64,000 nt of DNA. It comes from Aquibium oceanicum. Lineage in GTDB: Bacteria; Pseudomonadota; Alphaproteobacteria; Rhizobiales; Rhizobiaceae. The notes under the pieces are model-generated. The model was not told where the DNA came from and did not search any database. It was given only the letters and a program-made list of their open reading frames with translations. Shown here in pieces: positions 1 through 64,000 of this stretch (its first letter is position 1; each line of letters starts with the position of its first letter). The stretch is from contig NZ_CP018171.1 in NCBI RefSeq assembly GCF_001889605.1, forward strand, positions 1,178,001-1,242,000, in the 5' to 3' direction. A program made the position numbers and the translations under genes.

Positions 1-546
1 CTGAAGGAGGAGAGCGGCGACAACGACAATTTCCGCGTGCGGCGCTACTTGGCGAAATACACCATCAATCCGGCCATCGCGCACGGCATCTCCAAGGAGA
101 TCGGCTCGATCGAAGTGGGCAAGCGCGCCGACCTCGTCTTGTGGAACCCGGCCTTCTTCGGCGTTAAGCCCGACATGGTGCTGATCGGCGGCAGCATCGC
201 TGCAGCGCCCATGGGCGACCCGAACGCCTCGATCCCGACGCCGCAGCCCGTCCACATGCGCCCGATGTTCGGCGCCTTCGGCAAGGCGGTGACGAACTCT
301 TCCGTCACCTTCGTCTCGAAGGCGGCGCTCGATGCCGGCTTGCGGGAAAAGCTCGGGGTGGAGAAGTCGATGGTGGCGGTGGAAAACACCCGCGGCGGCA
401 TCGGCAAGCGCTCCATGATGCTCAACGACGCCACGCCGCAGGTCGAGGTCGATCCGGAGACCTATGAGGTGCGCGCGGACGGGGAGTTGCTGACCTGCGA
501 GCCGGCGACAGTGCTGCCGATGGCGCAGAGGTATTTCTTGTTCTGA
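1..546 (+). CDS. ureC: urease subunit alpha, C-terminal part (5' end outside window)
   Basis: The frame is open from the first base and ends at TGA 544-546, so 181 residues are visible, the last third of a protein that is normally about 570 residues. They match the end of the urease catalytic subunit: NPAIAHG and GKRADLVLW (the amidohydrolase beta-sandwich edge), HMRPMFG, and the typical terminal QRYFLF. UreC hydrolyses urea to ammonia and carbamate at a dinickel centre in the cytoplasm. The nickel ligands and the carbamylated lysine lie upstream of the window. The accessory genes ureE, ureF and ureG follow on the same strand but are spread out by unrelated genes. Confidence 0.96.
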
Positions 547-610
547 CACTCTTCGCCCGCCAGCCGCGAGCCCATTGGCTCGCGCCCACTTTCGGCGCAA
601 TATGCTCTGC

Positions 611-1072
611 ATGAACAGGATCACTCGGATCGCGCGGCTCTCGGGCTATGAGGAGGACTTCGCGCTGTGGAGCGTTGAGCAGGCCGCGCTCTTGCGCGAC
701 GGCCGTTTTGACGGGCTCGACCGGGAGAATCTCGCCGAGGAGATCGAGAGCTTGGGACGGAGCGAAAAGCGCGAAATTGAAAGCCGGTTGAACGTCGCCA
801 TCGTCCACCTTCTGAAATGGAGGTTTCAGCCCGAAAAGCGGAAGAGCGGCTGGAAGGCTTCGATCCTGGAGGCGCGTCGAGGATTGTTGCGCACACTGCG
901 CGAGAGCCCGAGCCTCAAGGCATATCCATCGGACGTGGTCCATGAAGAGTATGAAAGCGCCCGCATGAAGGCCGCAGACGAGACCGGCCTCCCCGAAGAC
1001 GCGTTCCCCGCAGCCTGCCCCTTTACGATCGAACAGATCCTCGATCCCGGCTTCCTGCCGGACGCGCCCTGA
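611..1072 (+). CDS. DUF29 domain protein (first copy)
   Basis: A 153-residue protein with the DUF29 signature: an aromatic-rich start (YEEDFALWSVEQAALLR), then LDRENLAEEIESLGRSEKRE and a helix HLLKWRFQPEKR. The family's biochemical function is not known to me; members are common in Cyanobacteria and Proteobacteria, often in several copies. In-frame ATGs exist at 575, 602 and 611; 611 was chosen because the family fold begins just after it and the 575 start adds residues with no family resemblance. It lies 64 bp after ureC. A clear paralogue is at 1453-1941, with a small monooxygenase gene between them. Confidence 0.82.
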   Translation: MNRITRIARLSGYEEDFALWSVEQAALLRDGRFDGLDRENLAEEIESLGRSEKREIESRLNVAIVHLLKWRFQPEKRKSGWKASILEARRGLLRTLRESPSLKAYPSDVVHEEYESARMKAADETGLPEDAFPAACPFTIEQILDPGFLPDAP

Positions 1073-1117
1073 GCGGCGCTCCCCTTCGTCCTCCAGCCAA
1101 GGCAAATCGGACTGCCC

Positions 1118-1414
1118 ATGATCTACGTCGTCGCCACGCTCACCATCAAGCCCGGCTCGCTGGAGGCGCTGCGCGCGCCGGCGGCTGCCTGCATCGCCGA
1201 GACTCTCAAGGAGAAGGGCTGCATCGCCTACGAACTGCACCAGAGCCTCTCCGATCCCGAGAAGCTCGTCTTCGTCGAAAAGTGGGAGACGCGCGAGGAT
1301 CTCACCGCGCATTCTAAGCAGCCGCATTTGGCGGTCTGGCGCGATGCGAGCGCGCCGCATCTGGTCTCGCGGGCGATCGAGATTGTCCACGCCGACAAGG
1401 TGGAGGAGTTCTGA
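1118..1414 (+). CDS. ABM (antibiotic biosynthesis monooxygenase) family protein
   Basis: A 98-residue single-domain protein of the dimeric alpha/beta-barrel ABM/YgiN class. It shows the usual start IYVVATLTIKPG, a central GCIAYELHQS strand, the FVEKWETREDLTAH motif and a terminal strand. Relatives act as cofactor-free quinol monooxygenases or small-molecule-stress proteins; the substrate cannot be told from sequence. It is placed between two DUF29 paralogues in the urease cluster, 45 bp after the first and 38 bp before the second, so they may share a transcript. Confidence 0.88.
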   Translation: MIYVVATLTIKPGSLEALRAPAAACIAETLKEKGCIAYELHQSLSDPEKLVFVEKWETREDLTAHSKQPHLAVWRDASAPHLVSRAIEIVHADKVEEF

Positions 1415-1452
1415 ACTCGCACCGCAAAGGCTGGCGTGGTAAGGGTTCGGTC

Positions 1453-1941
1453 ATGGGAAAGGCTCTCGAGAAACCGCAAGACACGCTCTACGAGCGTGAT
1501 TTCCACGCCTGGCTGATGGACCAGGCCGGAAAGCTGCGCGCGCGGTCGGGAAACGACATCGACTGGGACAACCTCGCGGAGGAGGTCGAGAGCGTGGGAC
1601 GCAGCCAGAAGCGTGAGATCGCCAAGCGGCTCGGTGTCCTGCTGATGCACCTGCTCAAATGGGAGCACCAGCCGGGGCGGCGAAGCCACAGTTGGCAATC
1701 GACGATTTCGGAACAGCGCGCCCATCTTCAGGGCCTGATCGAAACCAGCCCCAGCCTGGTTCGGTATCCCGACGAGGCGCTCGACTGGTCGTATCGCTGG
1801 GCGGTGCGGCATGCGGCCCGCGAGACCGAGCTCCCGGCCTCGGCCTTCCCGCCGGAGCCACCCTATACGGCTGCGCAAGCTCTGGACGACCTTTTCATGC
1901 CCGGGCCGCCCTTCAAGGCGGACGAGCTCATCCGCGATTGA
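1453..1941 (+). CDS. DUF29 domain protein (second copy)
   Basis: A 162-residue DUF29 protein, paralogous to the product of 611-1072. It shares the patterns YERDFHAWLMDQAGKLR, IDWDNLAEEVESVGRSQKRE and HLLKWEHQPGRR, and a closing segment rich in P and A with AAQALDDLF. The two copies are clearly diverged from each other, so this is not a recent duplication. No function is known to me. It ends 11 bp before the GST start, which suggests co-transcription with GST and ureE. Confidence 0.85.
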   Translation: MGKALEKPQDTLYERDFHAWLMDQAGKLRARSGNDIDWDNLAEEVESVGRSQKREIAKRLGVLLMHLLKWEHQPGRRSHSWQSTISEQRAHLQGLIETSPSLVRYPDEALDWSYRWAVRHAARETELPASAFPPEPPYTAAQALDDLFMPGPPFKADELIRD

Positions 1942-1952
1942 GGAAACTGCCC

Positions 1953-2564
1953 ATGTACCAAGCCGTCGGAGCACCGGGGTCGCGCCTGACCCGCGTCCTG
2001 TGGATGCTGGAGGAACTCGGCGAGCCCTACGAGATCGTCAAGGCCAAGCAGCATTCCGAGACGATGCGGCGCTACAATCCGAGCGGCAAGATGCCGGCGC
2101 TGGTCGACGGCGACTTCGTGCTGACGGATTCGGCCGCGATCTGTACCTATCTTTCGAAGAAACATGCCGAAAAGGGCTTTGGACCGGAGCCGGGCCTGCG
2201 CGGCGAGGCCGAGATGGAGGCCTGGATGCAGTTCGCGCAGTCGGAGCTGGAGGCGCCGCTGTGGAACAAGCTACGCCACAAGTTCATCCTGCCGGAAACT
2301 TACCGCGCCGACGTGAGCGCGGCCACCGCGCACGACTTCGCCAATGAGGTCAAGGCGCTGGAGGCCAAGCTCGGCGGGCGGACCTACGCGCTGGGTGACC
2401 GATTCTCGGCCGCCGACGTCATCCTGGGCCATTGCGGCCAGTGGGCGCGCGGCGGCAAGTTCGCGGTGGAGTCCGACGAGGTGAACGCATACTTCGAGCG
2501 GGTGCTCGGCCGGCCGGCGCTGGCTCGCGCCCGCGAACGGGAAAAGGAAACCGCCGCCGCATGA
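1953..2564 (+). CDS. glutathione S-transferase family protein
   Basis: A 203-residue GST. The N-terminal thioredoxin-like domain (about residues 1-80) has [18 protein letters not shown] and the glutathione-binding region [21 protein letters not shown], with the cis-proline in KMPALV and the DSAAI motif. A helical C-terminal domain follows, with the N-capping-type motif DRFSAADV. The ATG at 1953 was chosen: it follows the end of the upstream gene by 11 bp and the GST fold begins at once; the frame stays open further upstream but runs through the DUF29 gene. The stop overlaps the ureE start (ATGA at 2561-2564), so GST and ureE are translationally coupled. Confidence 0.9.
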
Positions 2565-3148
2565 AACTCTCGCTCAACGCCGACTTCACCAAGCTGCCCC
2601 GCGCCGGCCAAATGGTGCGCCGCGCCGATCTCGAGGCGGAAGCAGATCGTCCCATGCCCTTCGACGTGGCCGTGCTCGCCCATGACGAGCGGCATCTGCG
2701 GCGCCGCGTGATCCCGCTCGCGCATGGCGACAAGCTTCTGGTGGACCTGCCAGAGCCGGTGTCGCTCGACAATGGCGACCAACTGGTTCTCGATGACGGG
2801 CGGCGCGCCGAGATCATCGCGGCGGAGGAGGAGGTCTACGAGATCCGGGCGAAAAATCCGGTGCACTTGGCCGAACTCGCCTGGCACATAGGCAACCGGC
2901 ATCTCGCCGCGCAGATCGAGGCGGACCGCATTCTCATCCTGCGCGACCACGTCATCAAGGCGATGCTGGAGGGGCTTGGCGCGACGGTGACGGACATTTC
3001 GGAGCCGTTCCAGCCGGTGCGCGGCGCCTATTCCGGCCATTCGCATGGGCATGATCACGGGCACGGCCATCACGACCATGGCCACGGCGAGGGCGACAGC
3101 CACGGACGCTTGCCGGGCGACCCGCACTACGGCCACAACCATGCCTGA
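2561..3148 (+). CDS. ureE: urease accessory protein UreE (nickel metallochaperone)
   Basis: A 195-residue UreE. The N-terminal peptide-binding domain is followed by a metal-binding domain carrying [15 protein letters not shown], which holds the conserved interfacial histidine region of the family. The C-terminal tail from about residue 160 is extremely histidine-rich (alternating HG/HD pairs, ending YGHNHA) and should bind several Ni2+ ions. UreE delivers nickel to the UreD-UreF-UreG complex on apo-urease. The ATG at 2561 overlaps the GST stop. The His-tail codes for a C/A-rich repetitive DNA stretch at about 3040-3145. Confidence 0.95.
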
Positions 3149-3202
3149 CGCGCCGCCGCGCGGACGTCGACACCTTCAGGAAGCGAGACGCACCTGCCCG
3201 GA

Positions 3203-3481
3203 ATGAGCTTCTTCGATCCCCGCACCCGAAGCCGGAGCCACCGCAACCGCAAGCTCTACGCGACCTACGAGATCGCCTACACCGCCGTCGACGTGATCGC
3301 GGCGCTGCTCTTCATCGTCGGATCGGTCCTGTTCTTCTGGCAGTCGCTCTCCATCCCCGCGACCTGGTGCTTCCTGATCGGTTCGATCTTCTTCGCGCTG
3401 AAACCGACGCTGCGGATCGTGCGCGAGTTCCACATGCTGGCCGAGGGCGACTACGAGGACCTCGAGGAGGGCAAGGGCTGA
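3203..3481 (+). CDS. YrhK-domain small membrane protein
   Basis: A 92-residue protein with a basic start ([21 protein letters not shown]), then two membrane segments (about residues 28-47 and 52-68) and an acidic C-terminus ([13 protein letters not shown]). This layout and the [15 protein letters not shown] pattern fit the YrhK-like domain, whose function is unknown. Its stop overlaps the ureF start (ATGA 3478-3481 region), so it is translationally coupled to urease maturation. A part in nickel or urea handling is possible but is inference from position only. Confidence 0.8.
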
Positions 3482-4206
3482 TGGCCGACGCGCTGCTTCG
3501 CCTGATGGCATGGCTGTCGCCGGCCTTCCCGGTCGGCTCCTTCAGTTACAGCCACGGTCTTGAACGGGCGGTGCAGGACGGTCAGGTCGCGGGTCCCGAC
3601 GGGCTGGGGGCGTGGATCGAGGCACTGGTGACCCAGGGTTCAGCGTGGAACGATGCGGCGCTGTTCGCCGAAAGCTGGCGCCGCGCCGGAGCCGGCGGGG
3701 ATGTCGGCGACATCGTGGCGCTCGCCGAAGCGTTGGCGGGCTCGCGGGAACGCCACATGGAGGCGACGCTGCAGGGCGGCGCCTTCGTGCAGGCGGCGCA
3801 AGCATGGGGGGCTGCGCTGGCACCGGTAGCCCCACCCCCGGCCCCTTCCCAAAAGGGGGAGGAGGACATCGAGACGGATGATCGGTTCCCGACGCCCCTG
3901 CCCGAAAACTGCCCCTATCCGGTCGCGGTGGGCGCCACCGCGGGCCGCCACCGCGTGCCGCTGGAAGATGCGCTCGCGGCCTACCTCCAGGCCTTCGCGT
4001 CGAACCAGTTGCAGGCCGCGATCCGCCTCGGCGTCATCGGGCAGAGCGATGCAGCCCGGTTGCTCGCCGGGTTCGAACCGGTCCTCGTGGCGACCGCCGC
4101 ACGGGCAGCGATATCCACGCTCGACGATCTCGGCTCCTGCACCTTCATGGCCGAGATCGGGGCGATGAAGCATGAGACGCAATATTCGAGGCTTTTTCGG
4201 TCGTGA
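3481..4206 (+). CDS. ureF: urease accessory protein UreF
   Basis: UreF, 241 residues. The N-terminus [21 protein letters not shown] is the family hallmark, and the C-terminal [27 protein letters not shown] matches the conserved tail that contacts UreG. UreF forms the UreD-UreF-UreG activation complex and regulates UreG GTPase. Residues about 116-143 ([20 protein letters not shown] and neighbours) look like an in-frame insert at a normally short loop before the [13 protein letters not shown] motif; its DNA resembles a C-run/G-run palindrome (3829-3873). The start overlaps the preceding stop. Unusually, ureG does not follow directly: 512 bp intervene. Confidence 0.94.
3829..3873. repeat. short C-run/G-run imperfect palindrome inside ureF
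   Basis: Within ureF there is a stretch of C-runs, the centre CCCCTTCCCAAAAGGGGGAGG, and then G-rich sequence. It folds as an imperfect hairpin around AAAA. The codons translate to an insert that normal UreF proteins lack. A similar C5-ATTTTA-G5 hairpin lies between genes at 49783-49800. This suggests, but does not prove, an intergenic-type palindromic element that has entered a coding region. Confidence 0.4.
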
Positions 4207-4700
4207 ACGAGACGAAGGCGCGTGTTTTTGCTGCTCGAACGCTGAGTCGCCTGGTGGGCGAGTCCGTTTCTCAGGTGGGCCACTCCGTCGGTTCGGTCAT
4301 CAACGTTGGAATAGGTCCGACACGTCCGCGAAGAACGAAGTCTCGACGAAGCGTCCGCCGACCCCACCACCGATGGGATCGCAGCGCGAAGACGGATTTC
4401 CTTCTCTGGACCATAGCGTGGCGCTTGCATTCGGGTGGTTCGGTACGTCTTGATGGTGAGAGGACGCTCGACCGCCGCATCAAGCGCGAGATTGGCGGAT
4501 TGGTTGGAAAACGGATCGTCGGCGTTCGCTGGTGCGACGCCCTGCTTCAGTTCGCACTGATATTTGGGCGCGGGTCGTTTCTGATGGTGGACCTCAAGAA
4601 GCCGTATATTCTAGATGGCGATGACTGGACGCGGTTCGTTCATAACTCATCGGTGTCCAGGAGCGGAAGCGAAGGCCGTTTCCTTGTTTCGATAAAGTAG
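4203..4700 (+). CDS. hypothetical protein between ureF and ureG (doubtful gene)
   Basis: A GTG-started frame of 165 residues that overlaps the ureF stop (GTGA) and ends 18 bp before ureG. The first 60-70 residues are arginine-rich and look like random reading. The last about 80 ([27 protein letters not shown] and [14 protein letters not shown], quoted separately) look like a folded small protein. I do not recognise the family. The DNA is visibly poorer in G+C than the flanking urease genes, so it may be acquired or a decayed gene. ureF and ureG usually adjoin, so this stretch is an insertion in the operon whether or not it is expressed. Confidence 0.35.
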
Positions 4701-4718
4701 CCACGACGGAGGTCGCAC

Positions 4719-5348
<630 letters not shown>

Positions 5349-5597
5349 GGAGCGTGGTTCTCACTTCGGCAGGTTCGGGAAGCACGTGCCGCCTGGCTCT
5401 CGCGGGCATCATGTCGCCCCGGCACATGCGGTGATGCGGCAGCATCCGGCACGTCGCTCGCCTTGGCGCGGACGGATCGCCGATCGATCTCGAAACCTGG
5501 CTCAGACAGGCAGCATGAACCGCTCCGACGCAAGACCGGAAGCGCGTTCATCATGGGTGACCAGATACGGACGTCGCGATCAGCTTCCGGCGCAGAC

Positions 5598-6230
5598 TCA
5601 GAAAAGCAGGAACAGATGCGGGATCGCACCCACCTCCTGGGCCTCTTCGATGGCCTCGAGCACCGGGATCGCGGCCAGGAAGACGAGACCGTCGACAAAG
5701 GTGACGCGAAACCGACGGGTCTGGAACGTCACTTCTGCGTCGTCGCGATAGATCAACGGATTGGGCAGAAAGCGCGGAACGCGCTGCAGGTAGGAAAGAT
5801 ACTCGCCGCCCAGCTTCGCGGACAGGAATCGTTCCTCGCGCCGGGCCACGAAATAGAACGCTGCCGCACACACCACCATAAACAGGCAGGCGACGACGTA
5901 ACTGCCCGTCTGCGCCCCGACGCCGGCGGCCGCTATCGAGGAAAAGACATACAGCGGATTGCGGCTGACGGAGTAGGGCCCGGTCGACACGACCTCAGCC
6001 GACTTGCGCCCGCCAATGTAGAGCGTCGCCCAAAGCCGTCCGCCGATCCCGATCAGGATAAGCACGAGGCCAAGCGTCTCGATGTACTCATGCATCAACT
6101 CGTCGTGAAGCGATCCCACGAAGACCAAAGTCGCGAAGGCGATCACGATGATGACTGCGAGGATGGCACGTCGGGCAGCCTGGTATCGCGACAAATCGCC
6201 TGCGTCTTCGGAATTCACCCGTCTCTCCAC
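5598..6230 (-). CDS. isoprenylcysteine carboxyl methyltransferase (ICMT/PEMT-like) membrane protein
   Basis: A 210-residue membrane protein with about four hydrophobic segments. It has the ICMT-family signature GPYSVSRNPLYV followed later by RREERFLSAKLGGEYLSYLQRVPRFLP, the SAM-binding C-terminal motif of this family (RxxRNPxY / EExxL...Y..Y...VPRF). Bacterial members methylate unknown lipid or prenyl substrates; the substrate here cannot be assigned. It is transcribed away from the aminotransferase gene at 6456, with a 225-bp divergent spacer. The 249 bp between it and ureG hold no convincing gene. Confidence 0.85.
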   Translation of the reverse strand: MERRVNSEDAGDLSRYQAARRAILAVIIVIAFATLVFVGSLHDELMHEYIETLGLVLILIGIGGRLWATLYIGGRKSAEVVSTGPYSVSRNPLYVFSSIAAAGVGAQTGSYVVACLFMVVCAAAFYFVARREERFLSAKLGGEYLSYLQRVPRFLPNPLIYRDDAEVTFQTRRFRVTFVDGLVFLAAIPVLEAIEEAQEVGAIPHLFLLF

Positions 6231-6455
6231 TGAATCGTTCGAGAAATTGCTGGCTACGCTGGCGAGAAACCGTGGCTATAGTCCGGTTGGCGCCGTCATC
6301 ATTTGATTGCCACCGCGTGCCATCGTCAACCCCTTGGCCTTCCCCTTGACGCCCTCTTGCCCCCTCGCGGAGCCCGCCGGATTCCCTCATAGTAGGCTTG
6401 CCAAACCACGCACGGTCGCCTCTCCAGCGCCAAGTCTCATCCGGAAACAAGCAGA

Positions 6456-7658
6456 ATGAACCTTACCGGCCGCCAGTATCTCGCCATTCCGGGTCCGTCC
6501 GTGGTGCCGGACCGGGTGCTGAACGCGATGCATCGCGCCTCGCCCGACATCTACACCGGCGAACTGCACGAGATGATGCCGGGGCTCTGCGAGGACCTGA
6601 AACAGGTGGCGCGCACGACGCATCATGTCGCCATCTACGTCGCCAACGGGCATGGCGCCTGGGAGGCGGCGAACACCAATCTGTTCAGTCCCGGCGATCA
6701 TGCGCTGGCGCTCGTCACCGGCCGGTTCGGCGAGGGGTGGGCGCAGTCGGCCGAGGCGCTCGGCGTGACGATGCAGCGGCTTGACTTCGGGCGCCGCAGC
6801 CCGGTCGACCCCGACGAGGTGGCGCGGGCGCTGGGCGAGGACCGGGGCGAGCGGATCAGTGTCGTGCTGATGACGCACGCCGATACCGCCACCTCGGTGC
6901 GCAACGACGTCGCCGCGGTGCGGGCGGCGATCGACCGGGCCGGCCATCCGGCGCTGCTCGCCGTGGACTGCATCGCCTCGCTCGGCTGCGACCGGTTCGA
7001 GATGGACGCGTGGGGCGTCGACGTGATGGTGTCCGCCAGCCAGAAGGGAATGATGACCCCGCCCGGTCTCGGCTTTGTATGGCTGAACGAAAAGGCGCGG
7101 CAGGCGAGTGCCGGCGCGCGCTGGCGCACTCCCTACTGGGACTGGACGCCGCGGATCGAGGCGAAGCAGTTCTACCAGCGCTTCGGCGGTACGGCGCCGA
7201 CGCATCATCTCTACGGCCTGCGCGCCGCGCTCGACATGCTCGTGCGCGAGGAGGGAATCGAGGCCGCCTGGAGCCGGCACGAACGCCTCGCGCGCGCCGT
7301 CTGGTCGGCCTTCGAGGCCTGGGGCGACGGTGACGGCGAGGCCGCCGGCATCGGGCTGAACATCGCCGATCCGGCCTTCCGCTCGCACGCCGTCACTACC
7401 GTGAAGATGGCGTCTCCGCGTGCCACGCAACTGCGCGAATGGACCAAGGCCAATGCCGGCGTGACGCTGGGTATCGGGCTCGGCATGGCGCCGGAGGGCG
7501 ATCCGGCCGCAGACGGCTTCATGCGGATCGCCCACATGGGGCACGTCAACACGCACATGGTGCTGGGCGCACTGGGGGCGATCGAGGCGGGCATGACCGC
7601 GCTCGGCATCCCTCACGGCGTCGGCGCGCTGTCGCGTGCGGCCGAGGCGCTGGCCTGA
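6456..7658 (+). CDS. class V aminotransferase (serine-glyoxylate/alanine-glyoxylate type)
   Basis: A 400-residue fold-type I PLP enzyme. The N-terminus YLAIPGPSVVPDRVL is typical of the alanine-glyoxylate/serine-glyoxylate aminotransferase group. A glycine-rich NGHGAWEAA phosphate site, the VDCIASLGC aspartate region and the PLP lysine in SASQKGMM (K197) follow. Likely reaction: transamination of a small amino acid with glyoxylate or pyruvate; the exact substrate is not readable. A class II aldolase follows 110 bp downstream on the same strand, so the pair may form one degradative unit. Confidence 0.88.
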   Translation: MNLTGRQYLAIPGPSVVPDRVLNAMHRASPDIYTGELHEMMPGLCEDLKQVARTTHHVAIYVANGHGAWEAANTNLFSPGDHALALVTGRFGEGWAQSAEALGVTMQRLDFGRRSPVDPDEVARALGEDRGERISVVLMTHADTATSVRNDVAAVRAAIDRAGHPALLAVDCIASLGCDRFEMDAWGVDVMVSASQKGMMTPPGLGFVWLNEKARQASAGARWRTPYWDWTPRIEAKQFYQRFGGTAPTHHLYGLRAALDMLVREEGIEAAWSRHERLARAVWSAFEAWGDGDGEAAGIGLNIADPAFRSHAVTTVKMASPRATQLREWTKANAGVTLGIGLGMAPEGDPAADGFMRIAHMGHVNTHMVLGALGAIEAGMTALGIPHGVGALSRAAEALA

Positions 7659-7768
7659 GGTTTTCCGCCGGCTGACGCCTTCCGGCAGGTCGCCGGGACA
7701 GCATCGTCCCAGGACATCTTGCACAAGCGGCCGCGTCGCATCAGGATGGGCCGACCACGGAGGATGCC

Positions 7769-8536
7769 ATGTCAGTCACTGCCCTTGCCGACCGCCGACC
7801 CAACCTGCCGCACTACGAGGAGCGGGTCGATCTCGCCGCCGCCTTCCGCTGGACCGCCCGGCTTAACATGCACGAGGGCGTGGCGAACCATTTCTCGCTG
7901 GCGGTGAACGAGGATGGCTCGCAGTTCCTGATAAACCCCAACATGATGCACTTCTCGCGCATCAAGGCGAGCGATCTGCTTCTGATCGACGCCAACGATC
8001 CCGCCACCATGGAGCGTCCCGACGCGCCGGACCCGACCGCCTGGGGCCTCCACGGCGCGGTCCACCGGCGCGTGCCGCATGCGCGTTGCGCGATCCACGT
8101 CCACTCCGTCCATGCCACCGTCCTCGCTTCGCTGGCGGATTCGACGCTGCCGCCGATCGACCAGAACTCGGCGATGTTCTTCGAGCGCATCGTCGTGGAC
8201 GGGGATTATGGCGGGCTGGCCTTCGAGGAGGAGGGCGAGCGCTGCGCCAGCCTGTTCTCCGACCCGAAGGTCAAGGTGATGGTGATGGGCAATCACGGCG
8301 TGCTGGTGATCGGCGAGACGGTGGCCGAAACCTTCGACCGGCTCTATTATTTCGAGCGGTCCTGCGAAACCTACATCAAGGCGCTGTGGACCGGAAAGCC
8401 GCTGCGGGTGCTGCCGGACGAGGTCGCCCGCACGGTGGCGCGGCAGATGGACGAGTACCCGGTCGCCTCGGCGTCGCGGCACCTGTCGGAACTGAAGGCG
8501 ATCCTCGACGAACAGGAGCCGGCCTACAGGAACTGA
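7769..8536 (+). CDS. class II aldolase/adducin family protein
   Basis: A 255-residue class II aldolase/adducin domain. Zinc-ligand histidines are visible in CAIHVHSVHAT (the HxH pair) and GNHGVLVIGET (the third region), and the early HEGVANHFSLAV carries the usual N-terminal motif. Relatives act as fuculose- or ribulose-phosphate aldolases/epimerases or as decarboxylases, so the substrate stays open. An ATG at 7769 follows GGAGGATGCC. Position after the aminotransferase suggests joint action on a small hydroxy or keto acid, which is inference. Confidence 0.87.
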   Translation: MSVTALADRRPNLPHYEERVDLAAAFRWTARLNMHEGVANHFSLAVNEDGSQFLINPNMMHFSRIKASDLLLIDANDPATMERPDAPDPTAWGLHGAVHRRVPHARCAIHVHSVHATVLASLADSTLPPIDQNSAMFFERIVVDGDYGGLAFEEEGERCASLFSDPKVKVMVMGNHGVLVIGETVAETFDRLYYFERSCETYIKALWTGKPLRVLPDEVARTVARQMDEYPVASASRHLSELKAILDEQEPAYRN

Positions 8537-8542
8537 AGCGCG

Positions 8543-8662
8543 TCAGCTCTCCGGGCCGTAGACGCGGCCGAAGTAGAGAGCGGCGAGCGAGGCGGCGATC
8601 AGCAGGGCGAGGCCGACGCCTTCTTCACCCAGGATCATCACGGACATGGTGGCGATCATCAT
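8543..8662 (-). CDS. possible small membrane peptide (39 aa)
   Basis: A short frame starting with two ATGs (8662/8659). It encodes a polar start, a hydrophobic span (VGLALLIAASLAALYFGRVY) and the end GPES. The reading frame runs on upstream without resemblance to anything, so only the last 39 residues look protein-like. It lies convergent to the aldolase stop with a 6-bp gap. No family was recognised; it could be a real single-pass peptide or chance. Confidence 0.3.
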   Translation of the reverse strand: MMIATMSVMILGEEGVGLALLIAASLAALYFGRVYGPES

Positions 8663-8811
8663 CCGACCTCGCTCTAGCGATCTGGCTCCGGGCAATGAAC
8701 GGGAAATCGGCGCCCGTGTTCCCTTCAGATCGGGATGTTTGATCGCCGGCTGATCGGGCGCCGGCTGCGATTGTTCGATGGCACGACGCGCGCTACGAAT
8801 GGTGTGCCACG

Positions 8812-9663
8812 ATGCCCGCCGAAAGACGCTCCAGGGATGAGAGCGTCGCGGCACCGGCGGTGGTGGGGGGATCTTCCGTGCCGACCATGCGCGCCCGCGT
8901 CCACATGCATCTCGAGCCCGCCGCGTGGCCGCACAAGGGGCTGTCGCCGGTCAACAAGGTTCTGGCGGCGCTGATCCTGCTCGCGGTGTTCTTCGCGGTG
9001 GTGGAGACCGAACCGATCGTGGTGGAGCGCCGCGGCGCCGCCATCCTGACGATCGAGGCCTTCTTCACGATCGTGTTTCTCGTCGAATATGTCCTGCGGG
9101 TATGGATCGCCCCTGAAAAGCCGGCCTACGCGGGACGTTTCGGGCGGCTGCGCTACATTGTCTCCGTGCCGGCGCTGATAGACCTGGTCGCGCTGTTGCC
9201 CGGCCTCTTCGTCTTCATCGGCAGCGAGGCGTTCGTGGTGCGGCTCTTCCGGCTGCTGCGCATCCTGCGGCTGGCGCGGCTAGGCCGCTTCTCGATGGCG
9301 ATCCACGCGATCACCGATGCGATGAAATCGCGGCAATACGAATTGCTGATGAGCCTGACGATCGCCGGCATCCTGCTTTTGATTTCCTCGACCCTGCTCT
9401 ATCTGATCGAGGGGAGCGCTCAGCCGGACCGGTTCGGCAGCATCCCGCGCGCCATGTGGTGGTCGGTCGCGACGCTGACCACCGTCGGCTACGGAGATGT
9501 TTATCCAGTCACGCCCTTGGGGCGGATACTGGCGGGCCTCACCGCCATCACCGGCATCGGCCTGATCGCGATGCCCACCGGCATCCTCGCCGCGGCGTTT
9601 TCGGACGCGATCCAGACGCAGCGCAAGGAGGAACGCGACGACGTGAAGGGGGATGGCAGGTGA
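8812..9663 (+). CDS. voltage-gated-type potassium channel (6TM ion transporter family)
   Basis: A 283-residue channel subunit. After a cytoplasmic lead come about six membrane segments. The fourth (RLFRLLRILRLARLGRF) has regularly spaced arginines like a voltage sensor, and the pore loop TLTTVGYGDVYPVTPLG holds the K+ selectivity filter TVGYGD. A short acidic/basic tail follows, with no RCK/TrkA-N domain. It should tetramerise in the inner membrane. ATG 8812 is used; the next ATG (8887) would also keep all membrane segments. Confidence 0.92.
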   Translation: MPAERRSRDESVAAPAVVGGSSVPTMRARVHMHLEPAAWPHKGLSPVNKVLAALILLAVFFAVVETEPIVVERRGAAILTIEAFFTIVFLVEYVLRVWIAPEKPAYAGRFGRLRYIVSVPALIDLVALLPGLFVFIGSEAFVVRLFRLLRILRLARLGRFSMAIHAITDAMKSRQYELLMSLTIAGILLLISSTLLYLIEGSAQPDRFGSIPRAMWWSVATLTTVGYGDVYPVTPLGRILAGLTAITGIGLIAMPTGILAAAFSDAIQTQRKEERDDVKGDGR

Positions 9664-9795
9664 GATCACCACGCCGTCGTGGCATCGGTCTCGTGCCGGC
9701 AGGAGGCATGGAAGGTGTCGAATCCGGTCGGGGGTTGATCGCGACTTCGCGATCCCCAAGCATGCTACGGCTTGCAATCAACATCTAAGTGTCCG

Positions 9796-9827
9796 GTTAT
9801 TACCATTTATGCGAAAATGCTAATAAC
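9796..9827 (+). repeat. 32-nt hairpin repeat, copy 1
   Basis: An imperfect palindrome. Arms GTTATTACCATTT and AAATGCTAATAAC pair at 12 of 13 positions around the 6-nt loop ATGCGA. A second copy with the same size, loop type and many identical bases starts 58 bp further on. Differences between the copies partly keep the pairing, which points to selection on the hairpin or on a twofold-symmetric protein site. Confidence 0.75.
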
Positions 9828-9853
9828 AACCGCTTGAAAATTCTTCTATCCCG

Positions 9854-9885
9854 GTTATTACCACTTAAGCGAAAGCGGTGATAAC
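9854..9885 (+). repeat. 32-nt hairpin repeat, copy 2, ends 2 bp before a start codon
   Basis: Arms GTTATTACCACTT and AAGCGGTGATAAC pair around the loop AAGCGA, with one T-G and one A-C mismatch. It ends two bases before the ATG at 9888, so it covers the whole ribosome-binding region of the nucleotidyltransferase gene. Both copies are preceded by CCG. It is likely a control element (operator or translational hairpin) for that gene. Confidence 0.75.
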
Positions 9886-9887
9886 AC

Positions 9888-11021
9888 ATGCAGCCGATCT
9901 CCCACATCTATCAGACGGTGTATAGCGAATTGGCTGAGAGGGCGCTGGATGCCACTTTCAAATCGGATTTCGATCTTCGCGGCCGCTTCGTCATTCAGGA
10001 GGTGAAGGGTCGGAGATACTGGTACTTCGATCTGCCGGAGGATGGCACCAAGAAGAGGACTTATGTCGGCCCGGTCGACGACGAAGAGATCACGCGTCGG
10101 GTAGAAAATTTCAAGGACCTCAAGGCGGACAACCGTGAACGGCGCCGGCTTGTGAGCACATTGGTACGGGAAGCCTATCTTCCGCGCGCCGAAGCCCTCA
10201 CTGGTGATATCATTAAGGCACTCGCAGCGGCCGGCTTCTTTCGCTTGCGGGGCGTCCTGATCGGCACGGTCGCATATCAATGTTATCCGCCGCTCATCGG
10301 TGTCAGACTGCCAAATACAGCGATGGTCACCAGCGACGCAGACTTTGCCCAGTTTCACTCCATTTCCGTAGCCGTTGGAGACGCGATGCCGCCGATCTTG
10401 GAAACCCTGCGGGCGGTGGACGAGACTTTCCGGGAGATTCCCGATCGGATCGATGGCCGCAAGACGACCCGGTTCGCGAACCGCGCCGGCTACAAGGTCG
10501 AATTCCTGACGTCTAACACCGGATCGGACGACTACGGCGGCAAGCCCACCGCGATGCCCGCCCTCGGCGGTGCGTCGGCACAGCCGCTGCGTTTTCTCGA
10601 TTTCCTCATTCATCAACCGATGCGGGGAGTGCTTCTTCACGGTGCCGGCGTGCCGGTTCTGGTGCCTTCCCCCGAACGCTACGCCATTCACAAGCTGATC
10701 GTCTCCAGCCGCCGCCGCATGGATGACGACCGACCGTCAAAGAGCCGCAAGGATGTCGCCCAAGCCACGGCGATCATCGTTGCGATGATGGAGCAGCGCC
10801 GCGGAGACGATGTGGCGGATGCCTTCATGGAGGCTCGCGACCGCTGGCCTGCGTGGCGCGAGGCTCTTCTGGATGGGCTGTCTTCGATCGAAGATGGCGC
10901 ACGCGCGACCGTCACGGCCGGGCTGTCGAGAGGGATCGTCAATCTCGGTAGCGATCCGGAGGCATACGGACTAAAACGGTCCGCGAACGACGACGATAAG
11001 GAAAGCGAACTGCGCCGATGA
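9888..11021 (+). CDS. GSU2403-type nucleotidyltransferase-fold protein
   Basis: A 377-residue protein resembling the GSU2403 nucleotidyltransferase-fold family. The middle has GVLIGTVAYQCYPPLIGVRLP (the usual GT(x)A motif), then MVTSDADFAQF, a DxD-type acidic pair expected for metal/NTP binding, and YKVEFLTSN as a third acidic strand. The C-terminal half has PSPERYAIHKLIVSSRR and a helical ending. Members sit in accessory genome regions; activity and target are unproven. The gene stands alone, with no antitoxin-like partner next to it, and is preceded by two 32-nt hairpins, the second overlapping its ribosome-binding region. Flanking DNA is less GC-rich than neighbouring genes, a hint of transfer. 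Confidence 0.8.
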   Translation: MQPISHIYQTVYSELAERALDATFKSDFDLRGRFVIQEVKGRRYWYFDLPEDGTKKRTYVGPVDDEEITRRVENFKDLKADNRERRRLVSTLVREAYLPRAEALTGDIIKALAAAGFFRLRGVLIGTVAYQCYPPLIGVRLPNTAMVTSDADFAQFHSISVAVGDAMPPILETLRAVDETFREIPDRIDGRKTTRFANRAGYKVEFLTSNTGSDDYGGKPTAMPALGGASAQPLRFLDFLIHQPMRGVLLHGAGVPVLVPSPERYAIHKLIVSSRRRMDDDRPSKSRKDVAQATAIIVAMMEQRRGDDVADAFMEARDRWPAWREALLDGLSSIEDGARATVTAGLSRGIVNLGSDPEAYGLKRSANDDDKESELRR

Positions 11022-11197
11022 TTACATTGAGCGTCGAATTCCCATAGGCCTAGGTCCCGTACAGAGCCCGCCTCCGCGAACCATTGCCCCGGAGCATCTG
11101 GACCGCATGATCCGGAACGTTATCCTTCAGAGATGGCGGGTCAATTCAATCCCGGGCGAAGAAGCAAGACTTCGCGGCATCGCGCATCCCTGCCCGA

Positions 11198-13771
<2,574 letters not shown>

Positions 13772-13887
13772 TCACCGGCTTTGTGGCGCTTTCGCGGGGA
13801 TGGACGCCGCCGCCGCCCGTTCGCGGTCGTCACGGCTTTGTGGGAGGGCCTGCTACCCCTATATTCGGCGCCGAGGAGATCCGCCAG

Positions 13888-15264
13888 ATGGACGCCACGC
13901 CGGCCCCTTTCGTTCCGCCCGCGCCGAAGCCGCGCACCACGCCGCCATCGCTGCTGCAGATGCTGCGGATCGTCTATCGGAACCCGCTCGAACTGTGGGG
14001 CGAGCCGTCCTATAACGAAAAATGGGTCTCGATCTCGACCGGAGTGGGCGGGCCGCTGGTGATCGCCAACGACCCGGGCCTGATCCGGCACGTGCTGGTC
14101 GACAATGCGAAGAACTACAAGATGGCGCGGGTGCGCCAGAAGATCCTGCGTCCTATCCTGCGGGACGGACTGCTAACGGCAGAAGGTGAGGTGTGGAAGC
14201 GCTCGCGCAAGGCGATGGCGCCGGTCTTCACGCCGCGCCACATCAACGGCTTCGCCGCACCGATGCTACGCCGCTCCGAGGCTTTCGCCGAGCGCTACGA
14301 AGGCGAGACCGGCACGGTGGACATCGCCCGCGACATGACGCTGCTGACCTACGACATCCTGGCAGAGACGCTGTTTTCGGGCGAGATCGCAGGGGAGCCG
14401 GGCAGCTTCGCCAAGCAGGTCGACCGCCTGTTCGAGACGATGGGCCGCGTCGATCCGCTCGACCTGCTTGGTGCGCCGGACTGGCTGCCGCGCTTCACGC
14501 GCATCCGCGGCGCCCGCGCCATGGCCTTCTTCCGCCGGCTCGTGGCCGACACGGCCAGGATGCGCAAGGAGAAGCTGGAGTGCGATCCCGAGGGTGCGCC
14601 GAACGATTTCCTGACGCTGCTGCTCAAGGCGGAAGGACCGCAGGGCCTGTCGCGCGACGAGATCGCCGATAACATCATCACCTTCATCGGCGCCGGCCAC
14701 GAGACCACGGCGCGCGCTCTCGGCTGGACGCTCTACTGCCTGGCGGAAGCGCCCTGGGAACGCGAACGGGTCGAGGCCGAAATCGATGCCGTGCTGGCGC
14801 GCGAGGCGGACCCGGCGAAGTGGCTCGACGCTATGCCGGTGACCCGCGCCGCCTTCGAGGAGGCGATGCGGCTCTATCCGCCGGCGGCCTCGATCAGCCG
14901 CGAGGCGCTGGCCGACGAGTTCTACGAGGACCTGCACATCCGCAAGGGCGCTCAGGTCCAGGTGATGCCATGGACCGTGCACCGGCACCGCAAGCTGTGG
15001 GACAACCCCGAAGCCTTCATGCCGGAGCGCTTCCTGCCGCATAACCGCAACCGGATCGACCGCTTCCAGTACCTGCCCTTCGGAGCGGGGCCGAGGATCT
15101 GCATCGGCGCCAGCTTCGCCATGCAGGAGGCGATGATCGCGCTCGGCGTCCTCCTGTCGCGCTTCCGTTTCGACACGGTGGCCGAGACGAAACCCTGGCC
15201 GGTGCAGAAGCTGACGACCCAGCCTGAGGGCGGTTTGCCGATGCGGGTGACACGGCGAAGGTAG
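13888..15264 (+). CDS. cytochrome P450
   Basis: A soluble bacterial P450 of 458 residues. The I-helix is [13 protein letters not shown], the K-helix ExxR is EEAMRLYP, and the heme loop [10 protein letters not shown] supplies the thiolate cysteine. It inserts one oxygen atom into an unknown substrate; the FxxGxRxCxG form is the usual stand-alone class I type that needs ferredoxin and reductase. None is encoded nearby. ATG 13888 was chosen because GAGGAG (13873-13878) stands nine bases before it; the frame is open 35 codons further up but without a protein-like sequence. Confidence 0.95.
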
Positions 15265-15270
15265 TTGTGC

Positions 15271-16878
15271 TCATCCCGCGGCGCGGATCAGGTCGGCCGC
15301 CTTCTCGGCGATCATGATGGTCGGCGCGTTGGTGTTGCCGCCGATGAGGGTCGGCATGATCGAGGCGTCCACGACGCGCAGACCTTCCAGCCCGCGCACG
15401 CGCAGCAGTGGATCGACGACCGCTTCATCGTCGACGCCCATGCGACAGGTGCCGACGGGGTGGTAGATCGTGTCGGCGCGGGCGCGGATGTGGCGCATCA
15501 GGTCGGCGTCGGTCTCCACGCCTTCGGTGTGGATCTCCTTGTGCCGGTATGGCGCGAAGGCCGGGGCGGCGAGGATGTCGCGCATCAGCCGGGCGCCTCG
15601 AAGCAGCAGGTCCGAGTCGCGCTCATCGGCGAGATAGGCAGGGTCGATGCGCGGCGGCGCTTGGGGATCGGCGCTCGACAGCCCGACGGTCCCGCGCGAA
15701 TGCGGCCTCAGCACGCAGACGTGGCAGGAATAGCCGAAGCCGAGGTGGATCCTGCGGGTGTGGTCGTCGACGATGCCGATGCAAAAGTGCATCTGCAGGT
15801 CGGGTCGCTCCGCTTCCGGCGAGGATTTGACGAAGGCGCCGGCTTCCGCGATCGGCGAGGCCAGCATGCCCGTGCCGTCGCGGCGCCATTGCAGGGCATG
15901 GCGCACCATGGCCCAAGCGCCGCGCGGACCAATGCCGAAACAGTCGGTGTGCTTCGTCTTCCACGACAGGATGAAATCGAGATGGTCCTGGAGGTTTCGG
16001 CCCACGCCGGGAAGCGCATGACGCACGTCGATGCCTTGGGCGCGTAGTTCCTCCGGATCTCCTATCCCCGACAGCATGAGAAGTTGCGGCGAGCCGAAGG
16101 CGCCGGCCGAGAGAATCACCTCGCGCCTTGCCTCGGCAAGTTGCTCCGTGCTGCCGCGGCGATAATTTACGCCGGTGGCGCGTCTACCTTCGAACGTGAT
16201 GCGCGTCGCATGCGCGCCGGTCACCACCGTGAGGTTCTTGCGTTGCATGGCCGGTTGCAGGTAGGCCGCCGCCGCCGAGCAGCGTTCGCCGTTGCGGATG
16301 CCGTCGTGGAACTGCGTGACCTGGTAGAGGCCGGCGCCTTCCTGATCGGGTCCATTGAAGTCGTCGTTTCGACGGATCTGGTGCTGCGCGCAGGCTTCGA
16401 TGAAGGCGTGCGCGAGCGGCCGCGGGCTCGCCTGGTCGCGGACCTGGAGCGGACCGTCGGCCCCGTGCAGTGGGTCTCCGCCGCGTTGATTGCCTTCCGC
16501 CTTGCGGAAATAGGGAAGCACGTCTTTCCACGACCAGCCAGCGCAGCCGCCCTGGGCCCAGTCGTCATAGTCGGACGGATGGCCCCGGACGTAGAGCATG
16601 GCGTTGATCGCGCTCGAGCCGCCGAGCGCACGTCCGCGCGGCTGGTAGCCGCGGCGGCCATCGAGGCCCGGCTGCGGCTCGGTCTGGAAGGCCCAGTTGT
16701 TGATTTTCGGCCGCCCGGGGAGCATCGCGGCTATGCCGACCGGAACGCGGATCAGGAGATCGCGGCCCTCGCCGCCTGCTTCCAGCAGGCAGACGCTGAT
16801 CGACGGATCCTCCGACAGCCGGGCCGCCAAGGTAGCGCCGGCGGAGCCGCCGCCGGCGATCACATAGTCGAATGACAT
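15271..16878 (-). CDS. GMC family FAD-dependent oxidoreductase (choline/alcohol dehydrogenase-like)
   Basis: A 535-residue flavoprotein. The N-terminal FAD-binding motif is [20 protein letters not shown] followed by [10 protein letters not shown] signature 1 lies at [18 protein letters not shown] and signature 2 at [15 protein letters not shown]. The C-terminal catalytic histidine lies in [10 protein letters not shown] and the Asn in GGNTNAPT. It oxidises an alcohol to an aldehyde; choline dehydrogenase (BetA) and AlkJ-like enzymes are the nearest types, but no bet genes are adjacent. It converges on the P450 gene (6-bp gap) and lies downstream of the cyclase gene on the same strand. Confidence 0.93.
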
Positions 16879-16956
16879 GGTCCCCTCCCGGACGCAGCCT
16901 CGTGCGACCGGGAGATGGAAGCTTCAAATCCGGGGCTTGTCCAGAGCCTTGAACCC

Positions 16957-17787
16957 TCAGACCATCGCGAAAATGCGTGCGGGGCCGCCTGTTCCGCCGC
17001 GGATCTTCGGTGCGCCGACGACGATGGTCGCGCCCGAGGCCGGGAGCCGGTCGAGATTGGCGATGGCCTCGATGCCGTACCGCCCGCTCGGCAGCCAGGT
17101 GTTGTGCACGATGAAGTCGGGCGACATTCCGAAGTCGAGCGAGAGTGTGTCGACGGCGATCGCCTTGACGGACGGCCCTTCCATCAGCGCCTGCGCGGCC
17201 TCGACGTGGAAGCCGGGGAAATGCATGGTCTTGCCGTCGTCGCCGACGTTGCGGAACTTGTCGGTGGCGACGTGATCGCCCCAGCCCGACAGCATGGCGA
17301 CGACCGCGCCTTCAGGGATGTCGCCGTTCGCGTCCGTCCAGGCCTTCAGGTCGTCCGGCGTCACCTGTGCGTCGGCGTTCTCGGAGGCTTTGGGCCGGAT
17401 GTCGACGACGACCAGCGGCGCGACGAGGTCCTCGACCGGCAGTTCGGCCACCGACTTGCCGTCGGCCGTGAAGTGGAGCGGCGCGTCGATGTGGGTGCCC
17501 GTATGCTCGTTCAGTCTGAGCTCGAAGAGGTTGAACGTGTGTTCGGCATGGTTGAACTTCTGGTCGTAGAAGAGCTGCTGCGCGCCGAAGTAGGTCGGGA
17601 AGGTGTCGTAGAGTTCGTGGGTCAGGTCCTCGGCCTTCGTCGGCATCGACTGCTGGGCAAAGAGCGGTTGCGGCGCGGCGGCGGCCCCGAGTGCCGCGGC
17701 TCCCGCGGCGGCAACTGTTCCCCTGAAGAAGGCCCGTCGCGACAGCATGTCCTTCTTGACGCCTTCGATCACGCAATGATGGCACAT
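16957..17787 (-). CDS. Tat-exported cyclase family protein (kynurenine-formamidase-like)
   Basis: A 276-residue cyclase-superfamily metal hydrolase. An N-terminal twin-arginine signal (LSRRAFFRGTVAAAGAAAL, cleaved near QPLFA) predicts export to the periplasm in folded form. The metal site is the family motif HTGTHIDAPLHF, and GAVVAMLSGWG and VKAIAVDTLSLDFG are also typical. The family hydrolyses N-formylkynurenine, isatin or similar amides/cyclic substrates; the substrate here is unknown. The GMC oxidoreductase gene follows after 78 bp, so the two may be co-transcribed. Confidence 0.88.
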   Translation of the reverse strand: MCHHCVIEGVKKDMLSRRAFFRGTVAAAGAAALGAAAAPQPLFAQQSMPTKAEDLTHELYDTFPTYFGAQQLFYDQKFNHAEHTFNLFELRLNEHTGTHIDAPLHFTADGKSVAELPVEDLVAPLVVVDIRPKASENADAQVTPDDLKAWTDANGDIPEGAVVAMLSGWGDHVATDKFRNVGDDGKTMHFPGFHVEAAQALMEGPSVKAIAVDTLSLDFGMSPDFIVHNTWLPSGRYGIEAIANLDRLPASGATIVVGAPKIRGGTGGPARIFAMV

Positions 17788-17861
17788 TTCGATGACTCCG
17801 CTGGTAATTGCCTCGCCGCATCAGGCGACAGAATGAGCCGGCAAAGGCCAGGTGGCAAGCC

Positions 17862-18239
17862 TCACCAGCGGCCCTGGAAGGCATTCTCGACATGTACGGG
17901 CCAGCGCCAGGGAAGCACGGCGACCATATCGAAGCGGACGGAGAGGCGGACGTAGTCGGGCTGACGGGCGAGCCACAGATCGGCCGCCGCCTCGATCCGG
18001 CGCTCGGACTGGCCGCCGATGGCTTCCATCGCTTCCGCCAGCGTGCGCCGCGCCTTCACTTCGACGATGGCGACGAGGTCGCCCTTGCGGGCGATGAGGT
18101 CGATCTCGCCGAGCTTTGTGCGATGGCGGCGTGCGACGATGCGGTAGCCTTTCACCATCAGGGCGACGGCCGCGGCGCGCTCGCTCCAGTGGCCTTTCCG
18201 GTAGGCGCGGAAGCGCCTGGCGCGCGCGTCAGCCGTCAC
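17862..18239 (-). CDS. yraN: YraN family (UPF0102) nuclease-fold protein
   Basis: A 125-residue UPF0102/YraN protein with the restriction-endonuclease-like core: [23 protein letters not shown], then VAIVEVKAR (the D-xn-ExK pattern). The physiological role in bacteria is unclear; some relatives bind or cut branched DNA. Its start overlaps the end of rsmI by 11 bp. The rsmI-yraN order is widely conserved in Proteobacteria, which supports both calls. Confidence 0.92.
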
Positions 18240-19149
18240 CGCCGCGTTCCTTGAGTTCGAGGAGGCGGCGGTAGAGGTCCTGCTTGGGCGAGCCGGTCAT
18301 CCGCGCCGCCTCGCCGGCGGCCTTGGAGGCGGGGAGTTCGGCGGCGAGCGAGAGGAGCAGGCGGTCGAGGTCCTCCGGGCTGGCCGCTTCCTCCTCGCCG
18401 GGCGGTGCGACGCAGACGACGACCTCGCCCTTCGGCGAACCCGCTTCGGCATAATGCTCCGCGAGTTCGGCGAGGCTGCCGCGCCGGAATTCCTCGAAGG
18501 TCTTCGTCAGTTCTCGCGCGATGGCCGCCTGGCGGTCCGCGCCGAGTGCGTCGCGCATGGCGGCCAGGCTTTCGGGCAGGCGATGCGGGGATTCGTAGAA
18601 GACGAGCGTGGCCGGCATCGCCTTCAGCGCCTCCAGCCGGGTGCGGCGCTGCCCGTCCTTCACCGGCAGGAAACCGGCGAACAGGAAAGCGTCGGACGGT
18701 AAGGTGCTGGCGGTCAGCGCGGCGAGCACGGCCGAGGCACCGGGAATGGGCACGACGCGGATGCCGGCTGCCACCGCCTCGCCGACCAGCCGGTAGCCCG
18801 GATCGGAAACGAGCGGCGTGCCGGCGTCGGAGACCAGCGCGACCGCTTTGCCCTCCGCGAGATCGGCGAGCAGGCGCGGCCCCGCGCTCGCCGCATTGTG
18901 CTCGTGGTAGGGGGCGAGCTTGCGGCGGATGCCGTAGCGATCGAGCAGCACGCGGGTGACGCGCGTGTCCTCGCAGGCGATCACGTCGGCCGCGGCAAGC
19001 GTCTCCAGCGCGCGCACGGTGATGTCGGAGAGGTTCCCGATCGGGGTGGAGACGATATAGAGCGCCGGCTCCAGCGGCCGGGCCGGAATTTCATGTCCGT
19101 CGATCAGGAAACTGCGCCTGGCGGCGGGTTCGGTGCGCAATTCTGCCAT
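18229..19149 (-). CDS. rsmI: 16S rRNA (cytidine-2'-O)-methyltransferase RsmI
   Basis: A 306-residue tetrapyrrole-methylase-fold protein. It has the signature [15 protein letters not shown], then [34 protein letters not shown] and [12 protein letters not shown]. The C-terminal RsmI HTH region ([17 protein letters not shown]) is present. It 2'-O-methylates C1402 of 16S rRNA. ATG 19149 was chosen because it begins the known N-terminal extension; the frame stays open further up through unrelated sequence. yraN follows with an 11-bp overlap. Confidence 0.96.
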
Positions 19150-19210
19150 GCAGCCACACCTACAGCCGATGTCCGATCGCGCAAAGCGGCAATCGCCCCA
19201 GGCCGGCGCC

Positions 19211-20728
19211 TCAGGTGCCGCAGAATGTACGCAGTACGAGCTCGTGCGCTTCCGGCGGCGCGGCGTAGCGGGCCTTGTCCGGCTGCTCATCGAACGGCTT
19301 CGCGAGCACCGCCACCAGTTCCTCGAAGGGGGCGAAGTCGCCGTGGTCCTCGGCCGCGCGGATCGCCTCCTCGATGCGGTGGTTGCGCGGGATATACTTG
19401 GGGTTCGCCGCGCGCATCCGCTCCAGCCGCCCGGCATCGTGCTGCGGCTCGCGCGCGATGCGCGCATGCCAGCGCTCAGCCCACTGGTCGAACGCTGCCG
19501 GGTCGGAAAACAGCATCCGCGCGCCGTCGCCTTCGCCGTCCAGTTCGCCGCCGAGGCCGCGGAAGGTGAGGGTGAAGTCGGTCTTCTGGCTGGCCATCAG
19601 GGCGAAGAGGTCGCTGATCAGCTGGGTGTCCTCGTCCGCCTCAGTCGCCAGACCGAGCTTGTCGCGCAGGCCGCCGTGGAAGACCGGCTCGTAGTGCTCT
19701 TTGAATGTCTTCAGCGCACCTTCCGCTATCTTCAGAGCCTCGTCCGGGTCTTCGTGAAGCAGCGGCAGCAGGGTCTCGGCAAAGCGCGCCAGGTTCCAGA
19801 CCGCGATGTTGGGCTGGTTGGCGAAGGCGTAGCGGCCCTGCTGGTCGATGGAGCTGAAGACCTTGTTCGGATCGAAATCGTCCATGAAGGCGCAGGGGCC
19901 GTAGTCGATGGTCTCGCCTGAAATCGTCATGTTGTCGGTGTTCATGACGCCGTGGATGAATCCGACGAGCATCCATCTCGCAACGAGCCGCGCCTGCGCG
20001 GCGATGACGGATTCGAGCAGGCGCAGATAGGGCTGGTCGCCCGCGGCGGCGTCCGGATAGTGACGCGCGATGGCGTAGTCGGCCAGTGTACGGATGCCGT
20101 CGGTGTCGCCGCGCGCGGCGAAGTACTGGAAGGTGCCGATGCGGATGTGGCTCGCCGCGACGCGCGTCAGCACGGCGCCGGGCAGGCGGTGCTCGCGGTA
20201 GACCGGCTCGCCGGTCGCGACCGCGGCCAGGCTGCGCGTGGTGGGCATGCCGAGCGCATGCATGGCTTCGCTGACGATGTATTCGCGCAGCACCGGGCCG
20301 ATGGCGGCGCGTCCGTCGCCGCCGCGCGAAAACCGCGTCGGTCCGGAGCCCTTGAGCTGCAGGTCGCGGCGCACGCCGTCCGCATCGATCGCTTCGCCGA
20401 GAAGCAGCGCGCGGCCGTCGCCGAGCTGCGGCACGAAATTGCCGAACTGGTGGCCGGCATAGGCTTGCGCGACCGCCTGCATGTCGTCGGGGATGCGGCT
20501 TCCCGACAGGACGTCGAGTCCTTCGGGGCTCCGGAGGCGGTCTGCGTCTAGCCCGAGCTTTTCGGCCAGGGACAGGTTCAGCTTGATGAGCCGCGGAGCG
20601 GCGACCGGGGTCGGCGTCGTGCGCTCGAAAAAGCGCTCGGGCAGGCCGGCATAGGTGAACTCCAGCGTTGGCATCGGATTGTCGCTGGAATTCGGCGCGG
20701 CCAGCACCGAGGAAACCTGGCTGGGCAT
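19211..20728 (-). CDS. selO: SelO/YdiU family protein AMPylator
   Basis: A 505-residue SelO pseudokinase-fold protein. It contains [90 protein letters not shown] (quoted in short pieces by family convention; the catalytic loop is MNTDN, metal site DYGPC) and [10 protein letters not shown]. SelO transfers AMP from ATP to Ser/Thr/Tyr of redox-related proteins. The C-terminus RTFCGT carries a cysteine where eukaryotic SelO has selenocysteine. ATG 20728 was chosen as the first start close to the conserved domain. It is divergent from sqdB. Confidence 0.93.
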
Positions 20729-20919
20729 GGCGGAACTCCTCTTGCCCTCATGTCGAGAGCGTGACGTGTATGTCATCCTATGTGTTGCAGCAGGCGGGCG
20801 AGTGCAAGGTTTACCTGCTTCCGCGAAACGGAAAGCCGCGGCGAGACGGGACGACGTCGAGGTTGACGCCGCGTGACGGCTGTTGCGATGGTCCGCTATG
20901 AGCCGGCGAAGCGATGTGA

Positions 20920-20962
20920 CCATTCCGTCGCATTTCTCCGATAGTAAGGAGCGACGGAACGG
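20920..20962. promoter_or_regulatory. inverted repeat in the selO/sqdB divergent region
   Basis: The 304-bp region between selO and sqdB has no gene. It contains a hairpin with outer arms TTCCGTCG/CGACGGAA (perfect) and inner arms CTCC/GGAG around GATAGTAA, extended by CC/GG outside one mismatch. It ends 70 bp before the sqdB start. A second, looser repeat TGAC-GTGTAT-GTCA lies near 20760. Roles are unknown: an operator, a leader hairpin or a terminator are possible. Confidence 0.45.
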
Positions 20963-21032
20963 GCGGATCGTCGATTCGCTCGGATCGGACGAGGCGGACG
21001 GGCGAGTAACCTTCGGCGAAAGGAGCCAGCGC

Positions 21033-22259
21033 ATGACCACGGTAGCGGTACTCGGAGGGGACGGCTTCGTCGGATGGCCGACATGCCTGCATCTGTCGAG
21101 CAAGGGCTACGACGTCCACATCCTCGACAATCTCAGCCGGCGCTGGATCGACACCGAACTTGGGGTGCAATCACTGACCCCGATGGACTCCATCCAGGAG
21201 CGCACGCGCATCTGGCGGCAGGAAACGGGGCGTCGCATCCATTTCCATCTGATCGATCTGGCCAAGGACTACGAAGTGCTGAAGCGCTGGCTTTCCGAGC
21301 ACCGGCCGGACGCGATCGTGCATTTCGCCGAGCAGCGCGCCGCGCCCTATTCGATGAAGAGCGACCGGCACAAGAACTACACGGTCAACAACAACGTCAA
21401 CGCCACGCACAACCTCCTGAACGCAGTGGTCGAGATCGGCCTCGACGCGCATCTCGTCCATCTCGGCACGATGGGCGTCTACGGCTATTCCACGGTCGGT
21501 GCGGCCATTCCCGAGGGCTACCTGCCGGTTGGCATCGAGACGATGGCGGGCGAACAGGTCAGCCAGGAGATCCTCTACCCCGCCAATCCGGGCTCGATCT
21601 ACCACATGACCAAGTGCCTGGATCAGCTGCTGTTCCAGTTCTACGCCAAGAACGACGGCGTGCGGATCACCGACCTGCACCAGGGCATCGTCTGGGGCAC
21701 GCACACCGACCAGACCCGGCTGCACCCGCAGCTGGTCAACCGGTTCGACTATGACGGCGACTACGGCACGGTGCTGAACCGCTTCCTGATCCAGGCGGCG
21801 ATCGGCTATCCGCTGACGGTGCACGGCACCGGCGGCCAGACGCGCGCCTTCATTCACATCCAGGACTCGGTGCGTTGCATCGAACTGGCGCTCGCCAATC
21901 CGCCGACGCGTGGTGATCGGGTCGAGATCTTCAACCAGATGACCGAGACGCACCGCGTGCGTGACCTCGCGGCGCTGGTCGCAAGAATCACCGGCGCCGA
22001 GGTGGCAAACCTTCCCAACCCCCGCAAGGAGGTGGCCGAGAACGATCTCGTCGTCAGGAACGAAAAATTCCTTGCGCTCGGTCTCGATCCCATCACGCTG
22101 GAGGAGGGGCTGCTCTCGGAGGTGGTCGACGTGGCGAAGAAGTTCGCCTACCGCATCGATCGCAGCCGCATACCGGCCGCCAGCGCCTGGACGAAGGAGA
22201 TCGCCAGCACGATCGACGGCAGCGAGCTTCCGGTCGTGCGCAAGGTCGCGGGAAAGTAG
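21033..22259 (+). CDS. sqdB: UDP-sulfoquinovose synthase SqdB
   Basis: A 408-residue short-chain dehydrogenase/epimerase with the SQD1/SqdB form of the Rossmann motif ([16 protein letters not shown], residues 7-22). Further signatures are [47 protein letters not shown] (the YxxxK pair) and [12 protein letters not shown]. It forms UDP-sulfoquinovose from UDP-glucose and sulfite, for the sulfolipid SQDG. AGGAG (21021-21025) stands seven bases before ATG 21033, which fixes the start. The partner genes sqdC/sqdD known from rhizobia are not adjacent. Confidence 0.88.
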
Positions 22260-22281
22260 CCAGCCGAGGGCCGCGCGGCGG

Positions 22282-22743
22282 ATGAGGATCGGCGTCATTT
22301 CCGACACGCACGGGCTGCTGCGGCGCGAGGCGCTGGAGCGGCTCGACGGCGTCGACCGCATCATCCACGCCGGCGACGTTGGTTCGCCCGACATCCTGCC
22401 GGAACTGGAGAAGATTGCGCCCGTCACCGCGATCAAGGGCAACGTCGATACGCAGGCCTGGGCGGATGCCATCCCGGAGACGGCGCGGGTCGCGTTCGAA
22501 GGCCATGCGATCTTCGTCATTCACGACCGCAAGGCGCTGGGTTTCGATCCGGCGCAGGAAGGCATCGGCGTCGTGATTTGCGGCCATTCTCACAAGCCGG
22601 GCATCGAGACGGTCGATGGTGTCCTCTACCTCAATCCCGGAAGCGCCGGACGGCGGCGGTTCAGGCTGCCGGTGACGGTTGCCATACTGGACCTGGACGC
22701 GGAGGGTGCCGTCGCGCACCTGCACGAGATCGTCGGCGGCTGA
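22282..22743 (+). CDS. YfcE/MJ0936-type metallophosphoesterase
   Basis: A 153-residue calcineurin-like phosphoesterase of the small YfcE/MJ0936 class. Metal ligands are visible in VISDTHG (residues 5-11), HAGDVGS, KGNVDTQ and CGHSHKP, and the end NPGSAGRRRF is characteristic. It probably hydrolyses phosphodiesters in the cytoplasm; the substrate is unknown. It begins 22 bp after sqdB and may share its transcript. Confidence 0.92.
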   Translation: MRIGVISDTHGLLRREALERLDGVDRIIHAGDVGSPDILPELEKIAPVTAIKGNVDTQAWADAIPETARVAFEGHAIFVIHDRKALGFDPAQEGIGVVICGHSHKPGIETVDGVLYLNPGSAGRRRFRLPVTVAILDLDAEGAVAHLHEIVGG

Positions 22744-22754
22744 AGCGGGCGGTG

Positions 22755-23168
22755 TCAGACCGGCATGTCGCGGGGCGTTTCGATGCTGTCGGGCACTTGT
22801 GCCGGCTCGCTGGCCGTCAGGATCCGCGCCAGGGCGCCGCGCAGCTGCTCGCGCGAATAGGGTTTGTCGAGGACCGGCGCGTCGCCGATCTCTTCGAGCG
22901 TGCCACCATAGCCGGTCGCGAAGACCATGGGTATGCCGCGGTCGCGCAGGATCTCGGCGACGGGGTAGCTGTAGCTTCCGCCGAGATTGACGTCGAGGAC
23001 CGCCGCGTCCATCGCCTCGGCCCGCGCGATCTCCAGTCCCTTGTCCAGGCGATGCGCGGGACCGACGACGATGGCGCCGAGATCCTCGAGCGCTTCCGCC
23101 GCTTCGATGGCGATGAGGATTTCGTCCTCGAGGAGGAAGATCCGTTTGCCGGTGATGTCGTTGCTCAA
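22755..23168 (-). CDS. single-domain response regulator
   Basis: A 137-residue receiver domain. Acidic residues lie in FLLEDEILIA, the phospho-aspartate in AVLDVNLGG, T in VFATGYGG, and the lysine in VLDKPYS. There is no output domain. The start overlaps the stop of the upstream kinase (ATGA at 23165-23168), so they form a translationally coupled pair. Similar single-domain regulators accompany HWE kinases in Rhizobiales, often as phosphate sinks or partners in the general stress pathway. Confidence 0.92.
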   Translation of the reverse strand: MSNDITGKRIFLLEDEILIAIEAAEALEDLGAIVVGPAHRLDKGLEIARAEAMDAAVLDVNLGGSYSYPVAEILRDRGIPMVFATGYGGTLEEIGDAPVLDKPYSREQLRGALARILTASEPAQVPDSIETPRDMPV

Positions 23169-25447
23169 TCAGTTTCCTCCGCCATCGGCACGGGGGCTTC
23201 GATGGTGCAAACGAGACCATCCGGCCGGAAATCCATGGTCACCTCTGCGTCCAGCTCCGACCGCAGGGCGCGGTCGATCATCGTGGAACCGAACCCGCGC
23301 CTGGAGGGCGTGGCCACCGGTGGGCCGTCACGCTCCTGCCAGGCGAAGCTGAAATGGTCCGCATTCTTGCTCCACCTGATGTCGAGCTTGCCGTCGCCGG
23401 TGGAGAGTGCGCCGTATTTCAGCGCGTTCGTATAGAGTTCGTGCAGCGCCATCGCCATGGTGACCGCCTGCTTGGGCATCAGCTTGACCGAGGGACCGCT
23501 CCAGTTGGCCCGCCCTTCGGCGACGAGCGTGCCGAGCGAGTGGCGCACGAGATCGACGAGATCGGCCTTCTCCCAGTTCTCGCTGGTCAACAGGTTGTGC
23601 GCCCGCGCAAGCGCCGAGAGCCGACCGTCGAAGATCGCGGTGCGCGGATCCTCGCCGTCCACGGGCCGGAATGTCTGCTTGGCGAGCGACTGGACCACCG
23701 CGAGCGAATTCTTCACGCGGTGATTGAGTTCGTGAATCAGCAGCTTGCGATGCTTCTCGGCCCGCTTGCGTTCGGTGATGTCGGCTATGACGCCGACGAG
23801 ACGCGAAGGCTTTCCGGCGGCCGTGAATTCCATCCGCCCGGCGACTTCGAGCCAGCGCTTCTCGCCGTCGTCGGCGCGGAAGATCCGGCAGACGAAGCTG
23901 AAATTGTCGTCCTCGGGCACGGCTTCGCCGACTGCGTTTCGGAACGCCTCGCGGTCCTCCGCATGGAGGAAGCTGTCGAGGAAGCCGTTGCGCTCGGGCT
24001 GGCCGTCCTCTGCGGGAACACCGAAGATCTCGAACATGCGCTCGTTCGCCCACATCGAAACGTCCTTCTCGACGTTCCATTCGAACACGCCGAGTCCGGC
24101 CGCGTCGGTTGCGATCCGCCGCCGCTCCTCGCTCTCGCGCAGCCTGTCCTCCGCGGTCCACAGATCGTGCACGTCGGTGGCGGTCCCGATCCACCGTTCG
24201 ACGTTTCCGTAGGCGTCGCGCAGCGGCGTGGCGCGGCTGAGATGCCAGCGGTAGCTGCTGTCGCGCATCTTGAGGCGATGGGTGATCTGGTATGGCTGGC
24301 GCAGCTTCGAGGCCGTTTCCCATTCCTTGCCGGTGATCGGGTAGTCCTCCGGATGCACCAGGAGTTCCCAGCGATACCGTCCGTCGGGCGCCACGTGAGA
24401 GGCGGTGTACTGTGCGATGCGCGAGTTCCAGTATTCGACATGGCCCTCGGCGTCGGAGGTCCAGACGAGCTGCGGCATGATGTCGGCGAGGTTGCGGAAG
24501 CGCTGCTCGCTTTCGCGCAGCTTCTGCTCGGCGCGCTCGCGTTCGGTCACGTCGACATTCACGCCGATCATGCCGAGGAAGTCGCCGCGGGCGGAGAAAT
24601 GCGGCCGTGCCTCGGTCGTCCAGATCTGGTACTCGCCGTTCGCGGACAGGTATCGTCCCTTGGTGGAAACCGTCCTGCGTTCCGCGATCGCCTGGCCCAT
24701 CTCTGAGCCGATGCGCGCGACGTCGTCAGGATGGATCTTGGTAGACCAGTCGAACCCGGCGATCTCCGACTCGCGTACGTTCCACTGATGGCGCAGCATC
24801 CTGTTCAGGGCCTGGCAGTGGCCGTCCGGGCCGCTGGTCCAGATCATCACGGGCGCGTCCTCCGACATCTGGCGGAAGCGTTCCTCCGACACCCTGAGTT
24901 CGTCCTCGGCCGCGCGCCTTGCCTCTTCCGCGCGGGCGCGCTCGATGCTGAAGCCGATCTGCCGGGCGATCGTCACGGCAAGATCGCTTTCGCGCCGGCC
25001 GAAGACGTGCGGCTGGGCGTAGTAGGTCATGAACTTGCCGATGGCCCCTCCCTGCGCGACCAGCGGGATAAAGCCGAGGCTGCGGATGCCCTCGCGCTCG
25101 ATGGTCTGCTTGAGCCAGTCGGGCTCTTCCGTCGCCTGCATGTCGGGGACAAAGATCGGCTCCGGATCGCGATCGCCGGGGCGCCAGGGGGTGTGGCCGT
25201 CGACGGCCTTGCGGTAGCCATCCGAAAGGCCGCGCCATGCCTGGAACCGCATGACGCCGTCGTCGTCGAACAGGAGGATCGAGGCGCGCCGACAGCCCAG
25301 CGCGTCGGTGATGGCGTCGAGCGCGGCGTCGAAGACCTCTTCCTGCGAGCGGGCGCGGTAGAGCCGGTCGGTCAGGCGAAAGAGAACCACGAGTTCGTCG
25401 GCCCGTTTCTCGCCGGCTTCCGTGCGCAGACCCATCAGCTGGTCCAT
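23165..25447 (-). CDS. GAF/PAS sensor kinase of the HWE/HisKA_2 family
   Basis: A 760-residue soluble sensor kinase. An N-terminal GAF domain (about 20-170) is followed by three PAS/PAC domains (about 190-310, 315-435, 440-565), each with the pattern (W)xSxxGH...N. The histidine region HELNHRVKNSLAVVQSLAKQTF, split here as HELNHRVKNSL and VVQSLAKQT, is of the HisKA_2/HWE type, and an ATPase domain with HELYTNALKYGAL and GFGSTMID follows. No membrane segment is seen, so it senses a cytoplasmic cue such as light, redox or a ligand. The receiver gene follows with a 4-bp overlap. Confidence 0.93.
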   Translation of the reverse strand: MDQLMGLRTEAGEKRADELVVLFRLTDRLYRARSQEEVFDAALDAITDALGCRRASILLFDDDGVMRFQAWRGLSDGYRKAVDGHTPWRPGDRDPEPIFVPDMQATEEPDWLKQTIEREGIRSLGFIPLVAQGGAIGKFMTYYAQPHVFGRRESDLAVTIARQIGFSIERARAEEARRAAEDELRVSEERFRQMSEDAPVMIWTSGPDGHCQALNRMLRHQWNVRESEIAGFDWSTKIHPDDVARIGSEMGQAIAERRTVSTKGRYLSANGEYQIWTTEARPHFSARGDFLGMIGVNVDVTERERAEQKLRESEQRFRNLADIMPQLVWTSDAEGHVEYWNSRIAQYTASHVAPDGRYRWELLVHPEDYPITGKEWETASKLRQPYQITHRLKMRDSSYRWHLSRATPLRDAYGNVERWIGTATDVHDLWTAEDRLRESEERRRIATDAAGLGVFEWNVEKDVSMWANERMFEIFGVPAEDGQPERNGFLDSFLHAEDREAFRNAVGEAVPEDDNFSFVCRIFRADDGEKRWLEVAGRMEFTAAGKPSRLVGVIADITERKRAEKHRKLLIHELNHRVKNSLAVVQSLAKQTFRPVDGEDPRTAIFDGRLSALARAHNLLTSENWEKADLVDLVRHSLGTLVAEGRANWSGPSVKLMPKQAVTMAMALHELYTNALKYGALSTGDGKLDIRWSKNADHFSFAWQERDGPPVATPSRRGFGSTMIDRALRSELDAEVTMDFRPDGLVCTIEAPVPMAEETD

Positions 25448-25584
25448 TGCCGCTCCATCCCAGAGATAACCGCGGATTCTATTACCGGTGGTCTGGCATG
25501 GAAAGCATTAACTTCCGATGGCTTTCCGGTGCTTTTGGCGCGGACAGCCCGGTTTTCAGGTGCGTGCCATGCCGCATTCGGGCG

Positions 25585-26547
25585 TCAGGGAGGGCTGTCG
25601 GGCGTCGCACCGGGCGCCGGTCGCGGCTTGTAGAGCCAGCCGAGCAGGATCGGCGTCAGGTACATCGGAACCTGGTAGCAGCCGATGAAGAGAAGCAGCG
25701 GATCGGTCACTGACACCGGCAGCGCCGTCAGAAAAAGCGCGATGTTCCGGTTTCCAGCCACGATCGCCAGCGGCGCGACGGTCTTGTCGGCAATTCTGCG
25801 CCGCAGCGCCAGCACCATCAGGAGCTGGAGGCCGAAATTGCCGGCGAAGGCGACCGAAAGCGTGAGCAGGAGGCGGGCGGGTTCCTCACGGATCGCGGGG
25901 CCGACCGCCGACATGAGGCCGACGACGACGACGGCCATGGCGATGGCCGATACCCCGTCGATGACGCCGATGGCGGCGGGCGAGGGGTGCTTCAGCACGA
26001 AGCCGCGGATGAGGAAGGCGAGACCCGCCGCCGCACCGATGATGACGAGCAGCCGGGCGGCCGAGCCGATCACCGCGCCGGCATCGCCCAGCGCCGGGGC
26101 CAGCCAGAACACCGGTATGATGGTGAGCGGCAGCAGCGCGGTTCCCAGAACCAGCAGGCGCAGTGCCGGCGCGGGATCGTTTCCGGTGAGCACGGTCAGA
26201 TTGGGACTGCCGGAGATTGAGGAGGCGGCCATCATCAGGACCAGGCCGGTGGCGAGCGGACCGTTACAGCCGATCAGCGCGAAGGCGAGGATTGCGGCGG
26301 CCGGGAACCCGACCTGGTAGAGCAGCGTGAGGCCGAAGGAGGCGCGTATGTCGGCAAGGGCGCCAAAGGCCTGGCGCGGACCCACGCGCAGGGCGGCGAT
26401 GAAGAGCAGGCAGGCGACCAGTTCGGCGATCCAGCCTTTCATCGCGAAGGCGAGGTCAGGCAGCGCGACACCGGCGACGAGACCCGCGACGAGCACGGCG
26501 CGGCCATGGCGCACGGGAATTGCGGCGATGCGCGCCAGCGAAGTCAC
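25585..26547 (-). CDS. SBF/BASS-like transporter
   Basis: A 320-residue membrane protein with about nine hydrophobic segments. It resembles the bile-acid:sodium symporter (SBF) fold: the central MMAASSISGSPNLTVLTGND stands where that family has the crossing helix, and GNRNIALFLTALP lies in the second repeat. The substrate is unknown. The GTG start at 26547 overlaps the stop of the TauE-like gene (GTGA), so it is the last gene of the operon-like run starting near 33321. The frame continues upstream of 26547 but only as a shadow of the TauE gene. Confidence 0.7.
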   Translation of the reverse strand: MTSLARIAAIPVRHGRAVLVAGLVAGVALPDLAFAMKGWIAELVACLLFIAALRVGPRQAFGALADIRASFGLTLLYQVGFPAAAILAFALIGCNGPLATGLVLMMAASSISGSPNLTVLTGNDPAPALRLLVLGTALLPLTIIPVFWLAPALGDAGAVIGSAARLLVIIGAAAGLAFLIRGFVLKHPSPAAIGVIDGVSAIAMAVVVVGLMSAVGPAIREEPARLLLTLSVAFAGNFGLQLLMVLALRRRIADKTVAPLAIVAGNRNIALFLTALPVSVTDPLLLFIGCYQVPMYLTPILLGWLYKPRPAPGATPDSPP

Positions 26548-27284
26548 GAAAGTCCCCGCAGGATGAGCATCGCCGCCGCCAGGCCGGCGACGACCAGTAG
26601 GGCCGGCCGGTAGCGGCGGTCGAAGCGTCCGCGCAGGCGCCGCGCGATCGCCAGGCCGAGAACCATCGGCGGCACCATCAGGGCGGCGAGCACGGCGTCG
26701 CGCACGCCCGCGAACCCGCTCGCGTAGAGTCCAGCGAGCGAGACGAGGCATCCGATGGCGAAGAAAGCGGCGAGCGTCGGCCGCGCGGAGGCGGCGGGCC
26801 GGTCCTGATATATGAGGGCGAGCGGCGGCGCGCCGACGGAGGTGATCGTCCCCATGATCCCCGACAGTGTCGACATGGCCAGGAGCCATGCCCGGCTGAA
26901 AGCGATGCGGCGGCCGAAGGCAGAGAGAAAGACGGCGAGGCCGATCATCAGGCCGAAGGCCAGCATGAAGCTCCGCTGGTCGGCGAGAGCGGACAAGAGC
27001 GCGGTGGCGGCAAGGACGCCGGCGATCCGGCCGATCGTGCCGAGGCCGACCTCGTCCCAGCGGATCGCCCTACGCTCGCCCCAGGCGCCCCATGCGGAGG
27101 TGAGCATGCCGAGGAAGAGCGCGGGCGCCGGCACGAGTTCGGGATCGATCAGGGCGAGCAGCGGCGCGGCGGTGAGGCCGAAACCCATGCCGAGGCCGAA
27201 CTGCACGATCGCGGCGACGACGACGATGACGCCGACGAGGAGCAGCCAGGGCATGCCGAGCCCGGTGAAGGCAGCGATGTCCAC
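26544..27284 (-). CDS. TauE/SafE family (sulfite exporter-like) permease
   Basis: A 246-residue membrane protein with about seven or eight hydrophobic segments and the family's repeated motif: QFGLGMGFGLTAAPLLALIDPEL in the first half, given in short form as GFGLTAAPLLAL, and MGTITSVGAPPLALIYQ in the second. TauE/SafE proteins export sulfite, sulfoacetate or other organic anions. It starts 13 bp after the dctM stop. With the TRAP genes upstream it may export an end product of the pathway; this is inference. Confidence 0.87.
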   Translation of the reverse strand: MDIAAFTGLGMPWLLLVGVIVVVAAIVQFGLGMGFGLTAAPLLALIDPELVPAPALFLGMLTSAWGAWGERRAIRWDEVGLGTIGRIAGVLAATALLSALADQRSFMLAFGLMIGLAVFLSAFGRRIAFSRAWLLAMSTLSGIMGTITSVGAPPLALIYQDRPAASARPTLAAFFAIGCLVSLAGLYASGFAGVRDAVLAALMVPPMVLGLAIARRLRGRFDRRYRPALLVVAGLAAAMLILRGLS

Positions 27285-27297
27285 CTGCGGTATGCCC

Positions 27298-28611
27298 TCA
27301 GTGCGCCGCGGTCTGGCGCATGTTTTCGGGCAGCCACGTCGCCAAGTCGGGGAAGGCGATGAGCACGAACACCATCACCACCATGATGAGGAACATCGGG
27401 AAGGCGGCGCGCGCTATGTAGTTCATCTCGTGATGCGTCATGCCCTGGAGCACGAAGAGGTTGAAGCCGATCGGCGGCGTGATCTGCGCCATCTCCACGA
27501 CCACGACGATGAAGATGCCGAACCAGATGATGTCGATGCCGGCCTGCCGGATCATCGGCTCCACGACCGCGATGGTGAGCACCACCGACGAGATGCCGTC
27601 GAGGAAGCACCCGATGATGACGTAGAAGACGAGCAGCATCATCAGGAGTTCGAAGCGGGAGAGTTCCATCGAGCCGATCCACTCGGCGAGCCCGCGCGGC
27701 AGGCCGGTAAAGCCCATGGAGAGCGACAGGAAGGCGGCGCCCGACAGGATGAGCGCGATCATTGCCGAGGTGCGGGTCGCGCCGAGCAGGCTTTCGGAGA
27801 AACTCGCCCATGTCAGCGAGCCCTGCGTGGCGGCAAGCACCAGCGCGCCGATGACGCCGATGGCGGCGGCCTCCGTCGCGGTGGCGTAGCCGAGATACAT
27901 GGAGCCGATCACCACCAGGATCAGGAGCAGGACCGGGATGAGGAAGCGCGAGTTGGAGATGCGCTCGGCGAAGGTCATTTCCGGTTCGGGATCCGGCTTG
28001 TAGTCCTTCGAGAAGCGCGAGATCGCCACCACGTAGAGCATGAACATCGCCGCCAGCACGAGGCCGGGCACGATGCCTGCGATGAACAGCTTGGTGATGG
28101 ATTCGTTGATCGTGACGCCGTAGACGATGAGCGTCAGCGACGGCGGGATCATCAGGCCGAGCGTCGCGGCGCCGGCGAGCGTGCCGATCACCAGGTTTTC
28201 AGGATAGTTGCGTTTCCTGAGCTCCGGAATCGACATCTTGCCGACCGTCGTCAGCGTCGCGGCGGAAGAGCCGGAGACGGCGGCGAAGACCGTGCAGCCG
28301 ACGACGTTGGTGTGCAGGAGGCCGCCCGGCAGCCGCGCCATCCAGGGCGACAGGCCCTTGAACATGTCCTCCGACAGGCGCGTGCGATAAAGGATCTCGC
28401 CCATCCAGATGAAGAGCGGCAGCGCCGTCAGGGTCCATGAGGAAGCGGAGCGCCAGATGACGGTCATCATGGCATCGCCGGCAGGCCGCAGGGTGAAGAG
28501 TTCCATGCCGACCCAGGCGACGCCGAGCAGCGCCAGGCCGATCCACACGCCGGTGCCGAGAAGCAGGAAAAGGACGAAGAGGAATATGCCGATCGGGAGG
28601 AGCTGTTCCAT
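27298..28611 (-). CDS. dctM: TRAP transporter large permease DctM
   Basis: A 437-residue, about 12-helix protein of the TRAP DctM family. The hallmark features are LPLFIWMGEILYRT, CTVFAAVSGSSAATLTTVGK, GTLAGAATLGLMIPPSLTLIVYG and the closing ITPPIGFNLFVLQG region. It forms the Na+-driven channel of the TRAP transporter with the small permease at 28615-29136, from which it is separated by 3 bp. The transporter loads substrate from the periplasmic DctP protein at 29209-30186. Confidence 0.95.
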   Translation of the reverse strand: MEQLLPIGIFLFVLFLLLGTGVWIGLALLGVAWVGMELFTLRPAGDAMMTVIWRSASSWTLTALPLFIWMGEILYRTRLSEDMFKGLSPWMARLPGGLLHTNVVGCTVFAAVSGSSAATLTTVGKMSIPELRKRNYPENLVIGTLAGAATLGLMIPPSLTLIVYGVTINESITKLFIAGIVPGLVLAAMFMLYVVAISRFSKDYKPDPEPEMTFAERISNSRFLIPVLLLILVVIGSMYLGYATATEAAAIGVIGALVLAATQGSLTWASFSESLLGATRTSAMIALILSGAAFLSLSMGFTGLPRGLAEWIGSMELSRFELLMMLLVFYVIIGCFLDGISSVVLTIAVVEPMIRQAGIDIIWFGIFIVVVVEMAQITPPIGFNLFVLQGMTHHEMNYIARAAFPMFLIMVVMVFVLIAFPDLATWLPENMRQTAAH

Positions 28612-28614
28612 CGC

Positions 28615-29136
28615 CTATTCCGCCGTTTGGTCGATGGCGGAGGAGCGGATGTTGTCCCTGCGCGTGAGGACGAGCGTGAGAAGATTGTCAGCGAAGCAGA
28701 CTGCGAGCAGGACGGCGCCGGCGGCCGCGGGAAGCTGAGGGATCCAGATCGGCGTCGCGTCCTGGCCCTGGCTGATGTCGTTGAAGGCGTAGGACCAGTA
28801 GACTGCCTTCACGGCATACCAGGCGAGATAGGTGCTCGCGGCCGTTCCGATCAGAAGGCCCCAGAGCTCGCCCCAGAACCGCTGCCCGCCGAGCGCGGTG
28901 AGAAGCAGGCTGACGCGGATATGCGCGCCGCGGTTCAGCGCATGGGCGAAGGCGAGGAAGGACGAAGCCGCCATCAGGTAGCCGGCATAGGCGGTCGAGC
29001 CGGGAAAGGAGATGCCGGTCCAGCGCGAGGCCATCTGCAGCACGATCACGATCAGGATGAGGACGAGGCAGATCGCGGCGAGCACGGCCGCGGAATCATA
29101 GATCGCGTCGAGGACGCGCCTGATGGTCGATGTCAT
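28615..29136 (-). CDS. dctQ: TRAP transporter small permease DctQ
   Basis: A 173-residue, four-helix protein of the TRAP DctQ family. It has ILIVIVLQMASRWTGISFPGS (family motif around the first/second helix: QMASRW), AHALNRGAHIRVSL and an amphipathic last part ending AIDQTAE. It works with DctM at 27298-28611. A 72-bp spacer with a hairpin separates it from dctP. Confidence 0.92.
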   Translation of the reverse strand: MTSTIRRVLDAIYDSAAVLAAICLVLILIVIVLQMASRWTGISFPGSTAYAGYLMAASSFLAFAHALNRGAHIRVSLLLTALGGQRFWGELWGLLIGTAASTYLAWYAVKAVYWSYAFNDISQGQDATPIWIPQLPAAAGAVLLAVCFADNLLTLVLTRRDNIRSSAIDQTAE

Positions 29137-29165
29137 CGAATGTCCCCGGCAATGCTGTGGAGGGA

Positions 29166-29187
29166 CGGTCCGGCCGGAGCCGGACCG
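29166..29187 (-). promoter_or_regulatory. hairpin between dctP and dctQ
   Basis: A perfect 9-bp stem (CGGTCCGGC/GCCGGACCG) with the 4-nt loop CGGA in the 72-bp dctP-dctQ spacer. There is no U-run after it in the transcript direction. Such hairpins can protect or partly end the upstream message and so raise the amount of binding protein over permease; that role is inferred. Confidence 0.5.
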
Positions 29188-29208
29188 CTACACGAGGATC
29201 GGCGGAGA

Positions 29209-30186
29209 TCACATCGCCTTGTAGGAATCGACGATTTCCTTGCCGTCGGGACCGGCGGCGTCCATCCACTCCTGCGTCATCGTCTCGCCGAATTTGGAGA
29301 GGTCGCTCTTGAGCTGCTCGCTGGGCTCGCTGACGGTCATGCCGTTGTCGGCGAGCGTCTTCAGGTAGCCGGCGGTGAGTTCCTCCGACTTAGCAGCACC
29401 TCGCTTGCCGGCCTCGGCGCCGCAATCCATGACCACCTTCTTGGCCTCGTCGCTCAATGCGTTGAAGGCGTCCTTGTTGGCGAAGACGGCGTTGCGCGGC
29501 AGCCAGGCCTGGACGTCGTAGAAGTGCGTCAGGCTTTCCCAAACCTTGGAGTCGACGCCCGTGGAGCCCGAGGAGATGAAGCTCTCGGCGACGCCTGTCG
29601 CCAGCGCCTGGCTGAGCTCCGCGGCCTCGATCTGCACCGGCGCCATGCCGGCGAGTTCGGCGATGCGGGCGGTCGCGGCGTTGTAGGCGCGGAACTTGAT
29701 GCCCTGCATGTCGGCCACGGATTCCACCGGCTTCTTGAAGTAGAGGCCCTGCGGCGGCCACGGCGCGGCGTAGATGTAGACGAGGTTCTGGCTGTCCATC
29801 ACCTCTTCGAGCTTCGGCTTCGCCGCTTCCCAGAGCTTTTCCGAGTCGGCGAAGGAGGTGGCGAGGAAGGGGATGGAATCGACGCCGTAGAGCGGGTTCT
29901 CGTTGGCGTGGGCCGACAGGAGACGCTCGCCGATCGGCGCCTGGCCGGTCTGCACCGCGCGCTTGATGTCGTTGCCGGCGAAGAGCGCGCCGTTCGGATG
30001 GGTGACGATCTCCAGTTCGCCGCCGGTACCCTCGTTGACGCAGGCGGCGAATTCGGCCGCGTTCTCGGAGTGGAAGTTGGTCGCCGGATAAGCCATCGGC
30101 ATATCCCATTTCTCGGCGAGCGCCGCGCCGGCGGCCATGCCGGACATGGCGGTTGCGGCGAGAAGCGTCTTGAGTGTCCTGGTCAT
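29209..30186 (-). CDS. dctP: TRAP transporter substrate-binding protein DctP
   Basis: A 325-residue periplasmic solute receptor. A Sec signal (LKTLLAATAMSGMAAGAALA) is cleaved before EKWDMPM. The DctP fold shows YPATNFHSENAAEFA, VQTGQAPIGERLLS and the arginine motif GIKFRAYNAATARIAELAG, split here as GIKFRAYNAAT and RIAELAG, which binds the ligand's carboxylate. Two ATGs exist (30192, 30186); 30186 is preferred because GGGAG lies eight bases before it, but only two before the other. The ligand is probably a small organic or amino acid, judged from the neighbouring catabolic genes. Confidence 0.94.
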   Translation of the reverse strand: MTRTLKTLLAATAMSGMAAGAALAEKWDMPMAYPATNFHSENAAEFAACVNEGTGGELEIVTHPNGALFAGNDIKRAVQTGQAPIGERLLSAHANENPLYGVDSIPFLATSFADSEKLWEAAKPKLEEVMDSQNLVYIYAAPWPPQGLYFKKPVESVADMQGIKFRAYNAATARIAELAGMAPVQIEAAELSQALATGVAESFISSGSTGVDSKVWESLTHFYDVQAWLPRNAVFANKDAFNALSDEAKKVVMDCGAEAGKRGAAKSEELTAGYLKTLADNGMTVSEPSEQLKSDLSKFGETMTQEWMDAAGPDGKEIVDSYKAM

Positions 30187-30251
30187 TGTCATTCTCCCAT
30201 CATTATGTTGGCTGAAGTGAAGTTCCCGGTGATCTCGTCGTCTTGTTTTTC

Positions 30252-31526
30252 CTATTGGAAACGCGAAGGGGCGTAAGGCGCAAGGTCTAAATTCGGCCTG
30301 CGGCCGGAAACCAGCTGCGCGAGGATGCGGCCGGTCTTCGGCCCGCCGGTCAGACCGACATGGTGGTGTCCGAAACCGAGGAACATCCCCCTGGTGCCAG
30401 GCACCTCGCCTATGAGCGGAATGGAATCGGCCGGAGCGGGCCGGTGGCCCATCCATTCGGTCTTTTCCTTCCAGCGCAGGCCGGGCAGTGCGGCTTGCGC
30501 GTTCTTCAACAGGAGGTCGAACGGCGCGCGCGAGGGCGCCGCGTCGAGCCCGCCGAACTCGACGATGCCGGCGAGCCGCAGGCGTCCGTCCATCGGCGTC
30601 ATGACGAACTTGCCCGACGCAATCATCAGCGGATTGCGCGGCATGACGGACGGCTCCCAAAGTTCGACGTGGTAGCCGCGCTCGCTTTCCAGCGGCACGT
30701 CGAGGCCGAGCTTGCGGCAGAGCGCCTTCGACCAGACGCCGGTGGCGAGGACTGCCGCGGAACAGTCGATGGTCTCGCCGCCGACGCGCACGCCGGTGAC
30801 ACGGCCGTCCGTCCGCACGAAATCCGTGACCTCGCCCCTGACCAGCCGGCCGCCATTGGCGACGACATGGACGGCGAGGTCCTTCACGTAGCGGCCGGGA
30901 TCGGTGATCGTGCCGTGGTCGCCGAAGCGGGCGGCGAAGCCGAGCTTCGCATCGAGCACCGGGTCATAGGCTCGCAGTGCCTCGCCCTCGAGTTCGTCCC
31001 ATACCATGCCCCGCGCCTTGCGGATGCCCCAGCCGAAGGCGTCGCCGGCATAGTGGGCGCGGTCGTTGTAGACGAAGACATAGTCCGACGGCTTCAGCCA
31101 CTTCTCCGCGCCCGTTCCCGCAGCCAGCGCCTGGTGGTCGGCGAGGCTGTCGCCGACGATCGGCAGCATGGCATCGGCGATGCGGTTTACCTGTTCGGGC
31201 GTGCAGTGCGAGAGGTACTTTCGCAGCCAGGGCAGGAGGCGCGGCAGGTAGGACCATTTGAGGAAGAGCGGCTGGGCGGGATCGAATAGCATGCGCGGCG
31301 CCTTGCGCATGAGGCCCGGAACTGTGACCGGCACGATGGAGCAGGAGGCGAGCACGCCGCCGTTTCCGTAGCTCGTCCCTTCACCAGGTTCTCCGCGGTC
31401 GATCAGGACGACGTCATGGCCGTCGCGCTGCAGCCAGAGCGCTGTGGAGACGCCGACGATGCCGGCACCGACCACGGCCACGGGTGGCTTGGCGTTCTCG
31501 GACCTGGCGTCTCCCTGTACGGCCAT
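30252..31526 (-). CDS. dadA: D-amino-acid dehydrogenase-like FAD oxidoreductase
   Basis: A 424-residue DAO-family flavoenzyme. The FAD motif is VAVVGAGIVGVSTALWLQRDG, given in short as VGAGIVGVSTALWL, then IDRGEPGEGTSYGNGG (the DadA-type loop). The end GFGHHHVGLTGGPKTGRILAQLV is typical of DadA, quoted here as HHHVGLTGGPKTGRIL. It oxidises D-amino acids to 2-oxo acids and ammonia. ATG 31526 is preceded by GGGGAG. Later genes dctP, dctQ and dctM lie downstream on the same strand, the ThDP enzyme lies upstream. The gene symbol is by resemblance; an opine- or glycine-oxidising relative is possible. Confidence 0.82.
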   Translation of the reverse strand: MAVQGDARSENAKPPVAVVGAGIVGVSTALWLQRDGHDVVLIDRGEPGEGTSYGNGGVLASCSIVPVTVPGLMRKAPRMLFDPAQPLFLKWSYLPRLLPWLRKYLSHCTPEQVNRIADAMLPIVGDSLADHQALAAGTGAEKWLKPSDYVFVYNDRAHYAGDAFGWGIRKARGMVWDELEGEALRAYDPVLDAKLGFAARFGDHGTITDPGRYVKDLAVHVVANGGRLVRGEVTDFVRTDGRVTGVRVGGETIDCSAAVLATGVWSKALCRKLGLDVPLESERGYHVELWEPSVMPRNPLMIASGKFVMTPMDGRLRLAGIVEFGGLDAAPSRAPFDLLLKNAQAALPGLRWKEKTEWMGHRPAPADSIPLIGEVPGTRGMFLGFGHHHVGLTGGPKTGRILAQLVSGRRPNLDLAPYAPSRFQ

Positions 31527-31560
31527 CAGCTCCCCTGTCTGCGGCTTTCGTCTTCGACCG

Positions 31561-31607
31561 ATCCTGCCATACGCGGACAAAATGTCAACGATTTATCGGC
31601 AAATCGT
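31561..31607 (-). promoter_or_regulatory. candidate promoter and operator upstream of dadA
   Basis: On the minus strand TTGACA (31588-31583) is followed 16 bp later by CAGGAT (31566-31561), a fair sigma-70 promoter about 35 bp before the dadA ATG. Directly upstream is a perfect 7-bp inverted repeat ACGATTT-ATCGGC-AAATCGT (31588-31607) sharing one base with the -35 box, a plausible regulator site. This would let dadA and the TRAP genes be expressed apart from the ThDP gene. Confidence 0.4.
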
Positions 31608-31617
31608 GTTTGACACA

Positions 31618-33321
31618 TCACGCGACCCATTCCGAGACCGGCGCCGCCGCTTCGTCGAGGGGTTGGGTGACGATGTCGACCAGCGTCGGCTCGCCGGCTT
31701 CGAGCGCCTGTTTCAACACCGGTTCGAGATCGGCCGGATCCTCGACGCGCCAGCTCTTCAGCCCGTAGGCGGCGGCGACCGCGGCATGGTCGGTACGCGT
31801 GAAGTCGACGTTGTGGAAACGGGCGCCGAAGCCGGAGCGCTGACCGGCCTTGATCCAGCCGAAGACGCTGTTGGAGAGCGTCACGAAGGTGATCGGCATG
31901 CGGTAGCGCACGACGGTTTCGAGTTCGCCGACGCTCATGCCGAAGGAGCCGTCGCCCATCACCGAGACGGTCTTGACGCCGGGGCGGCCGACATGGGCGC
32001 CGATCGCCGCGCCCATCGCGAATCCGAGCGCGCCATGGGCGCGGTTGGTGATGAAGTGGCGTCCGACCAACGGCCAGCGATAGTGCGCCGAGAAATAGGG
32101 ACACGGCGTGCCGGGATCGGCGCAGACGATCGCATCGGCATCGAGCAGGCGCTGGAGCGTGGCGACGACGCGCTCGGGGCGGATCGGCACCTCGTCGGAA
32201 GCGGCAAGCGGATCGAACGCGGCGAGCTTCGCCGCCCAGGCCGCTTTTGCGCGCGAAACGCCGTCGTTGCCGGAAGCCCCGCCGCGCCGCGCCACCGCCG
32301 TGGCGATCGCCTCCAGCGCCAGCCGGGCATCGCCGGCGAGCGCGACGTCTGTCCGATAGTTCGCGCCGATCACCGCCGGATCGGAATCGATGTGGACGAT
32401 GCGGGCATCGGGGCCGGGCGAGCGCCAGCGCTCCGTCGTCACGGAGCCCGCGCGGCAGCCCACGTAGAGCACGAGGTCGGCCTCGTCGACCACGGCGCGT
32501 GTCGCCGGCACGCCGCCGTTCGACCCGACCACGCCGACCGCGCGCGGATCGGTCTCTGCGATGGAGCCCTGCCCGGAGACGGTGGTCGCGACGGGCAGGT
32601 CGAGCATGTCCGCGAGTTTTGCCAGCGCCTCCATGGCGCTGGCAATCACCACGCCGCCGCCGCACATCACGACGGCCTTGCGGGCCTGGAGAAGCGCATC
32701 TGCCGCCGCCTCGACCGCCGCCGGATCGGGCGCGACAGCGAGAGCGGGAAAGGTCTGGTGGCGGGCATCGGCCCAGATCTCGTCCGGCGTGACGGGATTT
32801 TTCTGGGTGTCGAAAGGCAGCGCCAGGTGCACCGCGCCTGGGCGGCCCGTGGTCATCTCGCGGAAGGCGCGGCGAAGCATGGCCGGCAGGCGCTGCGCGT
32901 CGTCCAGCGAGGCGTTCCACTTGGTGAGCGGCCGGAACATCGCCACTTGGTCGAGCTCGGTCAGCGGATACCGCCCGCGCGAGGTGGTGGAGACGTCGGA
33001 ATTGATGGCAAGCACGGGGATCGAACTCTCGTTCGCCTCCACGACGCCCGGCAGGATGTACGTCGCGCCACCGCCCGACGGACCCTCGCAGACGCCCGGC
33101 CGCCCTGTGACGCGAGCATAGGCGTCGGCCATGTAGCCGGCATGTCGCTCGTCGCGGGTCAGGAGGTGGGTGATGCCGTGGTCCAGCCGGTGGAGCGCAT
33201 CGTATAGCGGCAGGGTCGTGTCGCCGCACAGGCCGAAGACGTGTTTCACGCCATAGGCTTCGAGCATCTTCACCATGGCTTCCGCGCCGGTGAGCGTGTT
33301 CGCGTTGTTGCGTGAGTTCAT
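31618..33321 (-). CDS. ThDP-dependent enzyme, acetolactate-synthase/decarboxylase family
   Basis: A 567-residue three-domain ThDP enzyme. N-terminal PYR domain: LLTRDERHAGYMADAYARVTG contains the cofactor-activating glutamate (RDERHAGYMADAY). Middle domain: ADLVLYVGCRAGSVTTERW. C-terminal PP domain: VMGDGSFGMSVGELETV, then the TPP/Mg motif end TLSNSVFGWIK. Reactions of the family include decarboxylation of 2-oxo acids and acyloin condensation. The family is broad and the substrate is unknown. Being first in the run that contains dadA suggests it acts on the 2-oxo acid formed by that enzyme. It is divergent from the GntR gene. Confidence 0.86.
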   Translation of the reverse strand: MNSRNNANTLTGAEAMVKMLEAYGVKHVFGLCGDTTLPLYDALHRLDHGITHLLTRDERHAGYMADAYARVTGRPGVCEGPSGGGATYILPGVVEANESSIPVLAINSDVSTTSRGRYPLTELDQVAMFRPLTKWNASLDDAQRLPAMLRRAFREMTTGRPGAVHLALPFDTQKNPVTPDEIWADARHQTFPALAVAPDPAAVEAAADALLQARKAVVMCGGGVVIASAMEALAKLADMLDLPVATTVSGQGSIAETDPRAVGVVGSNGGVPATRAVVDEADLVLYVGCRAGSVTTERWRSPGPDARIVHIDSDPAVIGANYRTDVALAGDARLALEAIATAVARRGGASGNDGVSRAKAAWAAKLAAFDPLAASDEVPIRPERVVATLQRLLDADAIVCADPGTPCPYFSAHYRWPLVGRHFITNRAHGALGFAMGAAIGAHVGRPGVKTVSVMGDGSFGMSVGELETVVRYRMPITFVTLSNSVFGWIKAGQRSGFGARFHNVDFTRTDHAAVAAAYGLKSWRVEDPADLEPVLKQALEAGEPTLVDIVTQPLDEAAAPVSEWVA

Positions 33322-33377
33322 GCCCTCGATTTCCCCGCCGATCCGATGCCATCCGGCTTCCTTACGGATCATCTGAA

Positions 33378-33387
33378 CTGTATACAG
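33378..33387. promoter_or_regulatory. CTGTATACAG palindrome, likely GntR/FCD operator
   Basis: A perfect 10-bp palindrome in the 104-bp divergent spacer between the ThDP gene and the GntR-type regulator gene. TGTATACA cores of this kind are commonly bound by FCD-subfamily GntR regulators, so this is a good candidate for self-control and control of the catabolic operon. Confidence 0.6.
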
Positions 33388-33425
33388 ACCTGAATACTGG
33401 TTCGAAGAGAACGGGAGAGTCAAGC

Positions 33426-34142
33426 GTGTCGAAACCCCCGGAGACGGACGGAATGGTCGGCGCACTGCTCGCCGATATCCGCGCGATGGCGGTCGATTTC
33501 CGGCTGCGGCCGGGCGAGCGCATCAACGAGGTCGCGCTTGCGGCAAAACTGAACGCCAGCCGCACCCCCTTGCGAGAGGCGCTCAACCGGCTGGTGTCCG
33601 AGGGCTTCGTCACGTTCGAGAGCGGACGCGGCTTCTTCTGCCGGAGATACTCCGTCGCAGAGGTGCAGGACCTCTATCAGTTGCGGCAGGCGATCGAGCG
33701 CTTCGCCGTCGAGCGCGCGGTCGAACTGGCGAGCGACAACTTGATTTCGGAACTCCGCGCCTTTCTGGAGCGCACGGCGGGCGAGGAGGGTCGTACGCTG
33801 GAGGACGTGCTCGCCTACGACGAGTACTTCCACGAGACGATCGCAGGCTGGTCCGGCAATGGCGAAATGCTGCGCACGCTGCGAAACGTCAACGCCCGCA
33901 TCCGCTTCTTCCGATGGGTGGACATGCAAGCGCGACGCGGCCGCACACAGGGCGAGCATCGAGAAATCCTCGATGCAATCGGAAACAGACAGGCCGGCGA
34001 GGCGGTGGCGCTGGTCGACCGGCACATCGTGCGGCGGCGCGACGAGATCGCCGAGGCGCTGAAGGAGTGCCACGCGCGCCTGTTCGTCGACGAGGATTTC
34101 GTCCATCCTGCCTTCAAGTCGGCGGAGGAACTATGCGCGTAA
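33426..34142 (+). CDS. FCD-subfamily GntR transcriptional regulator
   Basis: A 238-residue regulator. The N-terminal winged helix has RPGERINEVALAAKLNASRTPLREALNRL, in short GERINEVALAAKLNASRTPL, and GFVTFESGRGFFCRR. The C-terminal FCD domain is helical with YELRQ-like YQLRQAIERFAVERA and metal/ligand residues in DEYFHETIAGWSGN and GEHREILDAI. FCD proteins sense small organic acids or amino acids. The GTG start at 33426 follows GGGAGAG at suitable distance. The stop overlaps the racemase start by 10 bp. It likely controls the divergent dctPQM/dadA/ThDP operon through CTGTATACAG. Confidence 0.92.
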   Translation: MSKPPETDGMVGALLADIRAMAVDFRLRPGERINEVALAAKLNASRTPLREALNRLVSEGFVTFESGRGFFCRRYSVAEVQDLYQLRQAIERFAVERAVELASDNLISELRAFLERTAGEEGRTLEDVLAYDEYFHETIAGWSGNGEMLRTLRNVNARIRFFRWVDMQARRGRTQGEHREILDAIGNRQAGEAVALVDRHIVRRRDEIAEALKECHARLFVDEDFVHPAFKSAEELCA

Positions 34143-34843
34143 CAGGCGGAAAATCGATCTACGGCGCGGCGGTCGGCATCCTGATGCTCGACGCCCGGTT
34201 TCCGAGGATTCCCGGCGACATGGGCAATGCCACCACCTGGCCGTTCCCCGTGCACTACAAGATCGTGCGATCGGCGACACCCGACCGCGTCGTGCGCGGC
34301 GGTGCCGAGGGTCTGCTCGACGTCTTCGTCGCCGCGGCGCGCGAACTTGTCGCCGACGGGGTTGACGGCATCACGACCAATTGCGGGTTCCTGTCGCTGT
34401 TCCAGGAGGAGCTGGCCGACGCGGTCGGCGTACCGGTCGCGACTTCCTCTTTGATGCAGGTGGCGCAGGTGAATCGACTGCTGCCGAAAGGCCGGCGCGC
34501 CGGTATCCTCACCATCTCCGGCTCCACGCTGACGCCGCTGCACCTCGAAAAGGCCGGTGTTCCCGAGGGCACGCCGGTCGGCACGACGGAGGGCGGGCGC
34601 GAATTCACCCGCGCGATTCTCGGCAACGAACTGGAGCTCGACGTGGACGCGGCACGGCAGGACAATGTCGAGGCGGCGCGCGCCCTCGTGGTCGCCAATC
34701 CCGATCTCGGCGCGCTGGTGCTCGAATGCACCAACATGGTGCCCTACGCGGCCGACATTCGCGCCGCGACCGGCCTTCCGGTCTTCTCGATCGAGACCTT
34801 CGTGCGGTGGTTCCAGGCCGCGCTGGTGCCCCGCACCTACTGA
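34133..34843 (+). CDS. aspartate/glutamate-racemase family protein
   Basis: A 236-residue Asp/Glu/hydantoin-racemase-fold protein. The two catalytic cysteines are present: C84 in TTNCGFL and C199 in VLECTNM. The ATG lies inside the end of the GntR gene with a good GGAGGAACT site before it. The enzyme should interconvert D- and L-forms of an amino acid or a hydantoin, or act as a maleate-isomerase-like enzyme. Next to a D-amino-acid dehydrogenase, a racemase step feeding L-amino acid into D-oxidation is reasonable, but inferred. Confidence 0.88.
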   Translation: MRVTGGKSIYGAAVGILMLDARFPRIPGDMGNATTWPFPVHYKIVRSATPDRVVRGGAEGLLDVFVAAARELVADGVDGITTNCGFLSLFQEELADAVGVPVATSSLMQVAQVNRLLPKGRRAGILTISGSTLTPLHLEKAGVPEGTPVGTTEGGREFTRAILGNELELDVDAARQDNVEAARALVVANPDLGALVLECTNMVPYAADIRAATGLPVFSIETFVRWFQAALVPRTY

Positions 34844-34998
34844 CCCTGCCTCGCCGCGTCTCTGTTTCAAACCTGTTTCGCCGCCGAAACACATCGGGCG
34901 CCGGCGGCAATCGTCAGGATACCGAACGCGCGCATTGATGCCGCAGGGCGGGTGCACGAATCCGTGCGCAGTCGCCTTGCTTGCGGATTGCTTTCGAC

Positions 34999-35703
34999 AT
35001 GAACATCTCCGTACACCCGCCCGGCCGGCACCGGGAGCGCACGCCTTCGCGCGTGGCCGGATGGCTCCGGCGCTTCCTCGCCCGCCGCGCAGCCGGCCTC
35101 GTGCTCGGTTTCGCCAGGATCGTCACCGCCGTGCGCGGCGAGTGGCAGGGCGTCGAGCCGCGCGACGTCCAGCGCATCTACTTCGCCAACCATTCGAGCC
35201 ACGGGGATTTCATCCTGGTCTCCGCCGTTCTGCCGCCGCGCTTGCGCCGCCACACGCGGCCGGTGGCCGGCGCCGATTACTGGATGAAGGGGAGGCTGCG
35301 GCGCTTCGTCGGCCGCGAGGTCTTCAACGCCGTCCTGATCGAGCGCAACAGGGAACGTCGAACCGAGGATCCGGTCGATCAGATGACCCGGGCGGTGGGC
35401 GAGGGTGCGTCGCTGATCGTGTTCCCCGAAGGCACGCGCAACACCGGCGACCTGCCGCTGATGCCCTTCAAGAGCGGCCTCTACCATCTCGCAAGGGCGT
35501 GCCCGGGCATCGAACTGGTTCCGGTCTGGATCGCCAACCTGAACCGCGTCCTCCCCAAGGGCGAGATCGTGCCCATCCCGCTCGTGTGCACCGTCACATT
35601 CGGCGCCGCCCTCCATGTCGGCGAGGCCGAGTCCAAGGAGGACTTCCTTCGGCGCGCCGAGATCGCGCTGCTCTCCCTCGCACCCAACGGAAACCGGCCA
35701 TGA
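34999..35703 (+). CDS. lysophospholipid acyltransferase (PlsC-like)
   Basis: A 234-residue LPLAT-family acyltransferase. The catalytic H-x4-D motif is NHSSHGDF, and the lysophosphatidate-binding block FPEGTRN and the PFKSGLYHLA segment follow. A basic N-terminus precedes the domain. It transfers an acyl chain to a lysophospholipid at the membrane. ATG 34999 is used; a TTG six codons up (34981) is possible. The stop overlaps the next gene (ATGA, 35700-35703). This starts a four-gene phospholipid operon. Confidence 0.9.
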   Translation: MNISVHPPGRHRERTPSRVAGWLRRFLARRAAGLVLGFARIVTAVRGEWQGVEPRDVQRIYFANHSSHGDFILVSAVLPPRLRRHTRPVAGADYWMKGRLRRFVGREVFNAVLIERNRERRTEDPVDQMTRAVGEGASLIVFPEGTRNTGDLPLMPFKSGLYHLARACPGIELVPVWIANLNRVLPKGEIVPIPLVCTVTFGAALHVGEAESKEDFLRRAEIALLSLAPNGNRP

Positions 35704-36650
35704 CCGCGCCGCATCCTGACCTGCTCACCCTGCTCCTGGGGCTTGCGGCCGTGCTCTTCGCGGCCTCTGCCGTCGCCTACGTGCTGCGCGTCCGGCTGTC
35801 GCCCGGCGGTTCGAACGCCGTGATCGAGAACCTCGGCGACCGGATCGATGCCTGGTGGGTGATGGCGATCGTCATGGGGCTCGCCCTGATCGGCGGACGC
35901 ACCGGGGTGACGCTGCTGTTCGCGCTTTGCTCCTTCGCCGCGCTGCGCGAGTTCGTGACGCTGACCAACACCCGCCGCGCCGACCACTGGGCGCTGGCCG
36001 GGGCTTTCTTCGTCATCCTGCCGGCGCAGTACTGGCTGGTCTGGACCGGGTGGTACGGGCTCTATTCGATCTTCATCCCGGTCTACGCCTTCCTGCTGAT
36101 GCCGATCGTGTCCAGCCTGCGCGGCGACACGGACCGCTTCCTCGTTCGCATCGCCGAGGTGCAGTGGGCGCTGATGATCTGCGTCTTCTGCGTCTCGCAC
36201 GTGCCGGCGCTGCTCACGCTGGACATACCCGGCTTCGAGGGGCGAAACGTGCTCCTGATCGCGTTCCTGGTCATCGTCGTTCAGAGCAGCGACGTCATGC
36301 AGTACGTCTGGGGCAAGCTCCTCGGCCGCGCGAAGATCGCGCCGAAACTGTCGCCATCGAAGACGCTGGAGGGGCTCGTCGGGGGCGGCTTGAGCGCGGT
36401 GGCGCTGGGCACGGCGCTCGCCTGGATCACGCCGTTCAGCCCCATTGAGGCGGCGCTGTTGTCGCTGGCGATCGTCCTCATGGGATTCTTCGGCGGGCTC
36501 GTCATGTCGGCGATCAAGCGCGACCGCGGCGTCAAGGATTGGGGCCACCTGATCGCCGGCCATGGCGGTTTCATCGACCGGCTGGACTCGGTCATCTTCT
36601 CGGCGCCCATCTTCTTCCATCTGGTGCGCTACGGATGGTCGCTGACATGA
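35700..36650 (+). CDS. CdsA-like phosphatidate cytidylyltransferase
   Basis: A 316-residue membrane protein with about eight helices. The C-terminal signature of CDP-diglyceride synthase is present: SPSKTLEGLVGGG, and further on KRDRGVKDWGHLIAGHGGFIDRLDS (short form: KDWGHLIAGHGGFIDRLDS). It makes CDP-diacylglycerol from CTP and phosphatidate. It overlaps the acyltransferase stop and the next gene start. A separate housekeeping cdsA is expected elsewhere in such a genome, so this may be a specialised paralogue. Confidence 0.9.
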   Translation: MTAPHPDLLTLLLGLAAVLFAASAVAYVLRVRLSPGGSNAVIENLGDRIDAWWVMAIVMGLALIGGRTGVTLLFALCSFAALREFVTLTNTRRADHWALAGAFFVILPAQYWLVWTGWYGLYSIFIPVYAFLLMPIVSSLRGDTDRFLVRIAEVQWALMICVFCVSHVPALLTLDIPGFEGRNVLLIAFLVIVVQSSDVMQYVWGKLLGRAKIAPKLSPSKTLEGLVGGGLSAVALGTALAWITPFSPIEAALLSLAIVLMGFFGGLVMSAIKRDRGVKDWGHLIAGHGGFIDRLDSVIFSAPIFFHLVRYGWSLT

Positions 36651-37036
36651 GGACGCAGGTCCCAACCCTGGCCCGTAGCAGCGCGGCGCACGTGCTAGTC
36701 GCCTTCGCCGCGATGGGCGGCTGGGCCGTATTCGCCAACCGCATGCACGCCATGCCGGCGCCGCTTCTGGCCGGGCTGGTGCAGGGCGCGATCTCGGGCA
36801 CCATCACCTATTTTCTGAAGCGGACGGTGGAGGCGCTGTCCGCGCGCTTCGAGGGCATGGGGCGCCTGTTGCTGCCGCCAGCCATCGCCTTCGCAACCTC
36901 GCTCGCTGTGCTCGTGACGCTGCATACGCTCTCCGGCACGCCGGAAATCCTGCGCACCATCGCACTGCCGCTTGCGATCTCCACCGGCTATGCGGCGCTC
37001 TACAGCCATGCGCTGTGGCGGCGCGAGAGGACATGA
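36647..37036 (+). CDS. small membrane protein of the phospholipid operon
   Basis: A 129-residue protein with about four hydrophobic helices (about 12-30, 40-58, 70-90, 100-118) and a basic end WRRERT. I do not recognise a named family. Its ATG overlaps the CdsA-like stop (ATGA 36647-36650), and the next gene begins 4 bp after its stop, so it is translationally tied to lipid synthesis genes. A role in lipid headgroup handling or transport is inference. Confidence 0.7.
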   Translation: MRTQVPTLARSSAAHVLVAFAAMGGWAVFANRMHAMPAPLLAGLVQGAISGTITYFLKRTVEALSARFEGMGRLLLPPAIAFATSLAVLVTLHTLSGTPEILRTIALPLAISTGYAALYSHALWRRERT

Positions 37037-37040
37037 CGCC

Positions 37041-37694
37041 ATGACGGACGCTCCCGACCGCCGCCCGCTGGCGAGCCGCGACACGCGCTGGGCGCAGGCG
37101 CTGACCCGTAGGCTCGCCGCCACCTCCATCACGCCGAACCGCATTTCGATGGGAAGCATCCTCGCCGCTGCCGTCGCGGGCGCCTGCTTCTGGGGCGCTG
37201 GCGACACGCAGGGATGGAGCGCCGCGCTGTTTCTCGTTGCGGCGGCGCTGTTCTGCCAGATCCGGCTCCTGTGCAACCTCCTCGACGGTCTCGTCGCGAT
37301 CGAGGCCGGCAAGAAGGAGCCCGACGGCGCCTTCTGGAACGAGTTCCCCGACCGGGTGGCTGACATCCTGATCCTGGTGGGCGCGGGGCTCGGCGCGGGA
37401 GGACCGGCGCTCGGCTGGGCGGCGGCGGCAATGGCGATCCTGACGGCCTACACGCGCGAACTCGGACGGGCCTGCGGGCTGCCAGCGGATTTTTCGGGTC
37501 CGATGGCTAAACAGCACCGCATGGCGGTGATGACGTTGGCCGCGCTCGCCGCGGCTGCGGCAGAAGTGTTCCTTGGCGGGGAGGTCCACACCGTGCTGAT
37601 TGCGGCGCTATGGATCGTCGCCGTCGGCGCGGCTGTCACGGCCGCCCGGCGGGCCGCGCAGATCGTCATTGGCCTGCATGGGAGCCCGCACTGA
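37041..37694 (+). CDS. CDP-alcohol phosphatidyltransferase family protein with altered motif
   Basis: A 217-residue membrane protein with the spacing of the CDP-alcohol phosphotransferase motif, D-x2-D-G-x2-A-R-x8-G-x3-D-x3-D. Here it reads N79-x2-D82-G83-x2-A86-I87-x8-G96-x3-N100-x3-D104, so two metal aspartates are asparagine and the arginine is isoleucine. The fold is clear, the chemistry less so. With the upstream CdsA-like and PlsC-like genes it should use CDP-diacylglycerol, giving an unusual phospholipid, or act in a modified way. Confidence 0.82.
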   Translation: MTDAPDRRPLASRDTRWAQALTRRLAATSITPNRISMGSILAAAVAGACFWGAGDTQGWSAALFLVAAALFCQIRLLCNLLDGLVAIEAGKKEPDGAFWNEFPDRVADILILVGAGLGAGGPALGWAAAAMAILTAYTRELGRACGLPADFSGPMAKQHRMAVMTLAALAAAAAEVFLGGEVHTVLIAALWIVAVGAAVTAARRAAQIVIGLHGSPH

Positions 37695-37721
37695 GCCGAT
37701 GCGCGCTGCCGAGCGGCAGCG

Positions 37722-38942
37722 TCAGTCGGTGCGGGGCTCCAGCACGTAGAGCCCGACGTCGATGTTGCGCGTCTTGAAGCCGGCCTCGCAGTAGGCGAGG
37801 TAGTATTCCCACAGCCGGCGGAAGCGCTGGTCGAAGCCGAGCTGTTCGACGGCCGTCCAGCTCTGCCGGAAGCGATGGCGCCACTCCGCCAGCGTGCGGG
37901 CATAGCTCTGGCCGAAATACTCGGCGCCGACGAGCTTCAGTCCGGCGTCCCTGGCGTGCTGGTCGATGAGCGCCTTCGACGGCAGCATCCCGCCCGGAAA
38001 CACATGGGTCTGGATGAAGTCGGCGCCGTTTCGGTATTGCTCGTAGCGGCTCTCGTCGATGGTGATCGCCTGGATCACGGCCCTGCCGCCGTCGGCCAGC
38101 AACTGCCGCACCTTGCCGAAATAGGCCGGCCAGTACTGCTCGCCGACCGCTTCGATCATCTCGATGGACACGATACGGTCGAACGAGCCTGCGCTGTCGC
38201 GATAGTCTTCCAGTTCGATCCGGACGCGGTCAGCCAGGCCCTCGCGTTCGGCGGACTGGCGCGCGTAGGCCAGTTGCTCGGACGAAAGCGTGATGCCCTT
38301 CACGTCGGCGCCGGAGGTGGCCAGCCGGGTGGCGAGCGTGCCCCAGCCGCAGCCGATTTCGAGAACGCGCTGCCCGGGCTGCGGCGACAGGAGTTCGGCG
38401 ATTCGGCGCAGCTTGTTCTCCTGCGCCTGCTCCAGCGTCTCGCCGGGTGCCCGGTAGAGGGCGGACGAATAGGTCATGCTCGGATCGAGCCAGAGCCGGT
38501 AGAATTCGTTGCCGAGATCGTAGTGATAGGCGATGTTTCGCTTGCTGCCCGACAGGCTGTTGGCCCGCAGGAGATGGCGCAGCCGGTTCACAGTGCGGGC
38601 CGGCCAGGAGCCGGAAATCGTGCGGTCGATCTGCTCCATGTTGGCCACAGCCAGTTCGAGCAGCGCGGCGAGGTCGGGGGTCGACCACTCGCCGTCGAAA
38701 TAGGCTTCGGCGAAGGCGATGTCGCCACCGAGGACCAGGCGCCGCACCGCGCTCCAGCGGTTCAGGTGGAGGACGGCTTCGGGCCCCGGCGTACCGGACT
38801 GGTGTTCGAGCACCACGCCTTCGGGGGTGCGCACCGAAATCTGACCGACCGTGGCGCAGGAAAGGAGTTTGCGCAGGAAACGCGCGGCCAAGGCCCCGAA
38901 CGGGCGCAGCCGACCGGACGTGTGATCAACATCGAGCGACAT
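37722..38942 (-). CDS. cfa: cyclopropane-fatty-acyl-phospholipid synthase family methyltransferase
   Basis: A 406-residue CFA-synthase family protein. It shows AYFDGEWSTPDL, NIAYHYDLGNEFYRLWLD, MTYSSALY, the SAM motif VLEIGCGWGTLATRLA, GITLSSEQLAYA, and IEMIEAVGEQYWPAYF. It methylates the double bond of membrane lipid acyl chains. ATG 38942 lies 17 bp inside the end of the DUF1365 gene. In R. sphaeroides CFA-type genes belong to the RpoE-ChrR singlet-oxygen regulon; the divergent sigma promoter at 41152-41181 starts this operon. Confidence 0.92.
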   Translation of the reverse strand: MSLDVDHTSGRLRPFGALAARFLRKLLSCATVGQISVRTPEGVVLEHQSGTPGPEAVLHLNRWSAVRRLVLGGDIAFAEAYFDGEWSTPDLAALLELAVANMEQIDRTISGSWPARTVNRLRHLLRANSLSGSKRNIAYHYDLGNEFYRLWLDPSMTYSSALYRAPGETLEQAQENKLRRIAELLSPQPGQRVLEIGCGWGTLATRLATSGADVKGITLSSEQLAYARQSAEREGLADRVRIELEDYRDSAGSFDRIVSIEMIEAVGEQYWPAYFGKVRQLLADGGRAVIQAITIDESRYEQYRNGADFIQTHVFPGGMLPSKALIDQHARDAGLKLVGAEYFGQSYARTLAEWRHRFRQSWTAVEQLGFDQRFRRLWEYYLAYCEAGFKTRNIDVGLYVLEPRTD

Positions 38943-39753
38943 CAGGTTCGGCGTCCCCGTGCAGGTGTCGCGAGTTCGCTGCCACAAAGGTGATCGGCGT
39001 CTCTGGCGGAGCGGGGCGCGTCGTGAGCTTCACGCCTTTCGCCCACAGCTTCAGCGCCTCCCAGTGGATGCCGCCGATCACCTTCACGGTGAGCAGCGGA
39101 TAGGCGAAGAACATCCGCGCAAGCGTGGCGTCGGTCAGCGGTTGGCGCTGTCCCGAAAAGGCCGCGACGATCAGGGGGCCGTCGCCGTCGCTCGCAGTGA
39201 TGTGGATCGATGTCCGCTCGGCCGGCGGATCGACGCGAAAGTCGTATCGCATGGCCATGGAAATGAACGGAGACACATAGAACTCTTTCTCGCAATGCTG
39301 CTCGATGCTCCCGACGCTGCCATCATCCTCGATCGGTATCAGATAGCTGTGACGCTCTCCGAAGGTGTTGCTGACTTCGTACAGTAACGCATGAAGGCGC
39401 CCGTCCGCCAGATGGCAGAAGTAGATGCTGAGCGGATTGAACACGTAGCCCAGAACGCGCGGCATGCAGAAGAGCCGGATGGCGCCGCCATCCACGACGA
39501 GGCCGGCGGCGCGAAGCTGCTCTTCGACATAGCTGCGCAGCAGCCGGCCCGAGCCGTCGGCGTGGTCGCCGTCGAAAAAGCCGAACAGGTTGAAACGATT
39601 GCGCGAGAACAGCCTGAGCCGCCGCGAGAGCGCGTCGATCTCGTCCAGGTCGAGTAGCAGCGAGAACATGCGGTAGGCCAGGCGGTGCCGGCGTGGACGC
39701 AGGCGCTGGTGCATGACCTTGCCGGCATAGACGGCGGAACGGAATTCGGACAT
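38926..39753 (-). CDS. DUF1365 domain protein
   Basis: A 275-residue DUF1365 protein. It starts FRSAVYAGKVMHQRLRPRRHRLAYRMF (family: short pieces YAGKVMHQRLRP and HRLAYRMF), and contains LGYVFNPLSIYFCH, NTFGERHSYL, and the end KLWAKGVKL. The function is unknown; it is regularly found between a flavin amine-oxidase-like gene and a CFA synthase in sigma-E/ChrR operons. Its ATG shares one base with the upstream stop (TGATG at 39753). Confidence 0.9.
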   Translation of the reverse strand: MSEFRSAVYAGKVMHQRLRPRRHRLAYRMFSLLLDLDEIDALSRRLRLFSRNRFNLFGFFDGDHADGSGRLLRSYVEEQLRAAGLVVDGGAIRLFCMPRVLGYVFNPLSIYFCHLADGRLHALLYEVSNTFGERHSYLIPIEDDGSVGSIEQHCEKEFYVSPFISMAMRYDFRVDPPAERTSIHITASDGDGPLIVAAFSGQRQPLTDATLARMFFAYPLLTVKVIGGIHWEALKLWAKGVKLTTRPAPPETPITFVAANSRHLHGDAEPDVARC

Positions 39754-41099
39754 CAGGCCGCCACCAGTTCCGGGCCGCGCGGGATGTCGACGACCGAGAT
39801 GCGCCCGGATTCGTCGGCGACATGCCAAGGCCTGCGCACGCCGCCCAGCGCCTCGGCCACGGCAAGGCCCGCCTGAAGCCCGTCCTCATGAAAACCGGCG
39901 CCGAAATAGGCGCCGCAGAACCAGGTGTTGCGCTCGCCCTGGAGGGACCACAGCTCTTTCTGCGCGCGCATGGCGGCGGCGTCGAAGACCGGGTGCTCGT
40001 AAATCTGGCGATACTTCACGGTTTCCGGCCGGGGTTCCATCGAAGGGTTGAGCGTCACGAAGAGCGGCTGCTCGCAGTCGAGCGGCTGCAGTCGGTTCAT
40101 CCAGTACGTCACGGAGAGGCGCTTGGTTCCACCCGTGGTGTCGGCGAGATAGTTCCAGCTCGTCCAGGCGCGCTTGCGGCGCGGCATCAGGCCGACATCG
40201 GAGTGCAGGATGGCCTCGTTGCGGCTGTATTCGAAACTGCCGAGCAGTCGTGTCTCGGCTGCGTCCGCATCGGCGAGCACCCCGAGCGCCTGGTCGGCGT
40301 GCGTGGCGATCACGACATGGTCGAAACGGCGGCTGACACCGCGCGTGTCGATCACCTCGGCCGAGCCAGGGCTTCTGACCACGGACCTTACGCCGTGGTC
40401 CAGGAGAATCCGGCCCCGGAAGCGCTCGGTCAGACGCCTTACGTATTCGCGGCTGCCGCCCCTGACGGTTCGCCAGACCGGGCGTCCCGCGAGCCTCAGC
40501 AGCCCGTGGTTCTCGCAGAACCGGATGAAGGCCGCGGCCGGATAGTTGCAGATCTCGGCTGCGGGCGTGGACCAGATCGCGGCGGCCATGGGGTAGAGAT
40601 GGTCCTCGCGGAAGGCGCTGCCGTAGCCTTCCGCATCGAGATAGTCGCCGAGGCTGATCTCGCCGATGCGCGCGACGTCGAACGGCGCCTGACGGTAGAA
40701 CCGCAGCAGTTCGCGCAGCATCCGCCAGAAGCGCGGCCGGGCGATGTTCGCGGGTTGGGCCAGGAGGCCGCCGAAGCCGCTGCCGGAATATTCCAGCCGC
40801 CCGCCGTCGATGGAGACGGAAAAGGACATGTCCGACGGCGCGGTGGGCACTCCGAGATGGTCGAACATCGCGGTCAGATTGGGATAGGTAACTTCGTTGT
40901 AGACGATGAAGCCCGTGTCGACCGCCACACCGTCCGTTTCCACGGTATTGCTGTGGCCGCCGAGACGCGGACCCTGCTCGAAAAGCGTGACCTTGTGGCG
41001 TGTCGAAAGGAGCCAAGCCGCCGACAGGCCCGATATGCCGCTGCCGATGACGGCGATCTCGAGCGGTCGTGCTGGGGGGAAACCGGCGGCACCGGGCAT
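39753..41099 (-). CDS. NAD/FAD-dependent amine-oxidase-like oxidoreductase
   Basis: A 448-residue flavoprotein. The N-terminal Rossmann motif IAVIGSGISGLSAAWLLS precedes LFEQGPRLGGHSNTV, and VDTGFIVYNEVTYPNL is typical of this group. Near the end WFCGAYFGAGFHEDGLQAGLAVAE closes the FAD site, in short GAGFHEDGLQAGLAVAE. The substrate is unknown; it may act on fatty acyl chains with DUF1365 and the CFA enzyme. ATG 41099 lies about 45 bp after the predicted TSS of the minus-strand sigma-E promoter. Confidence 0.9.
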   Translation of the reverse strand: MPGAAGFPPARPLEIAVIGSGISGLSAAWLLSTRHKVTLFEQGPRLGGHSNTVETDGVAVDTGFIVYNEVTYPNLTAMFDHLGVPTAPSDMSFSVSIDGGRLEYSGSGFGGLLAQPANIARPRFWRMLRELLRFYRQAPFDVARIGEISLGDYLDAEGYGSAFREDHLYPMAAAIWSTPAAEICNYPAAAFIRFCENHGLLRLAGRPVWRTVRGGSREYVRRLTERFRGRILLDHGVRSVVRSPGSAEVIDTRGVSRRFDHVVIATHADQALGVLADADAAETRLLGSFEYSRNEAILHSDVGLMPRRKRAWTSWNYLADTTGGTKRLSVTYWMNRLQPLDCEQPLFVTLNPSMEPRPETVKYRQIYEHPVFDAAAMRAQKELWSLQGERNTWFCGAYFGAGFHEDGLQAGLAVAEALGGVRRPWHVADESGRISVVDIPRGPELVAA

Positions 41100-41151
41100 T
41101 TGCGACTCCAAGTTCTCTGTGGAAGAGGCTCGCCTCGTCCCGTAACTTGTG

Positions 41152-41181
41152 CTCTTACGCAGCCAAGTGAGGCACGGATCA
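41152..41181 (-). promoter_or_regulatory. RpoE-type promoter for the flavin oxidase-DUF1365-cfa operon
   Basis: On the minus strand TGATCC (41181-41176), an 18-bp spacer and TAAGAG (41157-41152). It matches the TGATC-N18-TAA form used by RpoE/ChrR sigma factors of alphaproteobacteria. It is back to back with the rpoE promoter, the -35 boxes being 12 bp apart. Confidence 0.8.
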
Positions 41182-41193
41182 CCAGCGGCGGTG

Positions 41194-41223
41194 TGATCCG
41201 CCCGGCGCGACCGGTCGTAACAG
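41194..41223 (+). promoter_or_regulatory. RpoE-type autoregulatory promoter of rpoE
   Basis: TGATCC (41194-41199), an 18-bp spacer and TAACAG (41218-41223). The predicted TSS falls at about 41229-41232, on top of the ATG at 41229; this argues for the later ATG (41307) as the true start. It fits autoregulation of the sigma factor. Confidence 0.8.
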
Positions 41224-41306
41224 GGCGCATGAATGCATCCACACATCACTTCGTGGCTCATAAGGTCCTGCCCGGCTTCCATCCCTCGGGGATCGGGACG
41301 CCCGGC

Positions 41307-41885
41307 ATGACGGGAAAGGCAAGGACAGTCCTTTCGGCGGACGATGCCCGGCGGCTCGTCGCCGCGGTCGCCATCGAGCGGGACCGTGCCGCATTCGCGC
41401 AGCTGTTCAGCCACTACGGGCCGCGGTTGAAGGCATTCATGATGCGCGGGGGGCTTTCCGCGTCCGCCGCCGAGGAACTCGCCCAGGAGACGATGCTGCT
41501 GGTCTGGCGGAAGGCCGGATACTTCAACGCTGAGCGTGGCGGCGTCTCGACCTGGATCTTCACCATTGCGCGAAACCTGCGGATCGATCGGCTGAGGCGC
41601 GAGAAGCGGCCGCGGGCGAACACGGAACTGTTCGATCCTTCCGACGAACCCGATGGGCCGGCGACGGGAGAAGCCGTTCTGATGGCGGTGCAGCGGGAGG
41701 AACGGGTGCGGGCCGCGCTCGACCTCCTGTCCGACGAGCAGGCGGAGGTCCTGCGGCTCTCCTTCTTCGGCGACAAGCCGCAATCCGAAATTGCCAGCGA
41801 ACTCGGAATTCCGCTCGGCACCGTAAAATCGCGCGTGAGGCTGGCGCTCGGCCGCCTGCGCCACATTCTGGACGACCTGAAATGA
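41307..41885 (+). CDS. rpoE: ECF RNA polymerase sigma factor (RpoE, ChrR-controlled)
   Basis: A 192-residue group IV sigma factor. Sigma-2 region: FAQLFSHYGPRLKAFMMRGG, AEELAQETMLLVWRKAGYFN and STWIFTIARNLRIDRLRRE. Sigma-4 region: DEQAEVLRLSFFGDKPQSEIA and GIPLGTVKSRVRLALGRLR. ATG 41307 is used because the upstream ATG (41229) coincides with the predicted TSS and 192 residues is normal length; the longer form (218 aa) is not excluded. It overlaps chrR (ATGA, 41882-41885). It directs transcription after singlet oxygen or organic peroxide stress in relatives. Confidence 0.93.
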   Translation: MTGKARTVLSADDARRLVAAVAIERDRAAFAQLFSHYGPRLKAFMMRGGLSASAAEELAQETMLLVWRKAGYFNAERGGVSTWIFTIARNLRIDRLRREKRPRANTELFDPSDEPDGPATGEAVLMAVQREERVRAALDLLSDEQAEVLRLSFFGDKPQSEIASELGIPLGTVKSRVRLALGRLRHILDDLK

Positions 41886-42538
41886 CGATCAATCACCATC
41901 CGAGCGACGAGACTTTGCTCCGCTACGCGAGCGGCACGCTCGATGCGGGACCGCGCCTCGTCGTGGCCGTCCATGTCGGCGGATGCCGCGTCTGCGCGGA
42001 GCGCGTGCTCCAGTTCGAGGCGATCGGCGGAGAGATGCTCGACGACATCGAGCCTGTGGAGATGAGCGCCGACGCTCTGGATCGCGCGCTGGCCAGGATC
42101 GAGGTGACGCCCGAGCAAGAGCCTTCCGCGCCGGCCGGGACGAAGCGCCGCCGCGCGGATGTCGGCATCCGGCTGCCGGAGGTTCTCGACGGTTGCGAGG
42201 TGGGGCGCTGGTGGTGGATCGGTCCCGGCCTGCGCTGGAGCCGCGTGACGCTGCCCGACGATCCGGGGGCGAACGTGATGCTGCTCAAGATCGGCGCGGG
42301 ACGCAAGCTGCCGGAGCATACCCATACGGGACGTGAGTACACCCAGGTCCTGACGGGTTCCTTCGCCGACGCGCGAGGGCGCTACGTGCCGGGTGACCTG
42401 GATGAAGCCGATTCGGAGGTGGAGCACCAGCCGGTGGTCGATTCGAAGGCGGAGTGCATCTGCATAGCGGCGCTGGAAGGAAACATGCGCCTGCGCGGCT
42501 TCTTCGGCCGGATGATACAGCCACTGATCGACGGCTGA
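41882..42538 (+). CDS. chrR: ChrR-type zinc anti-sigma factor with cupin domain
   Basis: A 218-residue two-domain protein. The N-terminal anti-sigma domain has the zinc ligands H6, H31, C35 and C38, the same numbering as in R. sphaeroides ChrR. The C-terminal cupin has H146, H148, E152 and H182 (PEHTHTGREYTQVLTG, then EVEHQPV), the second metal site required for the response to singlet oxygen. ChrR holds RpoE inactive until singlet oxygen triggers its release and degradation. The start overlaps the rpoE stop, as expected for a sigma/anti-sigma pair. Confidence 0.95.
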   Translation: MTINHHPSDETLLRYASGTLDAGPRLVVAVHVGGCRVCAERVLQFEAIGGEMLDDIEPVEMSADALDRALARIEVTPEQEPSAPAGTKRRRADVGIRLPEVLDGCEVGRWWWIGPGLRWSRVTLPDDPGANVMLLKIGAGRKLPEHTHTGREYTQVLTGSFADARGRYVPGDLDEADSEVEHQPVVDSKAECICIAALEGNMRLRGFFGRMIQPLIDG

Positions 42539-42604
42539 GTCCGAGCGGATGCGGCCGGTCCGCGTTCGGGTGCCTTCCCGGCTGGCGACGAAGGAGGCCT
42601 ACAA

Positions 42605-43417
42605 ATGACGCTCGCACTTGCCATCTTCGGGCTCGCGGTCGCGCTTTCCGCGATCATGACGGGCGCCTGGTGGATCGCCCTGAGAAGCGGCAAGTCCGGA
42701 TGGATCGACGCGATCTGGTCCGCATCCGTCGGCGTGTGCGGCGCCCTGGCCGCAATCCTTTCCCTCGATGGAGACGTGCCGAGCGCGCGACAGCTTCTCG
42801 TAGCCGGCATGGCGCTCGCCTGGTCGCTGCGTCTGGCCTCCCATATCGCCTCGCGGACCGCCGCGAGCGACAAGGACGATCCGCGCTACGCCCAGCTCAA
42901 GCAGGAGTGGGGTGAATCGGCCCGCAGCCGGCTCTTCTGGTTTCTCCAGATCCAGGCGGCGGCCGGTTTCGCGCTCGTCGTCTCGATCATGGCCGCCGCG
43001 CACTACCCGGCGCCCGGGCTTGGCCTACGCGACCTGTTGGGCGCGGCGATCCTTCTCGCCGCGGTGCTCGGCGAGGCGGTGGCCGACCGGCAGCTCAGCG
43101 CCTTCCGGTCAGATCCGGCCAACAAGGGCAAGACCTGCGACGTCGGGCTCTGGGGACTGTCGCGCCATCCGAACTATTTCTTCGAGTGGCTCGGCTGGCT
43201 TGCCTATCCTGCCATCGCGCTGGATCTAACGGGCGGCTATGCTTGGGGGTGGGCATCGCTCGCCGGTCCGGTCCTGATGTACTGGCTGCTCGTCCACGCC
43301 TCCGGCATCCCGCCGCTGGAGGAGCACATGCTGCGGTCGCGCGGCGAGGCCTTTCGCCGCTACCAAGCGCGTGTGAATGCCTTCTGGCCCGGTCCGGCGA
43401 AACCGGCTTCGGATTGA
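42605..43417 (+). CDS. DUF1295 membrane protein (steroid 5-alpha-reductase-like)
   Basis: A 270-residue membrane protein with about seven helices. The C-terminal motif LWGLSRHPNYFFEWLGWLAY, then IPPLEEHML and FRRYQARVNAFWP, is typical of DUF1295. The fold is related to steroid 5-alpha-reductases and ICMT enzymes, and a lipid substrate is likely. GGAGG precedes ATG 42605. It lies 66 bp after chrR in the same direction and probably belongs to the rpoE operon. Confidence 0.88.
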   Translation: MTLALAIFGLAVALSAIMTGAWWIALRSGKSGWIDAIWSASVGVCGALAAILSLDGDVPSARQLLVAGMALAWSLRLASHIASRTAASDKDDPRYAQLKQEWGESARSRLFWFLQIQAAAGFALVVSIMAAAHYPAPGLGLRDLLGAAILLAAVLGEAVADRQLSAFRSDPANKGKTCDVGLWGLSRHPNYFFEWLGWLAYPAIALDLTGGYAWGWASLAGPVLMYWLLVHASGIPPLEEHMLRSRGEAFRRYQARVNAFWPGPAKPASD

Positions 43418-43472
43418 ACGGACCTTCGACCCGCGACTGAACGCGGCTGCTGCCCGGAGCGGGCCGGCGCCG

Positions 43473-43883
43473 TCAGGTCTGCGGATAGAAATACTGGACC
43501 ACGATGAAGGCGAGTGCCGCCGAGACCGACGTGACCAGCGTACCCCAGGCGATGTCGACCACGGTGATGATCGCCGGCCAGCCGCGGATCGTCGCATGGC
43601 TGGTCAGGTCGTAGGTCGCATAGGCGAAGAAGCCGAACAGCGCGCCGTAGAGCGCTGCCGTCGTCCATTTGCCGGTGGCAAAGGCGGGCGACAGGGCGAA
43701 GATGATCATGCCGACGACATAAAGCAGATAGAACACGACCGCCGGCACGGGACTGAAATTCTCGGCCAGTACGTCTCCGAGATACTGACGGTAGAGGCGC
43801 TGCGACATGGTCGACAGCCACACGGCGTCGATGCCGAGGAAAATGATGAAGGTTGCCACGTAGGCGACCGCGTATCTCGTCAT
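43473..43883 (-). CDS. DUF2177 membrane protein
   Basis: A 136-residue, four-helix protein. The hallmarks are IIFLGIDAVWLSTMSQRLYRQYLG at the start, in short DAVWLSTMSQRLY, and YGALFGFFAYATYDLTSHATIRGW. Function unknown. ATG 43883 overlaps the photolyase stop (TGA 43882-43880), so it is translated with the photolyase, and in relatives both belong to the RpoE stress regulon. Confidence 0.9.
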   Translation of the reverse strand: MTRYAVAYVATFIIFLGIDAVWLSTMSQRLYRQYLGDVLAENFSPVPAVVFYLLYVVGMIIFALSPAFATGKWTTAALYGALFGFFAYATYDLTSHATIRGWPAIITVVDIAWGTLVTSVSAALAFIVVQYFYPQT

Positions 43884-45412
43884 GATGCCTTCCTCTTCCT
43901 GGCTTGTGGTTGTTGCGTGTCGTCGGACCGTACGGCCCGGTAGGCTTCCATGGCCCGGTCGCGGGCGGCGTGGTGATCCACGATCGGCGACGGATAGGTC
44001 TCGCCGAGCGTCACGCCCGCGTCCTTCAGCACCGCGGCGGACGCCTCCCAGGGCTTCTGGACGAAGCGGTCGGGAAGTTTGGCGATTTCGGGCACCCAGC
44101 GGCGGACGTAGTCGCCGCCCGGATCGAACCGTTCGCCTTGGAGAACGGGATTGAAGATGCGGAAATAGGGGGCGGCGTCGGCGCCGCTGCCCGCGACCCA
44201 CTGCCAGCTGGCGGGATTGTTGGCCGGGTCGGCGTCGACGAGCGTGTCCCAGAACCACTGTTCCCCGTCGCGCCAGTCGATCAGGAGATCCTTGATCAGG
44301 AAGGAGGCCGCGATCATGCGTACGCGGTTGTGCATCCATCCCGTGTGCCACAGCTGGCGCATCCCGGCATCGACGATCGGATAGCCGCTGAGGCCCCGCT
44401 GCCACGCTTTCAGCGCCTTCGCGTCGCGGTGCCACTCGAACGCTTCGTACTCGGGCCGGAATGCCCGCTCGCGCAGATGCGGGTTGTGGAACAGGAGATG
44501 GTAGGAGAATTCACGCCAGGCGAGTTCCTTGCGGAATTTCGCCGCGCCGGCGCCATGGAACTTCTTCAGCGCGGCGAGGATCTGGAACGGGGTGATCTCG
44601 CCAAAGGTCAGATGCGGCGAGAGACCGGAGGTTCCGGCCTTGCCCGGGATGTCGCGGCTGCGTTCGTAATCCGACAGATCGTCCTCGACGAACTCCCGGA
44701 GGCGGCGTCGGGCGCCGTCCTCGCCGGGAGTCCAGCTTTCCTGCAGGCCGCCGGACCAGTCGGGCTTCGTGGGCAGGAGTTCGAGTTCATCGAGCGCCAA
44801 GCCTTCCAGCTGACCTTTCCAGCCCTTGACCGAAGAGGGCGGGTCGATCGGGTCGCGGGGCTCCACGCTGCTCTCCAGCGCTTTCGAGAAGGGGGTGTAG
44901 ACCTTGTAGAAACCGCCAGATCCGGTCTGGAGCAGGGACGGCTCGTGCATCAGCGCGCCGTCGAAGCTTCGTGCCACGAGTTCCTTATCGCGCAGGCTCG
45001 TCTTGAGGGCCGCGTCGATGGCCGCTTCCGCCGGATCGTAGCGGCGGTTCCACAGGACCGTGTCGGCACCGCTGACCTTGATCGCCTCTTCAACGACGTC
45101 GGCCGTCCGGCCACGTTTCAGGACCAGTCCGGCGCCGGCCTTGTTCAGTGCCTTCTGCAAGCCATGCAGCGAATGGTGCAGCCACCATCGGCTCGCCGCG
45201 CCGATGGGTCGAACGCCTTCGCTTTCCTCGTCCAGAATGAAGATCGGGAGCACGGGGCGGTCGCTGTCGGCGGCGGCGGCAAGCGCGCCGTTGTCGCGGA
45301 TGCGAAGGTCGCGCCGGAACAGAACGATGACGGGAGAAGCCACGGGTCCGATGCTCACGCGCGCAGCGCCGTTGCGGCGGGATGCGGTTCTGTTTTTGGT
45401 GACACGGGCCAA
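43880..45412 (-). CDS. phr: deoxyribodipyrimidine photolyase (cryptochrome/photolyase family)
   Basis: A 510-residue photolyase. The N-terminal antenna-binding domain starts VIVLFRRDLRIRDNGAL. The C-terminal FAD domain holds TSGLSPHLTFGEITP, FRKELAWREFSYHLL, and the very typical GLSGYPIVDAGMRQLWHTGWMHNRVRM (short: YPIVDAGMRQLWHTGWMHN). It uses blue light to split pyrimidine dimers. The start is taken as TTG 45412, with GGAGGAGG just upstream; a GTG at 45358 is an alternative. An RpoE-type promoter lies 22-51 bp upstream. Confidence 0.95.
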   Translation of the reverse strand: MARVTKNRTASRRNGAARVSIGPVASPVIVLFRRDLRIRDNGALAAAADSDRPVLPIFILDEESEGVRPIGAASRWWLHHSLHGLQKALNKAGAGLVLKRGRTADVVEEAIKVSGADTVLWNRRYDPAEAAIDAALKTSLRDKELVARSFDGALMHEPSLLQTGSGGFYKVYTPFSKALESSVEPRDPIDPPSSVKGWKGQLEGLALDELELLPTKPDWSGGLQESWTPGEDGARRRLREFVEDDLSDYERSRDIPGKAGTSGLSPHLTFGEITPFQILAALKKFHGAGAAKFRKELAWREFSYHLLFHNPHLRERAFRPEYEAFEWHRDAKALKAWQRGLSGYPIVDAGMRQLWHTGWMHNRVRMIAASFLIKDLLIDWRDGEQWFWDTLVDADPANNPASWQWVAGSGADAAPYFRIFNPVLQGERFDPGGDYVRRWVPEIAKLPDRFVQKPWEASAAVLKDAGVTLGETYPSPIVDHHAARDRAMEAYRAVRSDDTQQPQARKRKAS

Positions 45413-45433
45413 CCTCCTCCGGACGGTCGAACC

Positions 45434-45463
45434 CTTCTACGCGGCTATGCCGCGGAAGGATCA
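45434..45463 (-). promoter_or_regulatory. RpoE-type promoter of the photolyase operon
   Basis: On the minus strand TGATCC (45463-45458), an 18-bp spacer and TAGAAG (45439-45434), the same layout as both promoters at rpoE. The spacer holds a perfect 6-3-6 palindrome (CGCGGC-ATA-GCCGCG), which is unusual inside a promoter and may be a second control site. Confidence 0.75.
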
Positions 45464-45534
45464 ATCCGGCCTGCCGGAGCGATGGTCGCGATCGGAAGGA
45501 TATCCTTTGCCGGCCTGGCCGATGGCGATGCCGG

Positions 45535-45574
45535 AAAAAACAACACCCGCCGGGGGAGGAGGTCCGGCGGGTGT
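45535..45574 (-). terminator. intrinsic terminator made by the last hairpin of the small-RNA array
   Basis: A perfect 11-bp GC-rich stem (45543-45553 with 45564-45574). The loop carries ACCTCCTCCC on the transcribed strand. Two bases after the stem comes a run of six U (45540-45535). It ends the DUF1127/small-RNA transcript before the photolyase promoter. Confidence 0.85.
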
Positions 45575-45660
45575 CGTTTGTGTGGCGGACACCCGGGAGG
45601 AGGTGGGTGCCGGCCTATCCGTCGTTCACTGGGAGGAGGTAGATCCCGACGGAATTCTGC
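45535..45660 (-). ncRNA. CcsR/cuckoo-type small RNA module 2 (three CCUCCUCCC hairpins)
   Basis: Three hairpins in transcription order: 45653-45618 (7-bp outer stem, internal loop, 2-bp inner stem), 45615-45584 (11 bp with two mismatches) and 45574-45543 (perfect 11 bp, also the terminator). Each exposes the same 10-nt loop ACCUCCUCCC on the minus strand (45640-45631, 45604-45595, 45563-45554). The layout and its place downstream of a DUF1127 gene match the CcsR/cuckoo RNAs of R. sphaeroides and relatives, which act in oxidative-stress control. Exact 5' ends are unknown; processing from a common precursor is likely. Confidence 0.82.
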
Positions 45661-45668
45661 AATCTGTC

Positions 45669-45806
45669 AACCTCCGGTGAGGGAGGACAGCACCCGCCGA
45701 GGGAGGAGGTTCGGCGGGTGCTGATTTGTCGGCCGGCACCCGGGAGGAGGTGGATGCCGGCCGTATCCGTCAGAACCTGGGAGGAGGTAGGCTCTGGCGA
45801 AATTCC
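45669..45806 (-). ncRNA. CcsR/cuckoo-type small RNA module 1 (three CCUCCUCCC hairpins)
   Basis: Three hairpins in transcription order: 45796-45771 (8 bp, one mismatch), 45762-45731 (11 bp, one mismatch) and 45722-45689 (perfect 12 bp). Loop copies of ACCUCCUCCC are at 45788-45779, 45751-45742 and 45710-45701. It is a tandem copy of module 2, displaced by 147-148 bp, with base changes that keep pairing. There is no U-run after its last stem, so it is probably cut out of the longer transcript. It begins some ten bases after the DUF1127 stop. Confidence 0.82.
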
Positions 45807-45814
45807 GTACTTCG

Positions 45815-45955
45815 TCAGATCGACTTGCGAGCGACGAAGGAAATGTCTCCGCGGGCAATCCCCAGATCGCTCAGTTCGCGGTTCGAAAGGCGGCTCAGCT
45901 CGTTCACGGTGTCGCGATAGCGGCGCCAGTTGCGGTAGTTGCGGACAAGGTTCAT
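45815..45955 (-). CDS. DUF1127 small protein (CcaF1-like)
   Basis: A 46-residue basic protein. It starts MNLVRNYRNWRRYRDT and then has the DUF1127 core ELSRLSNRELSDLGIARGDI. In R. sphaeroides the DUF1127 protein encoded just upstream of the CcsR small RNAs (CcaF1) binds RNA and affects their maturation. ATG 45955 was chosen over upstream in-frame codons because the family begins here and AAAGAAGA precedes it. The gene is co-oriented with, and directly upstream of, the six-hairpin array. Confidence 0.9.
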   Translation of the reverse strand: MNLVRNYRNWRRYRDTVNELSRLSNRELSDLGIARGDISFVARKSI

Positions 45956-46007
45956 AACACGTCTTCTTTCGGGTAGTTTTCGTTTCGGCTGTTCTCTTGT
46001 TGATTGG

Positions 46008-46036
46008 AAGATAGTCGCGCCCCGTCGGCATTTGAA
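46008..46036 (-). promoter_or_regulatory. candidate promoter of the DUF1127-small RNA operon
   Basis: On the minus strand TTCAAA (46036-46031), 17 bp, TATCTT (46013-46008). The -35 part also reads as CTTCAAA, close to the CTTGAAA of RpoH-type promoters, which drive the homologous operon in R. sphaeroides. The match is moderate. Confidence 0.4.
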
Positions 46037-46043
46037 GCGCGGT

Positions 46044-46080
46044 TGTTGCATAGCAGCAATGCGTTTTGTGCAATGCAACA
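46044..46080. promoter_or_regulatory. TGTTGCAT/ATGCAACA inverted repeat upstream of DUF1127
   Basis: Perfect 8-bp arms (46044-46051 and 46073-46080) separated by 21 bp; the spacer carries a second copy of GCAATGC. It lies just upstream of the candidate -35 box, where an activator or repressor would bind. The rest of the 255-bp region between DUF1127 and the DUF2157 gene shows nothing else. Confidence 0.5.
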
Positions 46081-46210
46081 TAAATTAACGGGCAAGTGAG
46101 TATCCCGCATCCCGGTATCGGAACGCGCGCATTGGCGCCATCGGCGCGATACGCGGGCGCGACATAGATTTGCCGGCATCGCGACCGAGAGCGCCCGCGA
46201 TGGATGAGGG

Positions 46211-47317
46211 ATGATGGCTTCATACGGTTCCAGGGTCAGGCAGGACATCTCGCGTTGGCTTGCCGAGGGACTCATCGATGCACCGACCGCGCAGGCTCTA
46301 CGCAACGACGTCGAGGGCCGGACGTCACGCGGCTTCAGTTTCGGCGGCGTCCTGGCGGTGCTCGCCGCGCTGCTCCTGGGAGCAGCGATCCTGATCTTCG
46401 TGGCGGCGAACTGGTCCGCGTTTCCGCGCGTCACCCGGGCCGGCCTGCTGTTTGCACTCATCCTGGCCGGTTATGCCGGCGGCGCTCTTCTCAAACTGGC
46501 CGGCAGGGTCTCAGCCGGCGAGGCGGCTTTTCTGATCGGCGGCGCGGCCTTCGGCGGTTCGATCGCGCTCATCGGGCAGATGTACCATCTTTCGGGAGAT
46601 GAGGCGCAGGCGCTGCTCGTCTGGTGCGCGGGTGTGACGGTAGCGGCGGTGATCCTGCGCTCGGCGGCGTCGACGGTGGCGGCGGTGGTCATTGCGGCCG
46701 CCTGGCTGTGGGCGCAGACGTGGGATTTCTGGAGCGCCGCGGACGTGCCGAACGAATACCTGCTCGTGCTGGCCGTGCTGTGGGTGGTTTCCCTGTGGAC
46801 CGGCGCCCGCGCGGGGCGGCACCTGCTCGTGCTGTCGCTCATTATGTATGCGTCACTGGCCTATCTGCGCACCGAGCAGCTGGCGATCCCGATCCTGACG
46901 GCGCTCGTGTCGGCCGCATTCTTCGTCGCGGCGAGCGTCCGGCCGGATGGCGTCGAGCGTCTCCTTCGCCTCGGCGGGGGCGCGCCGATTCACGGGCTGC
47001 TGGGCTTCGTGGCGGGCATGTCCTTCGTGCAGTTCGCGGTGATGGACCAGCCGGCTTTCATGCTCGCCGCGCTGATCACTTTCGGCGGCAGCGTGGGCGC
47101 ACTGGTGCTGGGCGGCCGCGAGAGCCGCAGGCTGCGGTGGCTCGCCTATACGGTGTTCGGCATCGAACTGTGCATCGTCTACCTGGCGACGGTCGGCACC
47201 ATGCTCGGGACCGCGGGGTTCCTGATCGCCACGGGTCTGCTGCTCGCCGTCCTCGCCATGGTCATCACGCGGTTCGAGCGGCGGATGAAGGCCCCGGTGC
47301 AGGGAGGCGCGGCATGA
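46211..47317 (+). CDS. DUF2157 membrane protein
   Basis: A 368-residue protein. A soluble start (RQDISRWLAEGLIDAPTAQALRNDV) with the short DUF2157 N-terminal helix pair precedes about ten membrane helices, including GAAILIFVAANWSAFPRVTRAGL, the family mark AANW. Function unknown. ATGs at 46211 and 46214 are equivalent. The last codons overlap the GDYXXLXY gene (47314), a pairing common in bacteria. Confidence 0.88.
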   Translation: MMASYGSRVRQDISRWLAEGLIDAPTAQALRNDVEGRTSRGFSFGGVLAVLAALLLGAAILIFVAANWSAFPRVTRAGLLFALILAGYAGGALLKLAGRVSAGEAAFLIGGAAFGGSIALIGQMYHLSGDEAQALLVWCAGVTVAAVILRSAASTVAAVVIAAAWLWAQTWDFWSAADVPNEYLLVLAVLWVVSLWTGARAGRHLLVLSLIMYASLAYLRTEQLAIPILTALVSAAFFVAASVRPDGVERLLRLGGGAPIHGLLGFVAGMSFVQFAVMDQPAFMLAALITFGGSVGALVLGGRESRRLRWLAYTVFGIELCIVYLATVGTMLGTAGFLIATGLLLAVLAMVITRFERRMKAPVQGGAA

Positions 47318-47892
47318 AGCGTTCGATGCAACTCGTCGTCGGCGCGCTCATAGTCTCCGCGCTGCAGATCGGGTTCCTCTTCTCGGTCATCCAGGGGCGG
47401 GCCACGATCCTGCGCGATGGCGCGGAGGTCATGCTGAAGGTCGAGCCGGTCGATCCGCGCGACCTCCTGCGCGGCGACTACGTGCGGCTGGGCTACGAGA
47501 TCTCGTCCGTCCCCAGAACGCTCTTCGAGCCGCCGCTCGCCGACGCCGACGCCGCAAAGGGAACGCCGGTGCTGGTCCGTCTGGCGCCGGGCGACGACGG
47601 GCTGTGGCGTCCGGTTGGCGCGCGGCTCGCAGAAACGCAAGCGTCCGCGATGCCCGACGGCCAGGTCGAGATCGCCGGTACGATCGACACCGCATTCGCG
47701 GCGATCGACCAGGTTCGGCTGTCCTACGGCATCGAACGCTTCTATCTTCCCGAAGGCGAGGGACGCGAGATCGAGCGCGACATGCGCGAGCGACCCTTCA
47801 TGATCCTGGCTGCCATCGGGGAGGGCGGAACGGCCCAGATCAAGGCATTCTTCGACGGCAAAACACGCCTTTACGAGGAGCCGCTCTACTGA
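47314..47892 (+). CDS. GDYXXLXY-domain membrane-anchored protein
   Basis: A 192-residue protein. An N-terminal membrane anchor (LVVGALIVSALQIGFLFSV) is followed by the defining motif DPRDLLRGDYVRLGYEIS (GDYxxLxY) and then an extracytoplasmic beta-rich domain with YGIERFYLPEGEGREIE. It is usually found behind a DUF2157 gene, as here (overlap of 4 bp), so the two probably form a complex. Function unknown. Confidence 0.9.
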   Translation: MKRSMQLVVGALIVSALQIGFLFSVIQGRATILRDGAEVMLKVEPVDPRDLLRGDYVRLGYEISSVPRTLFEPPLADADAAKGTPVLVRLAPGDDGLWRPVGARLAETQASAMPDGQVEIAGTIDTAFAAIDQVRLSYGIERFYLPEGEGREIERDMRERPFMILAAIGEGGTAQIKAFFDGKTRLYEEPLY

Positions 47893-47984
47893 ACGTGGCG
47901 AGCATAAGCATCGCGCGGGCTGGAAGTGGGAAGCAATTCGCCAGCCAAGCGCGAAAAAAGCCGCATTTCTGGGGTGTTTCCCCT

Positions 47985-48012
47985 TTGAAGCCGTGATGCG
48001 CGGTGATATAGA
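47985..48012 (+). promoter_or_regulatory. promoter of tRNA-Leu
   Basis: TTGAAG (47985-47990), a 16-bp spacer and TATAGA (48007-48012). The tRNA 5' end is 33 bp further on, so a short leader is expected. Confidence 0.6.
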
Positions 48013-48045
48013 CGCCCCGCTTCGGGAGGCGCGTTTGCTTCCTGA

Positions 48046-48130
48046 GCGGGTGTGGTGGAACTGGTAGACACGCAGGATTTAGGTTCCTGTGGCGCAAGCC
48101 GTGGGGGTTCAAGTCCCTCCACCCGCACCA
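48046..48130 (+). tRNA. tRNA-Leu (anticodon UAG)
   Basis: The acceptor stem GCGGGTG/CACCCGC (48046-48052 and 48120-48126) is followed by discriminator A and an encoded CCA. The anticodon stem CAGGA/TCCTG has the loop TTTAGGT, giving anticodon TAG. A long variable arm (class II) and the T-loop GTTCAAGTCC fit leucine. It lies between the GDYXXLXY gene and tig. Confidence 0.96.
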
Positions 48131-48216
48131 GAAAGCCACTCCCGGCCCAAGGAATCCGGCAGGCGAAACGGAAAGAGCCGTTCCGCCCCGGAATTCGTGA
48201 AGACAAAGGTTTGATG

Positions 48217-49674
48217 ATGCAGGTTACCGAGACGCTGAACACTGGGCTGAAGCGCGAGATCCAGGTGGTGGTCCCCGCAAAGGACATGGAAGCGCGGCTG
48301 CTGGAACGTCTTCAGGACGCCAAGGGCAAGGTGCGCATCAACGGCTTCCGTCCCGGCAAGGTGCCGGTCAACCACCTGCGCAAGGTCTACGGCAAGTCCG
48401 TCATGGCCGAGGTGGTCAACGAGATCCTCTCCAACTCGACCGGCTCCATCATCAAGGAGCGCGGCGAGAAGGCCGCCATGCAGCCCGAGGTCAAGATGAC
48501 CGAGGACGAGTCCGAAGCCGAGAAGATCCTCGCCGGCCAGGCCGACTTCGAATTCTCCATCGCCTACGAGGTCATCCCGCCCATCGAGATCCAGGACGTG
48601 TCCGGCATCTCCGTGACGCGCGAGGTCTACGACGTCCCTGAATCCGAAATCGACGAGCAGGCGATGCGGGTCGCCGAATCGGCGCGCACCTATACGCCGA
48701 AGGACGGCAAGGCCGAGACCGGCGACCGCGTGACCATGGACTACGTCGGCAAGGTTGACGGCGAGCCCTTCGAGGGCGGGGCCGACAGCGGCGCCAACAT
48801 CGTGATCGGCTCCAACCAGTTCATCCCGGGGTTCGAGGACCAGCTGGTCGGCGCCAAGGCCGGCGACGAGAAGGTGGTCGAGGTGACTTTCCCCGAGCAG
48901 TACCAGGCGGCCCATCTCGCGGGCAAGGCCGCGACCTTCGACGTCAAGGTGTCGGAAATCGCTTCCCCGGAGGCGATCGAGCTCAACGACGAGGTCGCCA
49001 AGTCGCTGGGACTGGATTCGCTCGAGCGCCTGCGCGAGATCATCAAGGGGCAACTCGAGAGCCAGTTCGGCACGGTGACACGCCAGAAGGTGAAGCGCCA
49101 GTTGCTCGACGCGCTGGACGAGACCTACAAGTTCGAGGCCCCCTCGAAGCTGGTCGAGGCGGAGTTCACCAACATCTGGAATCAGGTGACGCGCGATCTC
49201 GAATCCGCCGGCAAGACCTTCACCGACGAGGACACGACCGAGGAGGAGGCGCGCGCCGAGTATCAGCGTCTCGCTGAACGCCGCGTCCGCCTCGGGCTGG
49301 TTCTGGCCGAGATCGGCGACAAGGCGGGCGTGCAGGTGTCCGACGAGGAGATGCAGCGTGCGCTCATGGAGACGGTACGCCGCTACCCCGGCCAGGAGCA
49401 GCAGGTCTACGACTTCTACCGCAAGAACCCGGCCGCGCTGGCGGAATTCCGCGCGCCGCTGTTCGAGGAGAAGGTCGTCGACCACCTGATGACCCTGATC
49501 AACGTCACCGACAAGAAGGTCTCGAAGGAAGAGCTTCTGGCGGACGACGAGGCGGATGAGGCCAAGGCCGAGGCGGCTTCCGAAAAGGAAGCAGCGCCGA
49601 AGAAGAAGGCCGCTCCGAAGAAGAAGGCGAAGGCCGCCGAGAGCGAAGCCGTCGCCGAAGACGGCGCCGAGTAG
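48217..49674 (+). CDS. tig: trigger factor (ribosome-associated chaperone, PPIase)
   Basis: A 485-residue trigger factor. The N-terminal ribosome-binding domain has the signature GFRPGKVP (about residues 46-53). The FKBP-type PPIase domain follows ([20 protein letters not shown], in short [17 protein letters not shown], about 168-250), then the helical C-domain. A charged tail rich in K, A and E (about 440-485) is longer than in E. coli but usual for rhizobia. The second of two ATGs (48214, 48217) matches the usual MQVTETLN start. It probably has its own promoter or reads from the tRNA. Confidence 0.97.
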
Positions 49675-49685
49675 CACGGCACGAA

Positions 49686-49719
49686 GAGCCGCCACCGCGC
49701 TCAAGCGGTCGGGCGGCTC
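49686..49719. terminator. hairpin downstream of tig
   Basis: Perfect inner and outer stems GAGCCGCC-ACCGC-GCTCAA-GCGGT-cg-GGCGGCTC. There is no T-run after it, so it may act as a mRNA-end protector or as part of a termination region that includes the next hairpin. Confidence 0.55.
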
Positions 49720-49730
49720 CATCGAACCCA

Positions 49731-49768
49731 GCAAGGGTGGCGCGGCCGGATGGCTTCGCCACCCTTGC
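49731..49768. terminator. second hairpin downstream of tig
   Basis: Perfect 12-bp arms GCAAGGGTGGCG/CGCCACCCTTGC with a 14-nt loop. Only a weak T-tract (GTTTGG) follows. It lies between tig and the IscA-type gene. Confidence 0.55.
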
Positions 49769-49782
49769 GCGTTTGGCGCCTA

Positions 49783-49800
49783 TCCCCCATTTTAGGGGGA
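49783..49800. repeat. C-run/G-run mini-hairpin before the IscA-type gene
   Basis: TCCCCC-ATTTTA-GGGGGA, a short, strong palindrome 49 bp before the next start. It resembles the sequence type found inside ureF at 3829-3873. A repeated intergenic element of the host genome is likely but cannot be shown from one window. Confidence 0.45.
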
Positions 49801-49848
49801 AGACATGCAGGTGCGATTTTGGGCCTGCCCATTCGTATGGAGAGAGAA

Positions 49849-50235
49849 ATGGGCCGATTCCAGGTGATGACGATGACGACGGACGCGGCGCGCCGCGTGC
49901 GCGAGATTGTCTCTGGCCGCGAGGGCGCGACCGGCATTCGCGTCGGCGTCAAGAAGGGCGGCTGCGCGGGCATGGAGTACACGGTCGATCTGGTGAACGA
50001 GCCGGATTCCCGCGACGACCACGTCGAACACGAGGGCGCGCACGTCTATGTCGCGCCCGAGGCGTCGCTGTTTCTCCTGGGCACGCAGATGGGCTTCGAG
50101 ACGACCAGGTTGCGCTCCGGCTTCACCTTCACCAACCCGAACCAGTCGTCGGCTTGCGGCTGCGGCGAGTCCGTCGAGTTGAAGCCCGCCGACCTGAAGG
50201 CGCTGGCGGAAGCCCGCGCGGCCAGCGCGGCCTGA
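49849..50235 (+). CDS. IscA/SufA-type iron-sulfur assembly accessory protein
   Basis: A 128-residue A-type carrier. The three conserved cysteines are in KKGGCAGMEY and SACGCGES. It delivers Fe-S clusters to apo-proteins in the cytoplasm. ATG 49849 lies six to seven bases behind GGAGA; the frame also holds an ATG four codons upstream. It stands apart from a suf operon; the gene name (sufA, iscA or erpA) is not decided. Confidence 0.92.
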   Translation: MGRFQVMTMTTDAARRVREIVSGREGATGIRVGVKKGGCAGMEYTVDLVNEPDSRDDHVEHEGAHVYVAPEASLFLLGTQMGFETTRLRSGFTFTNPNQSSACGCGESVELKPADLKALAEARAASAA

Positions 50236-50237
50236 GG

Positions 50238-50735
50238 TCAGTCGACCCACAGACCCCGTTTCCGGTGCCAGCCCTCGATGGACTCCTCCGGATAGAGGTC
50301 GAAGCGGCTGTCGCCCTCGCGGACGTCCGGTTCCACCCATGACGGCTTGTACTTGAGCATCAGATGGACGCGCTCCGGCGCCACCGGCAGTTCGCTGTCG
50401 ATCGCCGAGGCGAAGGGATGGACGAGATCCGGCCAGGTCGGATCGTAGAGCCACAGCGCCGAGCCGCATTCGCGGCAGAAGCGCCGCTCGCCGGTGGACA
50501 CCTCGCAGGTCGGCCGCTCCTCGTCCTCGATCTCCGCCCGGTAGAGGCCGAGATGTTCCTCTCCGGTGACCTTCATCGTTTTCGCATTCGCGCCGAGATT
50601 GATGGCGAACCCGCCGCCGCCCTGCTGCTTGCGGCAGATCGAGCAGTAGCAAAGCTGGTAGGGGACCGGCGTGTTGCTTTCCACCTCGAAGCGGACGGTG
50701 CCGCAGCGGCATGATCCCTTGAGAAGTATCGGCAT
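50238..50735 (-). CDS. GFA (glutathione-dependent formaldehyde-activating enzyme) family protein
   Basis: A 165-residue zinc-binding protein of the GFA/CENP-V family. Zinc cysteines are in GSCRCGTVRFE, CYCSICRKQ and RFCRECGSALW. The family includes S-hydroxymethylglutathione synthase, but most members have unknown function. The ATG at 50735 is preceded by AGGAG. It converges on the IscA-type gene with a 2-bp gap and follows the PiT gene by 11 bp. Confidence 0.92.
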   Translation of the reverse strand: MPILLKGSCRCGTVRFEVESNTPVPYQLCYCSICRKQQGGGGFAINLGANAKTMKVTGEEHLGLYRAEIEDEERPTCEVSTGERRFCRECGSALWLYDPTWPDLVHPFASAIDSELPVAPERVHLMLKYKPSWVEPDVREGDSRFDLYPEESIEGWHRKRGLWVD

Positions 50736-50746
50736 GCGCAAATCTC

Positions 50747-52315
50747 CTATCTGAGCTGTTCGAGCACGAGGAAGAGGCCCCCGGCAATCGCGGCCGTTGC
50801 CGGCACGGTGACCAGCCATGCCGCCACGATGGTGGAGAAATGGGCGCGCCGCACCAGCTTGCGCCGCGTGACCTCCTCGCGTGAGACGGCTGGTTCTCCA
50901 GCCGGCTCGTCCTCTTCGTCGCTGTCGATCTCCTGCGTATCGGCAGTCGACCCGCTTGCGGCGCGCTCGGCCCGCAGCCGGTTGACCTTACGCTCGAGAT
51001 AGGCGCGGCGGCGCGGCGAGTTCGCCGTGTACCATTCGCGGAAGAAGCCCACGCCGAAGACCGCGCCGACCGCGATGTGCGTGGAACTGACCGGCAGCCC
51101 GAACCAGGACGCCACGATAACCGTGAGCGCGGCGGAGAGCGCCACGCAGAAGGCGCGCATCGGATTGAGCTTGGTGATCTGCTCGCCGACCATCCGGACG
51201 AGCTTGGGGCCGAAGAGCAGCAGTCCGAAGGTGATGCCGAAGGCGCCGATGAGCATCACCCAGAAGGGGATGTGCACCGAGGCGACGATGCCGCTGCCGG
51301 AAGCGGTCTGCACGATGGCCGCCAGCGGCCCGACCGCGTTCGCGACATCGTTGGCGCCGTGGGCGAACGAGAGCAGCGCAGCCGAGATCACCAGCGGCAG
51401 GTTGAAGAGCTTGCGCAGGGACTGGTTGCGGTTTTCCATGCCCTGAGACTGGCGATTGACGAAGACCTGCGCGATACCCCAGGCGACGAGGAAGGCGCCG
51501 GCACCGATGATCGCGATGCCGCCGCCGCTCAGATGCACGATCTTCGACAGGCCCTTGGTGGCCAGGTAGGCCGCGAATGATCCGGCCATGATGGCGATGA
51601 GCAACGGAACCCAGCGCCGGGCGGCGGCGATCTTCTCGTCCTGATAGATGATGCGCGCCTTGATGAAGGCGAGGAAGGCGGCCGCGATGACCCCGCCCAT
51701 GACCGGCGATATGACCCAACTGGCGGCGATGCCGGCCATGACGCCCCAGTCGACCGACCACAGGCCGGCCGCGGCGAGGCCTGCGCCCATCACGCCGCCG
51801 ACGACGGAATGCGTCGTCGAGACCGGCGCGCCGATGGCCGTCGCCAGATTGATCCAGACCGCCGAGGCGAGGAGAGCCGCCATCATCGCGCTTATGAAGA
51901 CCGCCGGTTCGCCGATCGCCTCGCGGTCGACGATGCCCTTCGAGATCGTCTGCACGACGTCGCCGCCGGCAATCAGGGCCCCGGACGTCTCGAAGACGGC
52001 GGCAAGCAGCAGCGCACCGCCCATGGTGAGCGCCCGCGCTCCGACCGCAGGGGCGACGTTGTTGGCCACGTCGTTGGCGCCGATGTTGAGCGCCATGTAG
52101 GCGCCGATCGCGGCGGCGGCCACGATCGCGATCGCGCCCGGATCGCCGGCGCTGAAGATCGCGACGGCGACGGCGACGAAGGCCATGAAGAAGAGGGCAA
52201 GACCGGGTGCCACCAGACCCCGGGCGACGAAGCTCGTGGCTTCCTCGACGCGGACGAGCTTGTCGAGGTCCTTGTCGAGTGTCGTCTTGCGCGCGCGCTC
52301 GCTTATGTCGGCCAT
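50747..52315 (-). CDS. pit: PiT family inorganic phosphate transporter
   Basis: A 522-residue membrane protein with two PiT repeats, each with the GANDVAN motif (NIGANDVANNVAPAVGARA and FAHGANDVANAVGPLAA). A central soluble loop and a charged segment near residues 440-490 (rich in E, D and S) follow. It co-transports H+ or Na+ with metal-phosphate at the inner membrane. The usual partner gene (DUF47/Pit accessory) is not adjacent. The start is a good ATG at 52315. Confidence 0.94.
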   Translation of the reverse strand: MADISERARKTTLDKDLDKLVRVEEATSFVARGLVAPGLALFFMAFVAVAVAIFSAGDPGAIAIVAAAAIGAYMALNIGANDVANNVAPAVGARALTMGGALLLAAVFETSGALIAGGDVVQTISKGIVDREAIGEPAVFISAMMAALLASAVWINLATAIGAPVSTTHSVVGGVMGAGLAAAGLWSVDWGVMAGIAASWVISPVMGGVIAAAFLAFIKARIIYQDEKIAAARRWVPLLIAIMAGSFAAYLATKGLSKIVHLSGGGIAIIGAGAFLVAWGIAQVFVNRQSQGMENRNQSLRKLFNLPLVISAALLSFAHGANDVANAVGPLAAIVQTASGSGIVASVHIPFWVMLIGAFGITFGLLLFGPKLVRMVGEQITKLNPMRAFCVALSAALTVIVASWFGLPVSSTHIAVGAVFGVGFFREWYTANSPRRRAYLERKVNRLRAERAASGSTADTQEIDSDEEDEPAGEPAVSREEVTRRKLVRRAHFSTIVAAWLVTVPATAAIAGGLFLVLEQLR

Positions 52316-52435
52316 GATCCCTTCCGCTCAGGCTCCCGCTTAGGGAACCGCGCAGCACGCGACAAGTTCATCGGGCGGTCCAATCACGACCCGGCGCCGA
52401 TTTCGTGTGGAAAATGAAGAGTCGGGCGGCGAGCC

Positions 52436-52912
52436 TCAGGCGGAGGGCGCAAAAACCGAAAGAAGTTCGGCGAGTTCTGGTTCGCGCACGCGGCTCGCCG
52501 CGATCTGGGGCGCGAACCACTTGCGGATACGCTGGCCCTTCTCCGGCCATTTCTGCTCGACCCGATCCACCTTCATCGGAAAAACGTAAACCTCGCAGCG
52601 CTGCTCCAGCCCGGACTTGAGACCCTTGCCGTAGAAGTAGCGTCCGCTTTCCTTGTCGGAGATCGAGCCGCGCAGGCCGGCCTCCTCGGCCGCCTCGCGC
52701 ATCGCCGCCTCGTGCAACGCTTCGTCGCCTTCCGGCCAGCCCTTCGGCAGGACCCAGCGGCCCGTGTCGCGGCTGGTGATCAGCATGACTTCTATGCCGC
52801 GATCGGCTTCCCGCCAGGGAAGGGCCGCCACCTGGACGCGCGCGGGCACACCGCCGAGGAACCGGCGGACCCGGTCGACGGATGAGTGCCACGTGCGTTG
52901 GTTCAGGAGCAT
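52436..52912 (-). CDS. Nudix hydrolase
   Basis: A 158-residue Nudix protein. The full Nudix box GWPEGDEALHEAAMREAAEEAG fits G-x5-E-x7-R-E-x2-E-E-x-G; it is preceded by WVLPKGW, typical of diphosphoinositol/ADP-ribose-type hydrolases (DIPP-like). It cleaves nucleoside diphosphate-linked compounds. ATG 52912 was chosen (AAGGGA just upstream) over a TTG nine codons earlier. Confidence 0.92.
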   Translation of the reverse strand: MLLNQRTWHSSVDRVRRFLGGVPARVQVAALPWREADRGIEVMLITSRDTGRWVLPKGWPEGDEALHEAAMREAAEEAGLRGSISDKESGRYFYGKGLKSGLEQRCEVYVFPMKVDRVEQKWPEKGQRIRKWFAPQIAASRVREPELAELLSVFAPSA

Positions 52913-53173
52913 TTTTCCCTTTCGAATCCAGCGAATCAACTTTGCCAGCTTAATTGTTGAACCGCAATCTACCAGATGTCGGTGAAGTATCTCTCAGATA
53001 CGTTAAATTTTCCCGGAAGCAGACGGGCGCCCGGGGACGCCGTCCATTCTGAGCGGGAAATACTGACGGTCGCGGCGAACGAGACGCGCTCCGCCAGCAT
53101 CGAACATCTTGTCAAGACGGTTAGATGTGATGTGCGGACACGATTGCAAGCCGCACGCCCGCGCAAGGCGCGT

Positions 53174-53671
53174 TCAGCCGCGATGGCCTTCCGAGATAGG
53201 CTGCTGGTAGGTGAAGCCCATGTCCCAGGGGAAGTATATCCAGGTATCCTGGGAGACCTCGGTGACGAAGGTGTCGACCAGCGGGCAGCCCTTCGGCTTG
53301 GCGTAAACGGTGGCGAAATGCGCCTTCGGCATCATCGCGCGCACGAGACCCGCCGTCTTGCCGGTGTCTGTCAGGTCGTCGACGATGAGGACTTCCTCGC
53401 CTTCGTTCTCCAGGAGCGCGGGCGAGATTTCCTTCAGGACCTTGAGTTCGCCCTGTTCTGTGTAGTCGTGGTAGGACGCGATCGAGACCGTCTCGATCAC
53501 CCGTATGCCGAGCTCGCGCGAGATGATCGCGGCCGGCACCAGGCCACCGCGCGTGATGCACACGATTGCCTTCCATCTGCCCTTGCTGCCCGCCAGCCGC
53601 CAGGCGAGCGCGCGCGCGTCACGGTGAAACTGGTCCCAGGAAACGGGGAAGGCCTTTTCGGGAAGCGACAT
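53174..53671 (-). CDS. gpt: xanthine phosphoribosyltransferase
   Basis: A 165-residue purine phosphoribosyltransferase. The PRPP-binding loop is [14 protein letters not shown], and the N-terminal [18 protein letters not shown] and the C-terminal [10 protein letters not shown] resemble xanthine/guanine PRTases of the Gpt class. It salvages xanthine and guanine to nucleotides. The 261 bp upstream, to the Nudix gene, hold nothing I recognise. Confidence 0.93.
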
Positions 53672-53769
53672 GAGCGGTCTCGCGCGGGCGTCAGGGAAGC
53701 TGCGAGCCTAAAGCGCAAACGGGATGGAAAGGCAAGGGGATGCTGCCTTTCGCGCCATAGGCCGGCGTT

Positions 53770-54957
53770 TCAGGGCTTGGCGTCGCGGGAAAACAGATAG
53801 ATCGCGAGTGCGGCGGCGAGCGTTGCGGCGTAAAAGACGAAGAGCGCCTGGTAGCCAGCGGCCGAATCTGCCGCATCCGTCGCGGCGGTCACGACGCCGC
53901 CGGTCGCGAACTGCATGACGCCGACCCCGCCGATGGAGAAGAAGTTCATCAGCGTTACCCCGCGCCCGATGAGATGCGGCGGCAGGAACCCGCGCGCGTG
54001 CGCCATCAGCATTCCATAGCTCGATCCGCTGACGCCGATCACCACGAACAGGACGGTGACGGCGAACAGGCTGCCGACCGGGTTTAACGCCAGGTAGGAG
54101 ACCGTGGCGACGCTGACGGCATTGCCGATGACGACCACCCATTTGCGCGTGCCGAACACGGTGTCGAGCGGCCCGTAAAGGAAACTGCCGGCGACCATGG
54201 CGAGTGCCATGTAGAGCGTCGTCTGGCCGATCGCGAGGGCATCGGCACCGTAGACGTCAAAGAGGTAGGGGCCGGCCCACAGGCCGCGAATGCCGGCGGC
54301 CGGCGCGTAGTTGAGCGCGGTGAGCGGGATGATGAGCCACAGCACCTTCATCCGCAGCAGTTCGCCGAAACCGGCGAAGCCAGAGTTCCGGCCATCCGTT
54401 ACAGTCTCGCGTTCCGGATCGCGCACGAGGGCGACGAGGGCCAGCGCGGACAGGAGCGTCGCGACGCCGAGCCCGGCCATCACGCCGCGCCAGCCGAAGC
54501 TTTCCACCGCAGCCGCGAAGGGTGCCGCGCCAGAGACGTTTCCGAGCGAGCCGAGCGCCACGAACCAGCTCGTCAACACGGCGAAGCGCGCCGGGCGGAA
54601 GGTCTTGGCGAAGATGAAGAGCGAGGCCATCAGCACCGGCGCGCAGCCGGCGCCGATCAGGGTCATGGCGAAGGTGATCATGGCGGGCGTCTTCGCGGCT
54701 GCGAAGAGGAGGGCACCGCCTCCGCCGCCCGCAGCCAGCAGGACCGCCGCCGTCCGGCGCGGGCCGAAACGGTCAAGCGAGACCCCGACGGCGAACTGCA
54801 TGAGGGCAAAGGCGATGAACCAGGCGCCGGACGCGAAGGAGAGCTGCGCCTTCGTCGCGCCGAGATCGGCCTCCAGCGCAGGCGTCAGCACCGCCAGGAA
54901 CGAGCGGTAGAACTGCGACAGGAAATAGGCGAGGGCGAGCGCCGCTATGCCGGCCAT
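53770..54957 (-). CDS. MFS transporter
   Basis: A 395-residue permease with 12 predicted helices. The loop 2-3 motif reads GVSLDRFGPRRTAAVLLAAGG (short: SLDRFGPRRTAA), close to the usual G-x3-D-R-x-G-R-R. Two halves are joined by a charged loop at about 195-210 (DPERETVTDGRN). The substrate is unknown. Two short genes on the same strand lie nearby without overlap. Confidence 0.9.
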   Translation of the reverse strand: MAGIAALALAYFLSQFYRSFLAVLTPALEADLGATKAQLSFASGAWFIAFALMQFAVGVSLDRFGPRRTAAVLLAAGGGGGALLFAAAKTPAMITFAMTLIGAGCAPVLMASLFIFAKTFRPARFAVLTSWFVALGSLGNVSGAAPFAAAVESFGWRGVMAGLGVATLLSALALVALVRDPERETVTDGRNSGFAGFGELLRMKVLWLIIPLTALNYAPAAGIRGLWAGPYLFDVYGADALAIGQTTLYMALAMVAGSFLYGPLDTVFGTRKWVVVIGNAVSVATVSYLALNPVGSLFAVTVLFVVIGVSGSSYGMLMAHARGFLPPHLIGRGVTLMNFFSIGGVGVMQFATGGVVTAATDAADSAAGYQALFVFYAATLAAALAIYLFSRDAKP

Positions 54958-55066
54958 GGGCAGGGGTCCAAAGACAAGGGCGGCGAACCACCGGGGTTCG
55001 CCGCCCTAAGTCATGCCGACGGATCAGGCAATCGCCCAACCGATCGGCGCATGTGGACCAGAAAGG

Positions 55067-56461
<1,395 letters not shown>

Positions 56462-56825
56462 AATCGTCTTCTTTCGGCGGATCTTGGGTCCGCACTGGCG
56501 CGCGGCGGGGCGCAACCTGCCGGGCATGGGGTCGGGATGTACGACGAGGCGGCGCGCCCTGGATGGGCTACGGCCGGCTGCGCTGTCGTTCCCGCGAACC
56601 TCATGCCCGCGGGGATCTTTTCACCGCTCGACCGAGTGTTCGGAAAAGGGGAAAACCAGACGCAACCGAGGTCAATTTCTGACGAGCCGGATCGAACCGG
56701 CCCAAGCGCCTGCCGCGCATATGGGGGAAAGGCCCGGAAAAAGCAAGGAGAATGTCGTCGCCCGCGTTCGGCACCGCCGCAGGGCCGTCCCGATCCGGCC
56801 GTTCCGCCCGGCTACCTTAAGCCCG
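56462..56825. other. 364-bp region without a gene, upstream of the helicase
   Basis: It holds no protein-like frame. On the minus strand a TTGACC (rc of 56670-56675) could be a -35 box, but no good -10 follows. It probably holds the helicase leader and promoter, and the end of the AraC gene's transcript. I see nothing else. Confidence 0.4.
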
Positions 56826-57716
56826 TCAGCCGCCGCGGACCGACTTCCTGAAGGCGGACGGCGACATCCGGTAGGCCTGCCTGAACGAGGAGGCGAAACC
56901 CTCCGGGGTCTTGTACCCGGATCTGAGGCCGATGTCGGCGATGCTCAGCGACGAGTTTTCCAGGAGGGATCGCGCCTTCTCCAGCCGGCGCATCGTCACG
57001 AAGCTGTGCGGCGTCGTTCCGAAATGCTGCTTGAAGGCCCGAACGAAGTGGAACTTGCTCAGTTCGGCGACCGCGGCAAGGTCCGACAGCGTGACGGCGC
57101 GATCGAAATTCTCCTCGATGAATTCCACCACGCGGCGCGCCCGGATACCCGAAAGCGCGCCCTGCGCGGCTTCGTTCCACGACGGCACGCGCACTTCCAG
57201 GCGGCCGAGTTCGAGGATGGCCGTCATGGCGAGCAGATCGAGGTAGAGGGCCGAACCCGGACCTTCGTCGGACGCCGCGCCGGCGATCTTGGAAAGCGTC
57301 GCCGCGAGCTTCTGGCTTCGGAAGTAGAGCAGCGGGCGAGCCAGATCCTCGGCTTTCGGCGCGAACCCATCGCCCTCGTCCAGGCTGGAAGCATCGAAGG
57401 TAAGCGCGAGATAGCCGTTCTTCGCACCCTTCAGCGACGTCCAGCCCGTGACCGAGCAGTCGGCCGGCGCATAGGTGATGCGGTTGCGCAGATCGGTGAT
57501 CGTGGACTTGCGGAGGCTCTCGACCTCCGTCTCGCCATCCTGCAGCTGGATCTGGTGAAGCGCGAGGTAGTACCGTTCGCCCGCCCAGCGATAGTCGAAC
57601 GCTCCGAGATCACCGAACTCCATCCGCTCGAGATCGATGGACTTGCCCAGGCTGCGGGTGACGCGGCGTGCCGCGGCCCGGTCCCTCATGGCTACTTCTA
57701 CGTTGCTGGATCCCAC
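56826..57716 (-). CDS. AraC family transcriptional regulator
   Basis: A 296-residue regulator. The N-terminal domain (about 1-180) has no catalytic motif I recognise. The C-terminal double HTH has VTLSDLAAVAELSKFHFVRAFKQHFGTTPHSF (short: LAAVAELSKFHFVRAFKQHF) and LSIADIGLRSGYKTPEGFASSFR, the AraC signature (short: IADIGLRSGYKTPEGFASSF). It is divergent from the HWE kinase at 57864, with a repeat-rich spacer between. Confidence 0.92.
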   Translation of the reverse strand: MGSSNVEVAMRDRAAARRVTRSLGKSIDLERMEFGDLGAFDYRWAGERYYLALHQIQLQDGETEVESLRKSTITDLRNRITYAPADCSVTGWTSLKGAKNGYLALTFDASSLDEGDGFAPKAEDLARPLLYFRSQKLAATLSKIAGAASDEGPGSALYLDLLAMTAILELGRLEVRVPSWNEAAQGALSGIRARRVVEFIEENFDRAVTLSDLAAVAELSKFHFVRAFKQHFGTTPHSFVTMRRLEKARSLLENSSLSIADIGLRSGYKTPEGFASSFRQAYRMSPSAFRKSVRGG

Positions 57717-57774
57717 GAAGTCCCTCTCGGTGTGTCTTTTGACGTATCGGACGGGGTCGCGAGAATATCAAGTT

Positions 57775-57837
57775 CCGCAATTGCACCGAGCTTTTTTTTT
57801 GAATATGTGTCCGCAATCCGGATTTGAAATCCGCAAT
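57775..57837. promoter_or_regulatory. three CCGCAAT repeats and a 13-bp palindrome between araC-type and kinase genes
   Basis: CCGCAAT occurs at 57775-57781, 57811-57817 and 57831-57837. GGATTTGAAATCC (57820-57832) is a perfect 6-1-6 palindrome overlapping the third repeat. A run of nine T lies between the first and second. The spacing (36 and 20 bp) and the place in a divergent spacer fit AraC-type binding. Confidence 0.5.
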
Positions 57838-57863
57838 TTCCTTTATCAGTCTGTTGCTCGGGA

Positions 57864-59546
57864 ATGGCCATCGGAAGGCGCTGGAGACGGGGCAAGCTAG
57901 GCAGGTTTGCCGGTGTGCGGACCTATCTGGTTATCGTGACCCTCGTAACGACCCTGCCACTTGTCATCTACGCGCTGGTCGTCGTGGATCAGCTCAGGTC
58001 GAGCGAATATGCCTCTCTGCAGCGACGTACGTCGCGCGAGGCCGCATCCGTGGCGCAGCTCGTCGGCCAGCAGCTTCGCGACATGACCACGACGCTGAAG
58101 GTCCTGGGCACAGCGCCGGAACTGGAGGCGGCCGATTTCGCGGAGTTTCACGCCCGCGGAACGGAGGCGCTGTCCGAAAGCAACTGGTTCCTGATCGTGG
58201 CGGATGCTGCGGGACGGCAACTTCTCAACACGCGCGTGCCTTTCGGAACCCCGCTCGCGACTGTTTCCGACGTCGCGACGCTGCGTGCCGTCCTGGAGAC
58301 TTCCACGGCGAGAGTCTCCGACGTCTTTTTCGGAAAGACGAGCGGCACCTGGGTCTACAACGTGATGCTCCGTGTTCCGGGTCCACAAAGCCGCCCGCTG
58401 GCGCTGATCCTGACACAGAACGTGACGGTGCTCGAAAGCTCGCTCGGCAAGCGGCCGCTGCCGGACGAATGGCATTTCGCGCTTCTGGACGGGAGGAACG
58501 CCGTCGTGGTCTCCTCGAACGGCCTGGAGTCCGGTGCGCCCTTCTCGGAGCCGCTGCTCGCCCAGGTCGCGGCCGAAGACCTCGGTCCCGAGCGCGCGAG
58601 GGATACGGAGGTCCTGCTGGGTTACGCCAAAGTGCCGGGCACAGACTGGCAGGCCATCATCTGGGGGCCGAGATCGTCGGCCGCCGGACAGATTTCCGAC
58701 AGCATGCGCAACCTGATCCTCGGCGGGACGGCGTTCTTCCTCATGTCGCTGCTGTGCGGTCTCTTCCTCGGCAGGCGGCTCCAGCAGTCCATCGCCGGGA
58801 TCGCCCAGCGGGCCGAAAGGATGGGCCGGGGAGAGATCGTCTCTCCGCTCGACAGCGGATTCCGGGAGATCGACGGGGTCTCGGTGGCCCTGTCGGAGGC
58901 CTCCTTCGACAGGAGCCAGGCGGAGGATCGGGTCCAGACCGTTCTGGGCGAACTCTCGCATCGCACGAAGAACGTCATCCTGATCGTCCAGGCGCTGATG
59001 ACGCAGACGTTGCGCCAGACCGACGATCTCGCCAGCTTCAGGACGGCGATGACGGGACGGCTGACTGCGCTGGCCCGATCGCTCGATCTGCTGACATCGC
59101 GGAACTGGGGCGACGCATCGCTGATCGAACTCATCCGGGCGCAGCTCGACGTCTTCGGCATCGATGCGGATCGCGTCGAACTCGACGGCGAGAACTTCGA
59201 GATTAGATCGGGCGCGGTGAAGGATTTCGGGATGATGCTGCACGAGATGGCGACCAACGCCACGAAATACGGGGCGCTCTCGGTACCGGAAGGCCGCTTG
59301 CGAATTCGATGGTCGGGGGAGGCTGCCGCCGACCTGTTGCACTTCGTGTGGGAGGAGAGGGGAGGCCCTTCGGTCAGCGAGCCCGATGCCCTCGGCTTCG
59401 GAAGCCGCCTGATGCAGGCGACGGCTGGAAGCCTGAACGGAACGGCGCGCTGCTCGTACGATCCCGATGGCGTGCGCTGGATCCTCGAACTGCCGCTGGC
59501 GAGGATTCGCGGCGGCCAAAGCGCCGGGCCTTCCGGAGCCGCCTGA
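57864..59546 (+). CDS. membrane sensor kinase of the HWE/HisKA_2 family
   Basis: A 560-residue sensor. An N-terminal helix (about 20-42), a periplasmic dCache-like domain (about 45-285) and a second helix (about 288-310) are followed by HAMP, the phospho-acceptor region LGELSHRTKNVILIVQAL and an ATPase domain with LHEMATNATKYGAL and GFGSRLMQ. The histidine is in SHRTKN. It senses an extracytoplasmic signal and phosphorylates an unknown receiver. It is divergent from the AraC-type regulator. Confidence 0.93.
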   Translation: MAIGRRWRRGKLGRFAGVRTYLVIVTLVTTLPLVIYALVVVDQLRSSEYASLQRRTSREAASVAQLVGQQLRDMTTTLKVLGTAPELEAADFAEFHARGTEALSESNWFLIVADAAGRQLLNTRVPFGTPLATVSDVATLRAVLETSTARVSDVFFGKTSGTWVYNVMLRVPGPQSRPLALILTQNVTVLESSLGKRPLPDEWHFALLDGRNAVVVSSNGLESGAPFSEPLLAQVAAEDLGPERARDTEVLLGYAKVPGTDWQAIIWGPRSSAAGQISDSMRNLILGGTAFFLMSLLCGLFLGRRLQQSIAGIAQRAERMGRGEIVSPLDSGFREIDGVSVALSEASFDRSQAEDRVQTVLGELSHRTKNVILIVQALMTQTLRQTDDLASFRTAMTGRLTALARSLDLLTSRNWGDASLIELIRAQLDVFGIDADRVELDGENFEIRSGAVKDFGMMLHEMATNATKYGALSVPEGRLRIRWSGEAAADLLHFVWEERGGPSVSEPDALGFGSRLMQATAGSLNGTARCSYDPDGVRWILELPLARIRGGQSAGPSGAA

Positions 59547-59584
59547 AATCGCAGGCTCGTGAGGCCGTCTTCCGTTGCGTACCG

Positions 59585-60859
59585 TCAGATGATCAGGCCG
59601 GCCAGCACTTCGTTTTCCGTGATGTCCTGATAGGACCAGCCCGCATCGCGGAACTGCCGATCGAGGCGGACGAAGTTCTTCGCGTCCTTCGTCTCGAGCC
59701 CGATCAGCACGGAGCCGAAATTGCGGGCGGACTTCTTCAGGTACTCGAACCGGACGATGTCGTCGTCGGGACCGAGCAGGTCGAGGAAGTCGCGCAGGGC
59801 ACCCGGCCGCTGCGGAAAGCGGAACACGAAGTACTTCTTCAGCCCCTCGAAGCGTAGAGCGCGCTCCTTCACGTCCGGCAGGCGCTCGAAGTCGAAATTG
59901 CCGCCGGACACGACGAGCACGATCGTCTTCCCCTTGAGTTCCTTGCGCGGGAACTCCTTCAGCGCGTCGATGGCAAGCGCTCCGGCGGGTTCGAGGACGA
60001 CGCCCTCCACGTTCAGCATCTCGATCATGGTGGCGCAGAGCCTGTTCTCCGGCACCAGGAGCACGTCGTCTGGCCCGAACCGCTTCAGATGGCGGAACGG
60101 CTCGCTGCCGATTTCGGCGACCGCCGCGCCGTCGACGAAATTGTCCACCCTGGCGAGCTTCAGCCGCTTTCCTTCCTCCAGGCTGCGCTTGAGGCTGGGC
60201 GCGCCGGCCGGTTCGGCGAAGACGAAGCGTGTCTTCCAGCCGAGCTCCGCCAGATAGCGCGTGACGCCTGCCGAAAGACCGCCGCCGCCCACCGGCAGGA
60301 TCATCATGTCCGGCACCTCACCCTCAGGCATCTGCGCGGCGATTTCGTGCGCCACGGTGGCCTGACCTTCGATGATATCGCCGTGGTCGAACGGCGGCAC
60401 CATCAGGGCACCCGTCGCCTTTGCATGCTCGATCGCGGCGCCAAGGCAGGCGTCGAAGAAGTCGCCGGTCAGGCGGATCTCCACGAATTTTCCGCCGAAG
60501 ACGACGGTCTTGTCGATCTTCTGCTGCGGCGTGGTGACCGGCATGAAGATCACGCCTTTCTTGCCGAGATGCCGGCAAGCGAATGCGAAACCCTGCGCAT
60601 GGTTGCCGGCGGAGGCGCAGACGAAGCCGGCGGCGGGCTCGCGCTGCGACAACGCCTTGCGGAAGAAGGTGTAGGCGCCGCGGATCTTGTAGGAGCGGAC
60701 GGGCGACAGGTCCTCGCGCTTCAGGAAGATTCTCGCGCCGTACTTCTTTGAAAGATGGTCGTTGAGTTGCAGCGGGGTTTCGGGAAAGAGGTCGCGCAAC
60801 GCGGTCGCGGCTTCGTCCACGCGGGCGCAAAACCCGTCCTGTCTGCCTGTGTCGGACAT
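59585..60859 (-). CDS. ilvA: threonine ammonia-lyase (biosynthetic type, with ACT-like domain)
   Basis: A 424-residue PLP enzyme of fold type II. The PLP lysine lies in SYKIRGAYTFFRKAL, the phosphate-binding loop is GGGGLSAG, and CASAGNHAQGFA is typical of the family. A single ACT-like regulatory domain ends the protein (about 330-424, FRFPQRPGALRDFLDLLG). It converts L-threonine to 2-oxobutanoate in isoleucine synthesis. The start ATG 60859 begins the usual short lead. Confidence 0.94.
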   Translation of the reverse strand: MSDTGRQDGFCARVDEAATALRDLFPETPLQLNDHLSKKYGARIFLKREDLSPVRSYKIRGAYTFFRKALSQREPAAGFVCASAGNHAQGFAFACRHLGKKGVIFMPVTTPQQKIDKTVVFGGKFVEIRLTGDFFDACLGAAIEHAKATGALMVPPFDHGDIIEGQATVAHEIAAQMPEGEVPDMMILPVGGGGLSAGVTRYLAELGWKTRFVFAEPAGAPSLKRSLEEGKRLKLARVDNFVDGAAVAEIGSEPFRHLKRFGPDDVLLVPENRLCATMIEMLNVEGVVLEPAGALAIDALKEFPRKELKGKTIVLVVSGGNFDFERLPDVKERALRFEGLKKYFVFRFPQRPGALRDFLDLLGPDDDIVRFEYLKKSARNFGSVLIGLETKDAKNFVRLDRQFRDAGWSYQDITENEVLAGLII

Positions 60860-60991
60860 GTCGTCCTCCCGTGCCGCTGCCTTTGGTCGTCGCGGGCTAT
60901 TGCATAAACGACAGTCTCTCGCCACTCTCGCGCGAAGCGGCCCGCGGGGGACGGGTCCGCCACACTGGAAAGACCGGGGGGCTTCCTCTTC

Positions 60992-62449
60992 GTGCAGAGC
61001 TTCGCCGTCCGGGCCGCGATCCACATAGCCGCGATCTTCGGCATCTACCTGTCGCTCGCGATGCTGATCCCGGCCTTCGCCGACCTGTACTACGGCAACA
61101 ACGACTGGCGCGTCTTCGCGCTTTCGGCCTTCTTCACCGGCGGGCTGTCGCTCGCCGTCGCGCTGGCGACCCAAGGGCGGCCGCCGGTGGTGTCGTCCCG
61201 CTTCGCCTTCCTCCTGGTGAACCTGTTGTGGTTCACCACGGCGGCGGCGGGCACCATCCCGTTTCTCGCGTCGTCCATCGACATGAAACTCTCCGACGCG
61301 GTCTTCGAATCGGTGTCGGCAGTGACCACGACCGGAAGTACCGTTCTCGTCGGCCTCGACGGCATGGCGCCCGGAATGCTCTTGTGGCGATCGATCCTGC
61401 AATGGATGGGCGGCCTCGGCGTGATCGCGCTCGGCCTCTTCATCCTGCCGTTCCTGAACGTCGGCGGCGTCTCCTATTTCAAGATCGAATCGACCGACAT
61501 CGAGGACCGGCCGTTCGAGCGGCTCTCGACCTTTACCATCAGCCTGATGGCTATCTACTGCCTGCTCACGCTCGCCTGCGGCATCGCCTACGCGGCGGCC
61601 GGCATGACCGGCTTCGACGCGCTCAACCACGCGCTCACCACCATCTCGACGGCGGGATTTTCCACCCACGACGATTCCTTCGGCCATTTCCGCGACAATC
61701 TGGCGATCCTGTGGGTCTCCATCATCTTCATGTTCATCGGCGGCCTGCCGTTCTCCATCCTCATCTTGCTGACGGTGAGGGGACGGCTGGATGCGCTGCG
61801 GGACCCGCAGATCCGGGCGTTCGCTGGCTATACGGCGTCGTTCGCCGTCCTCATGACGATCTACCTGCGGCTGACAAGCGACGTTCCCTTCCTGGAGGCG
61901 CTGACGCACGCGACGTTCAACTTCGTCTCGCTGGTGACGACGACGGGGTTTTCCACGCACGACTACGCGGCGTGGGGCCCGTTCGCCGTGGCGCTCGCCT
62001 TCATCGCCACCTTCCCCGGAGGATGCTCGGGCTCGACCACCGGCGGCATCAAGGCCTACCGGTTCATCATCCTCTTCGAACTGATGGCGAACGGTTTGCG
62101 AAAGCTTGTCTATCCGAACTCGGTCCAGCCGGTGCGCTATGGCGACAGGCCGGTGGACGAGGACATGCAGCGCGCCGTGGTGCTGTTCATCGCCTCCTTC
62201 TTTGTCCTGTGGGGCTTGTCGATCCTGCTGCTCGCCTCAACGGGTCTCGACCTCGTCACCGCCATGACCGGGTCGCTGACGGCGCTGACCAACGTCGGTC
62301 CGGGGCTGGGCGATTTCATCGGCCCCAAGGGCAGCTTCGCCGATGTCCCCGATTTCGCCAAATGGGTGCTGTCGCTGGCGATGCTGTTCGGGCGGCTGGA
62401 GATCCTCGCGGTCCTCGTGATCTTCACCCCCGTCTTCTGGCGGAGGTAG
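60992..62449 (+). CDS. trkH: Trk-type potassium uptake membrane subunit (first copy)
   Basis: A 485-residue TrkH. Four pore loops are visible: TTTGSTVL, STAGFST, TTTGFST and NVGPGLG. Other family marks are GGLGVIALGLFILP and FPGGCSGSTTGGIKAYR. It imports K+ together with the TrkA NAD-binding subunit, which is not in the window. The GTG start (60992) has no strong ribosome site. A second, similar copy starts 126 bp after its stop on the same strand. Confidence 0.94.
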   Translation: MQSFAVRAAIHIAAIFGIYLSLAMLIPAFADLYYGNNDWRVFALSAFFTGGLSLAVALATQGRPPVVSSRFAFLLVNLLWFTTAAAGTIPFLASSIDMKLSDAVFESVSAVTTTGSTVLVGLDGMAPGMLLWRSILQWMGGLGVIALGLFILPFLNVGGVSYFKIESTDIEDRPFERLSTFTISLMAIYCLLTLACGIAYAAAGMTGFDALNHALTTISTAGFSTHDDSFGHFRDNLAILWVSIIFMFIGGLPFSILILLTVRGRLDALRDPQIRAFAGYTASFAVLMTIYLRLTSDVPFLEALTHATFNFVSLVTTTGFSTHDYAAWGPFAVALAFIATFPGGCSGSTTGGIKAYRFIILFELMANGLRKLVYPNSVQPVRYGDRPVDEDMQRAVVLFIASFFVLWGLSILLLASTGLDLVTAMTGSLTALTNVGPGLGDFIGPKGSFADVPDFAKWVLSLAMLFGRLEILAVLVIFTPVFWRR

Positions 62450-62574
62450 GCAGCGCCCATCCGTCTCCTGTTGCGCCGCAGCGACAGCTCCGGTAAATCG
62501 GCTCGCCTGCCGTCGGAAACCGGAGGCGGCGCCGGGCGAACTGTCGGCCGAGGCGTCCAGGAGATGACCTTCCC

Positions 62575-64000
62575 TTGAACAGCCACGCGCTCCGTGCCGC
62601 GATCCACGTTTCGGCGATTCTGGGTATCTACCTGGCGCTGGCGATGCTGGTGCCGGCCTTCGTCGATTTCTACTACGGCAACAACGACTGGCGCGTCTTT
62701 GCGCTGTCGGCCTTCTTCACCGGCGGGCTGTCACTGGCGGTGGCACTGGCGACGCAAGGGCGGCCTCCCGCCGCCACCTCGCGCTTCGCCTTCCTGATCG
62801 TCAACCTGCTCTGGGCGACCATGGCGGTCGCGGGCGCCATCCCGTTCCTGGCGTCCTCCCTGGCGATGGACGTTACCGACGCGGTGTTTGAATCCGTCTC
62901 CGGAATAACCACCACCGGGTCCACCGTCATCGTGGGGCTCGACGCGCTACCGCCCGGGCTGCTGATCTGGCGCTCGATCCTGCAATGGGCTGGTGGGCTC
63001 GGCGTCATCGTGCTGGGCCTCTTCATCCTGCCCTACCTCAACATCGGCGGCGTTTCCTACTTCAAGATCGAATCGAGCGACATCGAGGACCGTCCGTTCG
63101 AACGCCTGTCGGTCTTCGCGACCAGCATTCTCGGGGTCTATTCCGCGCTGACGATGGCCTGCGCGATCGCCTATGCCGCGGCCGGCATGAGCGGGTTCGA
63201 CGCCATCAACCACGCCCTGACCACGCTCTCGACTGGCGGCTACTCCACCCACGACGCCTCGATGGGCTTCTACGGCGACAACCTGCCGCTCCTGTGGATC
63301 TCGTCGCTCTTCATGTTCATCGGCGGTCTGCCCTTTTCGATCCTCGTCCTGCTTGCCGTCCGCGGCCGGGTCGACGCGGCCCGCGATCCGCAGATCAGGG
63401 TGTTCGCGGGCTACGTCTTCGCCTTCGGCTTCGCGGTGGCGCTCTACCTGCGGCTCACCACCGACGTTCCGTTCTCCGAAGCCTTTGCGCATTCCATGTT
63501 CAACATCGTTTCCCTGATCACCACGACCGGCTATGCGAGCCAGGATTATTCGCTCTGGGGCGCCTTCGCCGTCGCCTGCGCCTTCCTCGCAACCTTCCTC
63601 GGCGGATGTTCCGGATCCACGGCGGGCGGCATCAAGGCCTATCGGTTCATCGTGCTGTTCGAACTCATGGCCAACGGCCTTCGCCGTCTCGTCTATCCGA
63701 GTTCGGTCCAGACGGTTCGCTACGGCGACCGCGTCGTGGACGACGACATGCAGCGGGCCACGGTGCTCTTCATCGCCTCCTTCTTCGTGCTGTGGGGCAT
63801 CGGAACGGTGCTGCTGGCGGCGACCGGCCTCGATTTCATGACCTCCATGACCGGTTCCCTCACGGCGCTGACGAATGTCGGTCCGGGCCTCGGCGACGTC
63901 ATCGGTCCAGCGGGCAACTTCGCGCCGCTTCCAGACCTCGCGAAGTGGGTCCTCGCGCTCGCAATGCTGCTCGGCCGGCTGGAAATCCTGACCGTGCTGG
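62575..64000 (+). CDS. trkH: Trk-type potassium uptake membrane subunit (second copy, cut by window end)
   Basis: A TrkH close to the first copy, running off the right edge (about 475 residues visible). Pore motifs: TTTGSTVIVG, STGGYST, TTTGYAS, NVGPGLG. The first two filter-flanking loops are nearly unchanged, while the third and second differ (GYST and GYAS versus GFST), so affinity or ion choice may differ. The start is taken as TTG 62575 behind AGGAG (62559-62563); the next ATG at 62564 is out of frame. Confidence 0.9.
   Translation, partial: MNSHALRAAIHVSAILGIYLALAMLVPAFVDFYYGNNDWRVFALSAFFTGGLSLAVALATQGRPPAATSRFAFLIVNLLWATMAVAGAIPFLASSLAMDVTDAVFESVSGITTTGSTVIVGLDALPPGLLIWRSILQWAGGLGVIVLGLFILPYLNIGGVSYFKIESSDIEDRPFERLSVFATSILGVYSALTMACAIAYAAAGMSGFDAINHALTTLSTGGYSTHDASMGFYGDNLPLLWISSLFMFIGGLPFSILVLLAVRGRVDAARDPQIRVFAGYVFAFGFAVALYLRLTTDVPFSEAFAHSMFNIVSLITTTGYASQDYSLWGAFAVACAFLATFLGGCSGSTAGGIKAYRFIVLFELMANGLRRLVYPSSVQTVRYGDRVVDDDMQRATVLFIASFFVLWGIGTVLLAATGLDFMTSMTGSLTALTNVGPGLGDVIGPAGNFAPLPDLAKWVLALAMLLGRLEILTVL

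Follow-up and report, generated by a model that had tools for sequence, protein, structure and literature searches.

On the minus strand of the 64 kb window (the whole stretch of DNA that was analysed) a short DUF1127 gene is followed by an array of two tandem units of an RNA that is already catalogued, αr14 (RF02344), of the NfeR1/"cuckoo" family. The reading favoured here, to which we give a probability of roughly three in four, is that a transcript activated by LsrB/VtlR yields the DUF1127 protein as well as αr14 RNAs, which would silence mRNAs by blocking translation at their Shine-Dalgarno sequences. The locus is of a known kind, and its points of interest are the tandem amplification of the RNA unit and a control site that gene and RNAs appear to share.

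The DUF1127 gene and the αr14 array

The DUF1127 gene (45815-45955, minus strand) encodes 46 aa and matches PF06568 with an E-value of 1.7e-16 (60.1 bits). Eight nt past its stop codon and on the same strand the αr14 array begins, with exact ACCTCCTCCC motifs on the minus strand at 45779-45788, 45742-45751, 45701-45710, 45631-45640, 45595-45604 and 45554-45563. The sequence-only reading of this DNA had proposed just this order, a DUF1127 gene and then six identical motifs, and is borne out: the six ACCUCCUCCC motifs of the 64 kb window all lie within the array, against a mean of 0.11 in 100 dinucleotide shuffles, none of which had six. Genome-wide (5.32 Mb) there are 66 copies of CCTCCTCCC, and outside the array only a single close pair, 11 nt apart, is seen. 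The segment 45530-45815 folds with a z of −9.15, and none of 200 shuffles was equally stable.

Unit 1 (45685-45806, minus strand) has three hairpins and scores 100.9 bits (E 1.9e-17) with RF02344; unit 2 (45538-45658, minus strand), with hairpin 1 degenerate and hairpins 2 and 3 canonical, scores 84.4 bits (E 8.9e-14). Both match the model at full length (1-123) and above its Rfam gathering cut-off of 58.8 bits, and at these E-values the hairpins do beat shuffled sequence in a covariance search, as the sequence-only reading required. With the CcsR1 model (RF02791) the same units reach 42.5 and 39.2 bits, below the cut-off of 65.3 bits, and membership of CcsR was rejected. What survives of the earlier assignment is therefore the cuckoo superfamily, as a DUF1127-linked multi-hairpin RNA with CCUCCUCCC loops, and not the CcsR type. 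Nor are three hairpins per module an oddity, as had been thought, since the published αr14 structure has three, with CCUCCUCCC unpaired in each (PMC10746234 and PMC7143759, in their available text), and three per unit are thus to be expected.

For five of the six window motifs, including all three in unit 1, the probability of being unpaired is 1.0. The fourth motif, at 0.46, belongs to the first hairpin of unit 2, the inner stem of which is degenerate and holds non-pairs flagged by cmscan as well. It is unpaired with a probability of 0.71 when unit 2 is folded alone and of 0.43 once the inter-unit spacer (45659-45684, minus strand) is added, a GGAGG of which can pair with this motif on folding; the low value is hence explained by the decayed inner stem together with competition from the spacer. 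Six loop hairpins had been counted in the initial description, and of these five hold with their motifs fully exposed while the fourth is a degenerate one. In best folds, open hairpin loops hold 5 of 6 motifs in the window and 15 of 21 in the sister species G001, where likewise the first motif of units 2-7 is unpaired with a probability of 0.66-0.75. The first hairpin is thus degenerate in the lesser units of tandem arrays, and this counts against the favoured explanation. As a separate observation, the spacer region of the window (45656-45692) folds on its own, and the G001 spacers have a different pairing, of a C-run with a G-run.

The window motif shares the anti-Shine-Dalgarno core of the 16S rRNA 3' end and extends beyond that core, so that to describe the loop as a straight copy of the anti-Shine-Dalgarno sequence was too simple.

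Hairpin 6 (45541-45576) has a U-run directly behind it (45535-45540), and by sequence and fold the two (45535-45576, minus strand) are a likely intrinsic terminator; no U-run follows the third hairpin of unit 1. A consensus terminator scan did not list hairpin 6 on the minus strand, the scan taking loops of 3-8 and hairpin 6 having a loop of 10. No separate terminator of the kind first described was found after the six hairpins, and it is likely that hairpin 6 itself terminates the transcript.

Conservation of the structure was followed in 31 aligned units, the two of the window and the 29 best units of other genomes (MAFFT, RNAalifold). Over helices 2 and 3, 93.7% of cells are paired, both partners change in 19 of the 22 pairs, and the covariation score is 0.641 against 0.267 for shuffled alignments. 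From the MAFFT alignment of these 31 units RNAalifold did not recover helix 1, and the covariation evidence is accordingly that of helices 2 and 3. When 30 units were folded singly (the best unit per genome, a favourable choice), 84 of 84 exact motifs fell in hairpin loops, whereas shuffling of the flanks left 55 of 420 there. Loops that are exactly conserved while their stems covary point to a pairing function of the loops.

Distribution and genomic linkage

Of 61 related genomes, the window's among them, 45 have matches to αr14 and 37 have them above cut-off; none of 14 named control genomes has a match. Within the window's own family at least 115 of 161 genomes show the three-loop pattern, with no hits for reversed-pattern controls, and so the occurrence of such an array outside Rhodobacter, put forward in the sequence-only reading as news, is not news. 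All five genomes examined of the genus carry αr14 above cut-off behind a DUF1127 gene. Linkage was surveyed at 30 αr14 loci, these being the best match of each of 30 of the 45 genomes with αr14. At 19 of the 30 the RNA is preceded on the same strand, at no more than 600 nt, by a DUF1127 gene (5/5 in the window's genus, 14/25 in other genera), and 11 of the 30 have αr14 without an upstream DUF1127. DUF1127 adjoining such RNAs is described as the CIN1 locus of the cuckoo RNA family (PMC10253847, available text), and the DUF1127-αr14 association is therefore already known in print; the window, where CcsR-like CCUCCUCCC RNAs accompany a short DUF1127 gene, holds a locus of this sort.

The loci of the other four of the five DUF1127 genes of the genome are without exact CCTCCTCCC and without the combined operator motif considered below; looser partial motifs are present there. 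In another genome (locus L048, G043:C130:30500-34500) four consecutive DUF1127 genes occur, three of them directly trailed by weak αr14-like matches of 31.7-45.6 bits, and fewer than two exact CCTCCTCCC motifs are found per strand.

A link to the neighbouring photolyase gene, noted at the outset, did not hold up. Flanks of about 1-2 kb, some of them truncated by the contig, were compared for another 20 loci from 18 genomes. Only one locus, that of G002, had a photolyase relative, and nine had a DUF2157 gene related to the divergent one of the window; a photolyase co-operon was rejected for flanks of this size. Among named sequences the closest relative of the photolyase lies on a contig of an uncultured Mesorhizobium sp., a MAG (84% identity), followed by Mesorhizobium sp. 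ORS3359 (66%) and M. erdmanii (65%), and we take the window to come from a relative of Mesorhizobium in Rhizobiales. The combined operator motif is absent from the photolyase loci searched (1.35 million bases, both strands counted).

A phasin gene is a second host gene for αr14. In ten of ten genomes (L162-L171), picked because their three-loop matches looked alike, a three-hairpin αr14 unit above cut-off lies between a phasin gene and a tRNA. In the window's own genome the phasin gene and tRNA are kept at the corresponding locus (L003, G000:C1:3959506-3962612), with one exact motif and a match of 44.2 bits, below cut-off. No paper on phasin-linked αr14 was found in the titles and abstract openings searched, and novelty in print is not claimed.

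Tandem amplification of the αr14 unit

The number of αr14 units varies within the genus: two in the window's species, two in G002 and seven (21 motifs) in G001, a single-contig genome, with at least two in G003 and at least three in G004, where contigs end inside the array. The G001 array (L033) is on the minus strand, with its seven tandem units and 21 CCTCCTCCC motifs running from 2812 down to 1841 and the orthologous DUF1127 gene ahead. In a tree of units, the first units form one group and the later ones another, and the first duplication therefore predates the genus, while units 2-6 in G001 agree with one another to 99-100% and so reflect a recent amplification. Among other genera, six units above cut-off are found in G183 (L172) and three in G101 (L173); both of these arrays stand behind two adjacent DUF1127 matches and have the same operator-like motif upstream as the window. 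No paper about long αr14 arrays was found in the literature searched. Amplification to seven units is here offered as an addition to a known kind of locus, with no claim of novelty in print.

The upstream region and its candidate operator

In an alignment of the upstream regions of 11 loci the position of the DUF1127 ATG is kept in 10, and a block ahead of the gene is strongly conserved. In the window this block (46050-46072, minus strand) reads TGCACAAAACGCATTGCTGCTAT, in which TGCA-N6-GCAT overlaps GCAT-N3-TG-N3-T, and is a candidate operator of the LsrB/VtlR type; the match from 46072 on the minus strand is the only one in the window. By the available text of PMC10746234, TGCA-N6-GCAT is the NfeR1 motif bound by LsrB, which activates NfeR1. 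GCAT-N3-TG-N3-T is given as the VtlR/LsrB consensus in the available parts of PMC8844928 and PMC7486931, and GCATTGCTGCTAT within 46050-46072 agrees with it; VtlR activates DUF1127 genes and AbcR (PMC12595884 and PMC7486931, likewise in part). By our own count the block agrees at 12 of 15 positions with the VtlR motif that the available text of PMC12595884 gives. A PhaR-type site for the upstream block was dropped because the published LsrB/VtlR motifs match it.

A combined operator motif, assembled from the published pair and, once the alignment had been seen, loosened to GCA[AT], lies upstream of 15 of the 30 αr14 loci, with a rate of 1/6000 in mononucleotide shuffles; in the strict GCAT form the figures are 9/30 and 1/15000. 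It is present in 14 of the 19 DUF1127-linked loci (five of the 14 from the window's genus), always 99-141 nt ahead of the nearest DUF1127 copy, and absent from the other five, and among the 11 unlinked αr14 loci it is seen once (L004). Taken by gene, 17 of 36 DUF1127 matches in αr14 loci have the motif within 400 nt. Outside of the upstream windows, 137 kb held five more matches, two before other DUF1127 genes and three with no DUF1127 behind. A search of the window's own genome with the second operator form, GCAWTGCWGCYATGCA, at up to one mismatch gave three sites, one of them exact (that of the window), against one in the reversed control, and with such numbers revealed no regulon.

A candidate promoter, CTTCAA-N17-CTATCT (46009-46037, minus strand), was read by eye, and its second-hexamer region is partly conserved. 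It resembles the alphaproteobacterial RpoD consensus CTTGAC-N17-CTATAT (PMC8844928, available text). A generic sigma-70 scan of 45400-46200 returned no promoter-like sites. Inspection of the 11-locus alignment by eye picked out the LsrB/VtlR-like block and the CTTCAA-N17-CTATCT element, and no RpoH consensus was noticed.

As for the regulator, the genome has an αr15/AbcR RNA (55.7 bits, cut-off 40) directly behind a LysR gene, which in turn follows an ORF recognised by eye as trxB-like; this order of trxB-like, LysR and AbcR is the published lsrB/vtlR arrangement (PMC12595884, PMC7486931, available parts). A GCAT-N3-TG-N3-T site 61 to 49 nt ahead of the AbcR match takes the same place as the LsrB site in PabcR1 (PMC8844928, available text). 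Against NCBIfam the LysR gene gave matches that are all far below cut-off among the best 25 of 56, and its identity as lsrB/vtlR rests for this reason on synteny.

Proposed mechanism and its alternatives

The locus would form one transcription unit, presumably read as a single transcript, which runs from the promoter through the gene of the small DUF1127 protein and the tandem pair of αr14 (NfeR1/cuckoo) RNAs to the terminator. The RNA family, its structure, the linkage to DUF1127, the conserved block upstream and the variation in copy number are established by this analysis; the single transcript, the regulator, the processing, the targets and the dosage are inferred. LsrB/VtlR, a redox-linked LysR regulator, is predicted to bind the block at about −70 to −48 relative to a putative start near 46002, and would activate a sigma-70-type promoter. 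By analogy with R. sphaeroides, where RNase E is assisted by the DUF1127 protein CcaF1, the 3' part of the transcript may be cut into units of about 120 nt; in that species the ccaF1-CcsR transcript is processed by RNase E (PMC10253847, available text). The exposed CCUCCUCCC loops would pair with the Shine-Dalgarno regions of several mRNAs and block their translation, the targets perhaps being of the NfeR1 type, which in S. meliloti are transporters and nitrogen control, and with repetition of the unit each transcript would deliver a larger dose of αr14 RNA. In S. meliloti NfeR1 regulates in trans, and its loops are redundant mRNA repressors in reporter tests (PMC10746234, available text). By that analogy a multi-target translational regulator, as had been suggested, is kept as the most likely reading. 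In a simple scan of the genome the exact loop complement GGGAGGAGG was not enriched before ATG (10 matches as against 8 for the reversed pattern), a result that speaks against the favoured reading. Whether the DUF1127 protein of the window has an RNA role is uncertain, because DUF1127 proteins of Agrobacterium and Salmonella act via protein-protein contact (PMC12501420, available text).

Among the closest known systems is αr14/NfeR1 of Sinorhizobium meliloti and relatives, with three CCUCCUCCC hairpins in some 122 nt and an LsrB-type TGCA-N6-GCAT at about −70 to −57 from the presumed start in the window and at −72 to −57 in NfeR1 (PMC10746234, available text). In contrast to NfeR1, described as a 123-nt transcript of its own, the window has two tandem units behind a DUF1127 gene, with hairpin 1 of unit 2 degenerate. 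The VtlR/LsrB regulon of Brucella and Agrobacterium has in common with the window GCAT-N3-TG-N3-T and a DUF1127 target (PMC7486931, PMC12595884), but the available parts of those papers make no mention of αr14 behind those DUF1127 genes, and binding in the window is predicted. The SmelA075 and SmelA099 models, with three and four hairpins, resemble the window in loop motif, variable stems and varying hairpin number (PMC3927594, available text), and differ from the six motifs in two units found here and the 21 of the sister species.

The ccaF1-CcsR1-4 operon of Rhodobacter sphaeroides also combines a DUF1127 gene, several RNAs and a terminator (PMC10253847, available text), and has the gene order of the window, with CCUCCUCCC hairpins between DUF1127 and the terminator. 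It might thus be supposed, the weak CcsR1 matches of both units being in line with this, that the window holds a CcsR-type system of stress-induced two-hairpin RNAs driven by RpoHI/RpoHII and concerned with C1 metabolism. However CcsR units have two hairpins (Rfam consensus) and an RpoHI/RpoHII promoter whereas the window has three per unit, the CcsR1 scores stay below the model's cut-off where αr14 fits far better, and upstream there is an LsrB/VtlR-like block with no RpoH-like hexamers noticed by eye; we regard this explanation as improbable. We give equally little credence to an array that is no more than a 3' UTR element, with hairpins that would stabilise or terminate the DUF1127 mRNA and do nothing in trans. 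The closeness of the array to the stop codon and the likely terminator at its end would suit such a role, yet exact loops and covarying stems point to loop pairing, αr14 stands without an upstream DUF1127 at more than a third of the surveyed loci, and NfeR1 does work in trans.

A sponge was the other role proposed in the sequence-only reading. As a sponge or decoy the loops would titrate an RNA-binding protein (the DUF1127 protein for example), purine-rich RNAs or free ribosomal subunits, and nothing was found in favour of this except the number of loops: many identical ones per RNA, and 21 motifs in the sister species after amplification. CcaF1 does bind RNA in R. sphaeroides (PMC10253847, available text), but the NfeR1 loops behaved in the published reporter tests as redundant mRNA repressors; a sponge is the least probable of the three. 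Translational repression by αr14 RNAs from an LsrB/VtlR-activated transcript is thus the reading we retain.

Significance for the family

Two published threads meet at this locus: in Brucella and Agrobacterium LsrB/VtlR activates DUF1127 genes, and in Sinorhizobium LsrB activates the αr14 RNA NfeR1. Here a single conserved candidate site precedes what looks like one transcription unit with both kinds of target, so that the link could be probed with one deletion mutant. It is tentatively suggested, as an idea we hold to be rather less likely than its opposite, that the DUF1127-αr14 operon in this Rhizobiales family is a dosage-tunable, redox-controlled RNA array, in which LsrB/VtlR would drive one promoter and the number of loops per transcript would be set by tandem amplification of the unit. 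The anti-Shine-Dalgarno loops per transcript would then follow the unit number, two in the window's species, seven (21 motifs) in the sister species and six in another genus. The natural arrays of two, three, six and seven units lend themselves to a direct test of whether repetition of such an RNA alters its dose or the targets chosen.
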